A stretch of 38,377 bases of DNA from positions 1-38,377 of the IMG/VR virus record IMGVR_UViG_3300009285_003105, one strand, 5' to 3'. Below the pieces are notes generated by a model. The model worked only from the letters and a program-made list of their open reading frames with translations. It was not told the origin of the DNA and ran no database searches. The DNA comes from a virus. Position 1 is the first letter of the stretch. Every line of letters starts with the position of its first letter. Of this stretch, positions 1 to 38,377 are shown piece by piece. The position numbers and the translations under genes were made by a program.

Positions 1-11
1 CCCGCGGAGGG
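1..11. repeat. 11-bp terminal direct repeat, left copy (cohesive-end candidate)
   Basis: The first 11 bases, CCCGCGGAGGG, are repeated exactly as the last 11 bases of the window (38367-38377). The junction falls between the Q-like gene and the late operon, about 1.2 kb from the small terminase gene, where a cos site would be reasonable. A 5' overhang filled in before sequencing would give such a duplication. An assembly overlap of a circular molecule is the alternative. Confidence 0.5.
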
Positions 12-58
12 AGCCCACGCCCCCCTATCCGGACCCCCTCTCCTCACCAGCAGCGGGT

Positions 59-787
59 ATGCACACCAACGATCTCGGGCGCTACAGCTCGCGCTGCCGG
101 TACACGCGCTACAGCTACCAGGCTGATTACTCGGCCGTGATCGCCCCGGACGGGCGCGCATTGTGGTACCGCCTACCGAACAGCAACTGGATACGCGCAG
201 CCATCACTCGGCTGGGTAGTGTGCGCATCGCCAAGGCTATCGTGCAGCCCCTTGCCCAGCCGCCGCGGGCGAGCGTCTATCGCGCCATGCGCCGCGCGCT
301 GCGCGAACATCTGCCGGCGTGGTGCGATATCTACCTGCTACCGCGGCAATACAGCGAGCACCGCACACGGTTGCTTGCGCGCGATACGCGCAACGGTGAA
401 CTGTTCCACGTCGAACGCGATACCTGCCTACGCGATGCGTCCCAGCTCGCCGCCACGATCGAAAGCGCGCTCCAGCGCCGCTTCACCGAGCGGCGTCTCA
501 CCGAGCGCAATGCCGAGTTGGATCGCGCGCTGGAGGAGCGCGGCTGGCTGATCGAGGTGACAACAAACGACTCGGTGCTCGCGGGTAACTGCCCTCTCGG
601 TACGCAGTCGTTCCGCGAGCGCGAGCTGATCGCCCGGGGGATCGAAGACGACAGCATACCGGCCGCAGCGCTCCTAAGAATACGCGACGACAGCTTCACG
701 CGCCGTGCGGCGCGAGCCGCCGCACTCAGACATACAATCCCGGCAGCTTCCGAACCTGAAGAAACCCACGATCAATCCTCTCTATAG
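59..787 (+). CDS. conserved-looking phage protein of unknown function
   Basis: This encodes a 242-residue, arginine-rich, acidic-ended protein with no membrane segment. Residues around 170-190 carry a segment of the form SVLAGNCPLGTQSF. I have seen similar S-x-x-AGNC-x-x-G motifs in uncharacterised proteins of proteobacterial phages, so I believe the gene is real, but I assign no function. No Shine-Dalgarno sequence precedes the ATG, and the frame stays open upstream to the window edge and across the end-to-end junction, so the true start may lie beyond position 1. It is the only plus-strand gene between the Q-like gene and the late operon, so late transcription would cross it antisense. Confidence 0.6.
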   Translation: MHTNDLGRYSSRCRYTRYSYQADYSAVIAPDGRALWYRLPNSNWIRAAITRLGSVRIAKAIVQPLAQPPRASVYRAMRRALREHLPAWCDIYLLPRQYSEHRTRLLARDTRNGELFHVERDTCLRDASQLAATIESALQRRFTERRLTERNAELDRALEERGWLIEVTTNDSVLAGNCPLGTQSFRERELIARGIEDDSIPAAALLRIRDDSFTRRAARAAALRHTIPAASEPEETHDQSSL

Positions 788-886
788 GAGACACAGATCG
801 TCGCGGCGTTCCGGGGGCTGTTCTGGTGAGGCAAATTACAAATCAGAATAATATCGGCAGGTTAAGAAAATTCTATATGAGGCGGG

Positions 887-1522
887 CTAGATGTCAAGTC
901 GCCTCGCCGTGTTCTGCAAAGCCACTGCCTCCCAATACCCCAAGAACGATTGTATGGCCCGATAACGATTGAGCCATACATACCGCCATGTTCCACGTGG
1001 AACATGCATCGCGGCGGCCCTGGCGCGATCTGAATAGCATTTGCGGCCAGTTCCCCGGCAGGCTGTACATTGATAAATTTTGGCATCATTCTTAATTGAT
1101 CCGACACCCAAGCACCATAGACAAATATACGGAGATACTGTTTCGTGAATCGCCAATAGACACAGATTTTCGACAAATCCCCTATATGGGATATGCCATT
1201 TTTTATACGAGGGAACTCGAACTAGTTCAAGCAATCTGTCATCCATGACGGCACGGATTAAAGCTGAAAGCAGATCATCAATATAACGATACTGCCCGGC
1301 GTATTTGATCCGCACAAGCAGGCCGGATGCACCCGGCGCTCCGGCCAGGGCGGCGGCTATGTCGGGCGGGCTCAAGCCTTTGAAATCTCCTTTGGTGGCT
1401 TGTCCCCAGATCTGAAATTGTGAAAGAGATTTTGAACATTGATCGGACAATCTGGCAATCAGCTCTGCTGCGCGGTCCGGTTCCACTTTTTCTCCCAGGA
1501 CTTTTTGTCCGATTTTTTCCAT
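887..1522 (-). CDS. putative Q-type late antitermination protein
   Basis: This 211-residue protein has a DnaJ-like zinc finger with two CxxCxGxG knuckles (C134/C137 in CLWCLGVG, C152/C155 in CTACRGTG). A basic, aromatic C-terminal segment (about 160-205, with W..Y......L..WE) follows and could be a helix-turn-helix. Phage 82/DLP12-type Q proteins have the same layout: about 200 residues, a zinc knuckle, then a C-terminal DNA-binding region. Q proteins load onto RNA polymerase at the late promoter and let it read through terminators. The position fits: it is last in the RusA-containing early operon, and across the joined ends it directly precedes the terminase operon. The ATG at 1522 lies inside the end of the preceding gene. 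A generic zinc-finger protein cannot be excluded. Confidence 0.6.
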   Translation of the reverse strand: MEKIGQKVLGEKVEPDRAAELIARLSDQCSKSLSQFQIWGQATKGDFKGLSPPDIAAALAGAPGASGLLVRIKYAGQYRYIDDLLSALIRAVMDDRLLELVRVPSYKKWHIPYRGFVENLCLLAIHETVSPYICLWCLGVGSIKNDAKIYQCTACRGTGRKCYSDRARAAAMHVPRGTWRYVWLNRYRAIQSFLGYWEAVALQNTARRLDI

Positions 1523-1692
1523 CTACTACAACCGTCTTTCCCCAGCTTCGGAAAGCCTTGAATATGCAATCTCAGATCGGCCTTCTTGAGATAACGGCTA
1601 TTATATAGACATGCCGGACAGCCGCTTTTGTAGCGGTCGTTGTATTGAGCGCAGCCAGCGGGATCATAATAAAACCGCGACGGAAAGGCCAT
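1459..1692 (-). CDS. small cysteine-containing phage protein, unknown function
   Basis: This is a 77-residue basic protein. It has four cysteines (a GCAQYNDRYKSGCPACLYN segment near the N terminus and a later GCSRW), which suggests a metal site. I chose the ATG at 1692 because it overlaps the stop of the upstream zinc-finger gene as TAATG, a usual arrangement for translational coupling. The longer TTG start at 1704 has no ribosome-binding site. The 3' end overlaps the start of the Q-like gene by about 60 bases. Early-operon neighbours of Q are often small zinc proteins, but no function can be given. Confidence 0.55.
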   Translation of the reverse strand: MAFPSRFYYDPAGCAQYNDRYKSGCPACLYNSRYLKKADLRLHIQGFPKLGKDGCSRWKKSDKKSWEKKWNRTAQQS

Positions 1693-1925
1693 TACAAGCG
1701 CCAATTTGAGCGCAACAAGGATTGTATATTTGCCGCTTGATCTTGTTTTTTATTGTGAAATTCCTGTTTCACTTGTTTTAGAAGTTTTTTCTTTTGGTCG
1801 CTATATCGAAGTTTCCGAGATGCGTCATTGCATTGTTTGCTGCAATATTTTTTTCTTCGCCAATTTGCTTCTGAACATTCGGGATGACGGACGAGATGAG
1901 CCCTACAAGAAACGCAGATCCTCAA
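1692..1925 (-). CDS. small zinc-finger protein
   Basis: This is a 77-residue protein with CVSC at residues 4-7 and KYCSKQC at about 26-32, a plausible four-cysteine treble-clef or ribbon zinc site. A lysine/glutamine-rich tail follows, likely helical and nucleic-acid binding. The start appears to be TTG at 1925, supported by a good TGGAGG Shine-Dalgarno seven bases upstream; no in-frame ATG nearby is as well placed. It lies in the RusA to Q stretch and is coupled to the next gene by a TAATG overlap. The family is not recognised. Confidence 0.55.
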   Translation of the reverse strand: MRICVSCRAHLVRHPECSEANWRRKKYCSKQCNDASRKLRYSDQKKKLLKQVKQEFHNKKQDQAANIQSLLRSNWRL

Positions 1926-1955
1926 GAGAATGCCTCCAGTTTTTTCCTGCGATAC

Positions 1956-2276
1956 TCATCCCTTCCCCTTTTGCCGCCAAAGCGCAAGCACCCGGTGCTG
2001 GACAGTTTCACGGACCGCTACTGGCACGTGACTTAGCGCCTCGCGCCGCGCCTCACGGTCCGGCTGATTGTACACCCACTTGACAAGCCCAGCGACCTTT
2101 TCCCAGTGATCTTTGACATGAATTCTGACGTTTTCTCGGATTCCAGCCGGCAACGCCTCGATTGCAGCCTCCTGGGCGGCCTCTGGCAGGGCTAGGATCG
2201 CACCTGCGTGTACCCGCGCGGGTTTGTTATCCGCCAGGTACGATCGCAGTTCCTGGAGCTTCTGAATAGCCTTCAT
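1956..2276 (-). CDS. helical repeat protein next to RusA, unknown function
   Basis: This is a 106-residue, probably all-helical protein. Two segments look like copies of one another: around residues 31-62 (alanine/glutamate-rich helix, then LPAGIRENVRIHVKDHW) and 73-101 (ending VPVAVRETVQHRVLALW). Each has the pattern P-x-x-x-RE-x-V-x-x-HV-x-x-x-W. The start codon overlaps the RusA stop (TAATG at 2274-2278), so the two are probably translationally coupled. Similar small proteins sit beside RusA in other phages. It may help RusA or another recombination protein, but that is inference from position only. Confidence 0.6.
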   Translation of the reverse strand: MKAIQKLQELRSYLADNKPARVHAGAILALPEAAQEAAIEALPAGIRENVRIHVKDHWEKVAGLVKWVYNQPDREARREALSHVPVAVRETVQHRVLALWRQKGKG

Positions 2277-2650
2277 TAGGGAAGGCTTATTTGCCTGATA
2301 TGCACATGGACACCAAGTATCTGCCCGCGCTCGCGCTCGATCGTGATGCGATCGAACTGCTCATCATCCTGGATCACGCCGGCATGCACGATGCCATCTA
2401 GGCACGCTTTAGCAACGTTGTCCAGATCCCGACGGCGCTTATCTGGTGGCGTGACAAGCAGATGAATCTCCAGACGCCCCGCGACCCCGCACTTGAACAG
2501 GCGTTGCTCCATGCAGGCCGCGATGACCGCAGAACGGTAGGCTCGACCATCACGGCTGATCAGGTGGCGACCAGCGAGTTTCCCGCGCGTGGGGTGGCGC
2601 CAGTATCTGTTCACGCTTGGAGGATAAGGCAGGTGGAAGGAAATCATCAT
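2276..2650 (-). CDS. rusA: RusA-family Holliday junction resolvase
   Basis: This 124-residue protein is the normal RusA length. RusA is a dimeric nuclease that nicks Holliday junctions symmetrically and trims branched phage replication intermediates. Visible signatures are PPSVNRYWRH near the N terminus, RRDLDN at 73-78 (D75 and D77), a lysine at 81, and the DD pair at 95-96 in GVIQDD. These match the catalytic aspartates and lysine of E. coli RusA. It works alongside Bet, the YqaJ-type exonuclease and NinB encoded on the plus strand. The upstream sequence lacks a clear ribosome-binding site and overlaps a fragment resembling the start of the barrel-protein gene. Confidence 0.9.
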   Translation of the reverse strand: MMISFHLPYPPSVNRYWRHPTRGKLAGRHLISRDGRAYRSAVIAACMEQRLFKCGVAGRLEIHLLVTPPDKRRRDLDNVAKACLDGIVHAGVIQDDEQFDRITIERERGQILGVHVHIRQISLP

Positions 2651-2680
2651 GATGACACAAAACTATTGATTAAATCCTAA
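2648..2680 (+). pseudogene. short remnant of a paralogue of the 10773 exported-protein gene
   Basis: In one frame this stretch reads D-D-T-K-L-L-I-K-S then stop. It matches the start of the exported-protein gene at 10773 (D-E-D-T-K-L-L-I-K-S-Y). About 24 of 29 bases agree. Four of the five differences are silent third-position changes, and the stop TAA replaces TAT. That pattern suggests a once-coding paralogue that diverged and was then cut down. It overlaps the start region of rusA on the other strand. Confidence 0.4.
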
Positions 2681-2974
2681 TTTAGCTCGATGGTGAGTCC
2701 GTTGTGATGGGCAACAGGCCGCCCACCCAAATAATCCTGAGTTAGCGCACTGTCGCATCTAGCCCGACGGAGCCGCCGCTGCTTAGAGCTCCTATCACCT
2801 GTAACCGTGGATAGGATTCAGCCAGCCTTTGCTAGTCGGTTACACTAGGCCCCTCCGGGTGCTGGACTTTATGCCCGCCCTTGCGTCTTTGGAGGTGTCC
2901 CGAGTAGACGCACTCTTAAAAACCATGCCCCTCGCGTCTGCATACCGCGAGCATAGTCATCGGAATCGGCGGCC
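2681..2974. other. region without a convincing gene
   Basis: No reading frame here has a ribosome-binding site and believable protein. Several inverted repeats are visible: TGTAACC with GGTTACA around 2800-2855, and CTCGCG with CGCGAG around 2931-2949. A replication origin or structured RNA is possible. I see no iteron array. A 64-codon minus-strand frame (2916-3110) is not supported. Confidence 0.35.
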
Positions 2975-3004
2975 TTGACGGGGATTTGGTACTTCGTGGA
3001 TAAT
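2975..3004 (+). promoter_or_regulatory. sigma70-like promoter for a small RNA
   Basis: TTGACG at 2975-2980, an 18-base spacer and GATAAT at 2999-3004 form a good sigma70-like promoter pointing opposite to the early operon. Predicted initiation is near 3011, and the transcript would meet an intrinsic terminator about 85-90 bases later. Confidence 0.5.
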
Positions 3005-3010
3005 GATTCC

Positions 3011-3099
3011 GTCGGTCGCACGACATTTTATGCACAGGCGCCGCCATGGTGTCAACAAGTGCATAAACGGACAGGGCCATCTTAACCGGTGGCCTTTTT
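3011..3099 (+). ncRNA. candidate OOP-like antisense small RNA
   Basis: A roughly 89-nt transcript is bounded by the promoter at 2975-3004 and the terminator at 3075-3099. It is strongly structured. TTTATGCAC (3027-3035) pairs perfectly with GTGCATAAA (3059-3067), and inside that GGCGCC (3037-3042) pairs with GGTGTC (3048-3053) around a five-base loop. It lies antisense to the early operon transcribed from the Cro promoter, as lambda OOP RNA does, so it could modulate that mRNA. Position and structure are seen; function is inferred. Confidence 0.45.
3075..3099 (+). terminator. intrinsic terminator of the small RNA
   Basis: GGCCA (3075-3079) pairs with TGGCC (3090-3094) around a ten-base loop and is followed by five T residues (3095-3099). 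The stem is short but correctly placed downstream of the promoter at 2975. Confidence 0.45.
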
Positions 3100-3190
3100 C
3101 GTTTTGTCATGGGTGAAGCGCCGCACTCCGTTGTTACTTCTTGGCCGCGCCGCTCAACTCGGCGATAGGCGGAATTCTGTCTAATACACT

Positions 3191-3959
3191 GTTAGGGGCC
3201 GAAAAGCGCTACCTGTCGAGTCTCAGCCATGTATCTATCCGTGGCTGCTAGCCAGTAGTCAGCGTCAATCTCGCACCCCACCAAATCCACCCCAAAATAG
3301 TGTGCTGCAATCGCAATGCTTCCGCTTCCGAGGTGGGTATCTAAAACCTTCATTCCTGGCTGTGCGTACCGCTGCAGCAGCCACTCATACAACTTCACCG
3401 GCTTCTGTGTCGGGTGAACCCGGCGTTCGTTCAACGCTTTGTTTCCTTGCTGGCGCTGGCTACCTACCGCCTCTCCTTGCATCATCCCGCGCCACATATA
3501 GCGCACCACGTCCACGCGCTCGTTTAGGCTGCAGTAGGCTATCTCCGCGCCGCTCTGGTCGCTGCCATCGTTCACCTTATCCCAAACAATCGCGCCACCT
3601 TGCAGCCTCACCGGCATGTAGTTAGCGCCCCAAATAATCTGATGCTTTGCAACCCTTCGCAGCTCTGCAAAATACTCCGTCGTGGGCGGTTCTTTGTCCC
3701 AGTCTTTTTTTGCGTAGCCGCCATCCATACAACGCAAAGTGCCTCCGTTCTTCTGCTTCACATTGCTGCAGCGGTTTGTCCCGCCGTCCTCCCCGCGTCC
3801 GTAGGGCGGGTCTACTATAGCCAGGTCAAAGGCTGCATCTGGCATCTTCGCCATATAGTCCATGCAGTCAACATTAAGCAGTTCAATCATTGGCTTTCTA
3901 CAATCGGCCCCTAACCAGTCAATCCACGGGACCGGCTACGCCGGCCCGTGATTTCCGGC
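3191..3959 (+). mobile_element. integron-type gene cassette C1 (methyltransferase)
   Basis: The segment begins with GTTAGGGGCCGA (3191-3202) and the exact reverse complement TCGGCCCCTAAC occurs at 3904-3915, followed by an attC-like palindrome. In an integron cassette the 5' core and the attC R'' core are complementary, because they meet in the circular form; that is what is seen here. By its extrahelical bases the attC points to the plus strand, whereas the methyltransferase inside reads on the minus strand. The left junction has no attC, so this is the first cassette of the array. Confidence 0.75.
3192..3890 (-). CDS. DNA adenine/cytosine-N4 methyltransferase, permuted (beta-type) order
   Basis: This 232-residue enzyme would transfer a methyl group from S-adenosylmethionine to an exocyclic amino group of A or C in DNA. 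The catalytic motif DPPY is at residues 27-30. The SAM-binding motif, here LDTHLGSGS, comes late in the chain (about 185-193), and HPTQKP precedes it. That order is typical of beta-class amino-methyltransferases. No restriction endonuclease is adjacent, so it probably protects phage DNA or marks regulatory sites; this is inference. The TAA stop lies inside the GTTAGGGG core at 3191, and the ATG sits just inside the attC at the other end. The gene therefore fills the whole cassette, antisense to the attC polarity but in line with the phage early operon. Confidence 0.85.
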   Translation of the reverse strand: MIELLNVDCMDYMAKMPDAAFDLAIVDPPYGRGEDGGTNRCSNVKQKNGGTLRCMDGGYAKKDWDKEPPTTEYFAELRRVAKHQIIWGANYMPVRLQGGAIVWDKVNDGSDQSGAEIAYCSLNERVDVVRYMWRGMMQGEAVGSQRQQGNKALNERRVHPTQKPVKLYEWLLQRYAQPGMKVLDTHLGSGSIAIAAHYFGVDLVGCEIDADYWLAATDRYMAETRQVALFGP

Positions 3960-3966
3960 ATTATGA
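3909..3966 (+). mobile_element. attC site 1
   Basis: R'' is CCCTAAC (3909-3915). The arms AATCCACGGGACCGGC and GCCGGCCCGTGATT pair if one C and one A are left unpaired in the 5' arm, the extrahelical-base pattern of aadA-type attC sites in sense orientation. The R' core is altered to ATTATGA (3960-3966). Positions 3911-3959 are the exact reverse complement of 14735-14783 in attC5. Confidence 0.75.
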
Positions 3967-4073
3967 GTCACGAAAAATTCCAGCACACGCACAACAAAAC
4001 CAAGTTCGCCCGTCGCGGCTGTAGTGCCAAACATCATGCTGGCAAACGCGGCAGTAGGAAGTCCGGCTCATAA
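3963..4073 (+). CDS. 36-residue basic peptide of cassette C2, unknown function
   Basis: This is a very basic, histidine- and lysine-rich short protein (starts MSHEKFQHTHNK, ends SRKSGS) with no recognisable family. The ATG overlaps the altered core at the end of attC1, and the TAA at 4071-4073 lies in the first core of attC2, exactly as a cassette gene is placed. No strong ribosome-binding site is seen. The cassette ends match as ATTATGAG (3960-3967) and CTCATAAT (4067-4074). Support is the cassette geometry rather than homology. Confidence 0.4.
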   Translation: MSHEKFQHTHNKTKFARRGCSAKHHAGKRGSRKSGS

Positions 4074-4157
4074 TAACTGGCTGGAGCCGACGCCGGAGGC
4101 GATGCGCGGTGTTTTCTGTTGGTTTCATGGCTGACGCGGCTCAAAACGGCGTTAGGA
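4068..4157 (+). mobile_element. attC site 2
   Basis: An imperfect palindrome runs from the TCATAAT/AATAAC core to GTTAGGA (4151-4157). The 5' arm TGGAGCCGACG and the reverse complement of the 3' arm (TGAGCCGCG) agree except for an extra G and an extra A in the 5' arm, the paired extrahelical bases expected of attC in plus orientation. The central variable region is about 40 bases. Confidence 0.7.
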
Positions 4158-4734
4158 GTCACCGCCATGGTTTTTCCACCCACAATCGAACACATATAAA
4201 TAGCACCATTGGCCAACACACAAGCAATCCACCTATCGCCCCCCATCCCAAAGACTGGAGAATCAATTGGAAGCTAATACCGTTTCCCTTCTCACCGCCG
4301 CTCTTGCTGGGGGCGCCGCTGGTGCTGGCATTTCCAGCATCCTTACTCTTATTGGCCAATGGCTCAATAGACGAAGCGATAGTCAGAGGCATTTTGTTGA
4401 CCTCTGCTTTAAGGCCGCCACTGAAAACCTCATCCGCGACACCGAAGCAACAAAGGCCAGAGGAAAAGGTGCTATCGCGCCGCTCGATTTGTATCTGATC
4501 CACATGCTTAGCCTCATGCGTATCTCTACCAGCAATGAATTGTCCCAGGAGAAAATGATCGACGAGTGGGTACGTATCAGCCGGAACACCAGAGAAGCCA
4601 TGGAGAACGCAATAAAGCAAGATATTGCACGTCGCAATCATAAGAAAATTGACTCCTAACTATGTTTTCAACCGGACGCGGTGATACGGCGCACCGTTTC
4701 CTGTTGTCCCTTAGCCCGCGCCGGTTAAAACGGC
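4151..4734 (+). mobile_element. integron-type gene cassette C3
   Basis: The cassette starts GTTAGGAGTC (4151-4160), and the exact reverse complement GACTCCTAAC occurs at 4651-4660 at the head of attC3. One gene (4267-4659) lies inside in sense orientation, with its stop codon in the core. This is the textbook one-gene cassette layout. Confidence 0.75.
4267..4659 (+). CDS. membrane-anchored cassette protein, unknown function
   Basis: This 130-residue protein has an N-terminal alanine/glycine-rich hydrophobic segment (about residues 6-30, with SSILTLIGQWL), likely a single membrane anchor. A charged, helical cytoplasmic part follows. The start is a TTG at 4267 with GGAG seven bases upstream; no ATG fits better. 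The TAA stop is part of the attC3 core CCTAAC. The overlapping minus-strand frame of 160 codons is compositionally poor and contradicts the cassette direction, so I reject it. The function is unknown. Membrane-anchored small proteins are common cassette products, and superinfection or phage defence is only a guess. Confidence 0.6.
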   Translation: MEANTVSLLTAALAGGAAGAGISSILTLIGQWLNRRSDSQRHFVDLCFKAATENLIRDTEATKARGKGAIAPLDLYLIHMLSLMRISTSNELSQEKMIDEWVRISRNTREAMENAIKQDIARRNHKKIDS

Positions 4735-4741
4735 GTTAGGC
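4654..4741 (+). mobile_element. attC site 3 (clearest example)
   Basis: R'' is TCCTAAC (4654-4660) and R' is GTTAGGC (4735-4741). The 5' arm GTTTTCAACCGGACGCGG equals the reverse complement of the 3' arm except for one extra C and one extra A. This is the same two extrahelical bases, in the same arm and with the same spacing, as in aadA attC sites. The GTTAGGC that closes the array also forms the stop codon of the phage gene at 4736 on the other strand. Confidence 0.8.
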
Positions 4742-4903
4742 CCCAATGTGTTTCACTAATGCCCCGACCAGAAACAGAGTATCGCCGCAATCCGGACAAT
4801 CAAGGATCAGATATGAACTATCTCGTTCGTTGTCTTGAAAGATTGCGACTGCGAATGCCTCTTTGTGTTCGCATTTTTTTTTGCGAGACGCTTTTCTTCC
4901 CAT
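4736..4903 (-). CDS. small zinc-ribbon-like phage protein
   Basis: This is a 55-residue protein: a basic start (MGRKASRKKK), then a cysteine-histidine pair (CEH) and CPDCG, a likely metal site. I prefer the ATG at 4903, though a GTG at 4930 is possible. The TAA stop lies in the core that ends the left cassette array. Joining the flanks of the array restores GCCTAACAGTG, so the cassettes appear to have inserted exactly at this stop codon without changing the protein. It overlaps the previous gene in another frame across a run of nine A residues, so a frameshifted single gene is an alternative. Confidence 0.5.
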   Translation of the reverse strand: MGRKASRKKKCEHKEAFAVAIFQDNERDSSYLILDCPDCGDTLFLVGALVKHIGA

Positions 4904-5060
4904 CCTCAAAACCGGCTTTGTATGTTTCACGGATCACCTCATGAAGTTTTGCAATCATCCCAGCACCAACGGTTTGATACCCTCCGATTTCGGAGAGGCC
5001 ATCAATCCAATCCCATTGGTCCAGAAATTTCTTGTTTCGTAACATGTTAAACAGACTCAT
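4818..5060 (-). CDS. small phage protein, unknown function
   Basis: This encodes 80 residues. The first 60 look like a real protein (helical, with RETYKAGFEDGKKSVS), while the arginine-rich tail reads through the start of the next gene in a different frame. The frame change coincides with nine consecutive A residues (4877-4885), where a +1 or -2 slip would fuse it to the zinc-ribbon-like protein downstream. It lies in the early operon after Cro. The ATG at 5060 has no clear ribosome-binding site and overlaps the end of the upstream gene, suggesting coupling. Confidence 0.5.
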   Translation of the reverse strand: MSLFNMLRNKKFLDQWDWIDGLSEIGGYQTVGAGMIAKLHEVIRETYKAGFEDGKKSVSQKKMRTQRGIRSRNLSRQRTR

Positions 5061-5220
5061 GGTGTTCAGGTTTAACTAAACTTGCGTTATTCGAATCTTC
5101 GGAAAATATCAACCACTCAGGTCCCTCGTCTTCGTCGCCACAATTCCGCCAGACGCGCGAAAACCGCGGGACGCACACTTCGTCGAGTTGGGTATAGTGA
5201 AAAATTTCCAGTTGTTCCAT
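5047..5220 (-). CDS. small acidic early protein, unknown function
   Basis: This is a 57-residue acidic protein (MEQLEIFHYTQLDEV start, with a DEDEGPEW stretch) and no known family. The ATG at 5220 comes immediately after the T-run of the intrinsic terminator that follows the Cro-type gene; the GC-rich 3' arm of the hairpin would be its only ribosome-binding site. An alternative ATG at 5238 lies in the terminator loop. It is the first gene beyond the terminator in the early operon, a place where lambdoid phages use antitermination. Confidence 0.45.
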   Translation of the reverse strand: MEQLEIFHYTQLDEVCVPRFSRVWRNCGDEDEGPEWLIFSEDSNNASLVKPEHHESV

Positions 5221-5251
5221 AAAAAAGCCCGCCTTCATGGTACCGGCGGGC
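5221..5251 (-). terminator. intrinsic terminator after the Cro-type gene (tR1-like)
   Basis: On the minus strand GCCCGCC pairs with GGCGGGC around an 11-base loop and is followed by six T residues. It stands 10 bases past the Cro-type stop codon, like lambda tR1 after cro. Genes beyond it (5220 down to 887) would need read-through or antitermination. Confidence 0.8.
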
Positions 5252-5261
5252 TAACCCTCGG

Positions 5262-5483
5262 CTACCCAACTACCGAGGGAACAACGGAGGAGCCCGTCGG
5301 AAATAAATCTGGTCGAATGCGCGAAAGTGTCAGCCCGGTTATCTCGGCCACGCGCGCCGCGTGACGCTTCGGCACCCGGCGCCACTGGTAAATCGCACTG
5401 GTGGAGATATCGAGCTGTCGCGCCAGCCTTGAAGCTCCGCCGGCGGCAAGAAAGATCGGTCGCATCGTTCTTGGGTATTTCAT
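5262..5483 (-). CDS. YdaS/Cro-family transcriptional regulator
   Basis: This 73-residue protein is a compact helix-turn-helix regulator. Helix 2 to helix 3 read ASRLARQLDISTSAIYQWRR at about 17-36, followed by the conserved VPKRHA segment and a C-terminal ITGL-x-LSRIRPDLFP tail typical of the YdaS/Cro group. It should bind the three similar sites in the 98-bp divergent region and switch the two early promoters. The gene starts two to three bases from the predicted transcription start, so its mRNA is probably leaderless. No CI-type repressor is encoded next to it. Confidence 0.85.
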   Translation of the reverse strand: MKYPRTMRPIFLAAGGASRLARQLDISTSAIYQWRRVPKRHAARVAEITGLTLSRIRPDLFPTGSSVVPSVVG

Positions 5484-5491
5484 ATTCCGCT

Positions 5492-5520
5492 TATATAACG
5501 GTATTTCCGCATCTTGTCAA
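5492..5520 (-). promoter_or_regulatory. early minus-strand promoter (pR-like)
   Basis: On the minus strand TTGACA (5520-5515), a 17-base spacer and TATATA (5497-5492) form a strong promoter. Initiation about seven bases downstream falls near 5485, only two bases before the ATG at 5483. Confidence 0.75.
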
Positions 5521-5555
5521 GAATCTTCTCAAGGCCAAAAAAATACCTTGACAAG
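5513..5555. promoter_or_regulatory. three operator-like sites between the divergent promoters
   Basis: Three near-palindromic 9-mers are visible: CTTGTCAAG (5513-5521), CTTCTCAAG (5525-5533) and CTTGACAAG (5547-5555). The outer two overlap the -35 boxes of the two promoters. The layout resembles a three-site Cro/CI operator. The likely ligand is the YdaS/Cro-type protein encoded next to it. Confidence 0.6.
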
Positions 5556-5575
5556 GGCGCGCGGGCGGCCATAAT
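5548..5575 (+). promoter_or_regulatory. early plus-strand promoter (pL-like)
   Basis: TTGACA (5548-5553), a 16-base spacer and CATAAT (5570-5575). Initiation about seven bases downstream coincides with the A of the ATG at 5582, so the transcript is predicted to be leaderless. Confidence 0.7.
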
Positions 5576-5581
5576 CAGCTC

Positions 5582-5833
5582 ATGAAAGAAATCGAGACAC
5601 GAGTACAAGGTATTCCCTGCCGCGCATTAGTTGAATACCACGCCGCCATGAAGGGCCGGATCGAGCCAGGCAGCGGCGGCGCACCGATCGAGCCGGACGA
5701 GCCGGCGAGTGTGTACATCCTCGATATCCTCGACCGCCGTGGCCGCCCCGCCCCATGGCTGGCGCGCAAAATGACCGAGCGCGACAAAGACCGCCTCGTG
5801 AACGAGACATTTGTCCAAGTGGGGGCAATCTAG
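5582..5833 (+). CDS. first gene of the plus-strand early operon, unknown function
   Basis: This is an 83-residue protein. It begins MKEIETRVQGIPCRALVEY, has a proline/acidic linker (GGAPIEPDEPASV), then ILDRRGRPAPWLARKMT. The overall pattern resembles small uncharacterised proteins found at the head of recombination operons in proteobacterial phages. There is no helix-turn-helix, so it does not replace CI. It has no ribosome-binding site, and the predicted transcript begins at its start codon, as with lambda cI mRNA from pRM. It probably leads an operon with CsrA, Bet and the exonuclease. Confidence 0.65.
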   Translation: MKEIETRVQGIPCRALVEYHAAMKGRIEPGSGGAPIEPDEPASVYILDILDRRGRPAPWLARKMTERDKDRLVNETFVQVGAI

Positions 5834-5868
5834 CCACAACAACTAACCAGACGTTATCTAAAATGATC

Positions 5869-5887
5869 GAGGTGCGAACATGAAAAC
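5869..5887 (+). repeat. third copy of a gene-junction repeat
   Basis: GAGGTGCGAACATGAAAAC also occurs at 11481-11499 and, with one change, at 13149-13167. Each copy encodes ...E-V-R-T-stop overlapping a start M-K-T, and contains a GGAGGT-like ribosome-binding site. It marks borders of accessory genes in this genome. Confidence 0.6.
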
Positions 5888-5902
5888 CAAGGAGGAGGCA
5901 CT

Positions 5903-6388
5903 ATGCTTTTTGAAATCACGCACAAGCAAGACAGATCGGTTTTGTTCTCTTTGGAGACGGAGAGTATAAAACTGTGTGTAGAAGCAGCGGCGAGGTCTGG
6001 CACAAACCTCGGAGGCACAAACCTCGGAGGCGCAAACCTCGGAGGCGCAAACCTCAGAGGCGCAAACCTCGGAGGCGCAAACCTCGGAGGCGCAAACCTC
6101 GGAGGCGCAAACCTCGGAGGCGCAAAAATCCTTGACGATGTCATCATCACCAAAGCGCCCATTCAGATCAGCGGCTTTGAGTGGCCAGTGACCATTTGGG
6201 ATAGACACATGCAAATTGGTTGTGAGTTTCACTCGCATGAGGAGTGGCAAAATTTCTCCGAGGCGGATTGGCTCCGCATGGGATCGAAAGAAGCTCTCAA
6301 CCTGAAGCACAAGCAATTCCCGCTACTGCTTGGTTTGTGTAACTGGCACAGGCCGAAATCCGAGAAAGAAAACCAAGTGGAAGATTGA
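5903..6388 (+). CDS. pentapeptide-repeat phage protein
   Basis: This 161-residue protein has three parts: a 32-residue N-terminal segment, nine tandem pentapeptides of the A(N/T)LGG type (about residues 33-77), and a C-terminal domain containing [14 protein letters not shown]. Pentapeptide repeats form a right-handed quadrilateral beta helix. In some proteins this mimics DNA and inhibits gyrase, but here the role is unknown. The C-terminal domain with HMQIGC resembles other phage pentapeptide proteins. A strong AAGGAGGAGG ribosome-binding site precedes the ATG. The stop overlaps the csrA start (TGATG), so csrA is translationally coupled to it. Confidence 0.75.
5998..6126 (+). repeat. 15-bp tandem repeats encoding pentapeptides
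   Basis: About nine near-identical copies of a 15-base unit related to GGAGGCGCAAACCTC. Identity at DNA level, including silent positions, points to recent expansion by slippage or unequal recombination. Confidence 0.9.
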
Positions 6389-6567
6389 TGCTCGTGCTCA
6401 CGCGCCGCGTCGGCGAAATCATAACTATCGGTGACGACGTAACCGTCACTGTGCTCGGTATTAACAGCGGGCAGGTTAAGTTGGGCGTGCACGCGCCCAC
6501 GGATATCGAGGTGCACCGCAAGGAAATCTTCGATCGCATCAAGACCGAACAAACCAGGAGAAAGTAA
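6388..6567 (+). CDS. csrA: CsrA/RsmA RNA-binding translational regulator
   Basis: This 59-residue protein covers the full CsrA length. CsrA dimers bind GGA motifs in mRNA leaders and block or stabilise translation. The RNA-contact residues L4, R6, R7 and R44 (in VHRKEIF) are all present, as is [10 protein letters not shown] at the start. The ATG at 6388 matches the usual CsrA start and overlaps the upstream stop as TGATG; the TTG three bases earlier is unlikely. Being encoded just before Bet in the early operon suggests that the phage adjusts host or phage mRNA translation early. The targets are unknown. Confidence 0.92.
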
Positions 6568-6568
6568 A

Positions 6569-7387
6569 ATGCAACAGCAGGCAATTGTACAGAAGGGCAA
6601 AAACACCGGACTAATTTCAAAACTGGCTGAACGGTTCAGCGTCGAGCCAGAAAAGATGATGACCACGCTCAAGGCAACGGCCTTCAAGGTGCGCGACGGT
6701 GAAATTACCAATGAACAGATGATGGCGTTGTTGGTCGTTGCCAATCAGTACGGGCTGAATCCGTTTACCAAGGAACTATTCGCGTTCCCCGACAAGGGCG
6801 GAATCGTGCCGGTGGTTTCGGTTGATGGCTGGGCGCGAATTATCAACGAACACCCGGCCATGGATGGCGTTGAGTTTGTGGACGGCCCGGAAGAAAACGG
6901 CATCCCGGCATGGATTGAATGTGTCATCTACCGCAAGGATCGCGCACACCCGACCAAGGCACGCGAGCGATTCAAGGAAGTGAGGCGCGATACGCAGCCG
7001 TGGAAATCACATCCAGCCAGGATGATGCGCCACAAGGCGCTGATTCAATGCGCGCGAATCGCCTTCGGGTTCGCTGGAATCTATGAACAAGACGAGGCCG
7101 AGCGCATTGTTGAAATGGGCAACGCGGAAGTGGTGTCAGTCGTGCCTCCTGGCCTCGGGCCATATCCGGACGACCAGTTCAATGCCAACATAGCCGCATG
7201 GGCTCATCTCATCACGTCCGGCGGCAAGACGCCGGATAGCATCCTGAGCACCATCAGAACCAAATATACCCTGACCGCCGAGCAGGAGAACAGGATCAAG
7301 GCATTGGCCAAGCCGGCGGCGCAGGTCGATGTCGATAAGGAATGGATGGATGAGTACAACAAGGAAGAGACAAATGAAAACGCTTAA
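6569..7387 (+). CDS. bet: Bet/RecT-family single-strand annealing recombinase
   Basis: This 272-residue protein is similar in length to lambda Bet (261). It anneals complementary single strands produced by the partner exonuclease. Recognisable segments include NQYGLNPFTKELFAFPDKGG and GWARIINEHPAMDGVEF at about 52-97, and PTKARERFKEVRRDTQPW, typical of the lambda-Bet branch of the family. It has an AGGAG ribosome-binding site and begins just after csrA. It overlaps the exonuclease start by 14 bases, as expected for a functional pair. Confidence 0.92.
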   Translation: MQQQAIVQKGKNTGLISKLAERFSVEPEKMMTTLKATAFKVRDGEITNEQMMALLVVANQYGLNPFTKELFAFPDKGGIVPVVSVDGWARIINEHPAMDGVEFVDGPEENGIPAWIECVIYRKDRAHPTKARERFKEVRRDTQPWKSHPARMMRHKALIQCARIAFGFAGIYEQDEAERIVEMGNAEVVSVVPPGLGPYPDDQFNANIAAWAHLITSGGKTPDSILSTIRTKYTLTAEQENRIKALAKPAAQVDVDKEWMDEYNKEETNENA

Positions 7388-8867
7388 TCTCGTACAGAGG
7401 TCACCAGAATGGGCCGCTGTCCGCGCCACGCACTTCACCGCCAGCGAGGCGCCGGCCATGATGGGATTTTCAAAATTCAAGACACGTTCAGGCCTGTTGC
7501 GGGAGAAAGCCACCGGCCTGGTAGCGGATGTCGATGGTGCAACGCAAGCGCGTTTCAACGCCGGCCACGCCGCCGAGGAGGCGGCAAGGCCGATCGTTGA
7601 TGCGATCCTGAACACCGAACTTTTCCCGATCACGGCGAGGATTGAGATAGACGGACTCAATCTTCTGGCGTCATTCGATGGCGTCAGCATGGACGAGACG
7701 GTGGTGTGGGAAAACAAACTCAAGAACAGCAACAACACCGATCTGGCACAAGCGATCAACACCGAGCACTGGCCGCAGTTGGAACAACAGGCGCTGGTCG
7801 CTGGCTTGGATCGCGTGTACTTTACCGTCAGTGACGGCACAGTCGAGGGAACGCTCGGTCTCTGGTACGTATCGGAAACCGACCGCCGACAACGGTTGTT
7901 GGCCGGGTGGTGTCAGTTCGCCGAAGACCTGAAAAACTACCAGCCGCCAGTCGGCGAGCCCGAGGCCATCGCCGCGCCGATCCAGGCACTGCCGGCCCTG
8001 CTGGTTCAAATCGAGGGCAAGGTGCTGGCCACCAACCTCAATGCGTTCAGGTCCAAGGCATTGACTTTTATCGAGGGCATCAAGACCGACTTGTCCACGG
8101 ACCAGGACTTCGTAGATGCCGACAAAATGGGCAAGTTCCTTAAGGACGGCGAGGATCGACTGGACATGGTCAAGAGACAGGCGTTGGCGCAGACCGCCAG
8201 TATTGATGCGTTGTTCCGCGCCCTCGACGAAATCCACGACGAAATGCGGAACAAGCGCCTGATGCTGGAGAGGCTGGTAAAGATCCGCAAGGAATCTATT
8301 CGCCGGGAGATCGAGCAGTCCGGCCGGATGGCGTTTGCCGAGCACGTCACCAAGCTGAATACTCGTCTAGGCTGCGCCTACATGCCGGTGATGCCGGTGG
8401 ACTTCGCGGGCGTCATGCGCGGACTCAAGACAATCACCAGCCTGCGTAACGCCGTCGATACCGAGCTGGCGAGGGTCAAGATCGTGGCCAATGAAACAGC
8501 CGATCGTATCGAGATCAACATGAACTCGCTGCGCGACCTGGCTGCTGATTATAAGTTTCTGTTCGCCGATACCGCGCAAATCGTGTTGAAGGAAAACGGC
8601 GATTTAACCGCGCTGGTCAAGATGCGTATTGCCGAGCACAAGGAGGCCGAGGCACAGAAAGCCGAGCAGGAGCGCACCAGACAAGAGGTGGCTAGACAAC
8701 CCTCCGCGGTTGCTTCGGCGCCTCCGCCCGTTATGCCGGCCGGCGTCATTCCAGCCAATGAGCTCAAACGGCCATCCGACGTAGAGATCATCGACGTTCT
8801 GGTCAGGCACTTCGGCGTTAATCAGGGAACCGTGGTCGGTTGGCTGCGGTCGATGTTCGCCCAGTGA
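7374..8867 (+). CDS. YqaJ-type viral recombination exonuclease with long C-terminal extension
   Basis: This is a 497-residue protein. Residues 1-200 are a YqaJ/lambda-exonuclease nuclease domain: R9-SPEW, TASEAPAMMGF, D102 in SFDG, and the E-x-K pair E113/K115 in WENK, all consistent with the PD-(D/E)XK fold that digests 5' strands. The remaining 300 residues are largely helical (coiled-coil-like about 240-440) and end in a small segment resembling a helix-turn-helix (VNQGTVVGWLRS). I chose the ATG at 7374 because it has GGAAGAG upstream and starts with the nuclease domain; the in-frame 7329 start would deeply overlap bet. It partners Bet. Confidence 0.88.
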   Translation: MKTLNLVQRSPEWAAVRATHFTASEAPAMMGFSKFKTRSGLLREKATGLVADVDGATQARFNAGHAAEEAARPIVDAILNTELFPITARIEIDGLNLLASFDGVSMDETVVWENKLKNSNNTDLAQAINTEHWPQLEQQALVAGLDRVYFTVSDGTVEGTLGLWYVSETDRRQRLLAGWCQFAEDLKNYQPPVGEPEAIAAPIQALPALLVQIEGKVLATNLNAFRSKALTFIEGIKTDLSTDQDFVDADKMGKFLKDGEDRLDMVKRQALAQTASIDALFRALDEIHDEMRNKRLMLERLVKIRKESIRREIEQSGRMAFAEHVTKLNTRLGCAYMPVMPVDFAGVMRGLKTITSLRNAVDTELARVKIVANETADRIEINMNSLRDLAADYKFLFADTAQIVLKENGDLTALVKMRIAEHKEAEAQKAEQERTRQEVARQPSAVASAPPPVMPAGVIPANELKRPSDVEIIDVLVRHFGVNQGTVVGWLRSMFAQ

Positions 8868-8889
8868 TGGAACAACACTTCATCCTGCG
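8864..8889 (+). repeat. duplicated ninB start, left copy
   Basis: These 26 bases match 9859-9884, the start of ninB, at 24 of 26 positions. This copy begins in the exonuclease stop and encodes MEQHFILR, the old N terminus of NinB. The repeat brackets the inserted gene at 8912-9775. Confidence 0.8.
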
Positions 8890-8911
8890 GCCGATAATTA
8901 AAGGAGACCGC

Positions 8912-9775
8912 ATGAACATACCCGCTAAATTGCATCCGCAAAGAGAAATTCTAAGCGCCCTGGCTGCATCGGGGAATTGGATGTTCCGCATGGATGCGGA
9001 TGGAACAAGTCATAATAATTTCGTATGGCGCGGCACAGGCGAATGGACTGTCTGCGACAAATGGAGCACCAAACCCACCTGTGATAGCGGCGGATTATTC
9101 GGTCAGTCGCCGCGCGGCTGGGGCTATGCACATTTCGGGACCCGGCCGGTATTTTGCGAAACTGACAGCATCCAAGTGCCCGTTGGTTCTGACAAAATAA
9201 AAACACCACGTGCCAAAATCCTTTTCACCGGTGGCGAGGCGCTACAGGCGCTGGTGACAGTCTGTCCACAATTCGGCGGCTCGCTCGATCTGAGCGGCTG
9301 CAACCTGGAAGGCATCGTCCTCCCGACCAGGGTCGGCGGCTCGCTCGATCTGCGCGGCCGCAACCTGAAAGGCATCGTCCTCCCGACCAGGGTCGGCGGC
9401 TCGCTCGATCTGCGCGGCCGCAACCTGGAAGGCATCGTCCTCCCGACCAGGGTCGGCGGCTCGCTCTATCTGCGCGACTGCAACCTGAAAGGCATCGTCC
9501 TCCCGACCAGGATCGGCAGCTCGCTCGATCTGAGCGGCTGCAACCTGAAAGGCATCGTCCTCCCGACCAGGGTCGGCGGCTCGCTCTATCTGCGCGACTG
9601 CAACCTGGAAGGCATCGTCCTCCCGACCAGGGTCGGCGGCTCGCTCTATCTGCGCGGCTGCAACCTGGAAGGCATCGTCCTCCCGACCAGGATCGGCGGC
9701 TCGCTCGATCTGCGCGACTGCAACCTGAAAGGCATCGTCCTCCCGACCAGATATAAATCGAAATTGATTCTCTAA
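8912..9775 (+). CDS. leucine-rich 20-residue tandem-repeat protein
   Basis: This is a 287-residue protein. The N-terminal 115 residues are a non-repeated domain with several tryptophans, followed by eight tandem 20-residue units of the form GGSLDLRGCNLEGIVLPTRV and a short tail. The regular L-x-L-x-x-C-x-L-x-x-I-x-L-P spacing predicts a solenoid, either leucine-rich or beta-helix-like, suited to protein or sugar binding. The ATG at 8912 has AAGGAG upstream; an in-frame ATG at 8867 would add the leftover NinB N terminus. It sits between the exonuclease and ninB, bounded by a 26-bp duplication, so it looks like a recent accessory insertion. The role is unknown. Confidence 0.75.
   Translation: MNIPAKLHPQREILSALAASGNWMFRMDADGTSHNNFVWRGTGEWTVCDKWSTKPTCDSGGLFGQSPRGWGYAHFGTRPVFCETDSIQVPVGSDKIKTPRAKILFTGGEALQALVTVCPQFGGSLDLSGCNLEGIVLPTRVGGSLDLRGRNLKGIVLPTRVGGSLDLRGRNLEGIVLPTRVGGSLYLRDCNLKGIVLPTRIGSSLDLSGCNLKGIVLPTRVGGSLYLRDCNLEGIVLPTRVGGSLYLRGCNLEGIVLPTRIGGSLDLRDCNLKGIVLPTRYKSKLIL
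9274..9751 (+). repeat. eight 60-bp tandem repeats
   Basis: Eight nearly identical 60-base units, each holding GGCATCGTCCTCCCGACCAG, encode 20-residue repeats. Variation is limited to a few codons (D/Y, S/R, C/R, E/K), consistent with recent copy-number change. Confidence 0.92.
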
Positions 9776-9858
9776 TTGCCCAATGAGACAACCAATAAGC
9801 AAGGAGACCGGGAACATGATTAAAGAAACGAAAGCCTTCTGCATTTGAGGAAAGCGGC

Positions 9859-10299
9859 GTGACGGAACAACACTTCATTCTGCGCGACGGACACGTCCGC
9901 GATCGGGCTATGCTGGCGATCAACACCATGCCGCTAAAACCGACCCTGATGGAGGTGGTCATTCGGCCGTGCGAGAAAACCCGCACCCTGGGCCAAAATG
10001 CCCGATACTGGGCGACCCTCTCGGAGCATCTGCGACAGATAAACGCCACAGTGAATCAAATCGCCTCCGATTCCGGTCATACGCCGTTGGAGATAAAACG
10101 CGGATTGGCCGGACAATTGGCACCCGAGGAGATAGCTATTCTATTTGCCACGCGACCGGAGGTCGCCCATGAGGTGCTGAAGATGGTCTGCAACATTCCG
10201 ACAAGCACGCGGCTCGGCACAAAAAAATCCATAGAATTCGAGGAGCGTGTGACCGCCGCGATGGACGGAATCCTGGCCCTCGCGCGAGGACTGACATGA
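9859..10299 (+). CDS. ninB: NinB-family recombination protein
   Basis: This 146-residue protein matches lambda NinB (Orf) in length and layout: RPCEKTRTLGQNARYWATL near the middle, then a helical C-terminal half. NinB binds single-stranded DNA and acts as a recombination mediator with Bet and exonuclease. The start is a GTG at 9859. The duplicated copy at 8864 shows that the ancestral start (GTGATGGAACAAC) overlapped the exonuclease stop, so these two genes were adjacent before the repeat-protein gene entered. Confidence 0.88.
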   Translation: MTEQHFILRDGHVRDRAMLAINTMPLKPTLMEVVIRPCEKTRTLGQNARYWATLSEHLRQINATVNQIASDSGHTPLEIKRGLAGQLAPEEIAILFATRPEVAHEVLKMVCNIPTSTRLGTKKSIEFEERVTAAMDGILALARGLT

Positions 10300-10610
10300 T
10301 TCGAACCGACACGGAACAATGCTGGATGGACGCCGTGCGGGCGGTCGGGTGCATCATGTGCCGCCGTTTCGGTCAGTCCATTGGAGCGAATAAAATCGAG
10401 CTGCATCATGTGGCGGAAGGCTCCGGAATGCGTTCGCAATTTGCCATTGCGCCTTTGTGCTCTGAACATCATCGCGGTTCCGCCGGCCTGCATGGCCTGG
10501 GGGTGAAACGATTCATCGCCTTGTATCGCCCCCACGGGGACACCGAATACGGTCTATTGGTTTGGACAAACGAGGACTTGGCCGGACAATGGAGGAAATA
10601 TGATCATTGA
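10296..10610 (+). CDS. Ref-like HNH nuclease family protein
   Basis: This is a 104-residue protein with a zinc/HNH arrangement: CIMC at 19-22, LHHV at about 37-40, PLCSEHHRG at about 53-61 and GLHGLG at about 64-69. This is the pattern of phage Ref-type (recombination enhancement) HNH proteins; P1 Ref is a RecA-dependent nuclease. The ATG overlaps the ninB stop (ATGA-type overlap at 10296-10299). The recombination-gene context supports a DNA-processing role. Activity depends on histidines that I can see but not test. Confidence 0.75.
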   Translation: MIRTDTEQCWMDAVRAVGCIMCRRFGQSIGANKIELHHVAEGSGMRSQFAIAPLCSEHHRGSAGLHGLGVKRFIALYRPHGDTEYGLLVWTNEDLAGQWRKYDH

Positions 10611-10743
10611 GCAATCCGCCGTCAAAATCGTCGTACGCGCGCCTAGACGCAAACTTTGCGCGCGCATCATGTGGTTGCCGCTTGCACGCTTTAAACGATT
10701 GCGCTTGGAACAATTGGCCTCGGGTAAGATTAGGTTGGCTTAA
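10600..10743 (+). CDS. 47-residue basic protein, unknown function
   Basis: This short, very basic protein (starts MIIEQSAVKIVVRAPRRK, ends ASGKIRLA) has an excellent GGAGG five bases before its ATG and overlaps the end of the HNH gene by 11 bases, so it is probably translated by coupling. It may be a nucleic-acid binder judging by charge. No family is recognised. Confidence 0.55.
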   Translation: MIIEQSAVKIVVRAPRRKLCARIMWLPLARFKRLRLEQLASGKIRLA

Positions 10744-10772
10744 TCAATCGTAAAATGACCAAGGAGACTTCA

Positions 10773-11426
10773 ATGGACGAAGACACAAAGCTGTTAATCA
10801 AATCCTATACCGCATTTTGGGTCGTGTTGACGCTGATCCTGGCGGCGTTTTTGTTCGTCAAGGACGCCTGCGCCGCTACACCTTTCGTCGAAGTCGGGCA
10901 ATCCAAATACGAAAAGCCTCCATGCGGTTTGTGGCATCAAGAATGTGCGGGTTATACGGTAGATTGGAATATGAAGCCCTCGATGTTCCGGGTCGGGCTA
11001 GATCATAATGGCTGGCGTCTTTCATATGCCGATCTGGGTGTCTATTCCATGGCTGGATATGCCTCTCAAAATGAGGACTGCATCCTCGCCGGAGGCGGGC
11101 AAAGTTGCCCGGGGCCCATTGATTTTTACGCAACGTCCGGTTCGATGCGTGCGTTTTTGTTGTCTCGCGTATTCGGCCGGCGCGCCTTTTGGGAAATTGG
11201 CGCAGGTAGTTTCAGACAATCTTTTTCATTATGGAAAGACGATGGATATGCATTCGACGAAATGCTTCATGGTTTTGGATGGATGACAGGGGTAGGCATG
11301 CGCAGAGGAAATCTATCGCTCGGCTGGTATGTTTATATCACCGATATCGGCGGTAGATTCAACGAGCATGGCTTCATGGCGGGGGTAGGACAGGCTAATA
11401 CGATTGCATTAGGATGGAGATTCTAG
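10773..11426 (+). CDS. exported outer-membrane beta-barrel-like protein (Lom-like moron)
   Basis: This is a 217-residue protein. It has a charged start, a hydrophobic signal segment (about residues 12-30, FWVVLTLILAAFLFV) and a likely cleavage after DACA. The mature part has alternating hydrophobic/polar strands rich in glycine and aromatics, ending in ALGWRF. A terminal phenylalanine is the usual recognition signal for outer-membrane barrel assembly. Lambda Lom is a phage-encoded barrel of this type, and such proteins change the surface of infected or lysogenic cells. The ATG at 10773 has AAGGAGA upstream. It may block superinfection or alter the envelope; this is inference. A remnant of a paralogue lies at 2648. 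Confidence 0.65.
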   Translation: MDEDTKLLIKSYTAFWVVLTLILAAFLFVKDACAATPFVEVGQSKYEKPPCGLWHQECAGYTVDWNMKPSMFRVGLDHNGWRLSYADLGVYSMAGYASQNEDCILAGGGQSCPGPIDFYATSGSMRAFLLSRVFGRRAFWEIGAGSFRQSFSLWKDDGYAFDEMLHGFGWMTGVGMRRGNLSLGWYVYITDIGGRFNEHGFMAGVGQANTIALGWRF

Positions 11427-11437
11427 AGGAGATTACC

Positions 11438-11494
11438 ATGACCCATGAAAATTCTGAACGGTCTACGTGGTGCAACCCGGAGGTGCGAACATGA
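11438..11494 (+). CDS. 18-codon leader ORF ending in the junction repeat
   Basis: A very short frame (MTHENSERSTWCNPEVRT) has a GAGGAG ribosome-binding site, and its stop overlaps the next start (ATGA). Its last six residues equal the C terminus of the 11837 protein, so it looks like a fusion between an unrelated start and the tail of a related gene. It may serve only to couple translation. Confidence 0.3.
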   Translation: MTHENSERSTWCNPEVRT

Positions 11495-11501
11495 AAACAT
11501 T
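11473..11501 (+). repeat. direct repeat flanking an accessory gene pair, left copy
   Basis: These 29 bases match 13141-13169 at 28 positions. Both copies encode N-P-E-V-R-T-stop overlapping a start M-K-T. They bracket the genes at 11491 and 11837. Confidence 0.8.
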
Positions 11502-11835
11502 CATTGACCAAGCAGCGCAGGGCGACCTGCTTATCACCCGCGTCGGCGCGCTTCCTCGCGGAGCAACGGCGGTGGCGGCGCGGGATGGACGCCACGTGTT
11601 GGCGCACAGCGAGACCGGTCACGATCACGCGATCGCGGATCGACCGGGGGTGGAGTATTTCGTCACCGGCGATCCGCTGGTGGCGTATCTGCGCGTCGCG
11701 GACGAAGTGGAGGCGTTGTTAGAGCACGAGCGATTTTTCGACGCCCACGAATCGCTGCTGATCGGGGGCGGCGTCTACGAGATTCGTCGCCAGCGCGAGC
11801 GCGCGCCGCAGGGGTGGCGGCGAACGGAGGATTGA
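11491..11835 (+). CDS. small phage protein of a widespread unknown family
   Basis: This is a 114-residue acidic protein. Recognisable segments are GDLLITRVGALPRGA, VLAHSETGHDHAI, YLRVADEVEALLEHERF and IRRQRERAPQGWRR. The same series (GD-x-LI, HSETGH-x-H, LEHERH, YEVRRQRE) occurs in uncharacterised phage and prophage proteins that sit next to DUF6745-type repeat proteins, as here. The conserved histidines suggest a metal or ligand site. The ribosome-binding site is CCGGAGGTG within the junction repeat. The stop is two bases from the next ATG, so the two genes probably act together. Confidence 0.65.
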   Translation: MKTFIDQAAQGDLLITRVGALPRGATAVAARDGRHVLAHSETGHDHAIADRPGVEYFVTGDPLVAYLRVADEVEALLEHERFFDAHESLLIGGGVYEIRRQRERAPQGWRRTED

Positions 11836-11836
11836 C

Positions 11837-13162
11837 ATGATCGATGCGCTGACAAGCGATCAAGAGATGTCCCTGCGCGAATATCGTGAGGAATGTCTAC
11901 GGTCCGGGCATAGTTGCGCGCCATCCGATCGCGCCGCGGCCGAGACTGCTTTTCGCGGCATGTATGCGCGGCTGGGGCGGGGACAGCCCCGCGTGTGGTG
12001 GTGCGATGGGCCCGCCACCGGATCGATACTGCGGGATTTGCTCGGCGCCAGTCCCGGCCCCAGTCTCGGCGCCAGTCCCGGCGCCAGTCCCGGCGCCAGT
12101 CTCGGCGCCAGTCTCGGCGCCAATCTCGGCGCCAATCTCCTCGCCAGTCTCCGCGCCAGTCTCGGCCCCAGTCTCGGCCCCAGTCTCGGCGCCAGTCTCG
12201 GCGCCAGTCTCGGCGCCAATCTCCTCGCCAGTCTCCGCGCCAGTCTCGGCGCCAGTCCCGGCGCCAGTCCCGGCGCCAATCTCCTCGCCAGTCTCCGCGC
12301 CAATCTCGGCGCCAGTCTCGGCGCCAATCTCCTCGCCAGTCTCGGCGCCAATCTCGGCGACAATCTCGGCGCCAATCTCCTCGCCAGTCTCCGCGCCAGT
12401 CTCGGCGCCAATCTCGGCGACAATCTCCTCGCCAGTCTCCGCGCCAGTCTCGGCGCCAGTCCCGGCGCCAGTCCCGGCGCCAGTCTCGGCGCCAGTCTCC
12501 GCGCCAATCTCGGCGCCAGTCTCCGCGCCAGTCATTGGTGGTCATGCTGGGGCCAACATGAAATATATTGGCCCGCTTTTTACGATTGGCCGGACAGATT
12601 CCTGCGAAAAATGTACGGCGAAAAAGATCGGGCGCTGCTCGACATGTGGCTAACCCTGGGCAAAAGCACGGGCTGGTGGCAGCCATACGAGAATGGCGTG
12701 GTGGCGTGCGAGCGCCCGGAGCGCCAGGCCCTGGACGCTGAGGGGCGATTGCACCACGAGACGCTGCCTGCGTTCCGGTGCCGGGACGGCTATGAGTTCG
12801 CGGCGTGGCACGGGGTAACGGTCCCCACCGAGTGGATCACGGAGCGTAAGCCTACCCCGGCGCTAGCGCTCGGTTGGGGCAACGTCGAACAGCGGCGCGC
12901 GGCGTGCGAGATAGTGGGGTGGAATACGATCCTGGGCGAACTGAGCGCGCGCGTGATCGACGCGCATAAATCTCCGGAGATAGGCGTTCTATTGGAGGTG
13001 GATTTGCCTGACAGCGGCCCGGAGCGATTCCTGCGCGTGCGCTGCGGCACCGGGCGTGAATTCGCAATCCCGGTGCCGCGCGAAATCGAAACGGCGCATC
13101 AGGCGAATGCCTGGACTTATGGCCTCCAGGCGACCCAACTCAACCCGGAGGTGCGAACGTGA
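11837..13162 (+). CDS. tetrapeptide-repeat protein with DUF6745-like C-terminal domain
   Basis: This is a 441-residue protein with three parts. The N-terminal 68 residues are non-repeated. About 41 tandem four-residue units of the LGAS/LGAN type (about 69-232) follow. The C-terminal part begins WGQHEIYWPAFYDW and contains WWQPYENGVVACERP, a RLHHETLPAFRCRDG motif and a NVEQRRAA segment, typical of DUF6745-type proteins in my memory. The period is four, not five, so this is not a pentapeptide solenoid. The function is unknown. Like its upstream partner it is enclosed by 29-bp direct repeats, so it behaves as a transferable two-gene unit. Confidence 0.7.
   Translation: MIDALTSDQEMSLREYREECLRSGHSCAPSDRAAAETAFRGMYARLGRGQPRVWWCDGPATGSILRDLLGASPGPSLGASPGASPGASLGASLGANLGANLLASLRASLGPSLGPSLGASLGASLGANLLASLRASLGASPGASPGANLLASLRANLGASLGANLLASLGANLGDNLGANLLASLRASLGANLGDNLLASLRASLGASPGASPGASLGASLRANLGASLRASHWWSCWGQHEIYWPAFYDWPDRFLRKMYGEKDRALLDMWLTLGKSTGWWQPYENGVVACERPERQALDAEGRLHHETLPAFRCRDGYEFAAWHGVTVPTEWITERKPTPALALGWGNVEQRRAACEIVGWNTILGELSARVIDAHKSPEIGVLLEVDLPDSGPERFLRVRCGTGREFAIPVPREIETAHQANAWTYGLQATQLNPEVRT
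12041..12534 (+). repeat. 12-bp tandem repeats, about 41 units
   Basis: Units of the form CTCGGCGCCAGT with substitutions (CCC/CTC, CGC/GGC, AAT/AGT). Higher-order blocks of several units are themselves repeated, which indicates expansion by unequal exchange. All six frames stay open through the region, creating many spurious reading frames. Confidence 0.92.
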
Positions 13163-13169
13163 AAACATT
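13141..13169 (+). repeat. direct repeat flanking an accessory gene pair, right copy
   Basis: Right-hand partner of 11473-11501, with one mismatch (GTG instead of ATG at the start codon). Confidence 0.8.
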
Positions 13170-13827
13170 ACAAGAACCGAGCGGAGGATTGAATGCGCAC
13201 GGTCTGCGCGACGCGGTGATCCACGCCGCGATAGGCGCTGTTTTCGGCATGGCGTTGCTCTATACCGTGGTCCTGGAGCGTGATCGTGAGATTGGCTTTC
13301 TGCGTGGTGAATATTTCGCCGCTCACGGACTGGCACAGCAAGCCTCCGATACCGCCGAGAAATCGGTTGATCTGGCGATCAGTCTCGCCGCCGAACTTGC
13401 GGACGCCAAGCGCGAGCAGACAATTGAACGACTGACCCGATATGTCGCTGGCGTAAATCCTCGTGTCCCGGCGTCGCGCATCGCCCGCGCCCTGGTGGTC
13501 TCCGCCGAAACTCATGGGCTGGATGTGACCTGGTGGGCGGCGCAGATCGAGCAAGAATCGCATTTCGATTCACGGGCCGTCAGCCGCGCGGGTGCGGTAG
13601 GATTGGCCCAGATCATGCCAGCCACCGCGCGCGCTCTCGGGTTGGATTGGAGCCAGCGATTCCATATCGAGGCTAATCTGCATGCAGGTGCGCGATATAT
13701 GGCTCAGCATCTACAATCTTTCAAGTCCATCGCGCGGGCACAACACAGATACAGCGGCGGTGAGCCGGGATATGCCGAACAGATTCGCAATCGCCGGATG
13801 CGGATCAAGGCGATTGCGAGGATTTAA
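13159..13827 (+). CDS. membrane-anchored lytic transglycosylase (SLT domain)
   Basis: This 222-residue protein has a transmembrane segment at about 20-38, a helical linker, and a goose-type/SLT lysozyme domain. The domain holds EQESHF with the catalytic E133, SRAGAVGLAQIMPATARALG at 142-161, and later GARYMAQHL and YSGGEP. Lytic transglycosylases cleave the glycan backbone of peptidoglycan with anhydromuramic acid formation. The start is a GTG overlapping the previous stop. It is in the early/accessory operon rather than the lysis cassette, so it may serve envelope passage or act as a second lysin; the GH108 endolysin at 16702 is the main candidate for lysis. Confidence 0.85.
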   Translation: MKTLQEPSGGLNAHGLRDAVIHAAIGAVFGMALLYTVVLERDREIGFLRGEYFAAHGLAQQASDTAEKSVDLAISLAAELADAKREQTIERLTRYVAGVNPRVPASRIARALVVSAETHGLDVTWWAAQIEQESHFDSRAVSRAGAVGLAQIMPATARALGLDWSQRFHIEANLHAGARYMAQHLQSFKSIARAQHRYSGGEPGYAEQIRNRRMRIKAIARI

Positions 13828-13837
13828 TTGTTGGGCG

Positions 13838-13924
13838 TAGACGGAGGCGAGAATGTACGGAAAGATTAAGATCGGCGCATTGATTTCACAAGACCGCGGC
13901 TAGAGGTTGAGCGCCATGTTAGAG
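13838..13924 (-). mobile_element. decayed attC-like boundary of the right array
   Basis: The 3' half (GGTTGAGCGCCATGTTAGAG) closely resembles the end of attC4 (GGTGGAGCGCCGTGTTAGCC). The 5' half is only weakly similar to attC6 (TAGACGGAGGCGAG against TAACGCAGAGGTGAG), and its CTAAC core is lost. I read it as a degenerate terminal attC. Confidence 0.35.
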
Positions 13925-14290
13925 CCCTTGTACGACGTGCCGTGCGACGGCTGCACGCGCTGCTGCCACAACGATGCGGTGCGGCTGCTGGCTGGCGACG
14001 ACCTGAGCAAGTACCAGACGGAGCCGCATCCGTACATGCCGGAAGCGAGGATGCTGGCGCACAAACCGGACGGCGCCTGCGTGTACCTCGGCGACGAAGG
14101 CTGCACGATCCACGGCACGAAGCCGCAGATGTGCCACGAGATGGACTGCCGACGCATAACGCAGGCGATTACCTGGACGCAGGCACGGAAGATGGAGGCG
14201 CGAGGCGCACTGCGCATGGACATTTGGCGGCGTGGCAAGGAGCTACTGCGCATGGGCTCTAACGCCAAGCTCACCGGGAGCGCGCCGTAG
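13916..14290 (+). CDS. YkgJ-like cysteine-cluster protein (cassette C4)
   Basis: This 124-residue protein has the signature of the YkgJ-type zinc/iron cysteine-cluster family. CDGCTRCC is at 10-17, then CVYLGDEGCTIHGTKPQMC at about 55-73 and CR shortly after, giving eight or more cysteines placed to bind metal. Members are uncharacterised; a metal-bound redox or binding role is plausible. The ATG abuts the cassette core (ATG-TTA-GAG), with AGAGGT as ribosome-binding site. The 3' end runs through the attC4 palindrome. The cassette ends match as GTTAGAGCCC (13918-13927) and GGGCTCTAAC (14254-14263). Confidence 0.75.
   Translation: MLEPLYDVPCDGCTRCCHNDAVRLLAGDDLSKYQTEPHPYMPEARMLAHKPDGACVYLGDEGCTIHGTKPQMCHEMDCRRITQAITWTQARKMEARGALRMDIWRRGKELLRMGSNAKLTGSAP
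13918..14263. mobile_element. integron-type cassette C4
   Basis: Perfect inverted 10-mers GTTAGAGCCC and GGGCTCTAAC bound the YkgJ-like gene, the relation expected for the two ends of one integron cassette. The gene reads on the plus strand, while the neighbouring attC sites have minus-strand polarity. Confidence 0.7.
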
Positions 14291-14320
14291 CGCGCGATCC
14301 GGTGGAGCGCCGTGTTAGCC
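14257..14320 (-). mobile_element. attC site 4
   Basis: CTAAC (14259-14263) to GTTAGCC (14314-14320). The arms GCTCACCGG and CCGGTGGAGC pair with one extra base in the 3' arm, and GCGCGC pairs around a GTA tip. The extra base lies in the 3' arm, so by comparison with aadA-type sites the site is oriented to the minus strand. Confidence 0.7.
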
Positions 14321-14323
14321 CTC

Positions 14324-14352
14324 TTGACATGTGACATGTCACGTGCTATAAT
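14324..14352 (+). promoter_or_regulatory. consensus sigma70 promoter with palindromic operator
   Basis: TTGACA (14324-14329), exactly 17 bases, TATAAT (14347-14352). The spacer holds the perfect palindrome GTGACATGTCAC (14331-14342), an obvious repressor site. Such placement allows tight autoregulation, as in toxin-antitoxin operons. A small hairpin (GTAGC/GCTAC, 14359-14374) lies at the predicted start of the transcript. Confidence 0.85.
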
Positions 14353-14389
14353 GTGTTTGTAGCAATCGAGCTACGACAAAAGGAGCAAA

Positions 14390-14587
14390 ATGAATAAGCC
14401 AAAAGTTTATCATTGTCTGGGGCGCGCTCAACGACACATACCGCGCAAATTCTACGATGAGTTTCGACAGACCCACGGAAAATCCGCATGCGACTTCCAC
14501 TTCGATAGTGAGGCCGACGCGGCAGAATTTATAGCCAAGCATGGTCTCGGCGAATACTTGGAGCCAACCACTGGTTTCGATCTGTGA
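14390..14587 (+). CDS. first gene of cassette C5, small protein of unknown function
   Basis: This is a 65-residue protein (MNKPKVYHCLGRAQRHIPRK start, with FDSEADAAEFIAKHG near the end). It has a strong AAGGAG ribosome-binding site and its own consensus promoter. Its stop overlaps the GTG start of the next gene (GTGA). The size, the overlap with a probable DNA-binding partner and the operator-bearing promoter recall toxin-antitoxin pairs, which are frequent integron cassette cargo. No toxin fold is recognised, so this remains inference. Confidence 0.65.
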   Translation: MNKPKVYHCLGRAQRHIPRKFYDEFRQTHGKSACDFHFDSEADAAEFIAKHGLGEYLEPTTGFDL

Positions 14588-14733
14588 GCAAGAACGCAGC
14601 CCAAAGGAAACGCGACGAGCGCGCAAGGATGCGCGCCAAGGGCTACACGCTACGGCAGGTGTGGGTTCACCCGAAAGACTGGGAACGAGTGCGCCGATAC
14701 CTGGAGCGTGTAGCGAAGGCCCGAGAGGGCTAA
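14584..14733 (+). CDS. small ribbon-helix-helix-like protein (possible antitoxin/autoregulator)
   Basis: This is a 49-residue basic protein starting with GTG at 14584. After a charged N terminus (SKNAAQRKRDERARM) comes RAKGYTLRQVWVHPKDWERV: a short strand followed by helix, the form of small ribbon-helix-helix proteins seen in phages and MazE-like antitoxins. It would be suited to bind the palindrome in the promoter of its own operon. The TAA stop lies in the CTAAC core at the end of the cassette. The family is assigned by pattern only. Confidence 0.55.
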   Translation: MSKNAAQRKRDERARMRAKGYTLRQVWVHPKDWERVRRYLERVAKAREG

Positions 14734-14785
14734 CGCCGGAAATCACGGGCCGGCGTAGCCGGTCCCGTGGATTGACTGGTTAGCG
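14728..14785 (-). mobile_element. attC site 5
   Basis: GGCTAAC core to GTTAGCG. On the minus strand the arms are AATCCACGGGACCGGC and GCCGGCCCGTGATT, with extra C and A in the first, so polarity is minus. Its 14735-14783 segment is the exact reverse complement of 3911-3959 in attC1. Confidence 0.75.
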
Positions 14786-15106
14786 GTAATTGACAGGAGA
14801 TAAACCATGAAACAACGTAAACCAAAATTGGATTCTAACCGCATTCCTTACGCTGTAGTTTCCATAGATAAATTGATTGAAATAGCAGAAAGGATAGTGA
14901 AACTTGAAAGTGAAGTTGAGCACCTGAAACAAACGGCAGGGAATACAGAGAGCCAGATGATAGAGCTTCTTGTTCCGCATATCTCTGATTTCCGGGACGG
15001 AAAAGTTTTTATCCGCGCCCAGGGCGAAGATGGGGCGATCTATCGTGCCGAGGTTCAAATCGTCGGGGCGGTGGGCGTAGACCCAGAGTATTAAATGACC
15101 GCTAAC
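14779..15106. mobile_element. integron-type cassette C6
   Basis: The ends are GTTAGCGGT (14779-14787) and ACCGCTAAC (15098-15106), a perfect inverted 9-mer. A single gene (14807-15094) fills the cassette. Confidence 0.7.
14807..15094 (+). CDS. coiled-coil cassette protein, unknown function
   Basis: This is a 95-residue protein. A predicted coiled coil lies at about 20-45 (IDKLIEIAERIVKLESEVEH), followed by a mixed strand/helix segment ending GAVGVDPEY. A GGAG ribosome-binding site lies seven bases before the ATG. The stop is four bases before the core region of attC6. The long antisense frame (14780-15298) has poor composition and is rejected. No function can be assigned. Confidence 0.65.
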   Translation: MKQRKPKLDSNRIPYAVVSIDKLIEIAERIVKLESEVEHLKQTAGNTESQMIELLVPHISDFRDGKVFIRAQGEDGAIYRAEVQIVGAVGVDPEY

Positions 15107-15182
15107 GCAGAGGTGAGCCGCGATGACCGATGATAAAAATAGTGGCGCCGACAAAAGAGTCGGCTCCAGCGACGTGTTAGAG
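15100..15182 (-). mobile_element. attC site 6
   Basis: CGCTAAC core (15100-15106) to GTTAGAG (15176-15182). GTGAGCCGC in the 5' arm pairs with the 3' arm GTCGGCTCCAGC, leaving an extra G and A opposite; the extra bases sit in the 3' arm, giving minus polarity. The 5' arm contains GAGGTG, which serves as ribosome-binding site for the gene at 15123. Confidence 0.7.
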
Positions 15183-15332
15183 CGCGCTGCTGACCATCTG
15201 CGGACAATGGCCCCACACATCCGGGCACGGCTCACTGCCCAACTGCTGGAGCAGGTATGCAGTGAGTTGAGGAAAGACCGCGCTTGGTTTAGGGCCACTT
15301 TTGGCTATGAGCATTCTAACGATGGAGATTAG
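15123..15332 (+). CDS. small protein starting inside attC6, unknown function
   Basis: This is a 69-residue, mostly helical protein (AADHLRTMAPHIRARLTAQLLEQVCSELRK in two parts). The ATG at 15123 lies in the variable loop of attC6, with GAGGTG from the attC arm as ribosome-binding site. A GTG that overlaps the core (GTG-TTA-GAG at 15174) is an alternative start. Either way translation begins at the recombination site, so part of the coding sequence is built from attC. The right cassette edge is only partly matched (8 of 10 bases at 15312-15321). Confidence 0.5.
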   Translation: MTDDKNSGADKRVGSSDVLERAADHLRTMAPHIRARLTAQLLEQVCSELRKDRAWFRATFGYEHSNDGD

Positions 15333-15372
15333 CGGCACGGCGTAACTCGCGTCCGGTTCAAGGTGATGTCAG

Positions 15373-15627
15373 ATGACATACGCAAATGATAACTGGACAA
15401 AGCTGGTTGAGGAATACGGCCCTTTGATTGGGAAGAAGTTTCTCGATGTTGAAGACAACGAATATATTTTCATTGGGTTGCTCCACGGACAAGATGACTT
15501 CTATTTTGTGATGTGGCGAGCCGGGGCCGTGAGACTACTGACTTGTGTTGGGATACCGGAACAGATGGGGTTTGTGCCATCTAATGCCGCTCATGAGCCG
15601 ACGGTGGACGACAAGCAAGGAGACTAG
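15373..15627 (+). CDS. small acidic protein, unknown function
   Basis: This is an 84-residue acidic protein beginning MTYANDNWTKLVEEYGPLIG. It has a beta-rich middle (YIFIGLLHGQDDFYFVMW) and an acidic tail (EPTVDDKQGD). An AAGGTGATG ribosome-binding site precedes the ATG. It lies in the decayed part of the right cassette array; cores on either side are not convincingly paired. No family is recognised. Confidence 0.5.
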   Translation: MTYANDNWTKLVEEYGPLIGKKFLDVEDNEYIFIGLLHGQDDFYFVMWRAGAVRLLTCVGIPEQMGFVPSNAAHEPTVDDKQGD

Positions 15628-15631
15628 GAAT

Positions 15632-15901
15632 ATGATCGAAAATACCGAAATACCAAAGTCCTCTGATGTAACCGATCGGCGCATGGGCTCGCACTTGAAT
15701 GACGGGTTAGGCCGCAAGGGCCTGAGGCACGTGATTGACGATGTACGAAGCATCACTGCGTGGCCGATGGACGATGGGACAACTGTTTTTGATTTCAAGA
15801 ATGGCGATCTTGAAACCAGCCTGCGGATTTCTAACGAAGCCATTAGTGCGATTCACTATCTCTGGATTTCACTAAAAGCGAACAAAGGGATTGCGGCCTG
15901 A
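15632..15901 (+). CDS. small protein, unknown function (cassette C9)
   Basis: This is an 89-residue protein. Its second half is well formed (LRHVIDDVRSITAWPM, then FDFKNGDLETSLRIS), while the first 25 residues are encoded by an attC-like stretch ending in GTTAGGCCGC (15706). An AGGAG ribosome-binding site and ATG are at 15632. The stop lies in GCGGCCTGAC (15893-15902), which pairs with GTTAGGCCGC at nine of ten positions. It thus shares the start-inside-attC habit of the 15123 gene. Confidence 0.5.
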   Translation: MIENTEIPKSSDVTDRRMGSHLNDGLGRKGLRHVIDDVRSITAWPMDDGTTVFDFKNGDLETSLRISNEAISAIHYLWISLKANKGIAA

Positions 15902-15915
15902 CGCAGAGGTGAGCC
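15896..15915. mobile_element. truncated attC half-site at the right edge
   Basis: CCTGACGCAGAGGTGAGCC repeats the first half of attC6 (CGCTAACGCAGAGGTGAGCC). The second half is missing, and phage sequence with the tRNA gene follows. This marks the right end of the cassette region. Confidence 0.45.
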
Positions 15916-15959
15916 ACACATGATAAAGACAACAGAAAGCCCGGCGCGCGAACATGAAA

Positions 15960-16035
15960 GACTCGGTAGCTCAATTGGCAGAGCAGCGATCTCCAAAATC
16001 GCAGGTTGGGGGTTCGAGTCCCTCCCTTGTCGCCA
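15960..16035 (+). tRNA. tRNA-Trp (anticodon CCA) with two acceptor-stem mismatches
   Basis: A 76-base tRNA folds by eye: D stem GCTC/GAGC, anticodon stem GCGAT/ATCGC with loop CTCCAAA (anticodon CCA, Trp), T arm GGGGG-TTCGAGT-CCCTC, discriminator G73 and an encoded CCA. The acceptor stem GACTCGG against CCTTGTC has mismatches at pairs 4-69 (T-T) and 5-68 (C-T). It may be functional but weak, or decaying. It supports UGG decoding or could be a former integration site; no integrase is present. Confidence 0.85.
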
Positions 16036-16099
16036 ATTTATTTTCGTGGATGAGGAAACGATTCCCATCATAACTGTTGCGAGAATTTAGGAGATAAAC

Positions 16100-16300
16100 A
16101 TGAGTGCGATATTTTCGGGCAAACGCAGCGTCCCAGTATGGGATGCGATAAACAAAGCTAAGACTGTTTCCAATTTGCGCGAGGCGCTGTATTTTATCGG
16201 CTGCAAATTACAAGAGCTGGAAACAAAAGTTGATGAACACGAGCACACGCGACCGGTTATTATTAGCGGGCAATATTGGACATCGACGGCTGCGAGTTGA
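16100..16300 (+). CDS. last gene of the plus-strand operon, unknown function
   Basis: This is a 66-residue protein with a GGAG ribosome-binding site seven bases before the ATG. It starts MSAIFSGKRSVPVWDAINKA and has a helical centre (NLREALYFIGCKLQELETKV). It ends 23 bases before the convergent late operon. No intrinsic terminator is visible between the two. No family is recognised. Confidence 0.6.
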   Translation: MSAIFSGKRSVPVWDAINKAKTVSNLREALYFIGCKLQELETKVDEHEHTRPVIISGQYWTSTAAS

Positions 16301-16307
16301 ATCACCA

Positions 16308-16343
16308 CTTAGACATATTCCCTTACTTAGACATATTCCCTTT
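16308..16343. repeat. 18-bp tandem duplication at the convergent operon ends
   Basis: CTTAGACATATTCCCTTA is followed immediately by CTTAGACATATTCCCTTT. The second copy encodes the last residues (N-M-S-K) and stop of the holin-like gene. No terminator hairpin is seen here. Confidence 0.85.
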
Positions 16344-16700
16344 CAACCCAAGGTACATCCTCTCGCCGAACAAAAAGCCAAAAGGTATGCCCACAAGCTC
16401 AAATCCCAAGGCCTCCAGTTCGGGCGTGGTGGCCTTTAACATCATAACCGCCCCTACCCCTATGGCCAGGACGGTTGCGACGTACCTGGAGGCTCCACGG
16501 AGGTCTACGACCCATTGAGACGGGGTTCCGTTGGGATTGTCGAGTTGAGCCAGGGCCTTTAACCTCTCTATATTAGCATTCTCTAATTTGATCTGATCAT
16601 CCACCGATAGACCGACCCACCTGCGGGACACCGCAGCGAACAGGTTTTTAAACATATCAACCGCTGCCGGCGCGATTAGTGATGCGAGAATGGTTTCCAT
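16323..16700 (-). CDS. holin-like membrane protein
   Basis: This is a 125-residue protein with hydrophobic segments at about 5-25 (weak), 73-90 (VATVLAIGVGAVMM) and 97-112 (GFELVGIPFGFLFGE). A charged helical middle and a short C-terminal tail complete it. The size, multiple membrane segments and position just after the endolysin gene suggest the holin that permeabilises the inner membrane to release the lysin. The C-terminal FGFLFGERMYLG resembles three-helix phage holins. It could instead be a tail-associated membrane protein. Confidence 0.6.
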   Translation of the reverse strand: METILASLIAPAAVDMFKNLFAAVSRRWVGLSVDDQIKLENANIERLKALAQLDNPNGTPSQWVVDLRGASRYVATVLAIGVGAVMMLKATTPELEALGFELVGIPFGFLFGERMYLGLKGNMSK

Positions 16701-16701
16701 T

Positions 16702-17169
16702 TTAAGCCTCCATGGCGAGCCGAAATATACGGATCAACCAATTTTCACCGAAACGATCATAATTACGAGTGCCTTGATACCTCATGGTTCGAAAGGCCAT
16801 GAAGCGCGCCCAGTGCCACTTTCGAGATTCCTTGGCGAGTCTCAGGGTCACGGAACCGATGATGCCGTCCTGATTGGTTTGCAGCGTATGTTGCAGCATC
16901 TTGATCGCGGCGTCGGTTCCCTGATTGATCGCCGCATCGAAAACGAATAAGGACAATGGCCAAGGAAGCTCCTCGCATTTGCACGGCTCCCAGTAGTCGC
17001 GCATGTAGATGGCTTTTGCCCGATCTATTGTCAGGCTGGAAATAATGATCTCCGGATAAGCGCGTTTAGAAATCCCATATTTTGTTTCTCCGCCGGGATC
17101 ATGGGAGTCGTTTACATATCCTCCTTCCTCGGCCAGAATAAGATCGATCGCCCTATCGAATTTGTTCAT
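16702..17169 (-). CDS. endolysin, GH108-type N-acetylmuramidase
   Basis: This is a 155-residue lysin. EEGGYVND with the presumed catalytic glutamate E15, followed by DPGGETKYGIS, is the hallmark of glycoside hydrolase family 108. The second half (DAAINQGTDAAIKMLQ, DGIIGSVTL) matches the peptidoglycan-binding part usual for the family. It would cut the glycan backbone at lysis once the holin lets it through; no signal peptide is seen. The ATG at 17169 overlaps the upstream stop (ATGA); the GTG two codons upstream is less likely. Confidence 0.9.
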   Translation of the reverse strand: MNKFDRAIDLILAEEGGYVNDSHDPGGETKYGISKRAYPEIIISSLTIDRAKAIYMRDYWEPCKCEELPWPLSLFVFDAAINQGTDAAIKMLQHTLQTNQDGIIGSVTLRLAKESRKWHWARFMAFRTMRYQGTRNYDRFGENWLIRIFRLAMEA

Positions 17170-17501
17170 TTCCACGGCGGTTTCATCCCAATCCCGATTG
17201 CGACCAATCCAAGGGCGCCGACGATCATCAACCCCACGAACGCCGCGAAGAACAGCTTTCTTCCCTTGCGGTACGCCTTGAGCAGATCGCGCAGGGTCTG
17301 CAACGTCTCCATGTCAAGACATTCGGCGAATTGGTCCATCACGATGTGCGCCCTGAAATGATTCTCCGGGTCAATCCAAAAATCATGCTTCGATTCGCGG
17401 ATGGACGCGACGATTTGCGGAGCCAGTACCGTCGCCAGCCGTTTAATCTCTTCTTGATTCATCCACCATTCCTCTTCGATCGGTTCACCAACTAATAACA
17501 T
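17166..17501 (-). CDS. single-pass membrane protein of the lysis region
   Basis: This is a 111-residue protein with a charged N-terminal 75 residues (including HDFWIDPENHFRAHIVMDQF) and one C-terminal membrane helix at about 83-105 (LFFAAFVGLMIVGALGLVAIG). It directly precedes and overlaps the endolysin gene, so it may be a second holin-type or accessory lysis protein. No spanin pair is recognised elsewhere. CGGAGATAA before the ATG at 17501 supports that start; an ATG at 17462 with GAGGAA is also possible. Confidence 0.6.
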   Translation of the reverse strand: MLLVGEPIEEEWWMNQEEIKRLATVLAPQIVASIRESKHDFWIDPENHFRAHIVMDQFAECLDMETLQTLRDLLKAYRKGRKLFFAAFVGLMIVGALGLVAIGIGMKPPWK

Positions 17502-17744
17502 TTATCTCCGCTTCGGTCGCCGCCGTTGTCACCGCCGCCGTCTTGGCGAGCAGATTGCCCAGGTATGACTGCGCCATGGCCTCGCCATCATCCAGCACTC
17601 GGAGCATCTGCGCGGGAGTGTGGGTGCGAATGGCCCCGATCCCGGTGGCGACTTCGATGCAATAATAATTTCAGTAGATGCGACTAAGACAGCACCGAGC
17701 GCGAGCAGGGCGTCGTGTCTGGTTCGGAAGCCGAGTGTTCTCAT
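17485..17744 (-). pseudogene. small late gene apparently split by a frameshift
   Basis: From the ATG at 17744 (overlapping the spike stop) the frame gives MRTLGFRTRHDALLALGAVL and then turns into low-quality arginine/proline sequence. In another frame, after a TGA, a convincing protein tail appears (VATGIGAIRTHTPAQMLRVL, then EAMAQSYLGNLLAK) and ends at 17485, overlapping the next gene. The good halves meet near 17665-17680. A disrupted gene or sequencing error is likely; a separate 40-residue gene from the ATG at 17607 is the alternative. Confidence 0.4.
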
Positions 17745-19138
17745 ACGGCGATTTCCTCGACTGATAGCCGGACGGCGGAAATACCGCCGAATACGCGGCC
17801 GGCGGACACGCCGTTGATGTATATGGTCCCGGTGGTCGTGCCGATATGTATCTTGAAAGTCGTCGCCACAATCGTGCCGGCGGCCATCTCGTACACGAGT
17901 GATAACGTCTTGCGGGTGGTGGCGGCAAAATATTCCTGGACCCCCGCCAGGGCGCCCGCCGTCGAGTCTTGAAACAGGACCATTGAGCCCAGGACTAAAA
18001 TCGTAGGATCGCCCCCGATATGGCCGCTGGCGCAGCGGATGACCAACCTATTGTTGGCGTTCGTCGGCGTGATAGGTACCGTCAGGATTTGAACACCCTC
18101 GGTATTTTGCGGAATCGTGTCATCGTCGGGGATATACGGCGTGGTTATGGAGGCGTAGGTGGTATACGGCGTCGCCTCGACGCGCTGAATGAGTTTGCCG
18201 CCGTAGATGGCCCGTCCAGTCTTTTTTCTCGGATGTATCGTGAATACCGTAGTGGACTTGGCCCGGACCAATACTCTGTCCCCTGTTTCCGCCACGAAGT
18301 TGGCGTCACCATCCACTTCCAGGTTGGCGTTGTCGATGAAGGTGTGCGTGGTGTTGCAATAGAGTTCCACTTCCGCTCCCGCTTGCGGCGCATCGGCGAA
18401 GTCGGTGAAGCTCACGGCCGCGCCGGTGAGCGTGACGTAATTCCCCAGACCCCATGGGTTCATGGTCGTGGCGTGGGCGGCGATGGAAGCATTGGCTTCA
18501 ATGACCGATGCGCCGGACATGGTAATAGGCCCAGTAAAAGTGTTCGCTACATTTAATGTCGGGATTGTGCCTAAATCGAGATTCTTATCCGGTATGATGA
18601 TGGTTCTGTCCGCCGTCGGATTGGTGAGAATTAATGATGTTTCATAACCATCATCTGTCGCTCCCTCGAAAATCAACGGTGTTCCACCTTGCAAAACGGT
18701 TGCGGTCAAATCCAGCTTGCCGCCGATAGATCGGGTTCCAGATTCGACGATAGTACCGTTTCCGGAAGTCCATATTTTTTCGTGATATACCGGTCCGTTG
18801 AAAGTCAGAGTGATCCCAGATGCTACATTGAAGTAGCAACCATTCGGAACGATGCAAGCAAAGTTGGAGGCAAGAGTAAGATTTTCATCTATTGTCCATG
18901 TGCCAGGATTGAAGATTAGAGCCACCGATAACGCGCCAATGGCATCCGCGGCTTTTTGGATCGTGGATTTGGTATAAGATATTCCACCTCCGTAAATTTG
19001 CAAAACATCAACAGTAACTCCAATCTTCAACCCGACGATGGTTCCGCCAGTGGAATCTTTTCGAGAAGTCGTTTTGTCACGTCCATCCCATAACGAAAGA
19101 TCGGCGCGTATGATTTTATCTTTTATAATTGTCGTCAT
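17741..19138 (-). CDS. tail spike/fibre-type protein
   Basis: This is a 465-residue, beta-rich protein, long in Thr, Ile, Gly and Asn. The N-terminal 80 residues would attach to the virion. Residues about 50-230 have the repetitive short-strand character of a right-handed beta helix (with STIQKAADAIGA, common before such folds). A collagen-free C-terminal half with GTIYINGVSAG near the end follows. It is probably the receptor-binding spike or fibre, based on composition and on position at the end of the structural block, before lysis. No glycosidase motif is seen. The start overlaps the upstream stop (ATGA). Confidence 0.65.
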   Translation of the reverse strand: MTTIIKDKIIRADLSLWDGRDKTTSRKDSTGGTIVGLKIGVTVDVLQIYGGGISYTKSTIQKAADAIGALSVALIFNPGTWTIDENLTLASNFACIVPNGCYFNVASGITLTFNGPVYHEKIWTSGNGTIVESGTRSIGGKLDLTATVLQGGTPLIFEGATDDGYETSLILTNPTADRTIIIPDKNLDLGTIPTLNVANTFTGPITMSGASVIEANASIAAHATTMNPWGLGNYVTLTGAAVSFTDFADAPQAGAEVELYCNTTHTFIDNANLEVDGDANFVAETGDRVLVRAKSTTVFTIHPRKKTGRAIYGGKLIQRVEATPYTTYASITTPYIPDDDTIPQNTEGVQILTVPITPTNANNRLVIRCASGHIGGDPTILVLGSMVLFQDSTAGALAGVQEYFAATTRKTLSLVYEMAAGTIVATTFKIHIGTTTGTIYINGVSAGRVFGGISAVRLSVEEIAV

Positions 19139-19338
19139 ATTTCGTCCAAAGTGTTTATTCCGTGCAGGATATCGCCTGCGATGGATTCGATGGTTAGGGA
19201 ATCTTGAATCGTTGAATTGCCGCGATTGCCCTCAAGTTTATCCAGGCGATCGGAAATAGATGCCAGAATCTGATTCAGCATTGATTCCATATCGTTTACC
19301 GCCTTATTCCCGGATAACTGGTAAAAAACCGTTTTCAT
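19135..19338 (-). CDS. small coiled-coil late protein
   Basis: This is a 67-residue protein with a central helix of heptad character (MESMLNQILASISDRLDKLE). The ATG at 19338 overlaps the end of the internal virion protein, and its stop overlaps the spike start (both ATGA). Tight coupling between virion genes suggests a small virion or assembly protein, perhaps a spike chaperone or connector; this is inference. Confidence 0.6.
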   Translation of the reverse strand: MKTVFYQLSGNKAVNDMESMLNQILASISDRLDKLEGNRGNSTIQDSLTIESIAGDILHGINTLDEI

Positions 19339-21065
19339 TCGCCTGCCGCCCAATCCGTCGCAGCTCGTCCGCCGATATTCGCCGATTCGGCAATCAAGGT
19401 GGAAAACACCCCCTTCGGCTGCATGACATTACGAGCTAAAATCATTGTTCCCAGCATTCCAGGAATCATAAGTCCGGGATTGGCATAAGTTGCGGCTCCT
19501 AGACCGATTGCTTGCTCAATGGGCAAAATTTTGGATGTTCCGCGCTCGAATTTAGCCATATCCTTCGCGGTGTATGTCCCCAAATCCGCCAGTGCTTCGA
19601 GATTTTTGAGTATATGCGGCTGGTCTTTATAAGCCTCGGTGAGCACTCGGCGATTGCGCTCAATGATGGTTTTTAACTTTTGACCGTCGAGAATCCACAT
19701 CCCCGGTAGTTGTGCAGATTCCTTGCTCGCGTTTTTGAACATCGCCGCCAGATTGGAAGCCCGCATATCGTCATAAGACGACTTCGGTAATTTTTGTTTC
19801 AGGAAGTTCATCAATCCAATATTTTCATCGGTAAAGACTTTAGTCGCTAGATTCGGCGGCTCAAAACCTTTGGCGATTGCGGCCTTCGTTTGGCGCGCGG
19901 TTGTCCCCGTCAAGGCTCCAATGATTTCCTTGAATCCAGCATTTGCTAACTCAAGCTTGGATACGTCGGCCCCGTGCCGGGTAAAATCCGATTTGATCGC
20001 CGTTCTCAGAAATTCCAGATATTTTTTGTCTCTCTTCGCGCCGATCTCGCCGATCTGACGCAGAGCTGTTTCAAGACTGTCCGCCGGGAGAGTGCCGCCT
20101 TTACCAATGCGATTGAGCTTGTCTTGGGCAAAGACTCGTAATGCGTTGTCCTGGGCGTCGAGTTTTATTTTTCTCAGAATGTTGGATGTTTCCACGACAT
20201 TGATTTTGGTATTGCGCCCGACCTGATCCAAAAATTGAGTCGCTGCGATTTTAGCTTCGGTTTCAGCTTGAGAAAAAACCTGCCGAAAAGCCTTGACTGC
20301 TTCTTGATTAGCGATCTCGGGCGGTTTTAATTGGCCAATCTGTCGCGGCAATTCTTCCCCCATCACCTGATTCATTCGAGTAATCGCGCGTCTACGATAG
20401 AAATCTTTCGTCACCCTGCCGGGCAGAAGATATTCCGAAGCCCCAGATTCCACTTTTCGCACAAACGAAGGGGCAAGCGTGGATTGTTCAACTGGAATTT
20501 TATATTGTTTTGCAGTTTCGGCAGCAATTTTTGCAGCGGGGGACATAGATGCCCGAAGGTATCCGGGGGCTAAAGTTGCGGTCATTGAACCACCGAGCAA
20601 TTCCCATAACGCCATTTCTGTTCCACTGGATAAGCCCGCTTTCCCGATTGACCCAGCGGTCGCTTCCGGTTTGGCTTGTTCTCGGATCATGCCTCCGGCT
20701 CCACCCCCCGCAAAAGCGGCGGGAACTTTAGTCAGCGCCTGGGAAGCCAAATACTTTATCGCGGGCGAAAGCCTGGCGGCCCAAATCGGTAGCGCGGCCG
20801 GCGGTACTGCGGCGGAAGCAGCAGTAGCTAATAGGATCGGCGCCCATTCCTTCGCGGTCTGGGATGGTGGCCCCATGAAAGTTTCCCGCAAGGAACGCCC
20901 TGGTTGGATTTGTCCCATTCCCGGTTCGTTCTGCATCCGCGTCAAAGCCGCCGCTTGCTCCGGCGAATCTTTCGGTATTTCAGGAATTGCTAGATCGGCA
21001 AAATCAACGGATTTAGGGGTGTTGGAATTTTGAGGTTTCTTTACAAGATCGGCGAAATCGATCAT
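19335..21065 (-). CDS. internal virion / ejection-type protein
   Basis: This is a 576-residue helical protein. The first 60 residues hold two short FADL motifs (IDFADLVKK, VDFADLAIP). An alanine/glycine/proline-rich region (about 70-130) that could insert in membranes follows, then long helices. A similar arrangement occurs in ejection proteins of P22- and T7-like phages, which leave the capsid during infection to build a channel across the envelope. No lytic transglycosylase motif is visible. The gene overlaps the previous one by four bases. Confidence 0.6.
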   Translation of the reverse strand: MIDFADLVKKPQNSNTPKSVDFADLAIPEIPKDSPEQAAALTRMQNEPGMGQIQPGRSLRETFMGPPSQTAKEWAPILLATAASAAVPPAALPIWAARLSPAIKYLASQALTKVPAAFAGGGAGGMIREQAKPEATAGSIGKAGLSSGTEMALWELLGGSMTATLAPGYLRASMSPAAKIAAETAKQYKIPVEQSTLAPSFVRKVESGASEYLLPGRVTKDFYRRRAITRMNQVMGEELPRQIGQLKPPEIANQEAVKAFRQVFSQAETEAKIAATQFLDQVGRNTKINVVETSNILRKIKLDAQDNALRVFAQDKLNRIGKGGTLPADSLETALRQIGEIGAKRDKKYLEFLRTAIKSDFTRHGADVSKLELANAGFKEIIGALTGTTARQTKAAIAKGFEPPNLATKVFTDENIGLMNFLKQKLPKSSYDDMRASNLAAMFKNASKESAQLPGMWILDGQKLKTIIERNRRVLTEAYKDQPHILKNLEALADLGTYTAKDMAKFERGTSKILPIEQAIGLGAATYANPGLMIPGMLGTMILARNVMQPKGVFSTLIAESANIGGRAATDWAAGE

Positions 21066-22246
21066 TGGATTCGAGAGCGTTCCATGTACATTTTAATCGC
21101 TTCCTCGTCTGTGTAGTTCGGTGGCACATTTCTTATGTCTGCTCCATCCGGAGCCGTGACGGTACGCGGCTTTGGACGAGGCGGTAATCCCCCTGCGTTT
21201 CTGCGTTCTTCAATCCGTTCGCGCATTGTCTCGGGTAGAGATGTCATGATGGTGTCAAGATTCCCTTCCATTAAAGATTCGAGATTTTTTAATTTTTGTT
21301 CTGCAAGGCCCTTGCGGGTAAGGTCTTGAATATTCGGCACGAACGATAGCATCAGTCTATCGAATTCATCCGGCCGGGCAGCGACCCCCGATAACAACAG
21401 AAGCTGTCCCGTAATCGCGGGGATAATCGCAAGCTTGACTTCTCGTCCAGCGCCTATTCCTCCACCGGGAACGCCCATTTGAAAAATGGTTTTTTCATTT
21501 ATCGAACCATCGGGATTAAATAGTATCCCACGGGCGTGTTTCAGCAATCGAAGTCCTTCGTTCATATAAGCCAGTCGCGTGGTCTCCGAAGTAGGCATTT
21601 TATCCGTGAGTTTGAATTCCCCGGATTCTAAAATTTGCCGGGTTGTTTTCCCCGCCGGATACTCGCCTTTCGGTCCCCTGTATAACATGGCTTCGGTGGC
21701 TGATAGGGGTTTGTCCAACTCAGATATCCCGAAATGCAATTTCGGCGATTCGCCCGGCTTCACGTCGAGGGCACGTAGTTGCAATCCCATTTTCCCCGCA
21801 AGTTCTCCCGATGCCAGCCAATCGGCGATACCTCCCCCCTGTCTTAACATCAATTCCGGGCGAATCCCCGCCTGTAATCCCCACGCCTGTCCTTGAGGCG
21901 TCGCAAGAATCTGTGTCAAATCCACGGGAGCGTTTGGCTGTGGAATCGCCTCCGGTTGTGGAGTTTGTAGATTCTGCAACGGCCCCTGTCCGGAGAACTG
22001 CGATTGCTGGGTGAAATCGGCGACCGAGGACGGAACGGCCGTTTGTTGCGGAGGTTGTGGCATTCCCTGAAACAGAAGCCCGGTGATTTTCCCCAGCGCG
22101 TTTTTTACAGATTCTTGTTGTTCAAGTTGAAGCTTGAACATTTTAACCTGCATTTTTTTGTATTCATCGGACCACTGCTGCTGAGTGGCCCGGTCCATAG
22201 ATTGACCGACGCCCTGCGCCAAACCGGAAAGAAACGAATTAGCCAT
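21062..22246 (-). CDS. internal virion protein-like, unknown function
   Basis: This is a 394-residue protein. It has a helical N terminus (MANSFLSGLAQGVGQSMDRA), a glutamine/proline-rich linker at about 58-105, and a mixed C-terminal part ending NYTDEEAIKMYMERSR. Three consecutive large genes of this style (19335, 21062, 22239) lie where podoviruses carry their ejection proteins. It is assigned by position and composition only. It overlaps both neighbours by a few bases. Confidence 0.55.
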   Translation of the reverse strand: MANSFLSGLAQGVGQSMDRATQQQWSDEYKKMQVKMFKLQLEQQESVKNALGKITGLLFQGMPQPPQQTAVPSSVADFTQQSQFSGQGPLQNLQTPQPEAIPQPNAPVDLTQILATPQGQAWGLQAGIRPELMLRQGGGIADWLASGELAGKMGLQLRALDVKPGESPKLHFGISELDKPLSATEAMLYRGPKGEYPAGKTTRQILESGEFKLTDKMPTSETTRLAYMNEGLRLLKHARGILFNPDGSINEKTIFQMGVPGGGIGAGREVKLAIIPAITGQLLLLSGVAARPDEFDRLMLSFVPNIQDLTRKGLAEQKLKNLESLMEGNLDTIMTSLPETMRERIEERRNAGGLPPRPKPRTVTAPDGADIRNVPPNYTDEEAIKMYMERSRIQ

Positions 22247-23198
22247 GTTTAGCGATCCTATAGAGACAATCCCAGATCATTCGAGCGATGATTCGAACGA
22301 AAAAGTTTCGTCGCACCCAGCGCGCCCATGTTTTACCGTGTTTCTTATACAACCGGCAAAACCGGCCCAATAGAGAGAAATCCGCCTGATGATCGTGAAC
22401 AAACATCCTGATTGTCATTGTTTTTTTATTCTCACCATATAACGCAATAGCGACCCAACAAATCATTGAACCAATAATCAATCCAAGCCCTTGACCCGTT
22501 CCCGACTTCGCAGCGGCGTTTTGTTGCGCATTCGCGGCGGCGAGCTGTGCTTGTATTCCACCAGCGGCGCCAAGTCCCGACATTCCGGTCTGCATTCCAC
22601 CCGAGGCAAGAGTAAAAGCGCGATTAAGTTCATCCTGGTATATCTGCCCCATTCCCGCTGTCAGCCCCGCGGCGCGACCTTTTTCCAGATCGGTTAAAGC
22701 GCCGATGAGCCCTCCGCCCTGCGGAATTGAGGAAAGGACATTTTGTCTGGCAGTCCCATATTGCGACTCCATCGCGTTCTTGATTTGGGCGTAGATGGGA
22801 TTCTGCGTGACATCGTAAGGCTGGCCGGTTGGTTCAAATGTAGTTTCGGCTACAGTCTGAGAAGGAGCCACCCCTGCGCCGTAAATTGGGGTAAAGCCCC
22901 AGGTTTTCGGATTAACCCCCGCGGCCTGCCATTCCTGGGCGGTCCTTCCGCCGGAACGTCCGGCTGAGTCGAATCCTTCTCCGCCCCCCGGAGCCCAGCC
23001 GATGATATTCTGTCCCCCCTGACTATATGCCGGAGCAGCTATTTGTCTTGTAATTGTCTTCGGTTGCACCCCAAACAGCCCCATTGCGCGATTGATGAAC
23101 TGCTGACGCAACGGGTCGGTTTGCTGAAAGAATTGTTCCGATAGCCCGGCCAGTTTTTCAGAGGCCGGACTGGTTGTGCTGCCGTCGTCTTTACCCAT
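22239..23198 (-). CDS. internal virion protein-like, glycine/alanine-rich
   Basis: This is a 319-residue protein. The first 240 residues are rich in Gly, Ala and Gln (QNIIGWAPGGGEGFDSAG, GGMQTGMSGLGAAGG), and a hydrophobic stretch with IIGSMICWVAIALYG follows. A basic, aromatic tail (MTIRMFVHDHQADFSLLGRF and beyond) ends it. Similar tails on phage virion proteins occur next to tail nozzle genes. A role in DNA ejection across membranes is plausible from the membrane-active look. The start is five bases beyond the end of the acetyltransferase-like gene. Confidence 0.55.
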   Translation of the reverse strand: MGKDDGSTTSPASEKLAGLSEQFFQQTDPLRQQFINRAMGLFGVQPKTITRQIAAPAYSQGGQNIIGWAPGGGEGFDSAGRSGGRTAQEWQAAGVNPKTWGFTPIYGAGVAPSQTVAETTFEPTGQPYDVTQNPIYAQIKNAMESQYGTARQNVLSSIPQGGGLIGALTDLEKGRAAGLTAGMGQIYQDELNRAFTLASGGMQTGMSGLGAAGGIQAQLAAANAQQNAAAKSGTGQGLGLIIGSMICWVAIALYGENKKTMTIRMFVHDHQADFSLLGRFCRLYKKHGKTWARWVRRNFFVRIIARMIWDCLYRIAKHG

Positions 23199-23201
23199 TA
23201 T

Positions 23202-23753
23202 TTAATCTTTTTGTAGATGGTTAGATTCGAAATAAAATAGCATGGCTGATGTTTTTTTGCCCCGATAGGCGTCATGAACGACATGCGGGATTTTCCCAAC
23301 AGCCTTGCCACCGAGGTTGCGGATATATTTTAACGCTCGGGAATTTGCCGTCGGCACCAGCCCGAGTATTATGTCAAAAACATGATTTCCATTCATATTA
23401 AAATTGAACCAATATTTTAAAATTTCTTTTCCCAGAGGAAGGGTATTCTTGCCCCAGGCTTCACGAAAAAAACAAAAATGCCCGAAGGCATAATTTCCTT
23501 TTGGCGATGTCAGCCAAGCGAAACCGGACAATTTTCCATCGGCCAGGATAAAAACCGGATAATTGCCGGGATTTTTGAAAAAGACCGACATCTCCTCAGC
23601 AGATCGTATTGTCCCGTCGCAAAAAATAACATGCAATATTTTGTCTTCGATTAGCTTGTCATAAACTCTAATTAGAATGTCATCTTTTACAGTCCAGACA
23701 TCATCAGACTGAACGAATGGAACAAGAATAATTTCGGGCTCTGCAATTGTCAT
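23202..23753 (-). CDS. GNAT-like acyltransferase family protein of the tail block
   Basis: This is a 183-residue protein. The C-terminal half (LGLVPTANSRALKYIRNLGG, followed by KAVGKIPHVV) matches the acetyl-CoA-binding end of GNAT-fold proteins that several podoviruses encode among their tail genes. It may modify a virion or host protein, or serve structurally. The ATG at 23753 overlaps the nozzle stop (ATGA). An upstream in-frame start would overlap the nozzle gene by 60 bases and is rejected. Confidence 0.6.
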   Translation of the reverse strand: MTIAEPEIILVPFVQSDDVWTVKDDILIRVYDKLIEDKILHVIFCDGTIRSAEEMSVFFKNPGNYPVFILADGKLSGFAWLTSPKGNYAFGHFCFFREAWGKNTLPLGKEILKYWFNFNMNGNHVFDIILGLVPTANSRALKYIRNLGGKAVGKIPHVVHDAYRGKKTSAMLFYFESNHLQKD

Positions 23754-25828
23754 TCGACTTCGGCGGCGTATATCGTCGCTGGCCCCGTACCGGAGATTTT
23801 CAGCGCACATCGCTTTCCATTGCCGGTCGAGATATGTCTATATCGTACATCGCGCGTGCCGCCGATCGAATGCGTTTGTAAGGCCGACCCATCCACGACC
23901 ACCACGCCGGAACAATCGGATGCGGAAGCCGCGTCTACGTCGTATTTCGCCCAGCGCGGGAAATGTCTACGTGTCTGAAGTGTATAGTCCATTGATTGGA
24001 CCTCCCATGAGATAGCCTGTCCGGAATCGGTTGTCACGGAGGCATCGTTCAGCACGCGCAGAAAACCAATCGTATCCCCCGCCAAAATCCGGTTGTTCGT
24101 ATAATCCGTCGCCAAAACACGAATCTTAATTTGCGAACCGTCGTTGTAAGTGAAATACGTCAACCGGTTTGTATCCAAATTCAACAACAGGAAATGCGCC
24201 GGATAATCAGTGGAGGAAGAGTATCCAAACCACAAATAATTCCCGAAGTTATATAGCCAGGCAGTGTTCATGCTCGTGATTCCGGGAACATCATTGATGG
24301 TTTCGCCCCGGAAAATCGGTTCGAGCGATTGTTCAGAAAGCTTTATGTCCTCTCCAGCAAACAAATAAATCCCGTCTCTCCCCGTGTGATAAATACCCTT
24401 GCCCTTGACCGATATCGCCCCGAAAATACCTTGGGCACCGGTCTTGGCGCTGAGTTTTATGGGGATCATGTTGCCATGTCCCGTCCCCTGAATCAGATAA
24501 ATATCACTCGCAGTTAGAACATACAATTGACCATTGTGGAAAACTCCCGTCTTCAATGGGAATTGTGGGATAGAGACTTCGAGATAATATAACGCCGGCC
24601 AGTATTCCGGTTGCTTGGGCTTGGAATAATAAAGCCGATTATCTTTCAGAATAAAGACCGTCCCATCAAAAGCCGGGCCAAGAACGATCCCTCCGACAAG
24701 CGGGCGATCGTGGTCAACTTCGACTTCGGTTCCCAAGTTGGCGTTGCTGGTCGTGGTATCAACATAAGAAGCCCCGCCGGCAGCCAGGTCTTGATCGTAA
24801 TAATAGATCAATCCTCCGCTGGAAGTCCGATAAATCCGAATATGTGTAATCTGAGAATCGGTAGGTGCGGTGAATGTCACTCGCAAAGCCTGGTTTGTCA
24901 GCGATTGCGAACCTGACTCCGGCGATGGATTGGATTCGGAAACAACTACCGATCCGACTTTGCGGCAATAGGTGTATTTAGCTTTATATGTCCCTGTAAG
25001 CCCGGTGCCGGTGGCAGCTAGTGTAGGGGCGTTTGCTGGCGTAGCGATACCCCATTCATAAACATTTGCACCTTCGATGCGTTTACGATCCACGCCATTA
25101 AGCGCGTAGATTTGTTGGGTAGCGTCATTCCAAGCGTTATATGAGATCGCTGACCATTGAGCGTTGGCTGTCCCACTGATGATGGATGATTCGTTCCGAT
25201 AAATCCGAGAGCTGGCGAATACATATCTGTTTCCCCCCTGTTCCAGAATAAAATTCACCGACTCGGTTGAAAGTTTGATTGAAACATTGTCAATGGCAAT
25301 ATCCACCGGTCCGGTCTGCACGAATCGCAGGTAAACAACGGTCGCCGTCGGAATAAACGTGACGGTGTAGTTGCCCGAGGCCGAAAAATCGGTATTATAA
25401 AATTCAACGCCGTTTCCCGATCTAATGGAAACATTCAATAAAGCCGCCGTGGGCGCGATGATATCGAAACTTAATAGGTGCTCTTGTGCTGCCACCACAA
25501 TTGCCTGTTGAACTACCGTCGGCACCGAGGGGGCGCTCAATAGCATGGTCCCAGCCGACCAGGAGACTGTACCCGCAATTACGGTCCAGCCGGAAAGATC
25601 CGAATCGAAAACTCCATTTGAAACCAATTCGGCATTCGACAAAAACGCACTGCTATTTATCTTAGACGATCCATCCCGAACAGTTAACAATCCCCTACGA
25701 TCATTTCGCAAATTTTTACAGCGCGTAAGCGCCTCGGAATATACGACTCCGTTGTTGTTCTGCGCCGGCAGATCGGTTGCGGCAGTTGCCAAGTCCAGAC
25801 TGCCATTGGGTTTGAAAATGAGCGCCAT
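23750..25828 (-). CDS. tail nozzle/hub protein (P22 gp10-like)
   Basis: This is a 692-residue beta-rich protein. The start (ALIFKPNGSLDLATAATDLP and ALTRCKNLRNDRRGLLTVRDG) resembles the N-terminal region of podovirus stabilisation/nozzle proteins. A jelly-roll-like insertion at about 75-190 (NGVFDSDLSGWTV) looks like a carbohydrate-binding module. The rest has repeated blade-like segments (LYYLEVSIPQFPL, NGQLYVLTASDIYLI, GIYHTGRDGIYLF) suggesting a propeller. P22 gp10 is shorter (472), consistent with the insertion here. It would form the lower tail to which spikes attach. Confidence 0.7.
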   Translation of the reverse strand: MALIFKPNGSLDLATAATDLPAQNNNGVVYSEALTRCKNLRNDRRGLLTVRDGSSKINSSAFLSNAELVSNGVFDSDLSGWTVIAGTVSWSAGTMLLSAPSVPTVVQQAIVVAAQEHLLSFDIIAPTAALLNVSIRSGNGVEFYNTDFSASGNYTVTFIPTATVVYLRFVQTGPVDIAIDNVSIKLSTESVNFILEQGGNRYVFASSRIYRNESSIISGTANAQWSAISYNAWNDATQQIYALNGVDRKRIEGANVYEWGIATPANAPTLAATGTGLTGTYKAKYTYCRKVGSVVVSESNPSPESGSQSLTNQALRVTFTAPTDSQITHIRIYRTSSGGLIYYYDQDLAAGGASYVDTTTSNANLGTEVEVDHDRPLVGGIVLGPAFDGTVFILKDNRLYYSKPKQPEYWPALYYLEVSIPQFPLKTGVFHNGQLYVLTASDIYLIQGTGHGNMIPIKLSAKTGAQGIFGAISVKGKGIYHTGRDGIYLFAGEDIKLSEQSLEPIFRGETINDVPGITSMNTAWLYNFGNYLWFGYSSSTDYPAHFLLLNLDTNRLTYFTYNDGSQIKIRVLATDYTNNRILAGDTIGFLRVLNDASVTTDSGQAISWEVQSMDYTLQTRRHFPRWAKYDVDAASASDCSGVVVVDGSALQTHSIGGTRDVRYRHISTGNGKRCALKISGTGPATIYAAEVE

Positions 25829-27012
25829 TAGGCTGGATAGTGCGATGGCAAAACAGCGTGTTTCCGGGGACGATATGGGATGGCGGCAGTCAACCGATAA
25901 TCACGGTCTTGTTTTCGTAACATGAGATAACGCTTGATCATTTCCATCCCCAAATCGTAGCGTTTGCGCCAGTATTCGCGCAGTGACGGAAGTCTTCCGT
26001 CGGTCAATGAACCATAGGCGCGCTCAAGAACTCCGTATTCAATGTACTTTCTAAGAAAGATCGGAAATGGGCTTTCATCTGTATCGTCTTTTAAACCCGT
26101 CGGCTCGATGTCATAAATCAACAAAAAATTATCAGTGGCATCGAGATAACTGATTGTTAACCCCAAATTTTGCGATATCAAACTACCATCATGACGGACA
26201 AGAACACCGGCTGCCGATTCGTTGGCTGATTGTGTTATCATCTCACCGATCCCGGCATCGGCTTCAAACAACCACATTCCATGGGCATACGATTCCATTC
26301 CTGCTCCGAGATCGAGTTCCCAGCCGTGAATATACTGATATGTAACACCGGTCTTGGCGAACGTCCGTCCAGTGACATAATCCGATTCCCAGGAATAGGC
26401 GTAGACATAAACCGGATCGCTGATGTCGGGTTCGTCATCCCATGAAATCGTGGATGGTTTGGGATAAGGATAAAATTCATCGTCGGCCTCACGATAATAA
26501 TAAAGTGGCAATCCCTCGCGCGTGAGCCAAGCGGAATCCGCGGACGTAATTGCTTTCTTTGTTTTATATGCAAGCGGAGTTTTATCGAACGCCAAAAATT
26601 TCACGGTATGAAAGTCTTCCGGAAATTGCACACCAACACGTTCGCAGGATATCCCCACGAATGATTCCCACGATTGCGTTGCGATAGCGGCGGAAGTCGC
26701 GGCGCTATCGAATCCGTATTCGGATTGCGGCTCGAAATCGAAACTATAGGCATAATCCGATTGCTGATGATAGCGCAGACACTGATACAATTTTGTTCCC
26801 TTCAAATAAGAATATTCCCAATCATGCATGTATGTCATCTGATAACGGGGTGGAAAATCCAAAACAGCCGCTGATTCCAGAAATCGCACACGTCGCTGAA
26901 TATCTCTTTGGATGTCGTTATAAGCCGCAAGCAGAAATGATCGAGTCCAAATATTCCCGGATGGATCACGGAGCATCCGTTGTATCCGCGTCAACTGGTT
27001 GCCAAAGTTCAT
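25828..27012 (-). CDS. head-tail connector-type structural protein
   Basis: This is a 394-residue protein rich in Tyr, Asp and Trp, starting MNFGNQLTRIQRMLRDPSGN and followed by a helix (FLLAAYNDIQRDIQRRVRFLE). That N-terminal pattern resembles adaptor proteins of podoviruses. The centre is acidic and beta-rich, and the C terminus is a basic helix (LGMEMIKRYLMLRKQ). It lies between the nozzle and a second adaptor-like gene, so it likely belongs to the neck. It overlaps both neighbours by one to four bases. Confidence 0.6.
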   Translation of the reverse strand: MNFGNQLTRIQRMLRDPSGNIWTRSFLLAAYNDIQRDIQRRVRFLESAAVLDFPPRYQMTYMHDWEYSYLKGTKLYQCLRYHQQSDYAYSFDFEPQSEYGFDSAATSAAIATQSWESFVGISCERVGVQFPEDFHTVKFLAFDKTPLAYKTKKAITSADSAWLTREGLPLYYYREADDEFYPYPKPSTISWDDEPDISDPVYVYAYSWESDYVTGRTFAKTGVTYQYIHGWELDLGAGMESYAHGMWLFEADAGIGEMITQSANESAAGVLVRHDGSLISQNLGLTISYLDATDNFLLIYDIEPTGLKDDTDESPFPIFLRKYIEYGVLERAYGSLTDGRLPSLREYWRKRYDLGMEMIKRYLMLRKQDRDYRLTAAIPYRPRKHAVLPSHYPA

Positions 27013-27665
27013 GGTTTCGGATGATTAAAATCTTTCGTTGTTTGTGCGTGATAGAACCGTTCTTGTGACTGTGGATAAAGATTTATCAATCCCAAGTCAT
27101 GTAAATATCGCTGATGCCAGATAGCAGCTTCCTGTACATCGCCTCTCGATGCGAAGAAATCCGCCACGGCGTAATACACCGCTGTCTGTTGAAATGAAGA
27201 CTTCAAACGTATCCTATCGGTGCTGGATGTCAGTCGCTCCGGAGTTACGATTAAAGAGAGATCCACAACACTGTTCCCACTCGGTACGGGATAGAGCCCG
27301 AGAATATCCGGACCCACGGTAAAATAAAAACTCGGGTTCCCACTGGTCTTGAGCCAATGGGGGTTGAGTTTTTCCAACGGGATCAAATCGGTTTGGATCA
27401 ATCTTCGTTTCTCGTCTGCCAACCACGCATCCGCGATCCATGCCGAGGAACCGCGATTAAGTTTCATCCGATAAAATGCCTGATTGGCGATAAGAGTGAG
27501 CAAATATCGTTCTCTAATCGAACCGGTGATGATTGATATTTCGTCTATCGCATCGTTCAGAGATTCACGAATCGGTTCAAGACCGGCATCGGTATCCGTA
27601 AACACGTCGGGCGAAGATGTATTCTCACCGATGATTTCGAGCACATGTGTTTCCAGTATATTCAT
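27009..27665 (-). CDS. head-tail adaptor-like protein
   Basis: This is a 218-residue protein. The N-terminal helices (ESLNDAIDEISIITGSIRER), the mid-region PSFYFTVGPDILGLYPVPSG and the C-terminal helical bundle (TAVYYAVADFFASRGD) match the layout of phage adaptor proteins that seat beneath the portal. Aromatic-rich FYFTVGPDxLGLYPxP segments are frequent in such proteins. The start at 27665 follows a 66-base gap. Confidence 0.65.
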   Translation of the reverse strand: MNILETHVLEIIGENTSSPDVFTDTDAGLEPIRESLNDAIDEISIITGSIRERYLLTLIANQAFYRMKLNRGSSAWIADAWLADEKRRLIQTDLIPLEKLNPHWLKTSGNPSFYFTVGPDILGLYPVPSGNSVVDLSLIVTPERLTSSTDRIRLKSSFQQTAVYYAVADFFASRGDVQEAAIWHQRYLHDLGLINLYPQSQERFYHAQTTKDFNHPKP

Positions 27666-27731
27666 AACGATAAAGGTGGGGGCGCACGCAGGATAGGGCC
27701 GCGCGCATTAAGGCGTTGCCACCCCCGTAGG

Positions 27732-28061
27732 TTAGATGAACCCGAAACGATGCACGCCTTTCCAAGTATCGGCCCCATCGCCAAGTTCGTGTTCGCCGAC
27801 GATTTGCGGCGTCAGGTTTACACAACCGAAATCTTTCCGGCCAAGATAATATTCCACCGATGTCGGATCGGCGGAGATTAGCGTATCCATCTCTCGCGCT
27901 GTCGAACCAATCGAAACCGGCATAACATATTGCGCGTCGCCGAGCGAGACGAGGTCAAAGGGGGCTTTGACGAACTTACGACGTTGATCGGATTTAAAAT
28001 TACCAAATGCATAATAGACTTCGGTAATCTCGCCATTGTCCAGCAGACTAGATGCACCCAT
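27732..28061 (-). CDS. structural protein of unknown role
   Basis: This is a 109-residue protein with AGAGGG as ribosome-binding site. Segments such as DLVSLGDAQYVMPVSIGS and VNLTPQIVGEHELGDGA suggest a small beta-rich head-completion or decoration protein. It stands between the glycosyltransferase block and the adaptor gene. The family is not recognised. Confidence 0.5.
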   Translation of the reverse strand: MGASSLLDNGEITEVYYAFGNFKSDQRRKFVKAPFDLVSLGDAQYVMPVSIGSTAREMDTLISADPTSVEYYLGRKDFGCVNLTPQIVGEHELGDGADTWKGVHRFGFI

Positions 28062-28072
28062 ATTTTTTCCCT

Positions 28073-28822
28073 CTAAAGTTGTACTTTTATTTTATCCGCG
28101 TATTCCGCGCTATATTTTTCGATGTGCTCCAGATAATCCTTTTCGGTAACAACCGGAGGAGCGCCGATATGTCCAAGCTTGTACTGTCCATCACAGTAAA
28201 TTTCTATTCCGTATTTTCTGGCAGAAATGCAAAAAGCTAAATCTTCACCACATTTCCAGTCCAGGGTAAACCACGGTTCGGGAACACGATCCAATACATT
28301 CCGCCGCATCAACAATGCGCCGAAACCGATGGCGTCGCAACGAAACAACGCATTCGGCGCAATAATCAACGGATAGTGCATGTATTCCTCCTCGCCACAG
28401 ACATAAACGACGGGAAGAGGCTTGCCCACGCGGGCGAAATAGAGCGCGCCGACCATATCCTTGTCATGCCGCATGAGGGCGCAGGCAAGATCAGGATTAA
28501 ATGTATGGTCATCGTCGAGCCACAGCAAATGAGTGAATTTTTCATCCGTGTATTCGTTGATCTTGTCCTTGACTGTGCGCGCAAGCTCGTTTCGTCCCCA
28601 ATCCACCACCATCCGCTCCGTAATCCCCATCTGATAGATTCTAAGACCGTTCATCCAGGAATATGCCACCATGTTCGCCACCGATTTAGTGAACCGGGCG
28701 CTATTGGTATAACCCGCGCATGGAGTCAGAATACAAATCGAATAGTTCTCATACTTTCGTATGTCGGTTTCGGACGGAGCATAAAGCCCGGAGATTACAT
28801 GCGATTTTTTTGCTGTTTCCAT
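28073..28822 (-). CDS. family-2-like glycosyltransferase
   Basis: This is a 249-residue protein with a GT-A fold pattern. YSICILTPCAGYTNSARF starts the nucleotide-binding part, and LLWLDDDHTFNPDLACAL carries the metal-binding DxD. CDAIGFGALLMRRNVLDRV with the later GEDLAFCISARKYG forms the acceptor/catalytic region with the ED pair usual in GT2 enzymes. It would transfer a sugar from a nucleotide-sugar donor. I chose the ATG at 28822; an upstream ATG at 28906 would overlap the zinc-ribbon gene much further. It is part of a four-gene block inside the late operon. Confidence 0.8.
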   Translation of the reverse strand: METAKKSHVISGLYAPSETDIRKYENYSICILTPCAGYTNSARFTKSVANMVAYSWMNGLRIYQMGITERMVVDWGRNELARTVKDKINEYTDEKFTHLLWLDDDHTFNPDLACALMRHDKDMVGALYFARVGKPLPVVYVCGEEEYMHYPLIIAPNALFRCDAIGFGALLMRRNVLDRVPEPWFTLDWKCGEDLAFCISARKYGIEIYCDGQYKLGHIGAPPVVTEKDYLEHIEKYSAEYADKIKVQL

Positions 28823-29073
28823 TTCCAGACCTTCGGATGTTTGACGATCTGAAAGATTTTTTCCCATAACGTCAGGTTCGCGGGAGAAATCCGGGCATGT
28901 CCGCAATAACCGCAGCCTTTATATTTTCGCAAATCCCATATATTCACGATTCGCCGACACAATAAACAACGATAGAATTGCAGTGCATCCTTATCCGTGG
29001 ATTCTAGAAATCCCGGCTTTCCCGGAGATTCATCAATCAGAACATCATTTACCATGAATCGCTTATTGCTCAT
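28795..29073 (-). CDS. zinc-ribbon protein of the glycosylation block
   Basis: This is a 92-residue protein with CLLCRRIV and GCGYCGHARISP, a standard four-cysteine zinc ribbon at about 37-57, and a basic lysine/tryptophan C terminus. It has an AGGAG ribosome-binding site. It overlaps the SAM methyltransferase stop on one side and the glycosyltransferase start on the other, so the four genes form a coupled unit. The function is unknown. Confidence 0.65.
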   Translation of the reverse strand: MSNKRFMVNDVLIDESPGKPGFLESTDKDALQFYRCLLCRRIVNIWDLRKYKGCGYCGHARISPANLTLWEKIFQIVKHPKVWKWKQQKNRM

Positions 29074-29633
29074 GTCCTATCTCCTAATTTTTGAAAGATG
29101 AATACCTGCTCGTGAATGAAATTCCGCATGTGATTCGCACAGAATCGTAAAATCCGTGGAGCCCAACGAATCATCCAAAAATATTTTTTATGTGGTACTT
29201 GATGGTATCGCAACAGTCGTAACGGAACCATGTTTTCCTCGGTTTTGGCCCAAGCCGATGTCCCATGCGTAGATTCCTGCACCCCATGAAACGAAACTAA
29301 ACTGAAGACGCGATGGTGATCGCGGTACGTCAATGCCGTATTACTCGATTCATCGGGGACGCGAATTTCCAGAAGACCGAGCGGTTTCAGTATCCGGGCG
29401 CAGTCTAAAAACAACGGCCACCATTCTTTTATGTGCTCGAAAATATGCGAAGCATATATCTGATCTATCGAATTATCCTTGAATGGCAAGGGGATCAGAT
29501 TCAAGTCCCAAATCAGATCGGGCTCGCAATTCGGATAGGCGTCAACATTGAGAATGGTAACATTCTTATTACCAACAAGTTTCTTATAACCACAACCAAG
29601 ATTTAATATAATCGGTTTAACATTTTCTCCCAT
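29070..29633 (-). CDS. class I SAM-dependent methyltransferase (sugar/lipid-type)
   Basis: This is a 187-residue enzyme. LNLGCGYKK (motif I), NVDAYPNCEPDLIWDLN (acidic strand 2), PLPFKDNSIDQIYASHIFEH and a later LKPLGLLEIRVPDE are the sequence of class I methyltransferases of the Methyltransf_11 type, which often act on sugars or small molecules in glycan clusters. No DNA-methyltransferase catalytic motif is present. The ATG at 29633 has AGGGG upstream. Its position between two glycosyltransferases suggests methylation of the same glycan. Confidence 0.75.
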   Translation of the reverse strand: MGENVKPIILNLGCGYKKLVGNKNVTILNVDAYPNCEPDLIWDLNLIPLPFKDNSIDQIYASHIFEHIKEWWPLFLDCARILKPLGLLEIRVPDESSNTALTYRDHHRVFSLVSFHGVQESTHGTSAWAKTEENMVPLRLLRYHQVPHKKYFWMIRWAPRILRFCANHMRNFIHEQVFIFQKLGDRT

Positions 29634-30664
29634 TTTGCCCCTATCTCTTCCCAATTAAGAATTTTGGTTTGTCCGGCGCGAAGAATCATCCTGCGATGCT
29701 GTTTCTGATTCTCCAAAATTCCGATCGCGGCACGAATCAGGTCAACTTGATAGACCATATAATCTACTGGCTGCCATTTGGTCAGAAAGCCATTCCATCC
29801 ATTCCTGATCCACTCGCCCGCACTGCCCAAGCTTCCGGTCGTCACTATCGGCGTACCGGAGGATAAAGATTGTAAAATTATATTCGAACAAATCTCGGGG
29901 TAATCCGTCGGCAAAATCATCAGGCTCGCACATCCCAGCTCCTCGGCTAATTTTTTCTGTGGGATCGGATCGCGCATCTCAACCATAGATTTCGCAACCT
30001 GGTTGTAAATAATCGAAAACCCGTCTTCTTGTTCGTTATGAATTTCTTTATCAACTTCGCCTGGATGCAAAATTCCGAGATTGGAAAACGCCCGCATGTA
30101 AATAGGGCGGTTCAGCCTGGATTCGATGCAATCGAAGATGAATGGAAGTCGTTTTAACCCGCGATTCGGCGCAGAAGCGAAAATCAGATAGTTCAAATCT
30201 TTTTTACGCGGATAAAAAATTGTTTTATCCACGCCATTCGGAATCATAAACGACTTGCCGATGTCACGATAAAAATCACGCCAGATTGCTTCCGCATAAC
30301 GCGACATAAAAACTGTCGCAGAAAAGGCTTTTATCGTCTTGGGATTTTGGATAAATCCCGCATGAGGCAGATCATGCACCCATAAAATACGGTGTTTTGC
30401 ATTAACTTCGGTATATCCATCGCCTGTGCCGCGATTACAAATAAGAAAATCAAAATTCTCTTCTATCCGTTTATTCTCCCAATGAGTTCCATATTTAGTA
30501 GTAGCGGGTGTTTTAATATTCGCTACAACATATATATCATGACCTTGAAAGCTGAGATAATCTGAAATCTTAAAGAGACTTGAAACCATCCCGCCACGAG
30601 GATTATTTTCTAAATCGTTGACTGTCTCCAGGCAACAAGAAAGATCGATGAAACATATTCGCAA
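29603..30664 (-). CDS. GT-B (family-4-like) glycosyltransferase
   Basis: This is a 353-residue protein from a TTG start at 30664, preceded by GGAGG. An N-terminal Rossmann half includes NPRGGMVSSLFKISDYLSFQG. MIPNGVDKTIFYPRKK marks the linker, and the C-terminal half has LMILPTDYPEICSNIILQSL with GTPIVTTGSLGSAGEW. This is the E-x7-E-type donor site of GT4 enzymes. The longer frame to 30814 is arginine-rich read-through antisense to real coding sequence and overlaps the structural gene at 30714, so I reject it. It probably builds, with 28073, a short glycan on virion or host surface. Confidence 0.78.
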   Translation of the reverse strand: MRICFIDLSCCLETVNDLENNPRGGMVSSLFKISDYLSFQGHDIYVVANIKTPATTKYGTHWENKRIEENFDFLICNRGTGDGYTEVNAKHRILWVHDLPHAGFIQNPKTIKAFSATVFMSRYAEAIWRDFYRDIGKSFMIPNGVDKTIFYPRKKDLNYLIFASAPNRGLKRLPFIFDCIESRLNRPIYMRAFSNLGILHPGEVDKEIHNEQEDGFSIIYNQVAKSMVEMRDPIPQKKLAEELGCASLMILPTDYPEICSNIILQSLSSGTPIVTTGSLGSAGEWIRNGWNGFLTKWQPVDYMVYQVDLIRAAIGILENQKQHRRMILRAGQTKILNWEEIGAKWEKMLNRLY

Positions 30665-30713
30665 AAAACCTCCAGCCCTATCCAGGAGAGAAGTTACTAC
30701 GGATATATATTTG

Positions 30714-31151
30714 TTATAACGCCCTGATGAATCCCTTGGCAGTCGTGGCGAACTGGCTCGAAGTCGAAGCGGTAATCGCCTCGCACAAGAACCCAAACGC
30801 CTTCGACGTGCCAACCGAGGTCGCCGGGGTTAGCCCCCAGTGAGTGCCACCAACCACAACCGTCAGGTTGTCACCTGACACGGAAGAACCGGTCGAAGCA
30901 TAAATACGAACGCTCGATCGGTAACCGTAGACCTGCGCCAGACCATAGGCATTATTGGAGATGTCGCTGTCAGCAACTCCCGCAAACGCCTGAAGATCGG
31001 TGGAGGACGCCTGAGTTACGCGAACACCATCAACCGACGCGCCCACGTCGAAAACAAGCGCATAGCCGGCGGTGGCCGTGGACCCAGAAACGTTTTGTAT
31101 AACAACGAAGATTGTTTCAGCCGATGTACGGCCGACTCTTTTAAAGATCAT
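30714..31151 (-). CDS. capsid decoration-like protein
   Basis: This is a 145-residue, beta-rich protein low in charge (TIFVVIQNVSGSTATAG, LVFDVGASVDGV, SSVSGDNLTVVVGG). It follows the coat gene directly. GAGGGAATATA precedes the ATG. Small beta proteins just after the coat gene are commonly head decoration or head-fibre proteins. It is assigned by position and composition. Confidence 0.55.
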   Translation of the reverse strand: MIFKRVGRTSAETIFVVIQNVSGSTATAGYALVFDVGASVDGVRVTQASSTDLQAFAGVADSDISNNAYGLAQVYGYRSSVRIYASTGSSVSGDNLTVVVGGTHWGLTPATSVGTSKAFGFLCEAITASTSSQFATTAKGFIRAL

Positions 31152-31216
31152 ATTATATTCCCTCTTTGTTGCCTTGCGGCGTTGTTATGGGAACCCTATC
31201 CCCCCATGTTGTTGAG

Positions 31217-32320
31217 TTATGCAGCGATTGACTGACTGATCGCGTAGCAAACACCATGCTTACGCAAATTACTAACCGCCGTATTCCCCATGAACAGAAT
31301 TTTGGCGGTTTTTACCGTCTGATTCTCGGGCTCCACGAACGGCGTAACAACAATATCCGTCTCGGAGTCAATTATCAGATTGTAAAACTTGGTGTTCAGA
31401 TAAAACGCCGTTCCGGCCGTGATAGCGACAGTGCCATTATCAATATCCGGAATTGTCTCATCCCAAAGCACCGTCGCCCCACGAAGTTTAACGGTATCGA
31501 AACCCATATCCGCCATCTTGTTGTTCTGATAACGAATCTGAGTATCGAGGGCGTTCTCGTAGGTTTCAAACGTGTTCTGATCGCACACGATCAAATCCGG
31601 CGAGCCGCCCGAACCCCTGGAGCAATAATTATACATCCGGCGTAACGCCACTTTTAGGCCGGCATAAGTACTGACGCTGAGAGCGAAAGCATTGCCGGTA
31701 TCCTTAGTGCCGCTATCCAAAACCGCCGTCTGATGTCTCCACCACGAATATGTACTGCCAGAAATATTTCCGACACTACCGCCTGTAGTCGGATCCACCT
31801 GGTTATTTTTCCGCAAAAAATAGGCCAACGGATAAATATCCTTACCGGAATTACCTGGGACGAAAGTCGCGCCGGAAACGGTTCCCTGGACGATTTGACG
31901 ATTTAGCTCCTCACGGATCGTCATTTCGGCCTGTTTGATCTTGGATTCAAGCAGATTTATCAGACGCCCCTCGCCTGAATTCTGCCGTTCTTCCCGTCGT
32001 GTAATGGAGATCGTTCCGGCAACCTCGCGCCACTCGTAAAAAGCGGTACTCAGGCCGTCTTGGATCGTGGTGTCAATAACTTCCTCACCCTGATAGGACT
32101 TGACGGTTTTGTTGGTTTCATACATCAATGGCAGTGCAACTCGCTCGCCGCCGTTTTGCTTTTTGACTGCATCCGTCATTCGCAGATACGCTAAGACCGC
32201 GCTGTCCTTGAAAATATTGTCATACAGCGTATCTCTGTATGCCATCAGGGTAGTGGATAGGAGACTGTCATAGTAGATTGTATTCGTACTAGGAGCAGCC
32301 GCATTACCGATAGTCGCCAT
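31217..32320 (-). CDS. major capsid protein
   Basis: This is a 367-residue protein. It starts MATIGNAAAPSTNTIYYDSL and continues with a helix (LSTTLMAYRDTLYDNIFKDS), an E-loop-like segment (GGERVALPLMYETNKTVKSY) and a long spine helix (LESKIKQAEMTIREELNRQI). The C-terminal domain holds DLIVCDQNTFETYENAL. This is the order of an HK97-fold coat protein. It lies after the scaffold and before a decoration-like gene, with GAGGAAC as ribosome-binding site. Confidence 0.85.
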   Translation of the reverse strand: MATIGNAAAPSTNTIYYDSLLSTTLMAYRDTLYDNIFKDSAVLAYLRMTDAVKKQNGGERVALPLMYETNKTVKSYQGEEVIDTTIQDGLSTAFYEWREVAGTISITRREERQNSGEGRLINLLESKIKQAEMTIREELNRQIVQGTVSGATFVPGNSGKDIYPLAYFLRKNNQVDPTTGGSVGNISGSTYSWWRHQTAVLDSGTKDTGNAFALSVSTYAGLKVALRRMYNYCSRGSGGSPDLIVCDQNTFETYENALDTQIRYQNNKMADMGFDTVKLRGATVLWDETIPDIDNGTVAITAGTAFYLNTKFYNLIIDSETDIVVTPFVEPENQTVKTAKILFMGNTAVSNLRKHGVCYAISQSIAA

Positions 32321-32332
32321 TTTGTTGTTCCT

Positions 32333-33127
32333 CTAGTTTGGCGAGCGGATTCCCTTGGCGGCGAGTTGGGCTTTTGCCACCTCCACCGCTTTTTGAAAGG
32401 ACATTGGACCCTTGGGAATATCGCTTGCCTGTTTGTTGGTAGACGATCCGGAAGAGGCTTGCGAAGACTCGGCCTTGGTCTGTAATTTTTTAATAGCCGC
32501 TTGCGCCGCGCGCGACTGTAAAATTTCGTCGGGCACGGACATCCGATAAAGCTTCACGGGATCATTCACCATCGTCGGATGAGATTGCAGCGTTTTCATC
32601 ATCTGATCTTCGTAAACTCGCCAATCCGGACAATTATCATCCAACATTTTCTCCACTTGGGATTTGCGAGTTTCCTTGACTTCGTTCAGAAACGGGTTCA
32701 ACTTCTGCAACACTCGTTGTTCCGCCGTGTTAAATACCTCTTCCCAAGTCTGGGGATTGAACTGGCCTTGCCCTTGCTGCTGCAAGACCTGTTCTGCCTG
32801 ACCTCGGGGTAAAGTATAACCATACTGCCCCGCGAGAGACTGAATATTCGCAATCGGATCGCGCATAAATGCGTCATATGCTTCGACCTTCTTGCCACTC
32901 TCTCTCAGGGCAGTAGTCTTTTTGGTGAAAGCCGACTGCATCTGCTTATATGCGGCCATCAACTCCGGCTTGTCTTTGATGCTTTCTGGATCGAAAAACG
33001 ATTCTTCGGCCTGCTGCGGAGTTCCACTGGGGGCTGTCTCCTGGCCGGTGACGTTGCTTTCGGTTCCCGCTCCGGTTGTCGCCGCGGCCGGCGATTCTTC
33101 GCTGGGTTGTCCTTCAGTCTCGGTCAT
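32333..33127 (-). CDS. scaffolding protein
   Basis: This is a 264-residue protein. It begins with a low-complexity acidic/threonine segment (TETEGQPSEESPAAATTGAG), then helical, charged and glutamine-rich sequence with coiled-coil character (LRESGKKVEAYDAFM, VQQVLQQQGQGQF-like stretch). It ends in a lysine-rich helix (FQKAVEVAKAQLAAKGI). These are the properties of podovirus scaffolds, which direct procapsid assembly and then leave. Its position between portal and coat is canonical. It has an AGAGGAAA ribosome-binding site. Confidence 0.85.
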   Translation of the reverse strand: MTETEGQPSEESPAAATTGAGTESNVTGQETAPSGTPQQAEESFFDPESIKDKPELMAAYKQMQSAFTKKTTALRESGKKVEAYDAFMRDPIANIQSLAGQYGYTLPRGQAEQVLQQQGQGQFNPQTWEEVFNTAEQRVLQKLNPFLNEVKETRKSQVEKMLDDNCPDWRVYEDQMMKTLQSHPTMVNDPVKLYRMSVPDEILQSRAAQAAIKKLQTKAESSQASSGSSTNKQASDIPKGPMSFQKAVEVAKAQLAAKGIRSPN

Positions 33128-33302
33128 TGGTTTCCTCTTTTCTCTTCGTTGATCCGGGCGTGCGCCCGGATTTTGACCAGGGATTGGTCAAAAACTCTAA
33201 AATTATCTGCCGATGTCCAGCACAAATATCTTGCGAATGGTCATCGGACTTAAATCTGATTTCCTCGACAGCGCGTTGTCCGCAAATATCGCACACGCGC
33301 AT
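33114..33302 (-). CDS. small zinc-finger protein between portal and scaffold
   Basis: This is a 62-residue protein with CDICG at 4-8 and CAGHR at about 28-32 (C-x2-C ... C-x2-H), a plausible zinc finger, then a basic tail (KSGRTPGSTKRKEE). The ATG at 33302 overlaps the previous stop as TAATG. It overlaps the scaffold start by 14 bases. The role is unknown. Confidence 0.6.
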   Translation of the reverse strand: MRVCDICGQRAVEEIRFKSDDHSQDICAGHRQIILEFLTNPWSKSGRTPGSTKRKEETNDRD

Positions 33303-33568
33303 TAAAACCACCCCTTGCCATAAGATTCTGTTACTCCATGTTCTTGCATTAGCTTTTTCCTGTGTTGTTTGGAAGTCACCCAGATCGGTTTGTCGCCAAT
33401 ATTTGGATCCAAGTATGGCTGAATATCCGGATGAACCGCAAACAAACTAATTATTTTTCGCGTTTGCTTATCGCAAAGTTTACATTTCGGAGTGTAATCC
33501 TTCTCCTGAATGGTCGAGAAATAATCGGTCTCGTGTCCATCAGGGCATTTCGCGGTGTAAATCGGCAC
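33302..33568 (-). CDS. FmdB-like zinc-ribbon protein
   Basis: This is an 88-residue protein: MPIYTAKCPDGHETDYF at the start and PKCKLCDKQT at about 27-36 form a four-ligand zinc ribbon of the FmdB style. Then comes the segment HPDIQPYLDPNIGDKPIWV, which I recall from phage proteins beside portal genes. The start is a GTG that shares a base with the portal stop (TAGTG). The function is unknown; it is conserved by position in related phages as far as I recall. Confidence 0.65.
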   Translation of the reverse strand: MPIYTAKCPDGHETDYFSTIQEKDYTPKCKLCDKQTRKIISLFAVHPDIQPYLDPNIGDKPIWVTSKQHRKKLMQEHGVTESYGKGWF

Positions 33569-35373
33569 TATCCAGTCCCGTCACGCGCGGTGGAACCGCC
33601 ACCGTTAATCAGGCCACCGAGAAAACCCAAAGCCGAACCGGCGGCGGCGGTTCCCGGCAACTCGCCTGAGCCCGGTGTACTGCCTTTTTGACCGGGCATA
33701 GGCGCGGAGCCGGACATTATTTGCTTACCTAATTGATAAAGCTCTTCAAGCATATTTTCGTCTTCGATGTGATGCATCTCGGCCATCCGCTTCATCAAAT
33801 GCTTTTGCATCAAAAGATGCGGGAAACCGGCCAATAGATTCAGAAAAGCCAGCCACTGCGATCTTTCAATATGCGGCAACTGCGGAAAGGTCGCGCCCAA
33901 ATTGACGGAATATTCGAACTCTCCGGCAATATCCTGATAATCGTCGGTACGGATTATCTCCCAGTATTCTCCCTGCGGACCGCTGATTCTGACCGCCTCG
34001 TCACGACTGATATTTACTTGTACGAGCTTATCTAGTTTTTCGGCTACTTCCAGAATAAAATCTGTCACCAAGCTAAGCCGATCTCCCTCGCGGATATTCA
34101 GGCGCTTCTCGATAATATCAGCTTGCGTCGCGGAATCGGCGTCCGCCAAGCCCCTGGCCTCGCCGCCATAACCGGATATTTCAATCAAATCATTGTTCAG
34201 ATGACTGATCTCCATCCATCCCTGCTGATCCATCGGGGCATCCTGAATGGGGGTAATCACCGGGCCTTGTGTCTGCTTGCGGATAATGGTCCCATCGTCT
34301 CCGACTTCAAGCTTGTCCAATTCCGTTTCGTCCACCAACCCCGATACAAAAGCCTCGTATTTGCGATTAAATCGCTTGCGATGCGTCAACATCCGCGAAC
34401 GAGCAAGACAAAGTTCCTTCTGCGGATCGAGCATTTGCGAAACCGGCGGGATTGGATACGGCGTCTTGTCTTGCAATGTATATCTTAAAACTGCGTATGG
34501 ATGCGTCTCCACGCCTTTCGGCAACGGTGACGGCCCTTTCAGAAAATCTTCCGATCCAGGAGAAAAAATAAACCACTCTTTTCGGTCCAGATCGTATACT
34601 TCCCATAAGATATAAGGCTCGTCTTCTTTTTTCTTGGAAGACCCGGATTTATCCTTGTCGGTTTCCTCGCCTTGTTGCACGGATTTTAAAACCGATTGAT
34701 TCAACCGGCTATCGGATTCGGCTTCTTCTTTCGTCATCCGAATTCGTTCGGCGATCCAATGCCACTTGTCTTCCAGCGGCCCGGCATCCTCGGACCAGAA
34801 AAAATCATCCGGATGAACGCGAGAAATCAAATATCGCTCATTGATCGGAATCGTGTCTGGTTCCAGCAATGCCCCCCCGAGCTGGTCCAGCAATCCTTGT
34901 CCTAGCGGCTTTCCAGCATCGGGGTTCTCGATTTGATCGGAAGAATAATGGACCTTTAGGACTCCATAGGCAAAAAAAGCATCCTGAATTGCAAGCCTGG
35001 CTTTGATCTTGAGCTTTGTTTCACCTTTGAGATAATTTAAATAAGCCTGACGAATTTTTGCTTTCTGCTCGAACAAGGCAATTTCCTGCGCATGTGGGGA
35101 GAAAGATCGTTTTATTTTGACGTAAAAATACGGGTCTACGCTATATAGCGTAGGTAGTTGCGCCATCAAATGGGAATAGATTTTATTGACCGTGATCCAT
35201 TCCGCCTCCGGATAACCTGGATTCTGTCTGCCGGCGAAATATTCCCTGGCGACGGCGACGCGAAATGGCTTGTTCCATTCATCTTCGCGGAATTTTCTCG
35301 CCCGATTGATTTTGTCCTCCCATGTTTTTATAGGTGAACGGTCTTTGGTTTCTTTGCGTTTCTTGGCTTTCAT
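33568..35373 (-). CDS. portal protein (P22-like)
   Basis: This is a 601-residue protein. It has an N-terminal helical/wing part (REYFAGRQNPGYPEAEWITV, NKIYSHLMAQLPTLYSVDPY), the portal core with VHPDDFFWSEDAGPLEDKWH and PYPIPPVSQMLDPQKEL, a stem/crown with long helices, and a Gly/Ser-rich C-terminal tail. Twelve copies would form the DNA gate at the capsid vertex. The ATG at 35373 overlaps the terminase stop (ATGA); the longer frame to 35421 runs into terminase coding sequence and is rejected. Confidence 0.85.
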   Translation of the reverse strand: MKAKKRKETKDRSPIKTWEDKINRARKFREDEWNKPFRVAVAREYFAGRQNPGYPEAEWITVNKIYSHLMAQLPTLYSVDPYFYVKIKRSFSPHAQEIALFEQKAKIRQAYLNYLKGETKLKIKARLAIQDAFFAYGVLKVHYSSDQIENPDAGKPLGQGLLDQLGGALLEPDTIPINERYLISRVHPDDFFWSEDAGPLEDKWHWIAERIRMTKEEAESDSRLNQSVLKSVQQGEETDKDKSGSSKKKEDEPYILWEVYDLDRKEWFIFSPGSEDFLKGPSPLPKGVETHPYAVLRYTLQDKTPYPIPPVSQMLDPQKELCLARSRMLTHRKRFNRKYEAFVSGLVDETELDKLEVGDDGTIIRKQTQGPVITPIQDAPMDQQGWMEISHLNNDLIEISGYGGEARGLADADSATQADIIEKRLNIREGDRLSLVTDFILEVAEKLDKLVQVNISRDEAVRISGPQGEYWEIIRTDDYQDIAGEFEYSVNLGATFPQLPHIERSQWLAFLNLLAGFPHLLMQKHLMKRMAEMHHIEDENMLEELYQLGKQIMSGSAPMPGQKGSTPGSGELPGTAAAGSALGFLGGLINGGGSTARDGTG

Positions 35374-36824
35374 TTGAGACGTTGATATGCGGTTTCTAAT
35401 GAAACACCGTGAGTGGCGCAATATTTCCTGGCTCGGATCAAACGCGACCGTTCACGCTGGAAACTACCTTCCGGAATTCGAATTACTTTCTTGGGCTTGA
35501 CGGGTTTTAACATACAGGCGTATCGAACCTCGTCATAAATGTGGTCTTCGGTATCGGCCTCAACATCATCCGGATTTTTCGGATCTTCACGCATCTCCAA
35601 CATCGTGCGCCAGAAACCCGCGCAATCGTGGAAGATATGAAATGACGGTTCGATCCTGATCTCTCCTGTGGTGGCATCGACGGATTCATCCAATTTAAGT
35701 CTCTTATGGACCTGCAATTTACCCTGTTTGCGGTCATTGTCCGCTTTCATGAAAAATACCCCCTCGGCCATCATGTCGTCGCAAATTGACGGTCCACGGA
35801 CTTCGTTTTTGCGTCCCTCGGGCATCTGGTTCCAAATTGAAGGGTCGGCGATCCGAAATCGGACTTTCTCCCCCCGTTCACGATCCAGAATACCGCGCGC
35901 GACTTCATAGGCGGGCATTTTTAATCCTGTGTCGCGTTCACCATTCTTGCAGCCATACCACTCACGGTAACGATAAAGCCTGCCATCGTAATCTACGGCA
36001 TACCAGCCACATGAGAAGGGCTTGGAATAACCCCAATCCAAAACCATGAATCGTTCCCACTCGGGAGGAATATCGAATGGCTCAATTCCGTGCGTTCGCA
36101 TTGAAAGATCGGTGAATACCTGCCCCTCGAAGGCGTCCCAAATGCCGAATCGAAGCCTGAGTTTCTCGATTTCCGGTAATTCTTCCAGCCGCGCGATATA
36201 GGCCGGATCGTTATTCCACAACACCGGATTGTCTTCGATGGTGGCCGGGATGAATATTCGGGAGATTCTAATTTCGCGTCCATCGTCGAGATTTACGGGT
36301 GTGACGTAAGTTTTACCCGGCTCGGTAATAGTAACAAATCGTTCTTTCACCCACTGGTGCCCCACTCCACCGGGGTTCGTAGTCGCCCGAATTCGGGGCG
36401 GAATTTTCGGATCGGTGGTACGAAGCCGGGAAAACATATATGTATATTGCGTTTCGAGAAACTGCGAAAGCTCGTCAACGCCGACAAAGTGAAATTCCTT
36501 GCCTTGATAATTATATTTGTCCTGTTCGTGCTGCATGTGCCCGAGATGGATTATTGCTCCGGATGGAAATATCCAGCGATGTTCCGTAGCGCGATATATC
36601 CCACCGAGTTCAAGATAATTCTTGAAACACCGATCTATAATTTCCTGAAGCTGCGGAAATGTCCGACGCAATAACAATGCCTTGTAATTCGATTTAGCGA
36701 TATGGCGCGTAGCCAAGGCTATCAGAGCGTCGGTTTTCCCTCCGCCGGCAGCTCCGCCGAAAAGAACCTCGAATTCGCCACGAGAACAGAACTCTGTCTG
36801 TTTCCCAGAGTGGGGGGTCCACAT
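35370..36824 (-). CDS. terminase large subunit
   Basis: This 484-residue packaging motor has an N-terminal ATPase with Walker A GGAAGGGKT at 23-31, Walker B FHFVGVDE ending at 118, and the coupling region RIRATTNPGG. The C-terminal RNase-H-like nuclease starts near FMVLDWGYSKPFSCGW. It cuts concatemers and pumps DNA through the portal. It follows the small subunit by one base and precedes the portal. Comparing this protein with cos- and pac-type groups would help settle the meaning of the terminal repeat. Confidence 0.92.
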   Translation of the reverse strand: MWTPHSGKQTEFCSRGEFEVLFGGAAGGGKTDALIALATRHIAKSNYKALLLRRTFPQLQEIIDRCFKNYLELGGIYRATEHRWIFPSGAIIHLGHMQHEQDKYNYQGKEFHFVGVDELSQFLETQYTYMFSRLRTTDPKIPPRIRATTNPGGVGHQWVKERFVTITEPGKTYVTPVNLDDGREIRISRIFIPATIEDNPVLWNNDPAYIARLEELPEIEKLRLRFGIWDAFEGQVFTDLSMRTHGIEPFDIPPEWERFMVLDWGYSKPFSCGWYAVDYDGRLYRYREWYGCKNGERDTGLKMPAYEVARGILDRERGEKVRFRIADPSIWNQMPEGRKNEVRGPSICDDMMAEGVFFMKADNDRKQGKLQVHKRLKLDESVDATTGEIRIEPSFHIFHDCAGFWRTMLEMREDPKNPDDVEADTEDHIYDEVRYACMLKPVKPKKVIRIPEGSFQRERSRLIRARKYCATHGVSLETAYQRLK

Positions 36825-36825
36825 C

Positions 36826-37194
36826 TCAACCGGCCTTTTTAATCGGCACGACTACGGCGGGGTCTGGATTCTCGTCAGGAAGAAAAATCGTTGGACCTTT
36901 GGTTTCGGTGATTGTAACGTCTCTTTCCTGCTTCGAGATTTTTACCATGTCGGTCAACATCCGCATATAGGCCGTGGATTGTCTCTCATCTTCTCCATAA
37001 AGCCGTTCGGCAAAAAGCCCCTGCCAGGTTACACCAGCTTCCTTGCTTTTCTTTTTCAATGTCCTGAAAAGCTCTCTCAATTCCGCCTTGGAAACGCCAA
37101 AGGTTGACGGCCTGCCGGCGAACGGGCGCGCCCCGCCGCGCGCAGAGGTTCCGGAACGTTGTTGCGCCATTTTGTCTTTCGGCCCAGTACCCAT
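36826..37194 (-). CDS. terminase small subunit (putative)
   Basis: This is a 122-residue protein. A basic, glycine-rich start (SARGGARPFAGRPSTFG) of the kind seen in many small terminases and DNA-binding phage proteins precedes a helical middle (KAELRELFRTLKKKSKEAG) and an acidic/proline C terminus. It is immediately upstream of the large subunit, where it would recognise the packaging site. An ATG at 37170 (MAQQRSG) is an alternative start. Confidence 0.7.
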   Translation of the reverse strand: MGTGPKDKMAQQRSGTSARGGARPFAGRPSTFGVSKAELRELFRTLKKKSKEAGVTWQGLFAERLYGEDERQSTAYMRMLTDMVKISKQERDVTITETKGPTIFLPDENPDPAVVVPIKKAG

Positions 37195-37254
37195 CTTAGT
37201 CTTCGCGCCCGTTACAAACCCCGCCGTTCCCGGCGTCTAATATTGAAAACTGCC

Positions 37255-37536
37255 TCATGCCACGTATTCGTAAAGCTGAGCCGCTGCTCCAGTACCGGTG
37301 ATCGAATAATAAATCACCGTTGATCCTTCGAGCGAAATTGGGTTCAAGATGAATACCCCCGGGGTCTTGGTGGAAATATCAAATACCTTTTTCCCCACGT
37401 CATTGTTGATCTGAATTATCACGACGGCGGCATTAGTGCCGTCGGTTGTTATAATCACTCCGCCGAGATTTCCGGATGGACAATTCACCGTTCCGGTTCC
37501 GGCGATCTTCCCATTGGTGAGTGCGCGAATCTGCAT
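37255..37536 (-). CDS. small beta-rich virion-type protein
   Basis: This is a 93-residue protein starting MQIRALTNGKIAGTGTVNCP, with strands GGVIITTDGTNAAVVIIQIN and VIYYSITGTGAAAQ. It resembles small tail or head trimer proteins that turn up near terminase genes in many phages. The ATG at 37536 has GAGGTAACA upstream; the frame to 37584 lies within the preceding gene and is rejected. Confidence 0.6.
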   Translation of the reverse strand: MQIRALTNGKIAGTGTVNCPSGNLGGVIITTDGTNAAVVIIQINNDVGKKVFDISTKTPGVFILNPISLEGSTVIYYSITGTGAAAQLYEYVA

Positions 37537-37538
37537 TG

Positions 37539-37835
37539 TTACCTCGGTAATACTGAATTGAAGATATTGTTTGTTCGTAACCACTCGTCGAAACTCAGAT
37601 GAGTGGATTTTTCCTTGAATCGCTGAGACCAGATGCCATAGAAAATTTTCATCTCCGATGTTATCCGCATAAACCCCTCGTCTTTCGATGGGTCAACTTC
37701 CTGAAAAACCGGAGTCGGTAAGGGTATCTTTTTTTCCTCTGTTATCGGAGTCAATGCAGATAAGAGTCGTTTCCCTCCTTGATTCCTCCTCAAGGAGGCA
37801 TGACTGGATTCTGGATATTTTGCTGTTTCAACCAT
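37539..37835 (-). CDS. small protein sharing a C-terminal motif with its neighbour
   Basis: This is a 98-residue protein. The N-terminal part is variable and proline-rich (KKIPLPTPVFQEVDP). The C-terminal segment (LSFDEWLRTNNIFNSVLP) matches that of the next gene upstream (LQFHEWLKQQNIQNPVMP). The pair looks like a duplication with divergent N termini. It overlaps its neighbour by 46 bases. It may be a peptide that docks on a virion or packaging partner; the function is unknown. Confidence 0.55.
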   Translation of the reverse strand: MVETAKYPESSHASLRRNQGGKRLLSALTPITEEKKIPLPTPVFQEVDPSKDEGFMRITSEMKIFYGIWSQRFKEKSTHLSFDEWLRTNNIFNSVLPR

Positions 37836-38107
37836 TCGTGAAATTGAAGATTAGTTGCGCCATCCCAAAATTGCTCTTGCCAGACTGGATAAGCCAGGCT
37901 CAAATCTCCCCATCCCCTTGCCAGCCCCGAAGAATATGAGAGCGGGGCAGGAGTAGGCGGAATTTGGGCCGGTTGCGGGGCGGGTTGAACAGGTTGAACA
38001 GGCTGATATACGGGAGGCTCGCCTAATGGTTGAGGTTGATTCCCGAGCTGACTCGGGCCAAACAATTCAGCCAAAAGTTCTAAAATCGTTTTCCCTTTTT
38101 CCGGCAT
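37790..38107 (-). CDS. proline-rich small protein, paralogue of 37539
   Basis: This is a 105-residue protein: a short N-terminal helix (MPEKGKTILELLAELFG), a proline/glutamine linker with PVYQPVQPVQPAPQPAQI, and the shared C-terminal motif WQEQFWDGATNLQFHEWLK. The long flexible linker plus a conserved end motif suggests a tethering role. It starts two bases after the stop of the 57-residue gene at 38110. Confidence 0.55.
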   Translation of the reverse strand: MPEKGKTILELLAELFGPSQLGNQPQPLGEPPVYQPVQPVQPAPQPAQIPPTPAPLSYSSGLARGWGDLSLAYPVWQEQFWDGATNLQFHEWLKQQNIQNPVMPP

Positions 38108-38109
38108 TT

Positions 38110-38283
38110 TCAGCCTTTATGAACAATTCCCGATTTCCGGGATACACGACATGTTCGTTCCCGATCAACCCCCGTGATCGAACCCTTGTTTTTGCTAGCG
38201 TAGAAAACCCGTTTTCCTTTCCTCGCGCCGTATTCATGCGCCATCGCAGCAAGTATTTTGTTTCCTTTCTTGGTTAAAGGCAT
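38110..38283 (-). CDS. 57-residue phage protein at the head of the late operon
   Basis: This short basic protein begins MPLTKKGNKILAAMAHEYG and continues RKGKRVFYASKNKGSITGVD. I recognise this form (MPLTKKGxKIxxxM...YG..KG..VFYAS.NKG.I.G) as a small protein found near terminase genes in many phages, function unknown. CCAGGAA precedes the ATG. It is the first gene of the late operon after the circular junction. Confidence 0.7.
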   Translation of the reverse strand: MPLTKKGNKILAAMAHEYGARKGKRVFYASKNKGSITGVDRERTCRVSRKSGIVHKG

Positions 38284-38366
38284 TTTATTCCTGGATTTTA
38301 TTAAAAATCAACAATTTAAAGATACAATAAGTGGCCGAAAGTATTCAATAATTGTGAATGCCCGAA
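38284..38366. other. AT-rich leader of the late operon
   Basis: This 83-base AT-rich stretch precedes the first late gene and runs to the terminal repeat. It is a candidate late leader or terminase-binding region. I could not pick a promoter with confidence: TTGAAT and TATTGT-like boxes occur on the minus strand but match poorly. Confidence 0.3.
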
Positions 38367-38377
38367 CCCGCGGAGGG
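38367..38377. repeat. 11-bp terminal direct repeat, right copy
   Basis: Exact copy of bases 1-11. See the left copy for interpretation. Confidence 0.5.

Follow-up and report, generated by a model that had tools for sequence, protein, structure and literature searches.

Integrons are known as bacterial gene-stockpiling devices. The locus analyzed here raises the question of whether a phage that has no integrase can carry integron cassettes, and whether these cassettes move. The window, meaning the whole stretch of DNA that was analyzed, is a 38,377-base IMG/VR virus record with an 11-bp repeat at both ends; the phage is called W below. We consider it very likely that W carries two integrase-less cassette arrays (CALINs), whose cassettes are most likely moved by an IntI supplied in trans and which probably act as anti-restriction modules.

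Setting and parts of the two arrays

W encodes a terminase, a portal, a major head protein, and an internal virion protein, together with RecT, YqaJ, RusA, and a Cro/YdaS-like gene. The original prediction held that no integron integrase is present in the genome; this was borne out, as no tyrosine recombinase is encoded in the W record (no PF00589 match). The left array reads on the plus strand and sits in a leftward cluster with the RusA-like and Cro/YdaS-like genes, which fits the predicted setting in a phage early operon. A second, right array (14257-15182, minus strand) falls outside the segment first described. It consists of about six cassettes, flanked on one side by a transglycosylase (lysis-type) gene and on the other by the structural genes. 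The left and right arrays point in opposite directions, and both oppose the direction in which the surrounding phage genes are transcribed. A tRNA-Trp gene (15960-16035) borders the right array on its outer side; W itself has no integrase.

The attC sites were searched with a covariance model (R1) trained solely on seven known attCs: class 1 integron plasmids contributed five (those of aadA1, aadB, and cmlA1 among them), and Tetrasphaera phage TJE1 the other two. Run on the window without filters, R1 gave as its top six matches three plus-strand sites (3909-4741) and three minus-strand sites (14257-15182); the seventh-ranked match was background (11.4 bits, E 1.4). The three left sites for which an attC layout had been predicted are thus all among the six matches above background (31.5, 20.6, and 16.1 bits). 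In 177 kb of array-less relatives R1 found nothing better than E 1.1, and Polaribacter phage P12002L gave only a weak match (E 0.64), for which reason it was left out of the comparison of gene and attC direction below. Both W arrays meet the definition of a CALIN, at least two attCs of the same polarity within about 4 kb as called by a covariance model. W does not meet the definition of a complete integron, having no integrase and only an attI-core-like leader.

The first left cassette (3192..3960, plus) is a DNA methyltransferase unit with attC B. Its N6/N4 DNA methyltransferase gene (3192..3890, minus; PF01555) has its stop codon in the R box and reads against its own attC. AttC B (3909..3966, plus; R1 20.6 bits, E 0.006) carries a hairpin conserved among phages, and its crossover triplet is ATT in place of GTT. 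The second cassette (3961..4151, plus) contains a gene for a 36-residue basic peptide (ATG at 3963) and attC C (4068..4157, plus; R1 16.1 bits, E 0.08). The third (4152..4735, plus) harbors an unknown protein and attC D (4654..4741, plus; R1 31.5 bits, E 1e-5). The predicted methyltransferase and 36-residue peptide stand as cargo, whereas the "membrane-anchored protein" could be either of two candidates that overlap, one on each strand: 4267-4659 (plus, 130 aa, TTG start) or 4159-4641 (minus, 160 aa, ATG start). A family search with the plus-strand candidate gave no match.

A hand-written scanner and DNA folding agree with R1, except at the middle left site, which scores weakly. Bottom-strand folding had been proposed as a check on all three left sites and supports the outer two (z -3.2 at 3909-3966 and -3.5 at 4654-4741); at 4068-4157 the fold is no better than shuffles (z -0.1), and attC C is therefore the weakest site. 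The start of each left cassette is complementary to the R'' box of its own attC, over 12 bp without mismatch (3191-3202/3904-3915), 8 bp (3960-3967/4067-4074), and 11 bp (4151-4161/4650-4660). The first two lengths are as predicted; the third had been given as 10 bp. None of 400 shuffles of 3101-4800 contained two pairs of matching ends of at least 10 bp (mean 0.0025).

Extrahelical bases were expected in the 5' arm of each site. They are clear in the outer two left sites, where C and A are present as in aadA1, and the middle site clearly shows just the A; in the right array, attC G has C and A and attC F has C. In a class 1 integron control, all five attCs read best on the gene strand and most have C/A extrahelical bases, which bears out the polarity rule. 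A misreading of attC polarity can be ruled out, since that control came out correctly and the cuts in the comparisons below fall where the extrahelical bases predict.

The first cassette of the right array (13918..14262, minus; 10-bp matching ends) contains a CxxCxxCC-domain gene (13916-14290, plus), and its attC is truncated on the lysis-gene side. The next (14263..14733, minus) has attC F (14257..14320, minus; R1 31.6 bits, E 1e-5; fold z -3.8) and two small plus-strand genes, 14390-14587 and 14584-14733, with a stop in the R box. It is followed by a cassette that we call X (14734..15105, minus), which consists of attC G (14728..14785, minus; R1 29.5 bits, E 3e-5; fold z -3.5) and a 95-aa gene (14807-15094, plus). 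AttC G has the conserved phage hairpin and is a 96% inverted copy of attC B (3909-3966). AttC H (15100..15182, minus; R1 27.0 bits, E 1.4e-4) comes next. Three further cassettes (15106..15905, minus) are more degenerate and hold the genes 15123-15332, 15373-15627, and 15632-15901, all on the plus strand, with R boxes near 15316-15322, 15580-15585 / 15706-15712, and 15895-15902. R1 detects no attC in these three; they were delimited from the sequence and from homology of 15333-15598 to a sister phage (G002). Many array proteins had no match in the family search.

The left array is headed by a leader of 28-33 bp, GATAGGCGGAATTCTGTCTAATACACTG/TTAGGG (3164..3197, plus; here and below the slash marks the cut). 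Near-identical copies occur at three places in G002 and in phage L010/L011/L014. All copies are on the attC strand and abut a G/TT cassette start, apart from one copy in G002 with G/TG. The leader resembles attI1 (CCCTAAAACAAAGTTAGGC); this likeness was noticed first and scored only afterwards, and is just a lead. That the leader is attI-like in role is a guess from its sequence, its function being inferred. Searches of plasmids and isolate phages did not detect it. An attI-like core at a cassette start has a precedent in delta-attI cassettes (PMC12901181).

Probable cassette exchange between phages

The sister phage G002 (39,924 b) is 74-86% identical to W over most of the alignable backbone, with one 1.2-kb block at 96%. 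Cassette X, in contrast, is 100% identical in the two phages over about 380 bp. The identity begins at GGCTAAC and ends just past CGCTAAC, which are the R boxes and the points of attC cleavage. X lies in the right array in W and in the left array in G002, and is flipped relative to the backbone as the polarity of the arrays demands. Among viral contigs, its 95-aa protein is present only in these phage contigs. The 36-residue peptide cassette of the left array of W has a homologue in the right array of G002, with the homology limited to the cassette. The cassette at 14263..14733 is in part common to the two phages; in G002 the attI-like leader replaces the next attC exactly at GGCTAAC.

A second comparison involves two other phage contigs, L135 and G013, whose sequences agree at 99.97% along 10,817 bp and part at an attC crossover. 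At this point G013 has three cassettes that L135 lacks; the first of them encodes a methyltransferase and an HNH nuclease. L135 resumes at G/TTGGGCGTC, the sequence downstream of the three cassettes of G013 (98% over 161 bp). The junctions are GGGCG/TTAGCA and GGGCG/TTGGGC and share 5 bp. This is a single with/without pair, and L135 reaches only 156 bp beyond the junction. The boundaries of cassette X and the L135/G013 junctions place recombination at G/TTRRRY; the evidence for this is comparative only. Together with the attC scores and the matching ends, the shared cassette and the with/without pair support the central claim of the original prediction, integron cassettes without a resident integrase.

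An unlikely alternative, though the one that survives best, is that the arrays are fossils. The array would derive from one illegitimate capture from a host integron and would have been immobile since, with the observed variation produced by homologous recombination between phages. The lack of an integrase in the W record, the degenerate sites of the right array, and the mutated crossover of attC B are all compatible with this, and the 96%-identical block common to G002 could be a homologous exchange. However, homologous recombination does not readily account for a cassette that is identical yet flipped and in the other array, with the identity stopping at the R boxes. Nor does it explain why L135 and G013 differ by three cassettes exactly between crossover points, with only 5 bp of homology at the junction.

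Every record used is a metagenome assembly, and the W record might be an assembly chimera of a phage and a bacterial integron. In two contigs (L008 and L009), two phages are indeed connected by the identical cassette X. We regard a chimera as very improbable, because arrays lie beside phage genes in many contigs from different samples, including the near-complete G002 and G013, and because pattern scans of bacterial and archaeal species genomes gave no copy of the attC type. Moreover, L008 and L009 both contain the stretch of W's right array that runs from X up to the structural genes, at 99.97-99.99% identity.

The possibility that the palindromes belong to another hairpin element (IS200/IS605 ends, REP, or MITE-like) is barely worth entertaining: a transposase gene does lie between two attC matches in one contig (G012), but a model built from true attCs recovers the sites with the correct polarity, the cassette ends match their own R boxes, the crossovers are at G/TT, and no transposase is found among the W array proteins with a family match.

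L008 and L009 come from different samples and link G002 to W through X. We considered whether they are natural cointegrates of two phages; this is implausible, as one genome would contain two structural modules, and both were treated as misassemblies. They were probably misassembled through X, although a cointegrate is not excluded. X adjoins the right flank of W in three contigs and the left flank in the window alone.

Gene orientation and an attC type shared among phages

In the cassettes of the phage contigs, the ORFs with the best ribosome sites run backwards to their own attC in 28 of 29 calls; for small ORFs these calls are uncertain. The cassette genes supported by a family match are all reversed, namely the methyltransferases in W, G013, L007, G012, L114, and L075. 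A weak methyltransferase match in G002, the Mom gene in G002, and the HNH gene in G013 are reversed as well. In addition, 80 viral loci were fetched by similarity to the methyltransferase and all set with that gene on the plus strand. Among these, R1 detected attCs in eight other phage contigs, 16 in total and every one on the minus strand (12/12 at E < 0.05), and several of the eight contigs have matching cassette ends around the methyltransferase. Exceptions to the reversal are TJE1 and the 36-residue peptide of W, which reads the normal way. The phage contigs therefore do not satisfy the canonical cassette criterion of a gene and attC on the same strand.

With the reversed layout, the bottom strand of the attC is the coding strand of the operon. 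This is a possible reason for the reversal and is untested. In Vibrio, moving the attC bottom strand to the lagging template led to more excision (PMC11023631). The reversal can easily go unnoticed: a published metagenome pipeline matches each ORF to an attC of its own strand (PMC7370490), and cassettes in phages may be under-counted as a result.

The 27-bp core of attC B and attC G recurs without mismatch in a further 14 viral contigs, which derive from several metagenomes and represent about six additional phages, and it is always flanked by TAAC and GTT R boxes. The conserved hairpin is thus carried by about seven distinct phages overall. In 84,980 species genomes of bacteria and archaea, scanned twice by pattern, this attC did not occur, and it was likewise absent from isolate phages and plasmids. 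The same cassettes had been expected in chromosomal integrons; the scans, which looked for the attC sequence only, revealed no host integron bearing the conserved attC. Such an integron may simply be unsampled.

Cargo, a possible integrase source, and known systems

Most of the recognizable cargo of the arrays is concerned with DNA modification (methyltransferases and Mom), and their probable role is therefore that of anti-restriction modules that can be exchanged. In the mechanism that we propose, cassettes would be gained, lost, and exchanged at the R-box G/TT of folded attC bottom strands. The mover would most likely be an IntI acting in trans, from the host or from a co-infecting phage that bears an integron. 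Because most cassette genes lie backwards to their own attC, they are co-directional with the phage operon, and phage promoters could drive their expression. Three elements of this mechanism are inferred: that IntI is the agent, where it comes from, and that the phage gains protection from restriction; there are no data on integrase activity. Counting against this reading are the weakness of attC C, the mutated crossover base of attC B, and the failure to find a host integron.

A source of integrase exists among phages. The contig IMGVR_UViG_3300018411_000811 (G030, 15,263 b; L044/L158) encodes, in order, an attC, a methyltransferase, an integron integrase, and a terminase large subunit. The methyltransferase lies in an attC cassette, is reversed, and has 74% amino acid identity to that of W. 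The integrase (337 aa) matches TIGR02249 with 327 bits against a cut-off of 265, and its closest solved structure is recorded as IntI4. Of 50 viral records searched, G030 alone passed the TIGR02249 cut-off. The region 2629-7270 of G030 is a probable phage-encoded one-cassette integron. Both phages have the reversed attC-methyltransferase cassette, whereas only G030 has its own integron integrase beside it; that an integrase of this type acts on W is an inference.

Integrase-less cassette arrays in phages are already known. Qi et al. (2023) described 17 phages with CALINs, five methyltransferases encoded in cassettes, and phage attCs on which IntI1 can act; the attCs of TJE1 were assayed with IntI1 in that work (PMC9892861). 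The original prediction had called such cassettes barely described in podoviruses, which needs to be qualified accordingly. The arrays of W share with TJE1 and the other published CALINs the lack of an integrase, the methyltransferase cargo, and an attC structural class that IntI1 recognizes. They differ in that the genes of TJE1 run with the attC and those of W-type arrays against it, and in that one cassette is found here in two phages and two arrays, in addition to the with/without pair. The main text of Qi et al. (2023; PMC9892861) does not mention Mom, whereas the W-type arrays include Mom in G002.

Like sedentary chromosomal integrons such as the Vibrio superintegron, W-type arrays have similar attCs for many different genes and a single polarity per array; in contrast, they have no adjacent intI, reside in phages, carry reversed genes, and contain only about three to seven cassettes. 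With class 1 integrons and delta-attI cassettes (PMC12901181) they share the C/A extrahelical bases and an attI-core-like leader at cassette starts, which sometimes follows an attC, as in delta-attI cassettes. Unlike class 1 integrons, W has no intI1 and no recognized resistance genes, and the likeness of its leader to attI is a resemblance only. New here are the flipped identical cassette X, the pair with and without three cassettes, the attC hairpin seen in about seven phages and in no species genome scanned, the reversed genes, the DNA-modification cargo, and the integrase-bearing phage contig with a related methyltransferase cassette.

The seemingly phage-restricted attC, the reversed genes, the DNA-modification cargo, and a presumed supply of integrase by host or phage raise the possibility that phages keep a cassette pool of their own, apart from bacterial integrons. 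We put this forward tentatively and would lean slightly against it at present. If true, such a pool would let phages pass counter-restriction genes to one another. Phages seem to trade DNA-protecting genes like plug-in modules. If they do keep and trade cassettes, integron recombination would be a fast route for reshuffling phage anti-restriction genes, and phages would be a vehicle for cassette movement between bacteria. The L135/G013 pair offers a starting point for asking whether restriction resistance changes with the cassettes.

Several further observations concern cargo. The Mom-family gene of G002 (10125-10754; L021) is present as a cassette and has distant relatives (27% identity) in Arthrobacter phages. 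The transposase gene of G012 (14711-16069; L026) belongs to phrog_506 and lies between its two same-polarity attC matches as if it were a cassette. In L046 (1493-3461), two near-identical attCs (2513-2596 and 3128-3212) with matching cassette ends lie upstream of a methyltransferase that is 71% identical to that of W. Three genes of the window (5999-6133, 9213-9750, and 12041-12560) contain long near-perfect in-frame repeats of 15, 60, and 12 bp; these are pentapeptide-like and leucine-rich-like, and their copy number looks labile.
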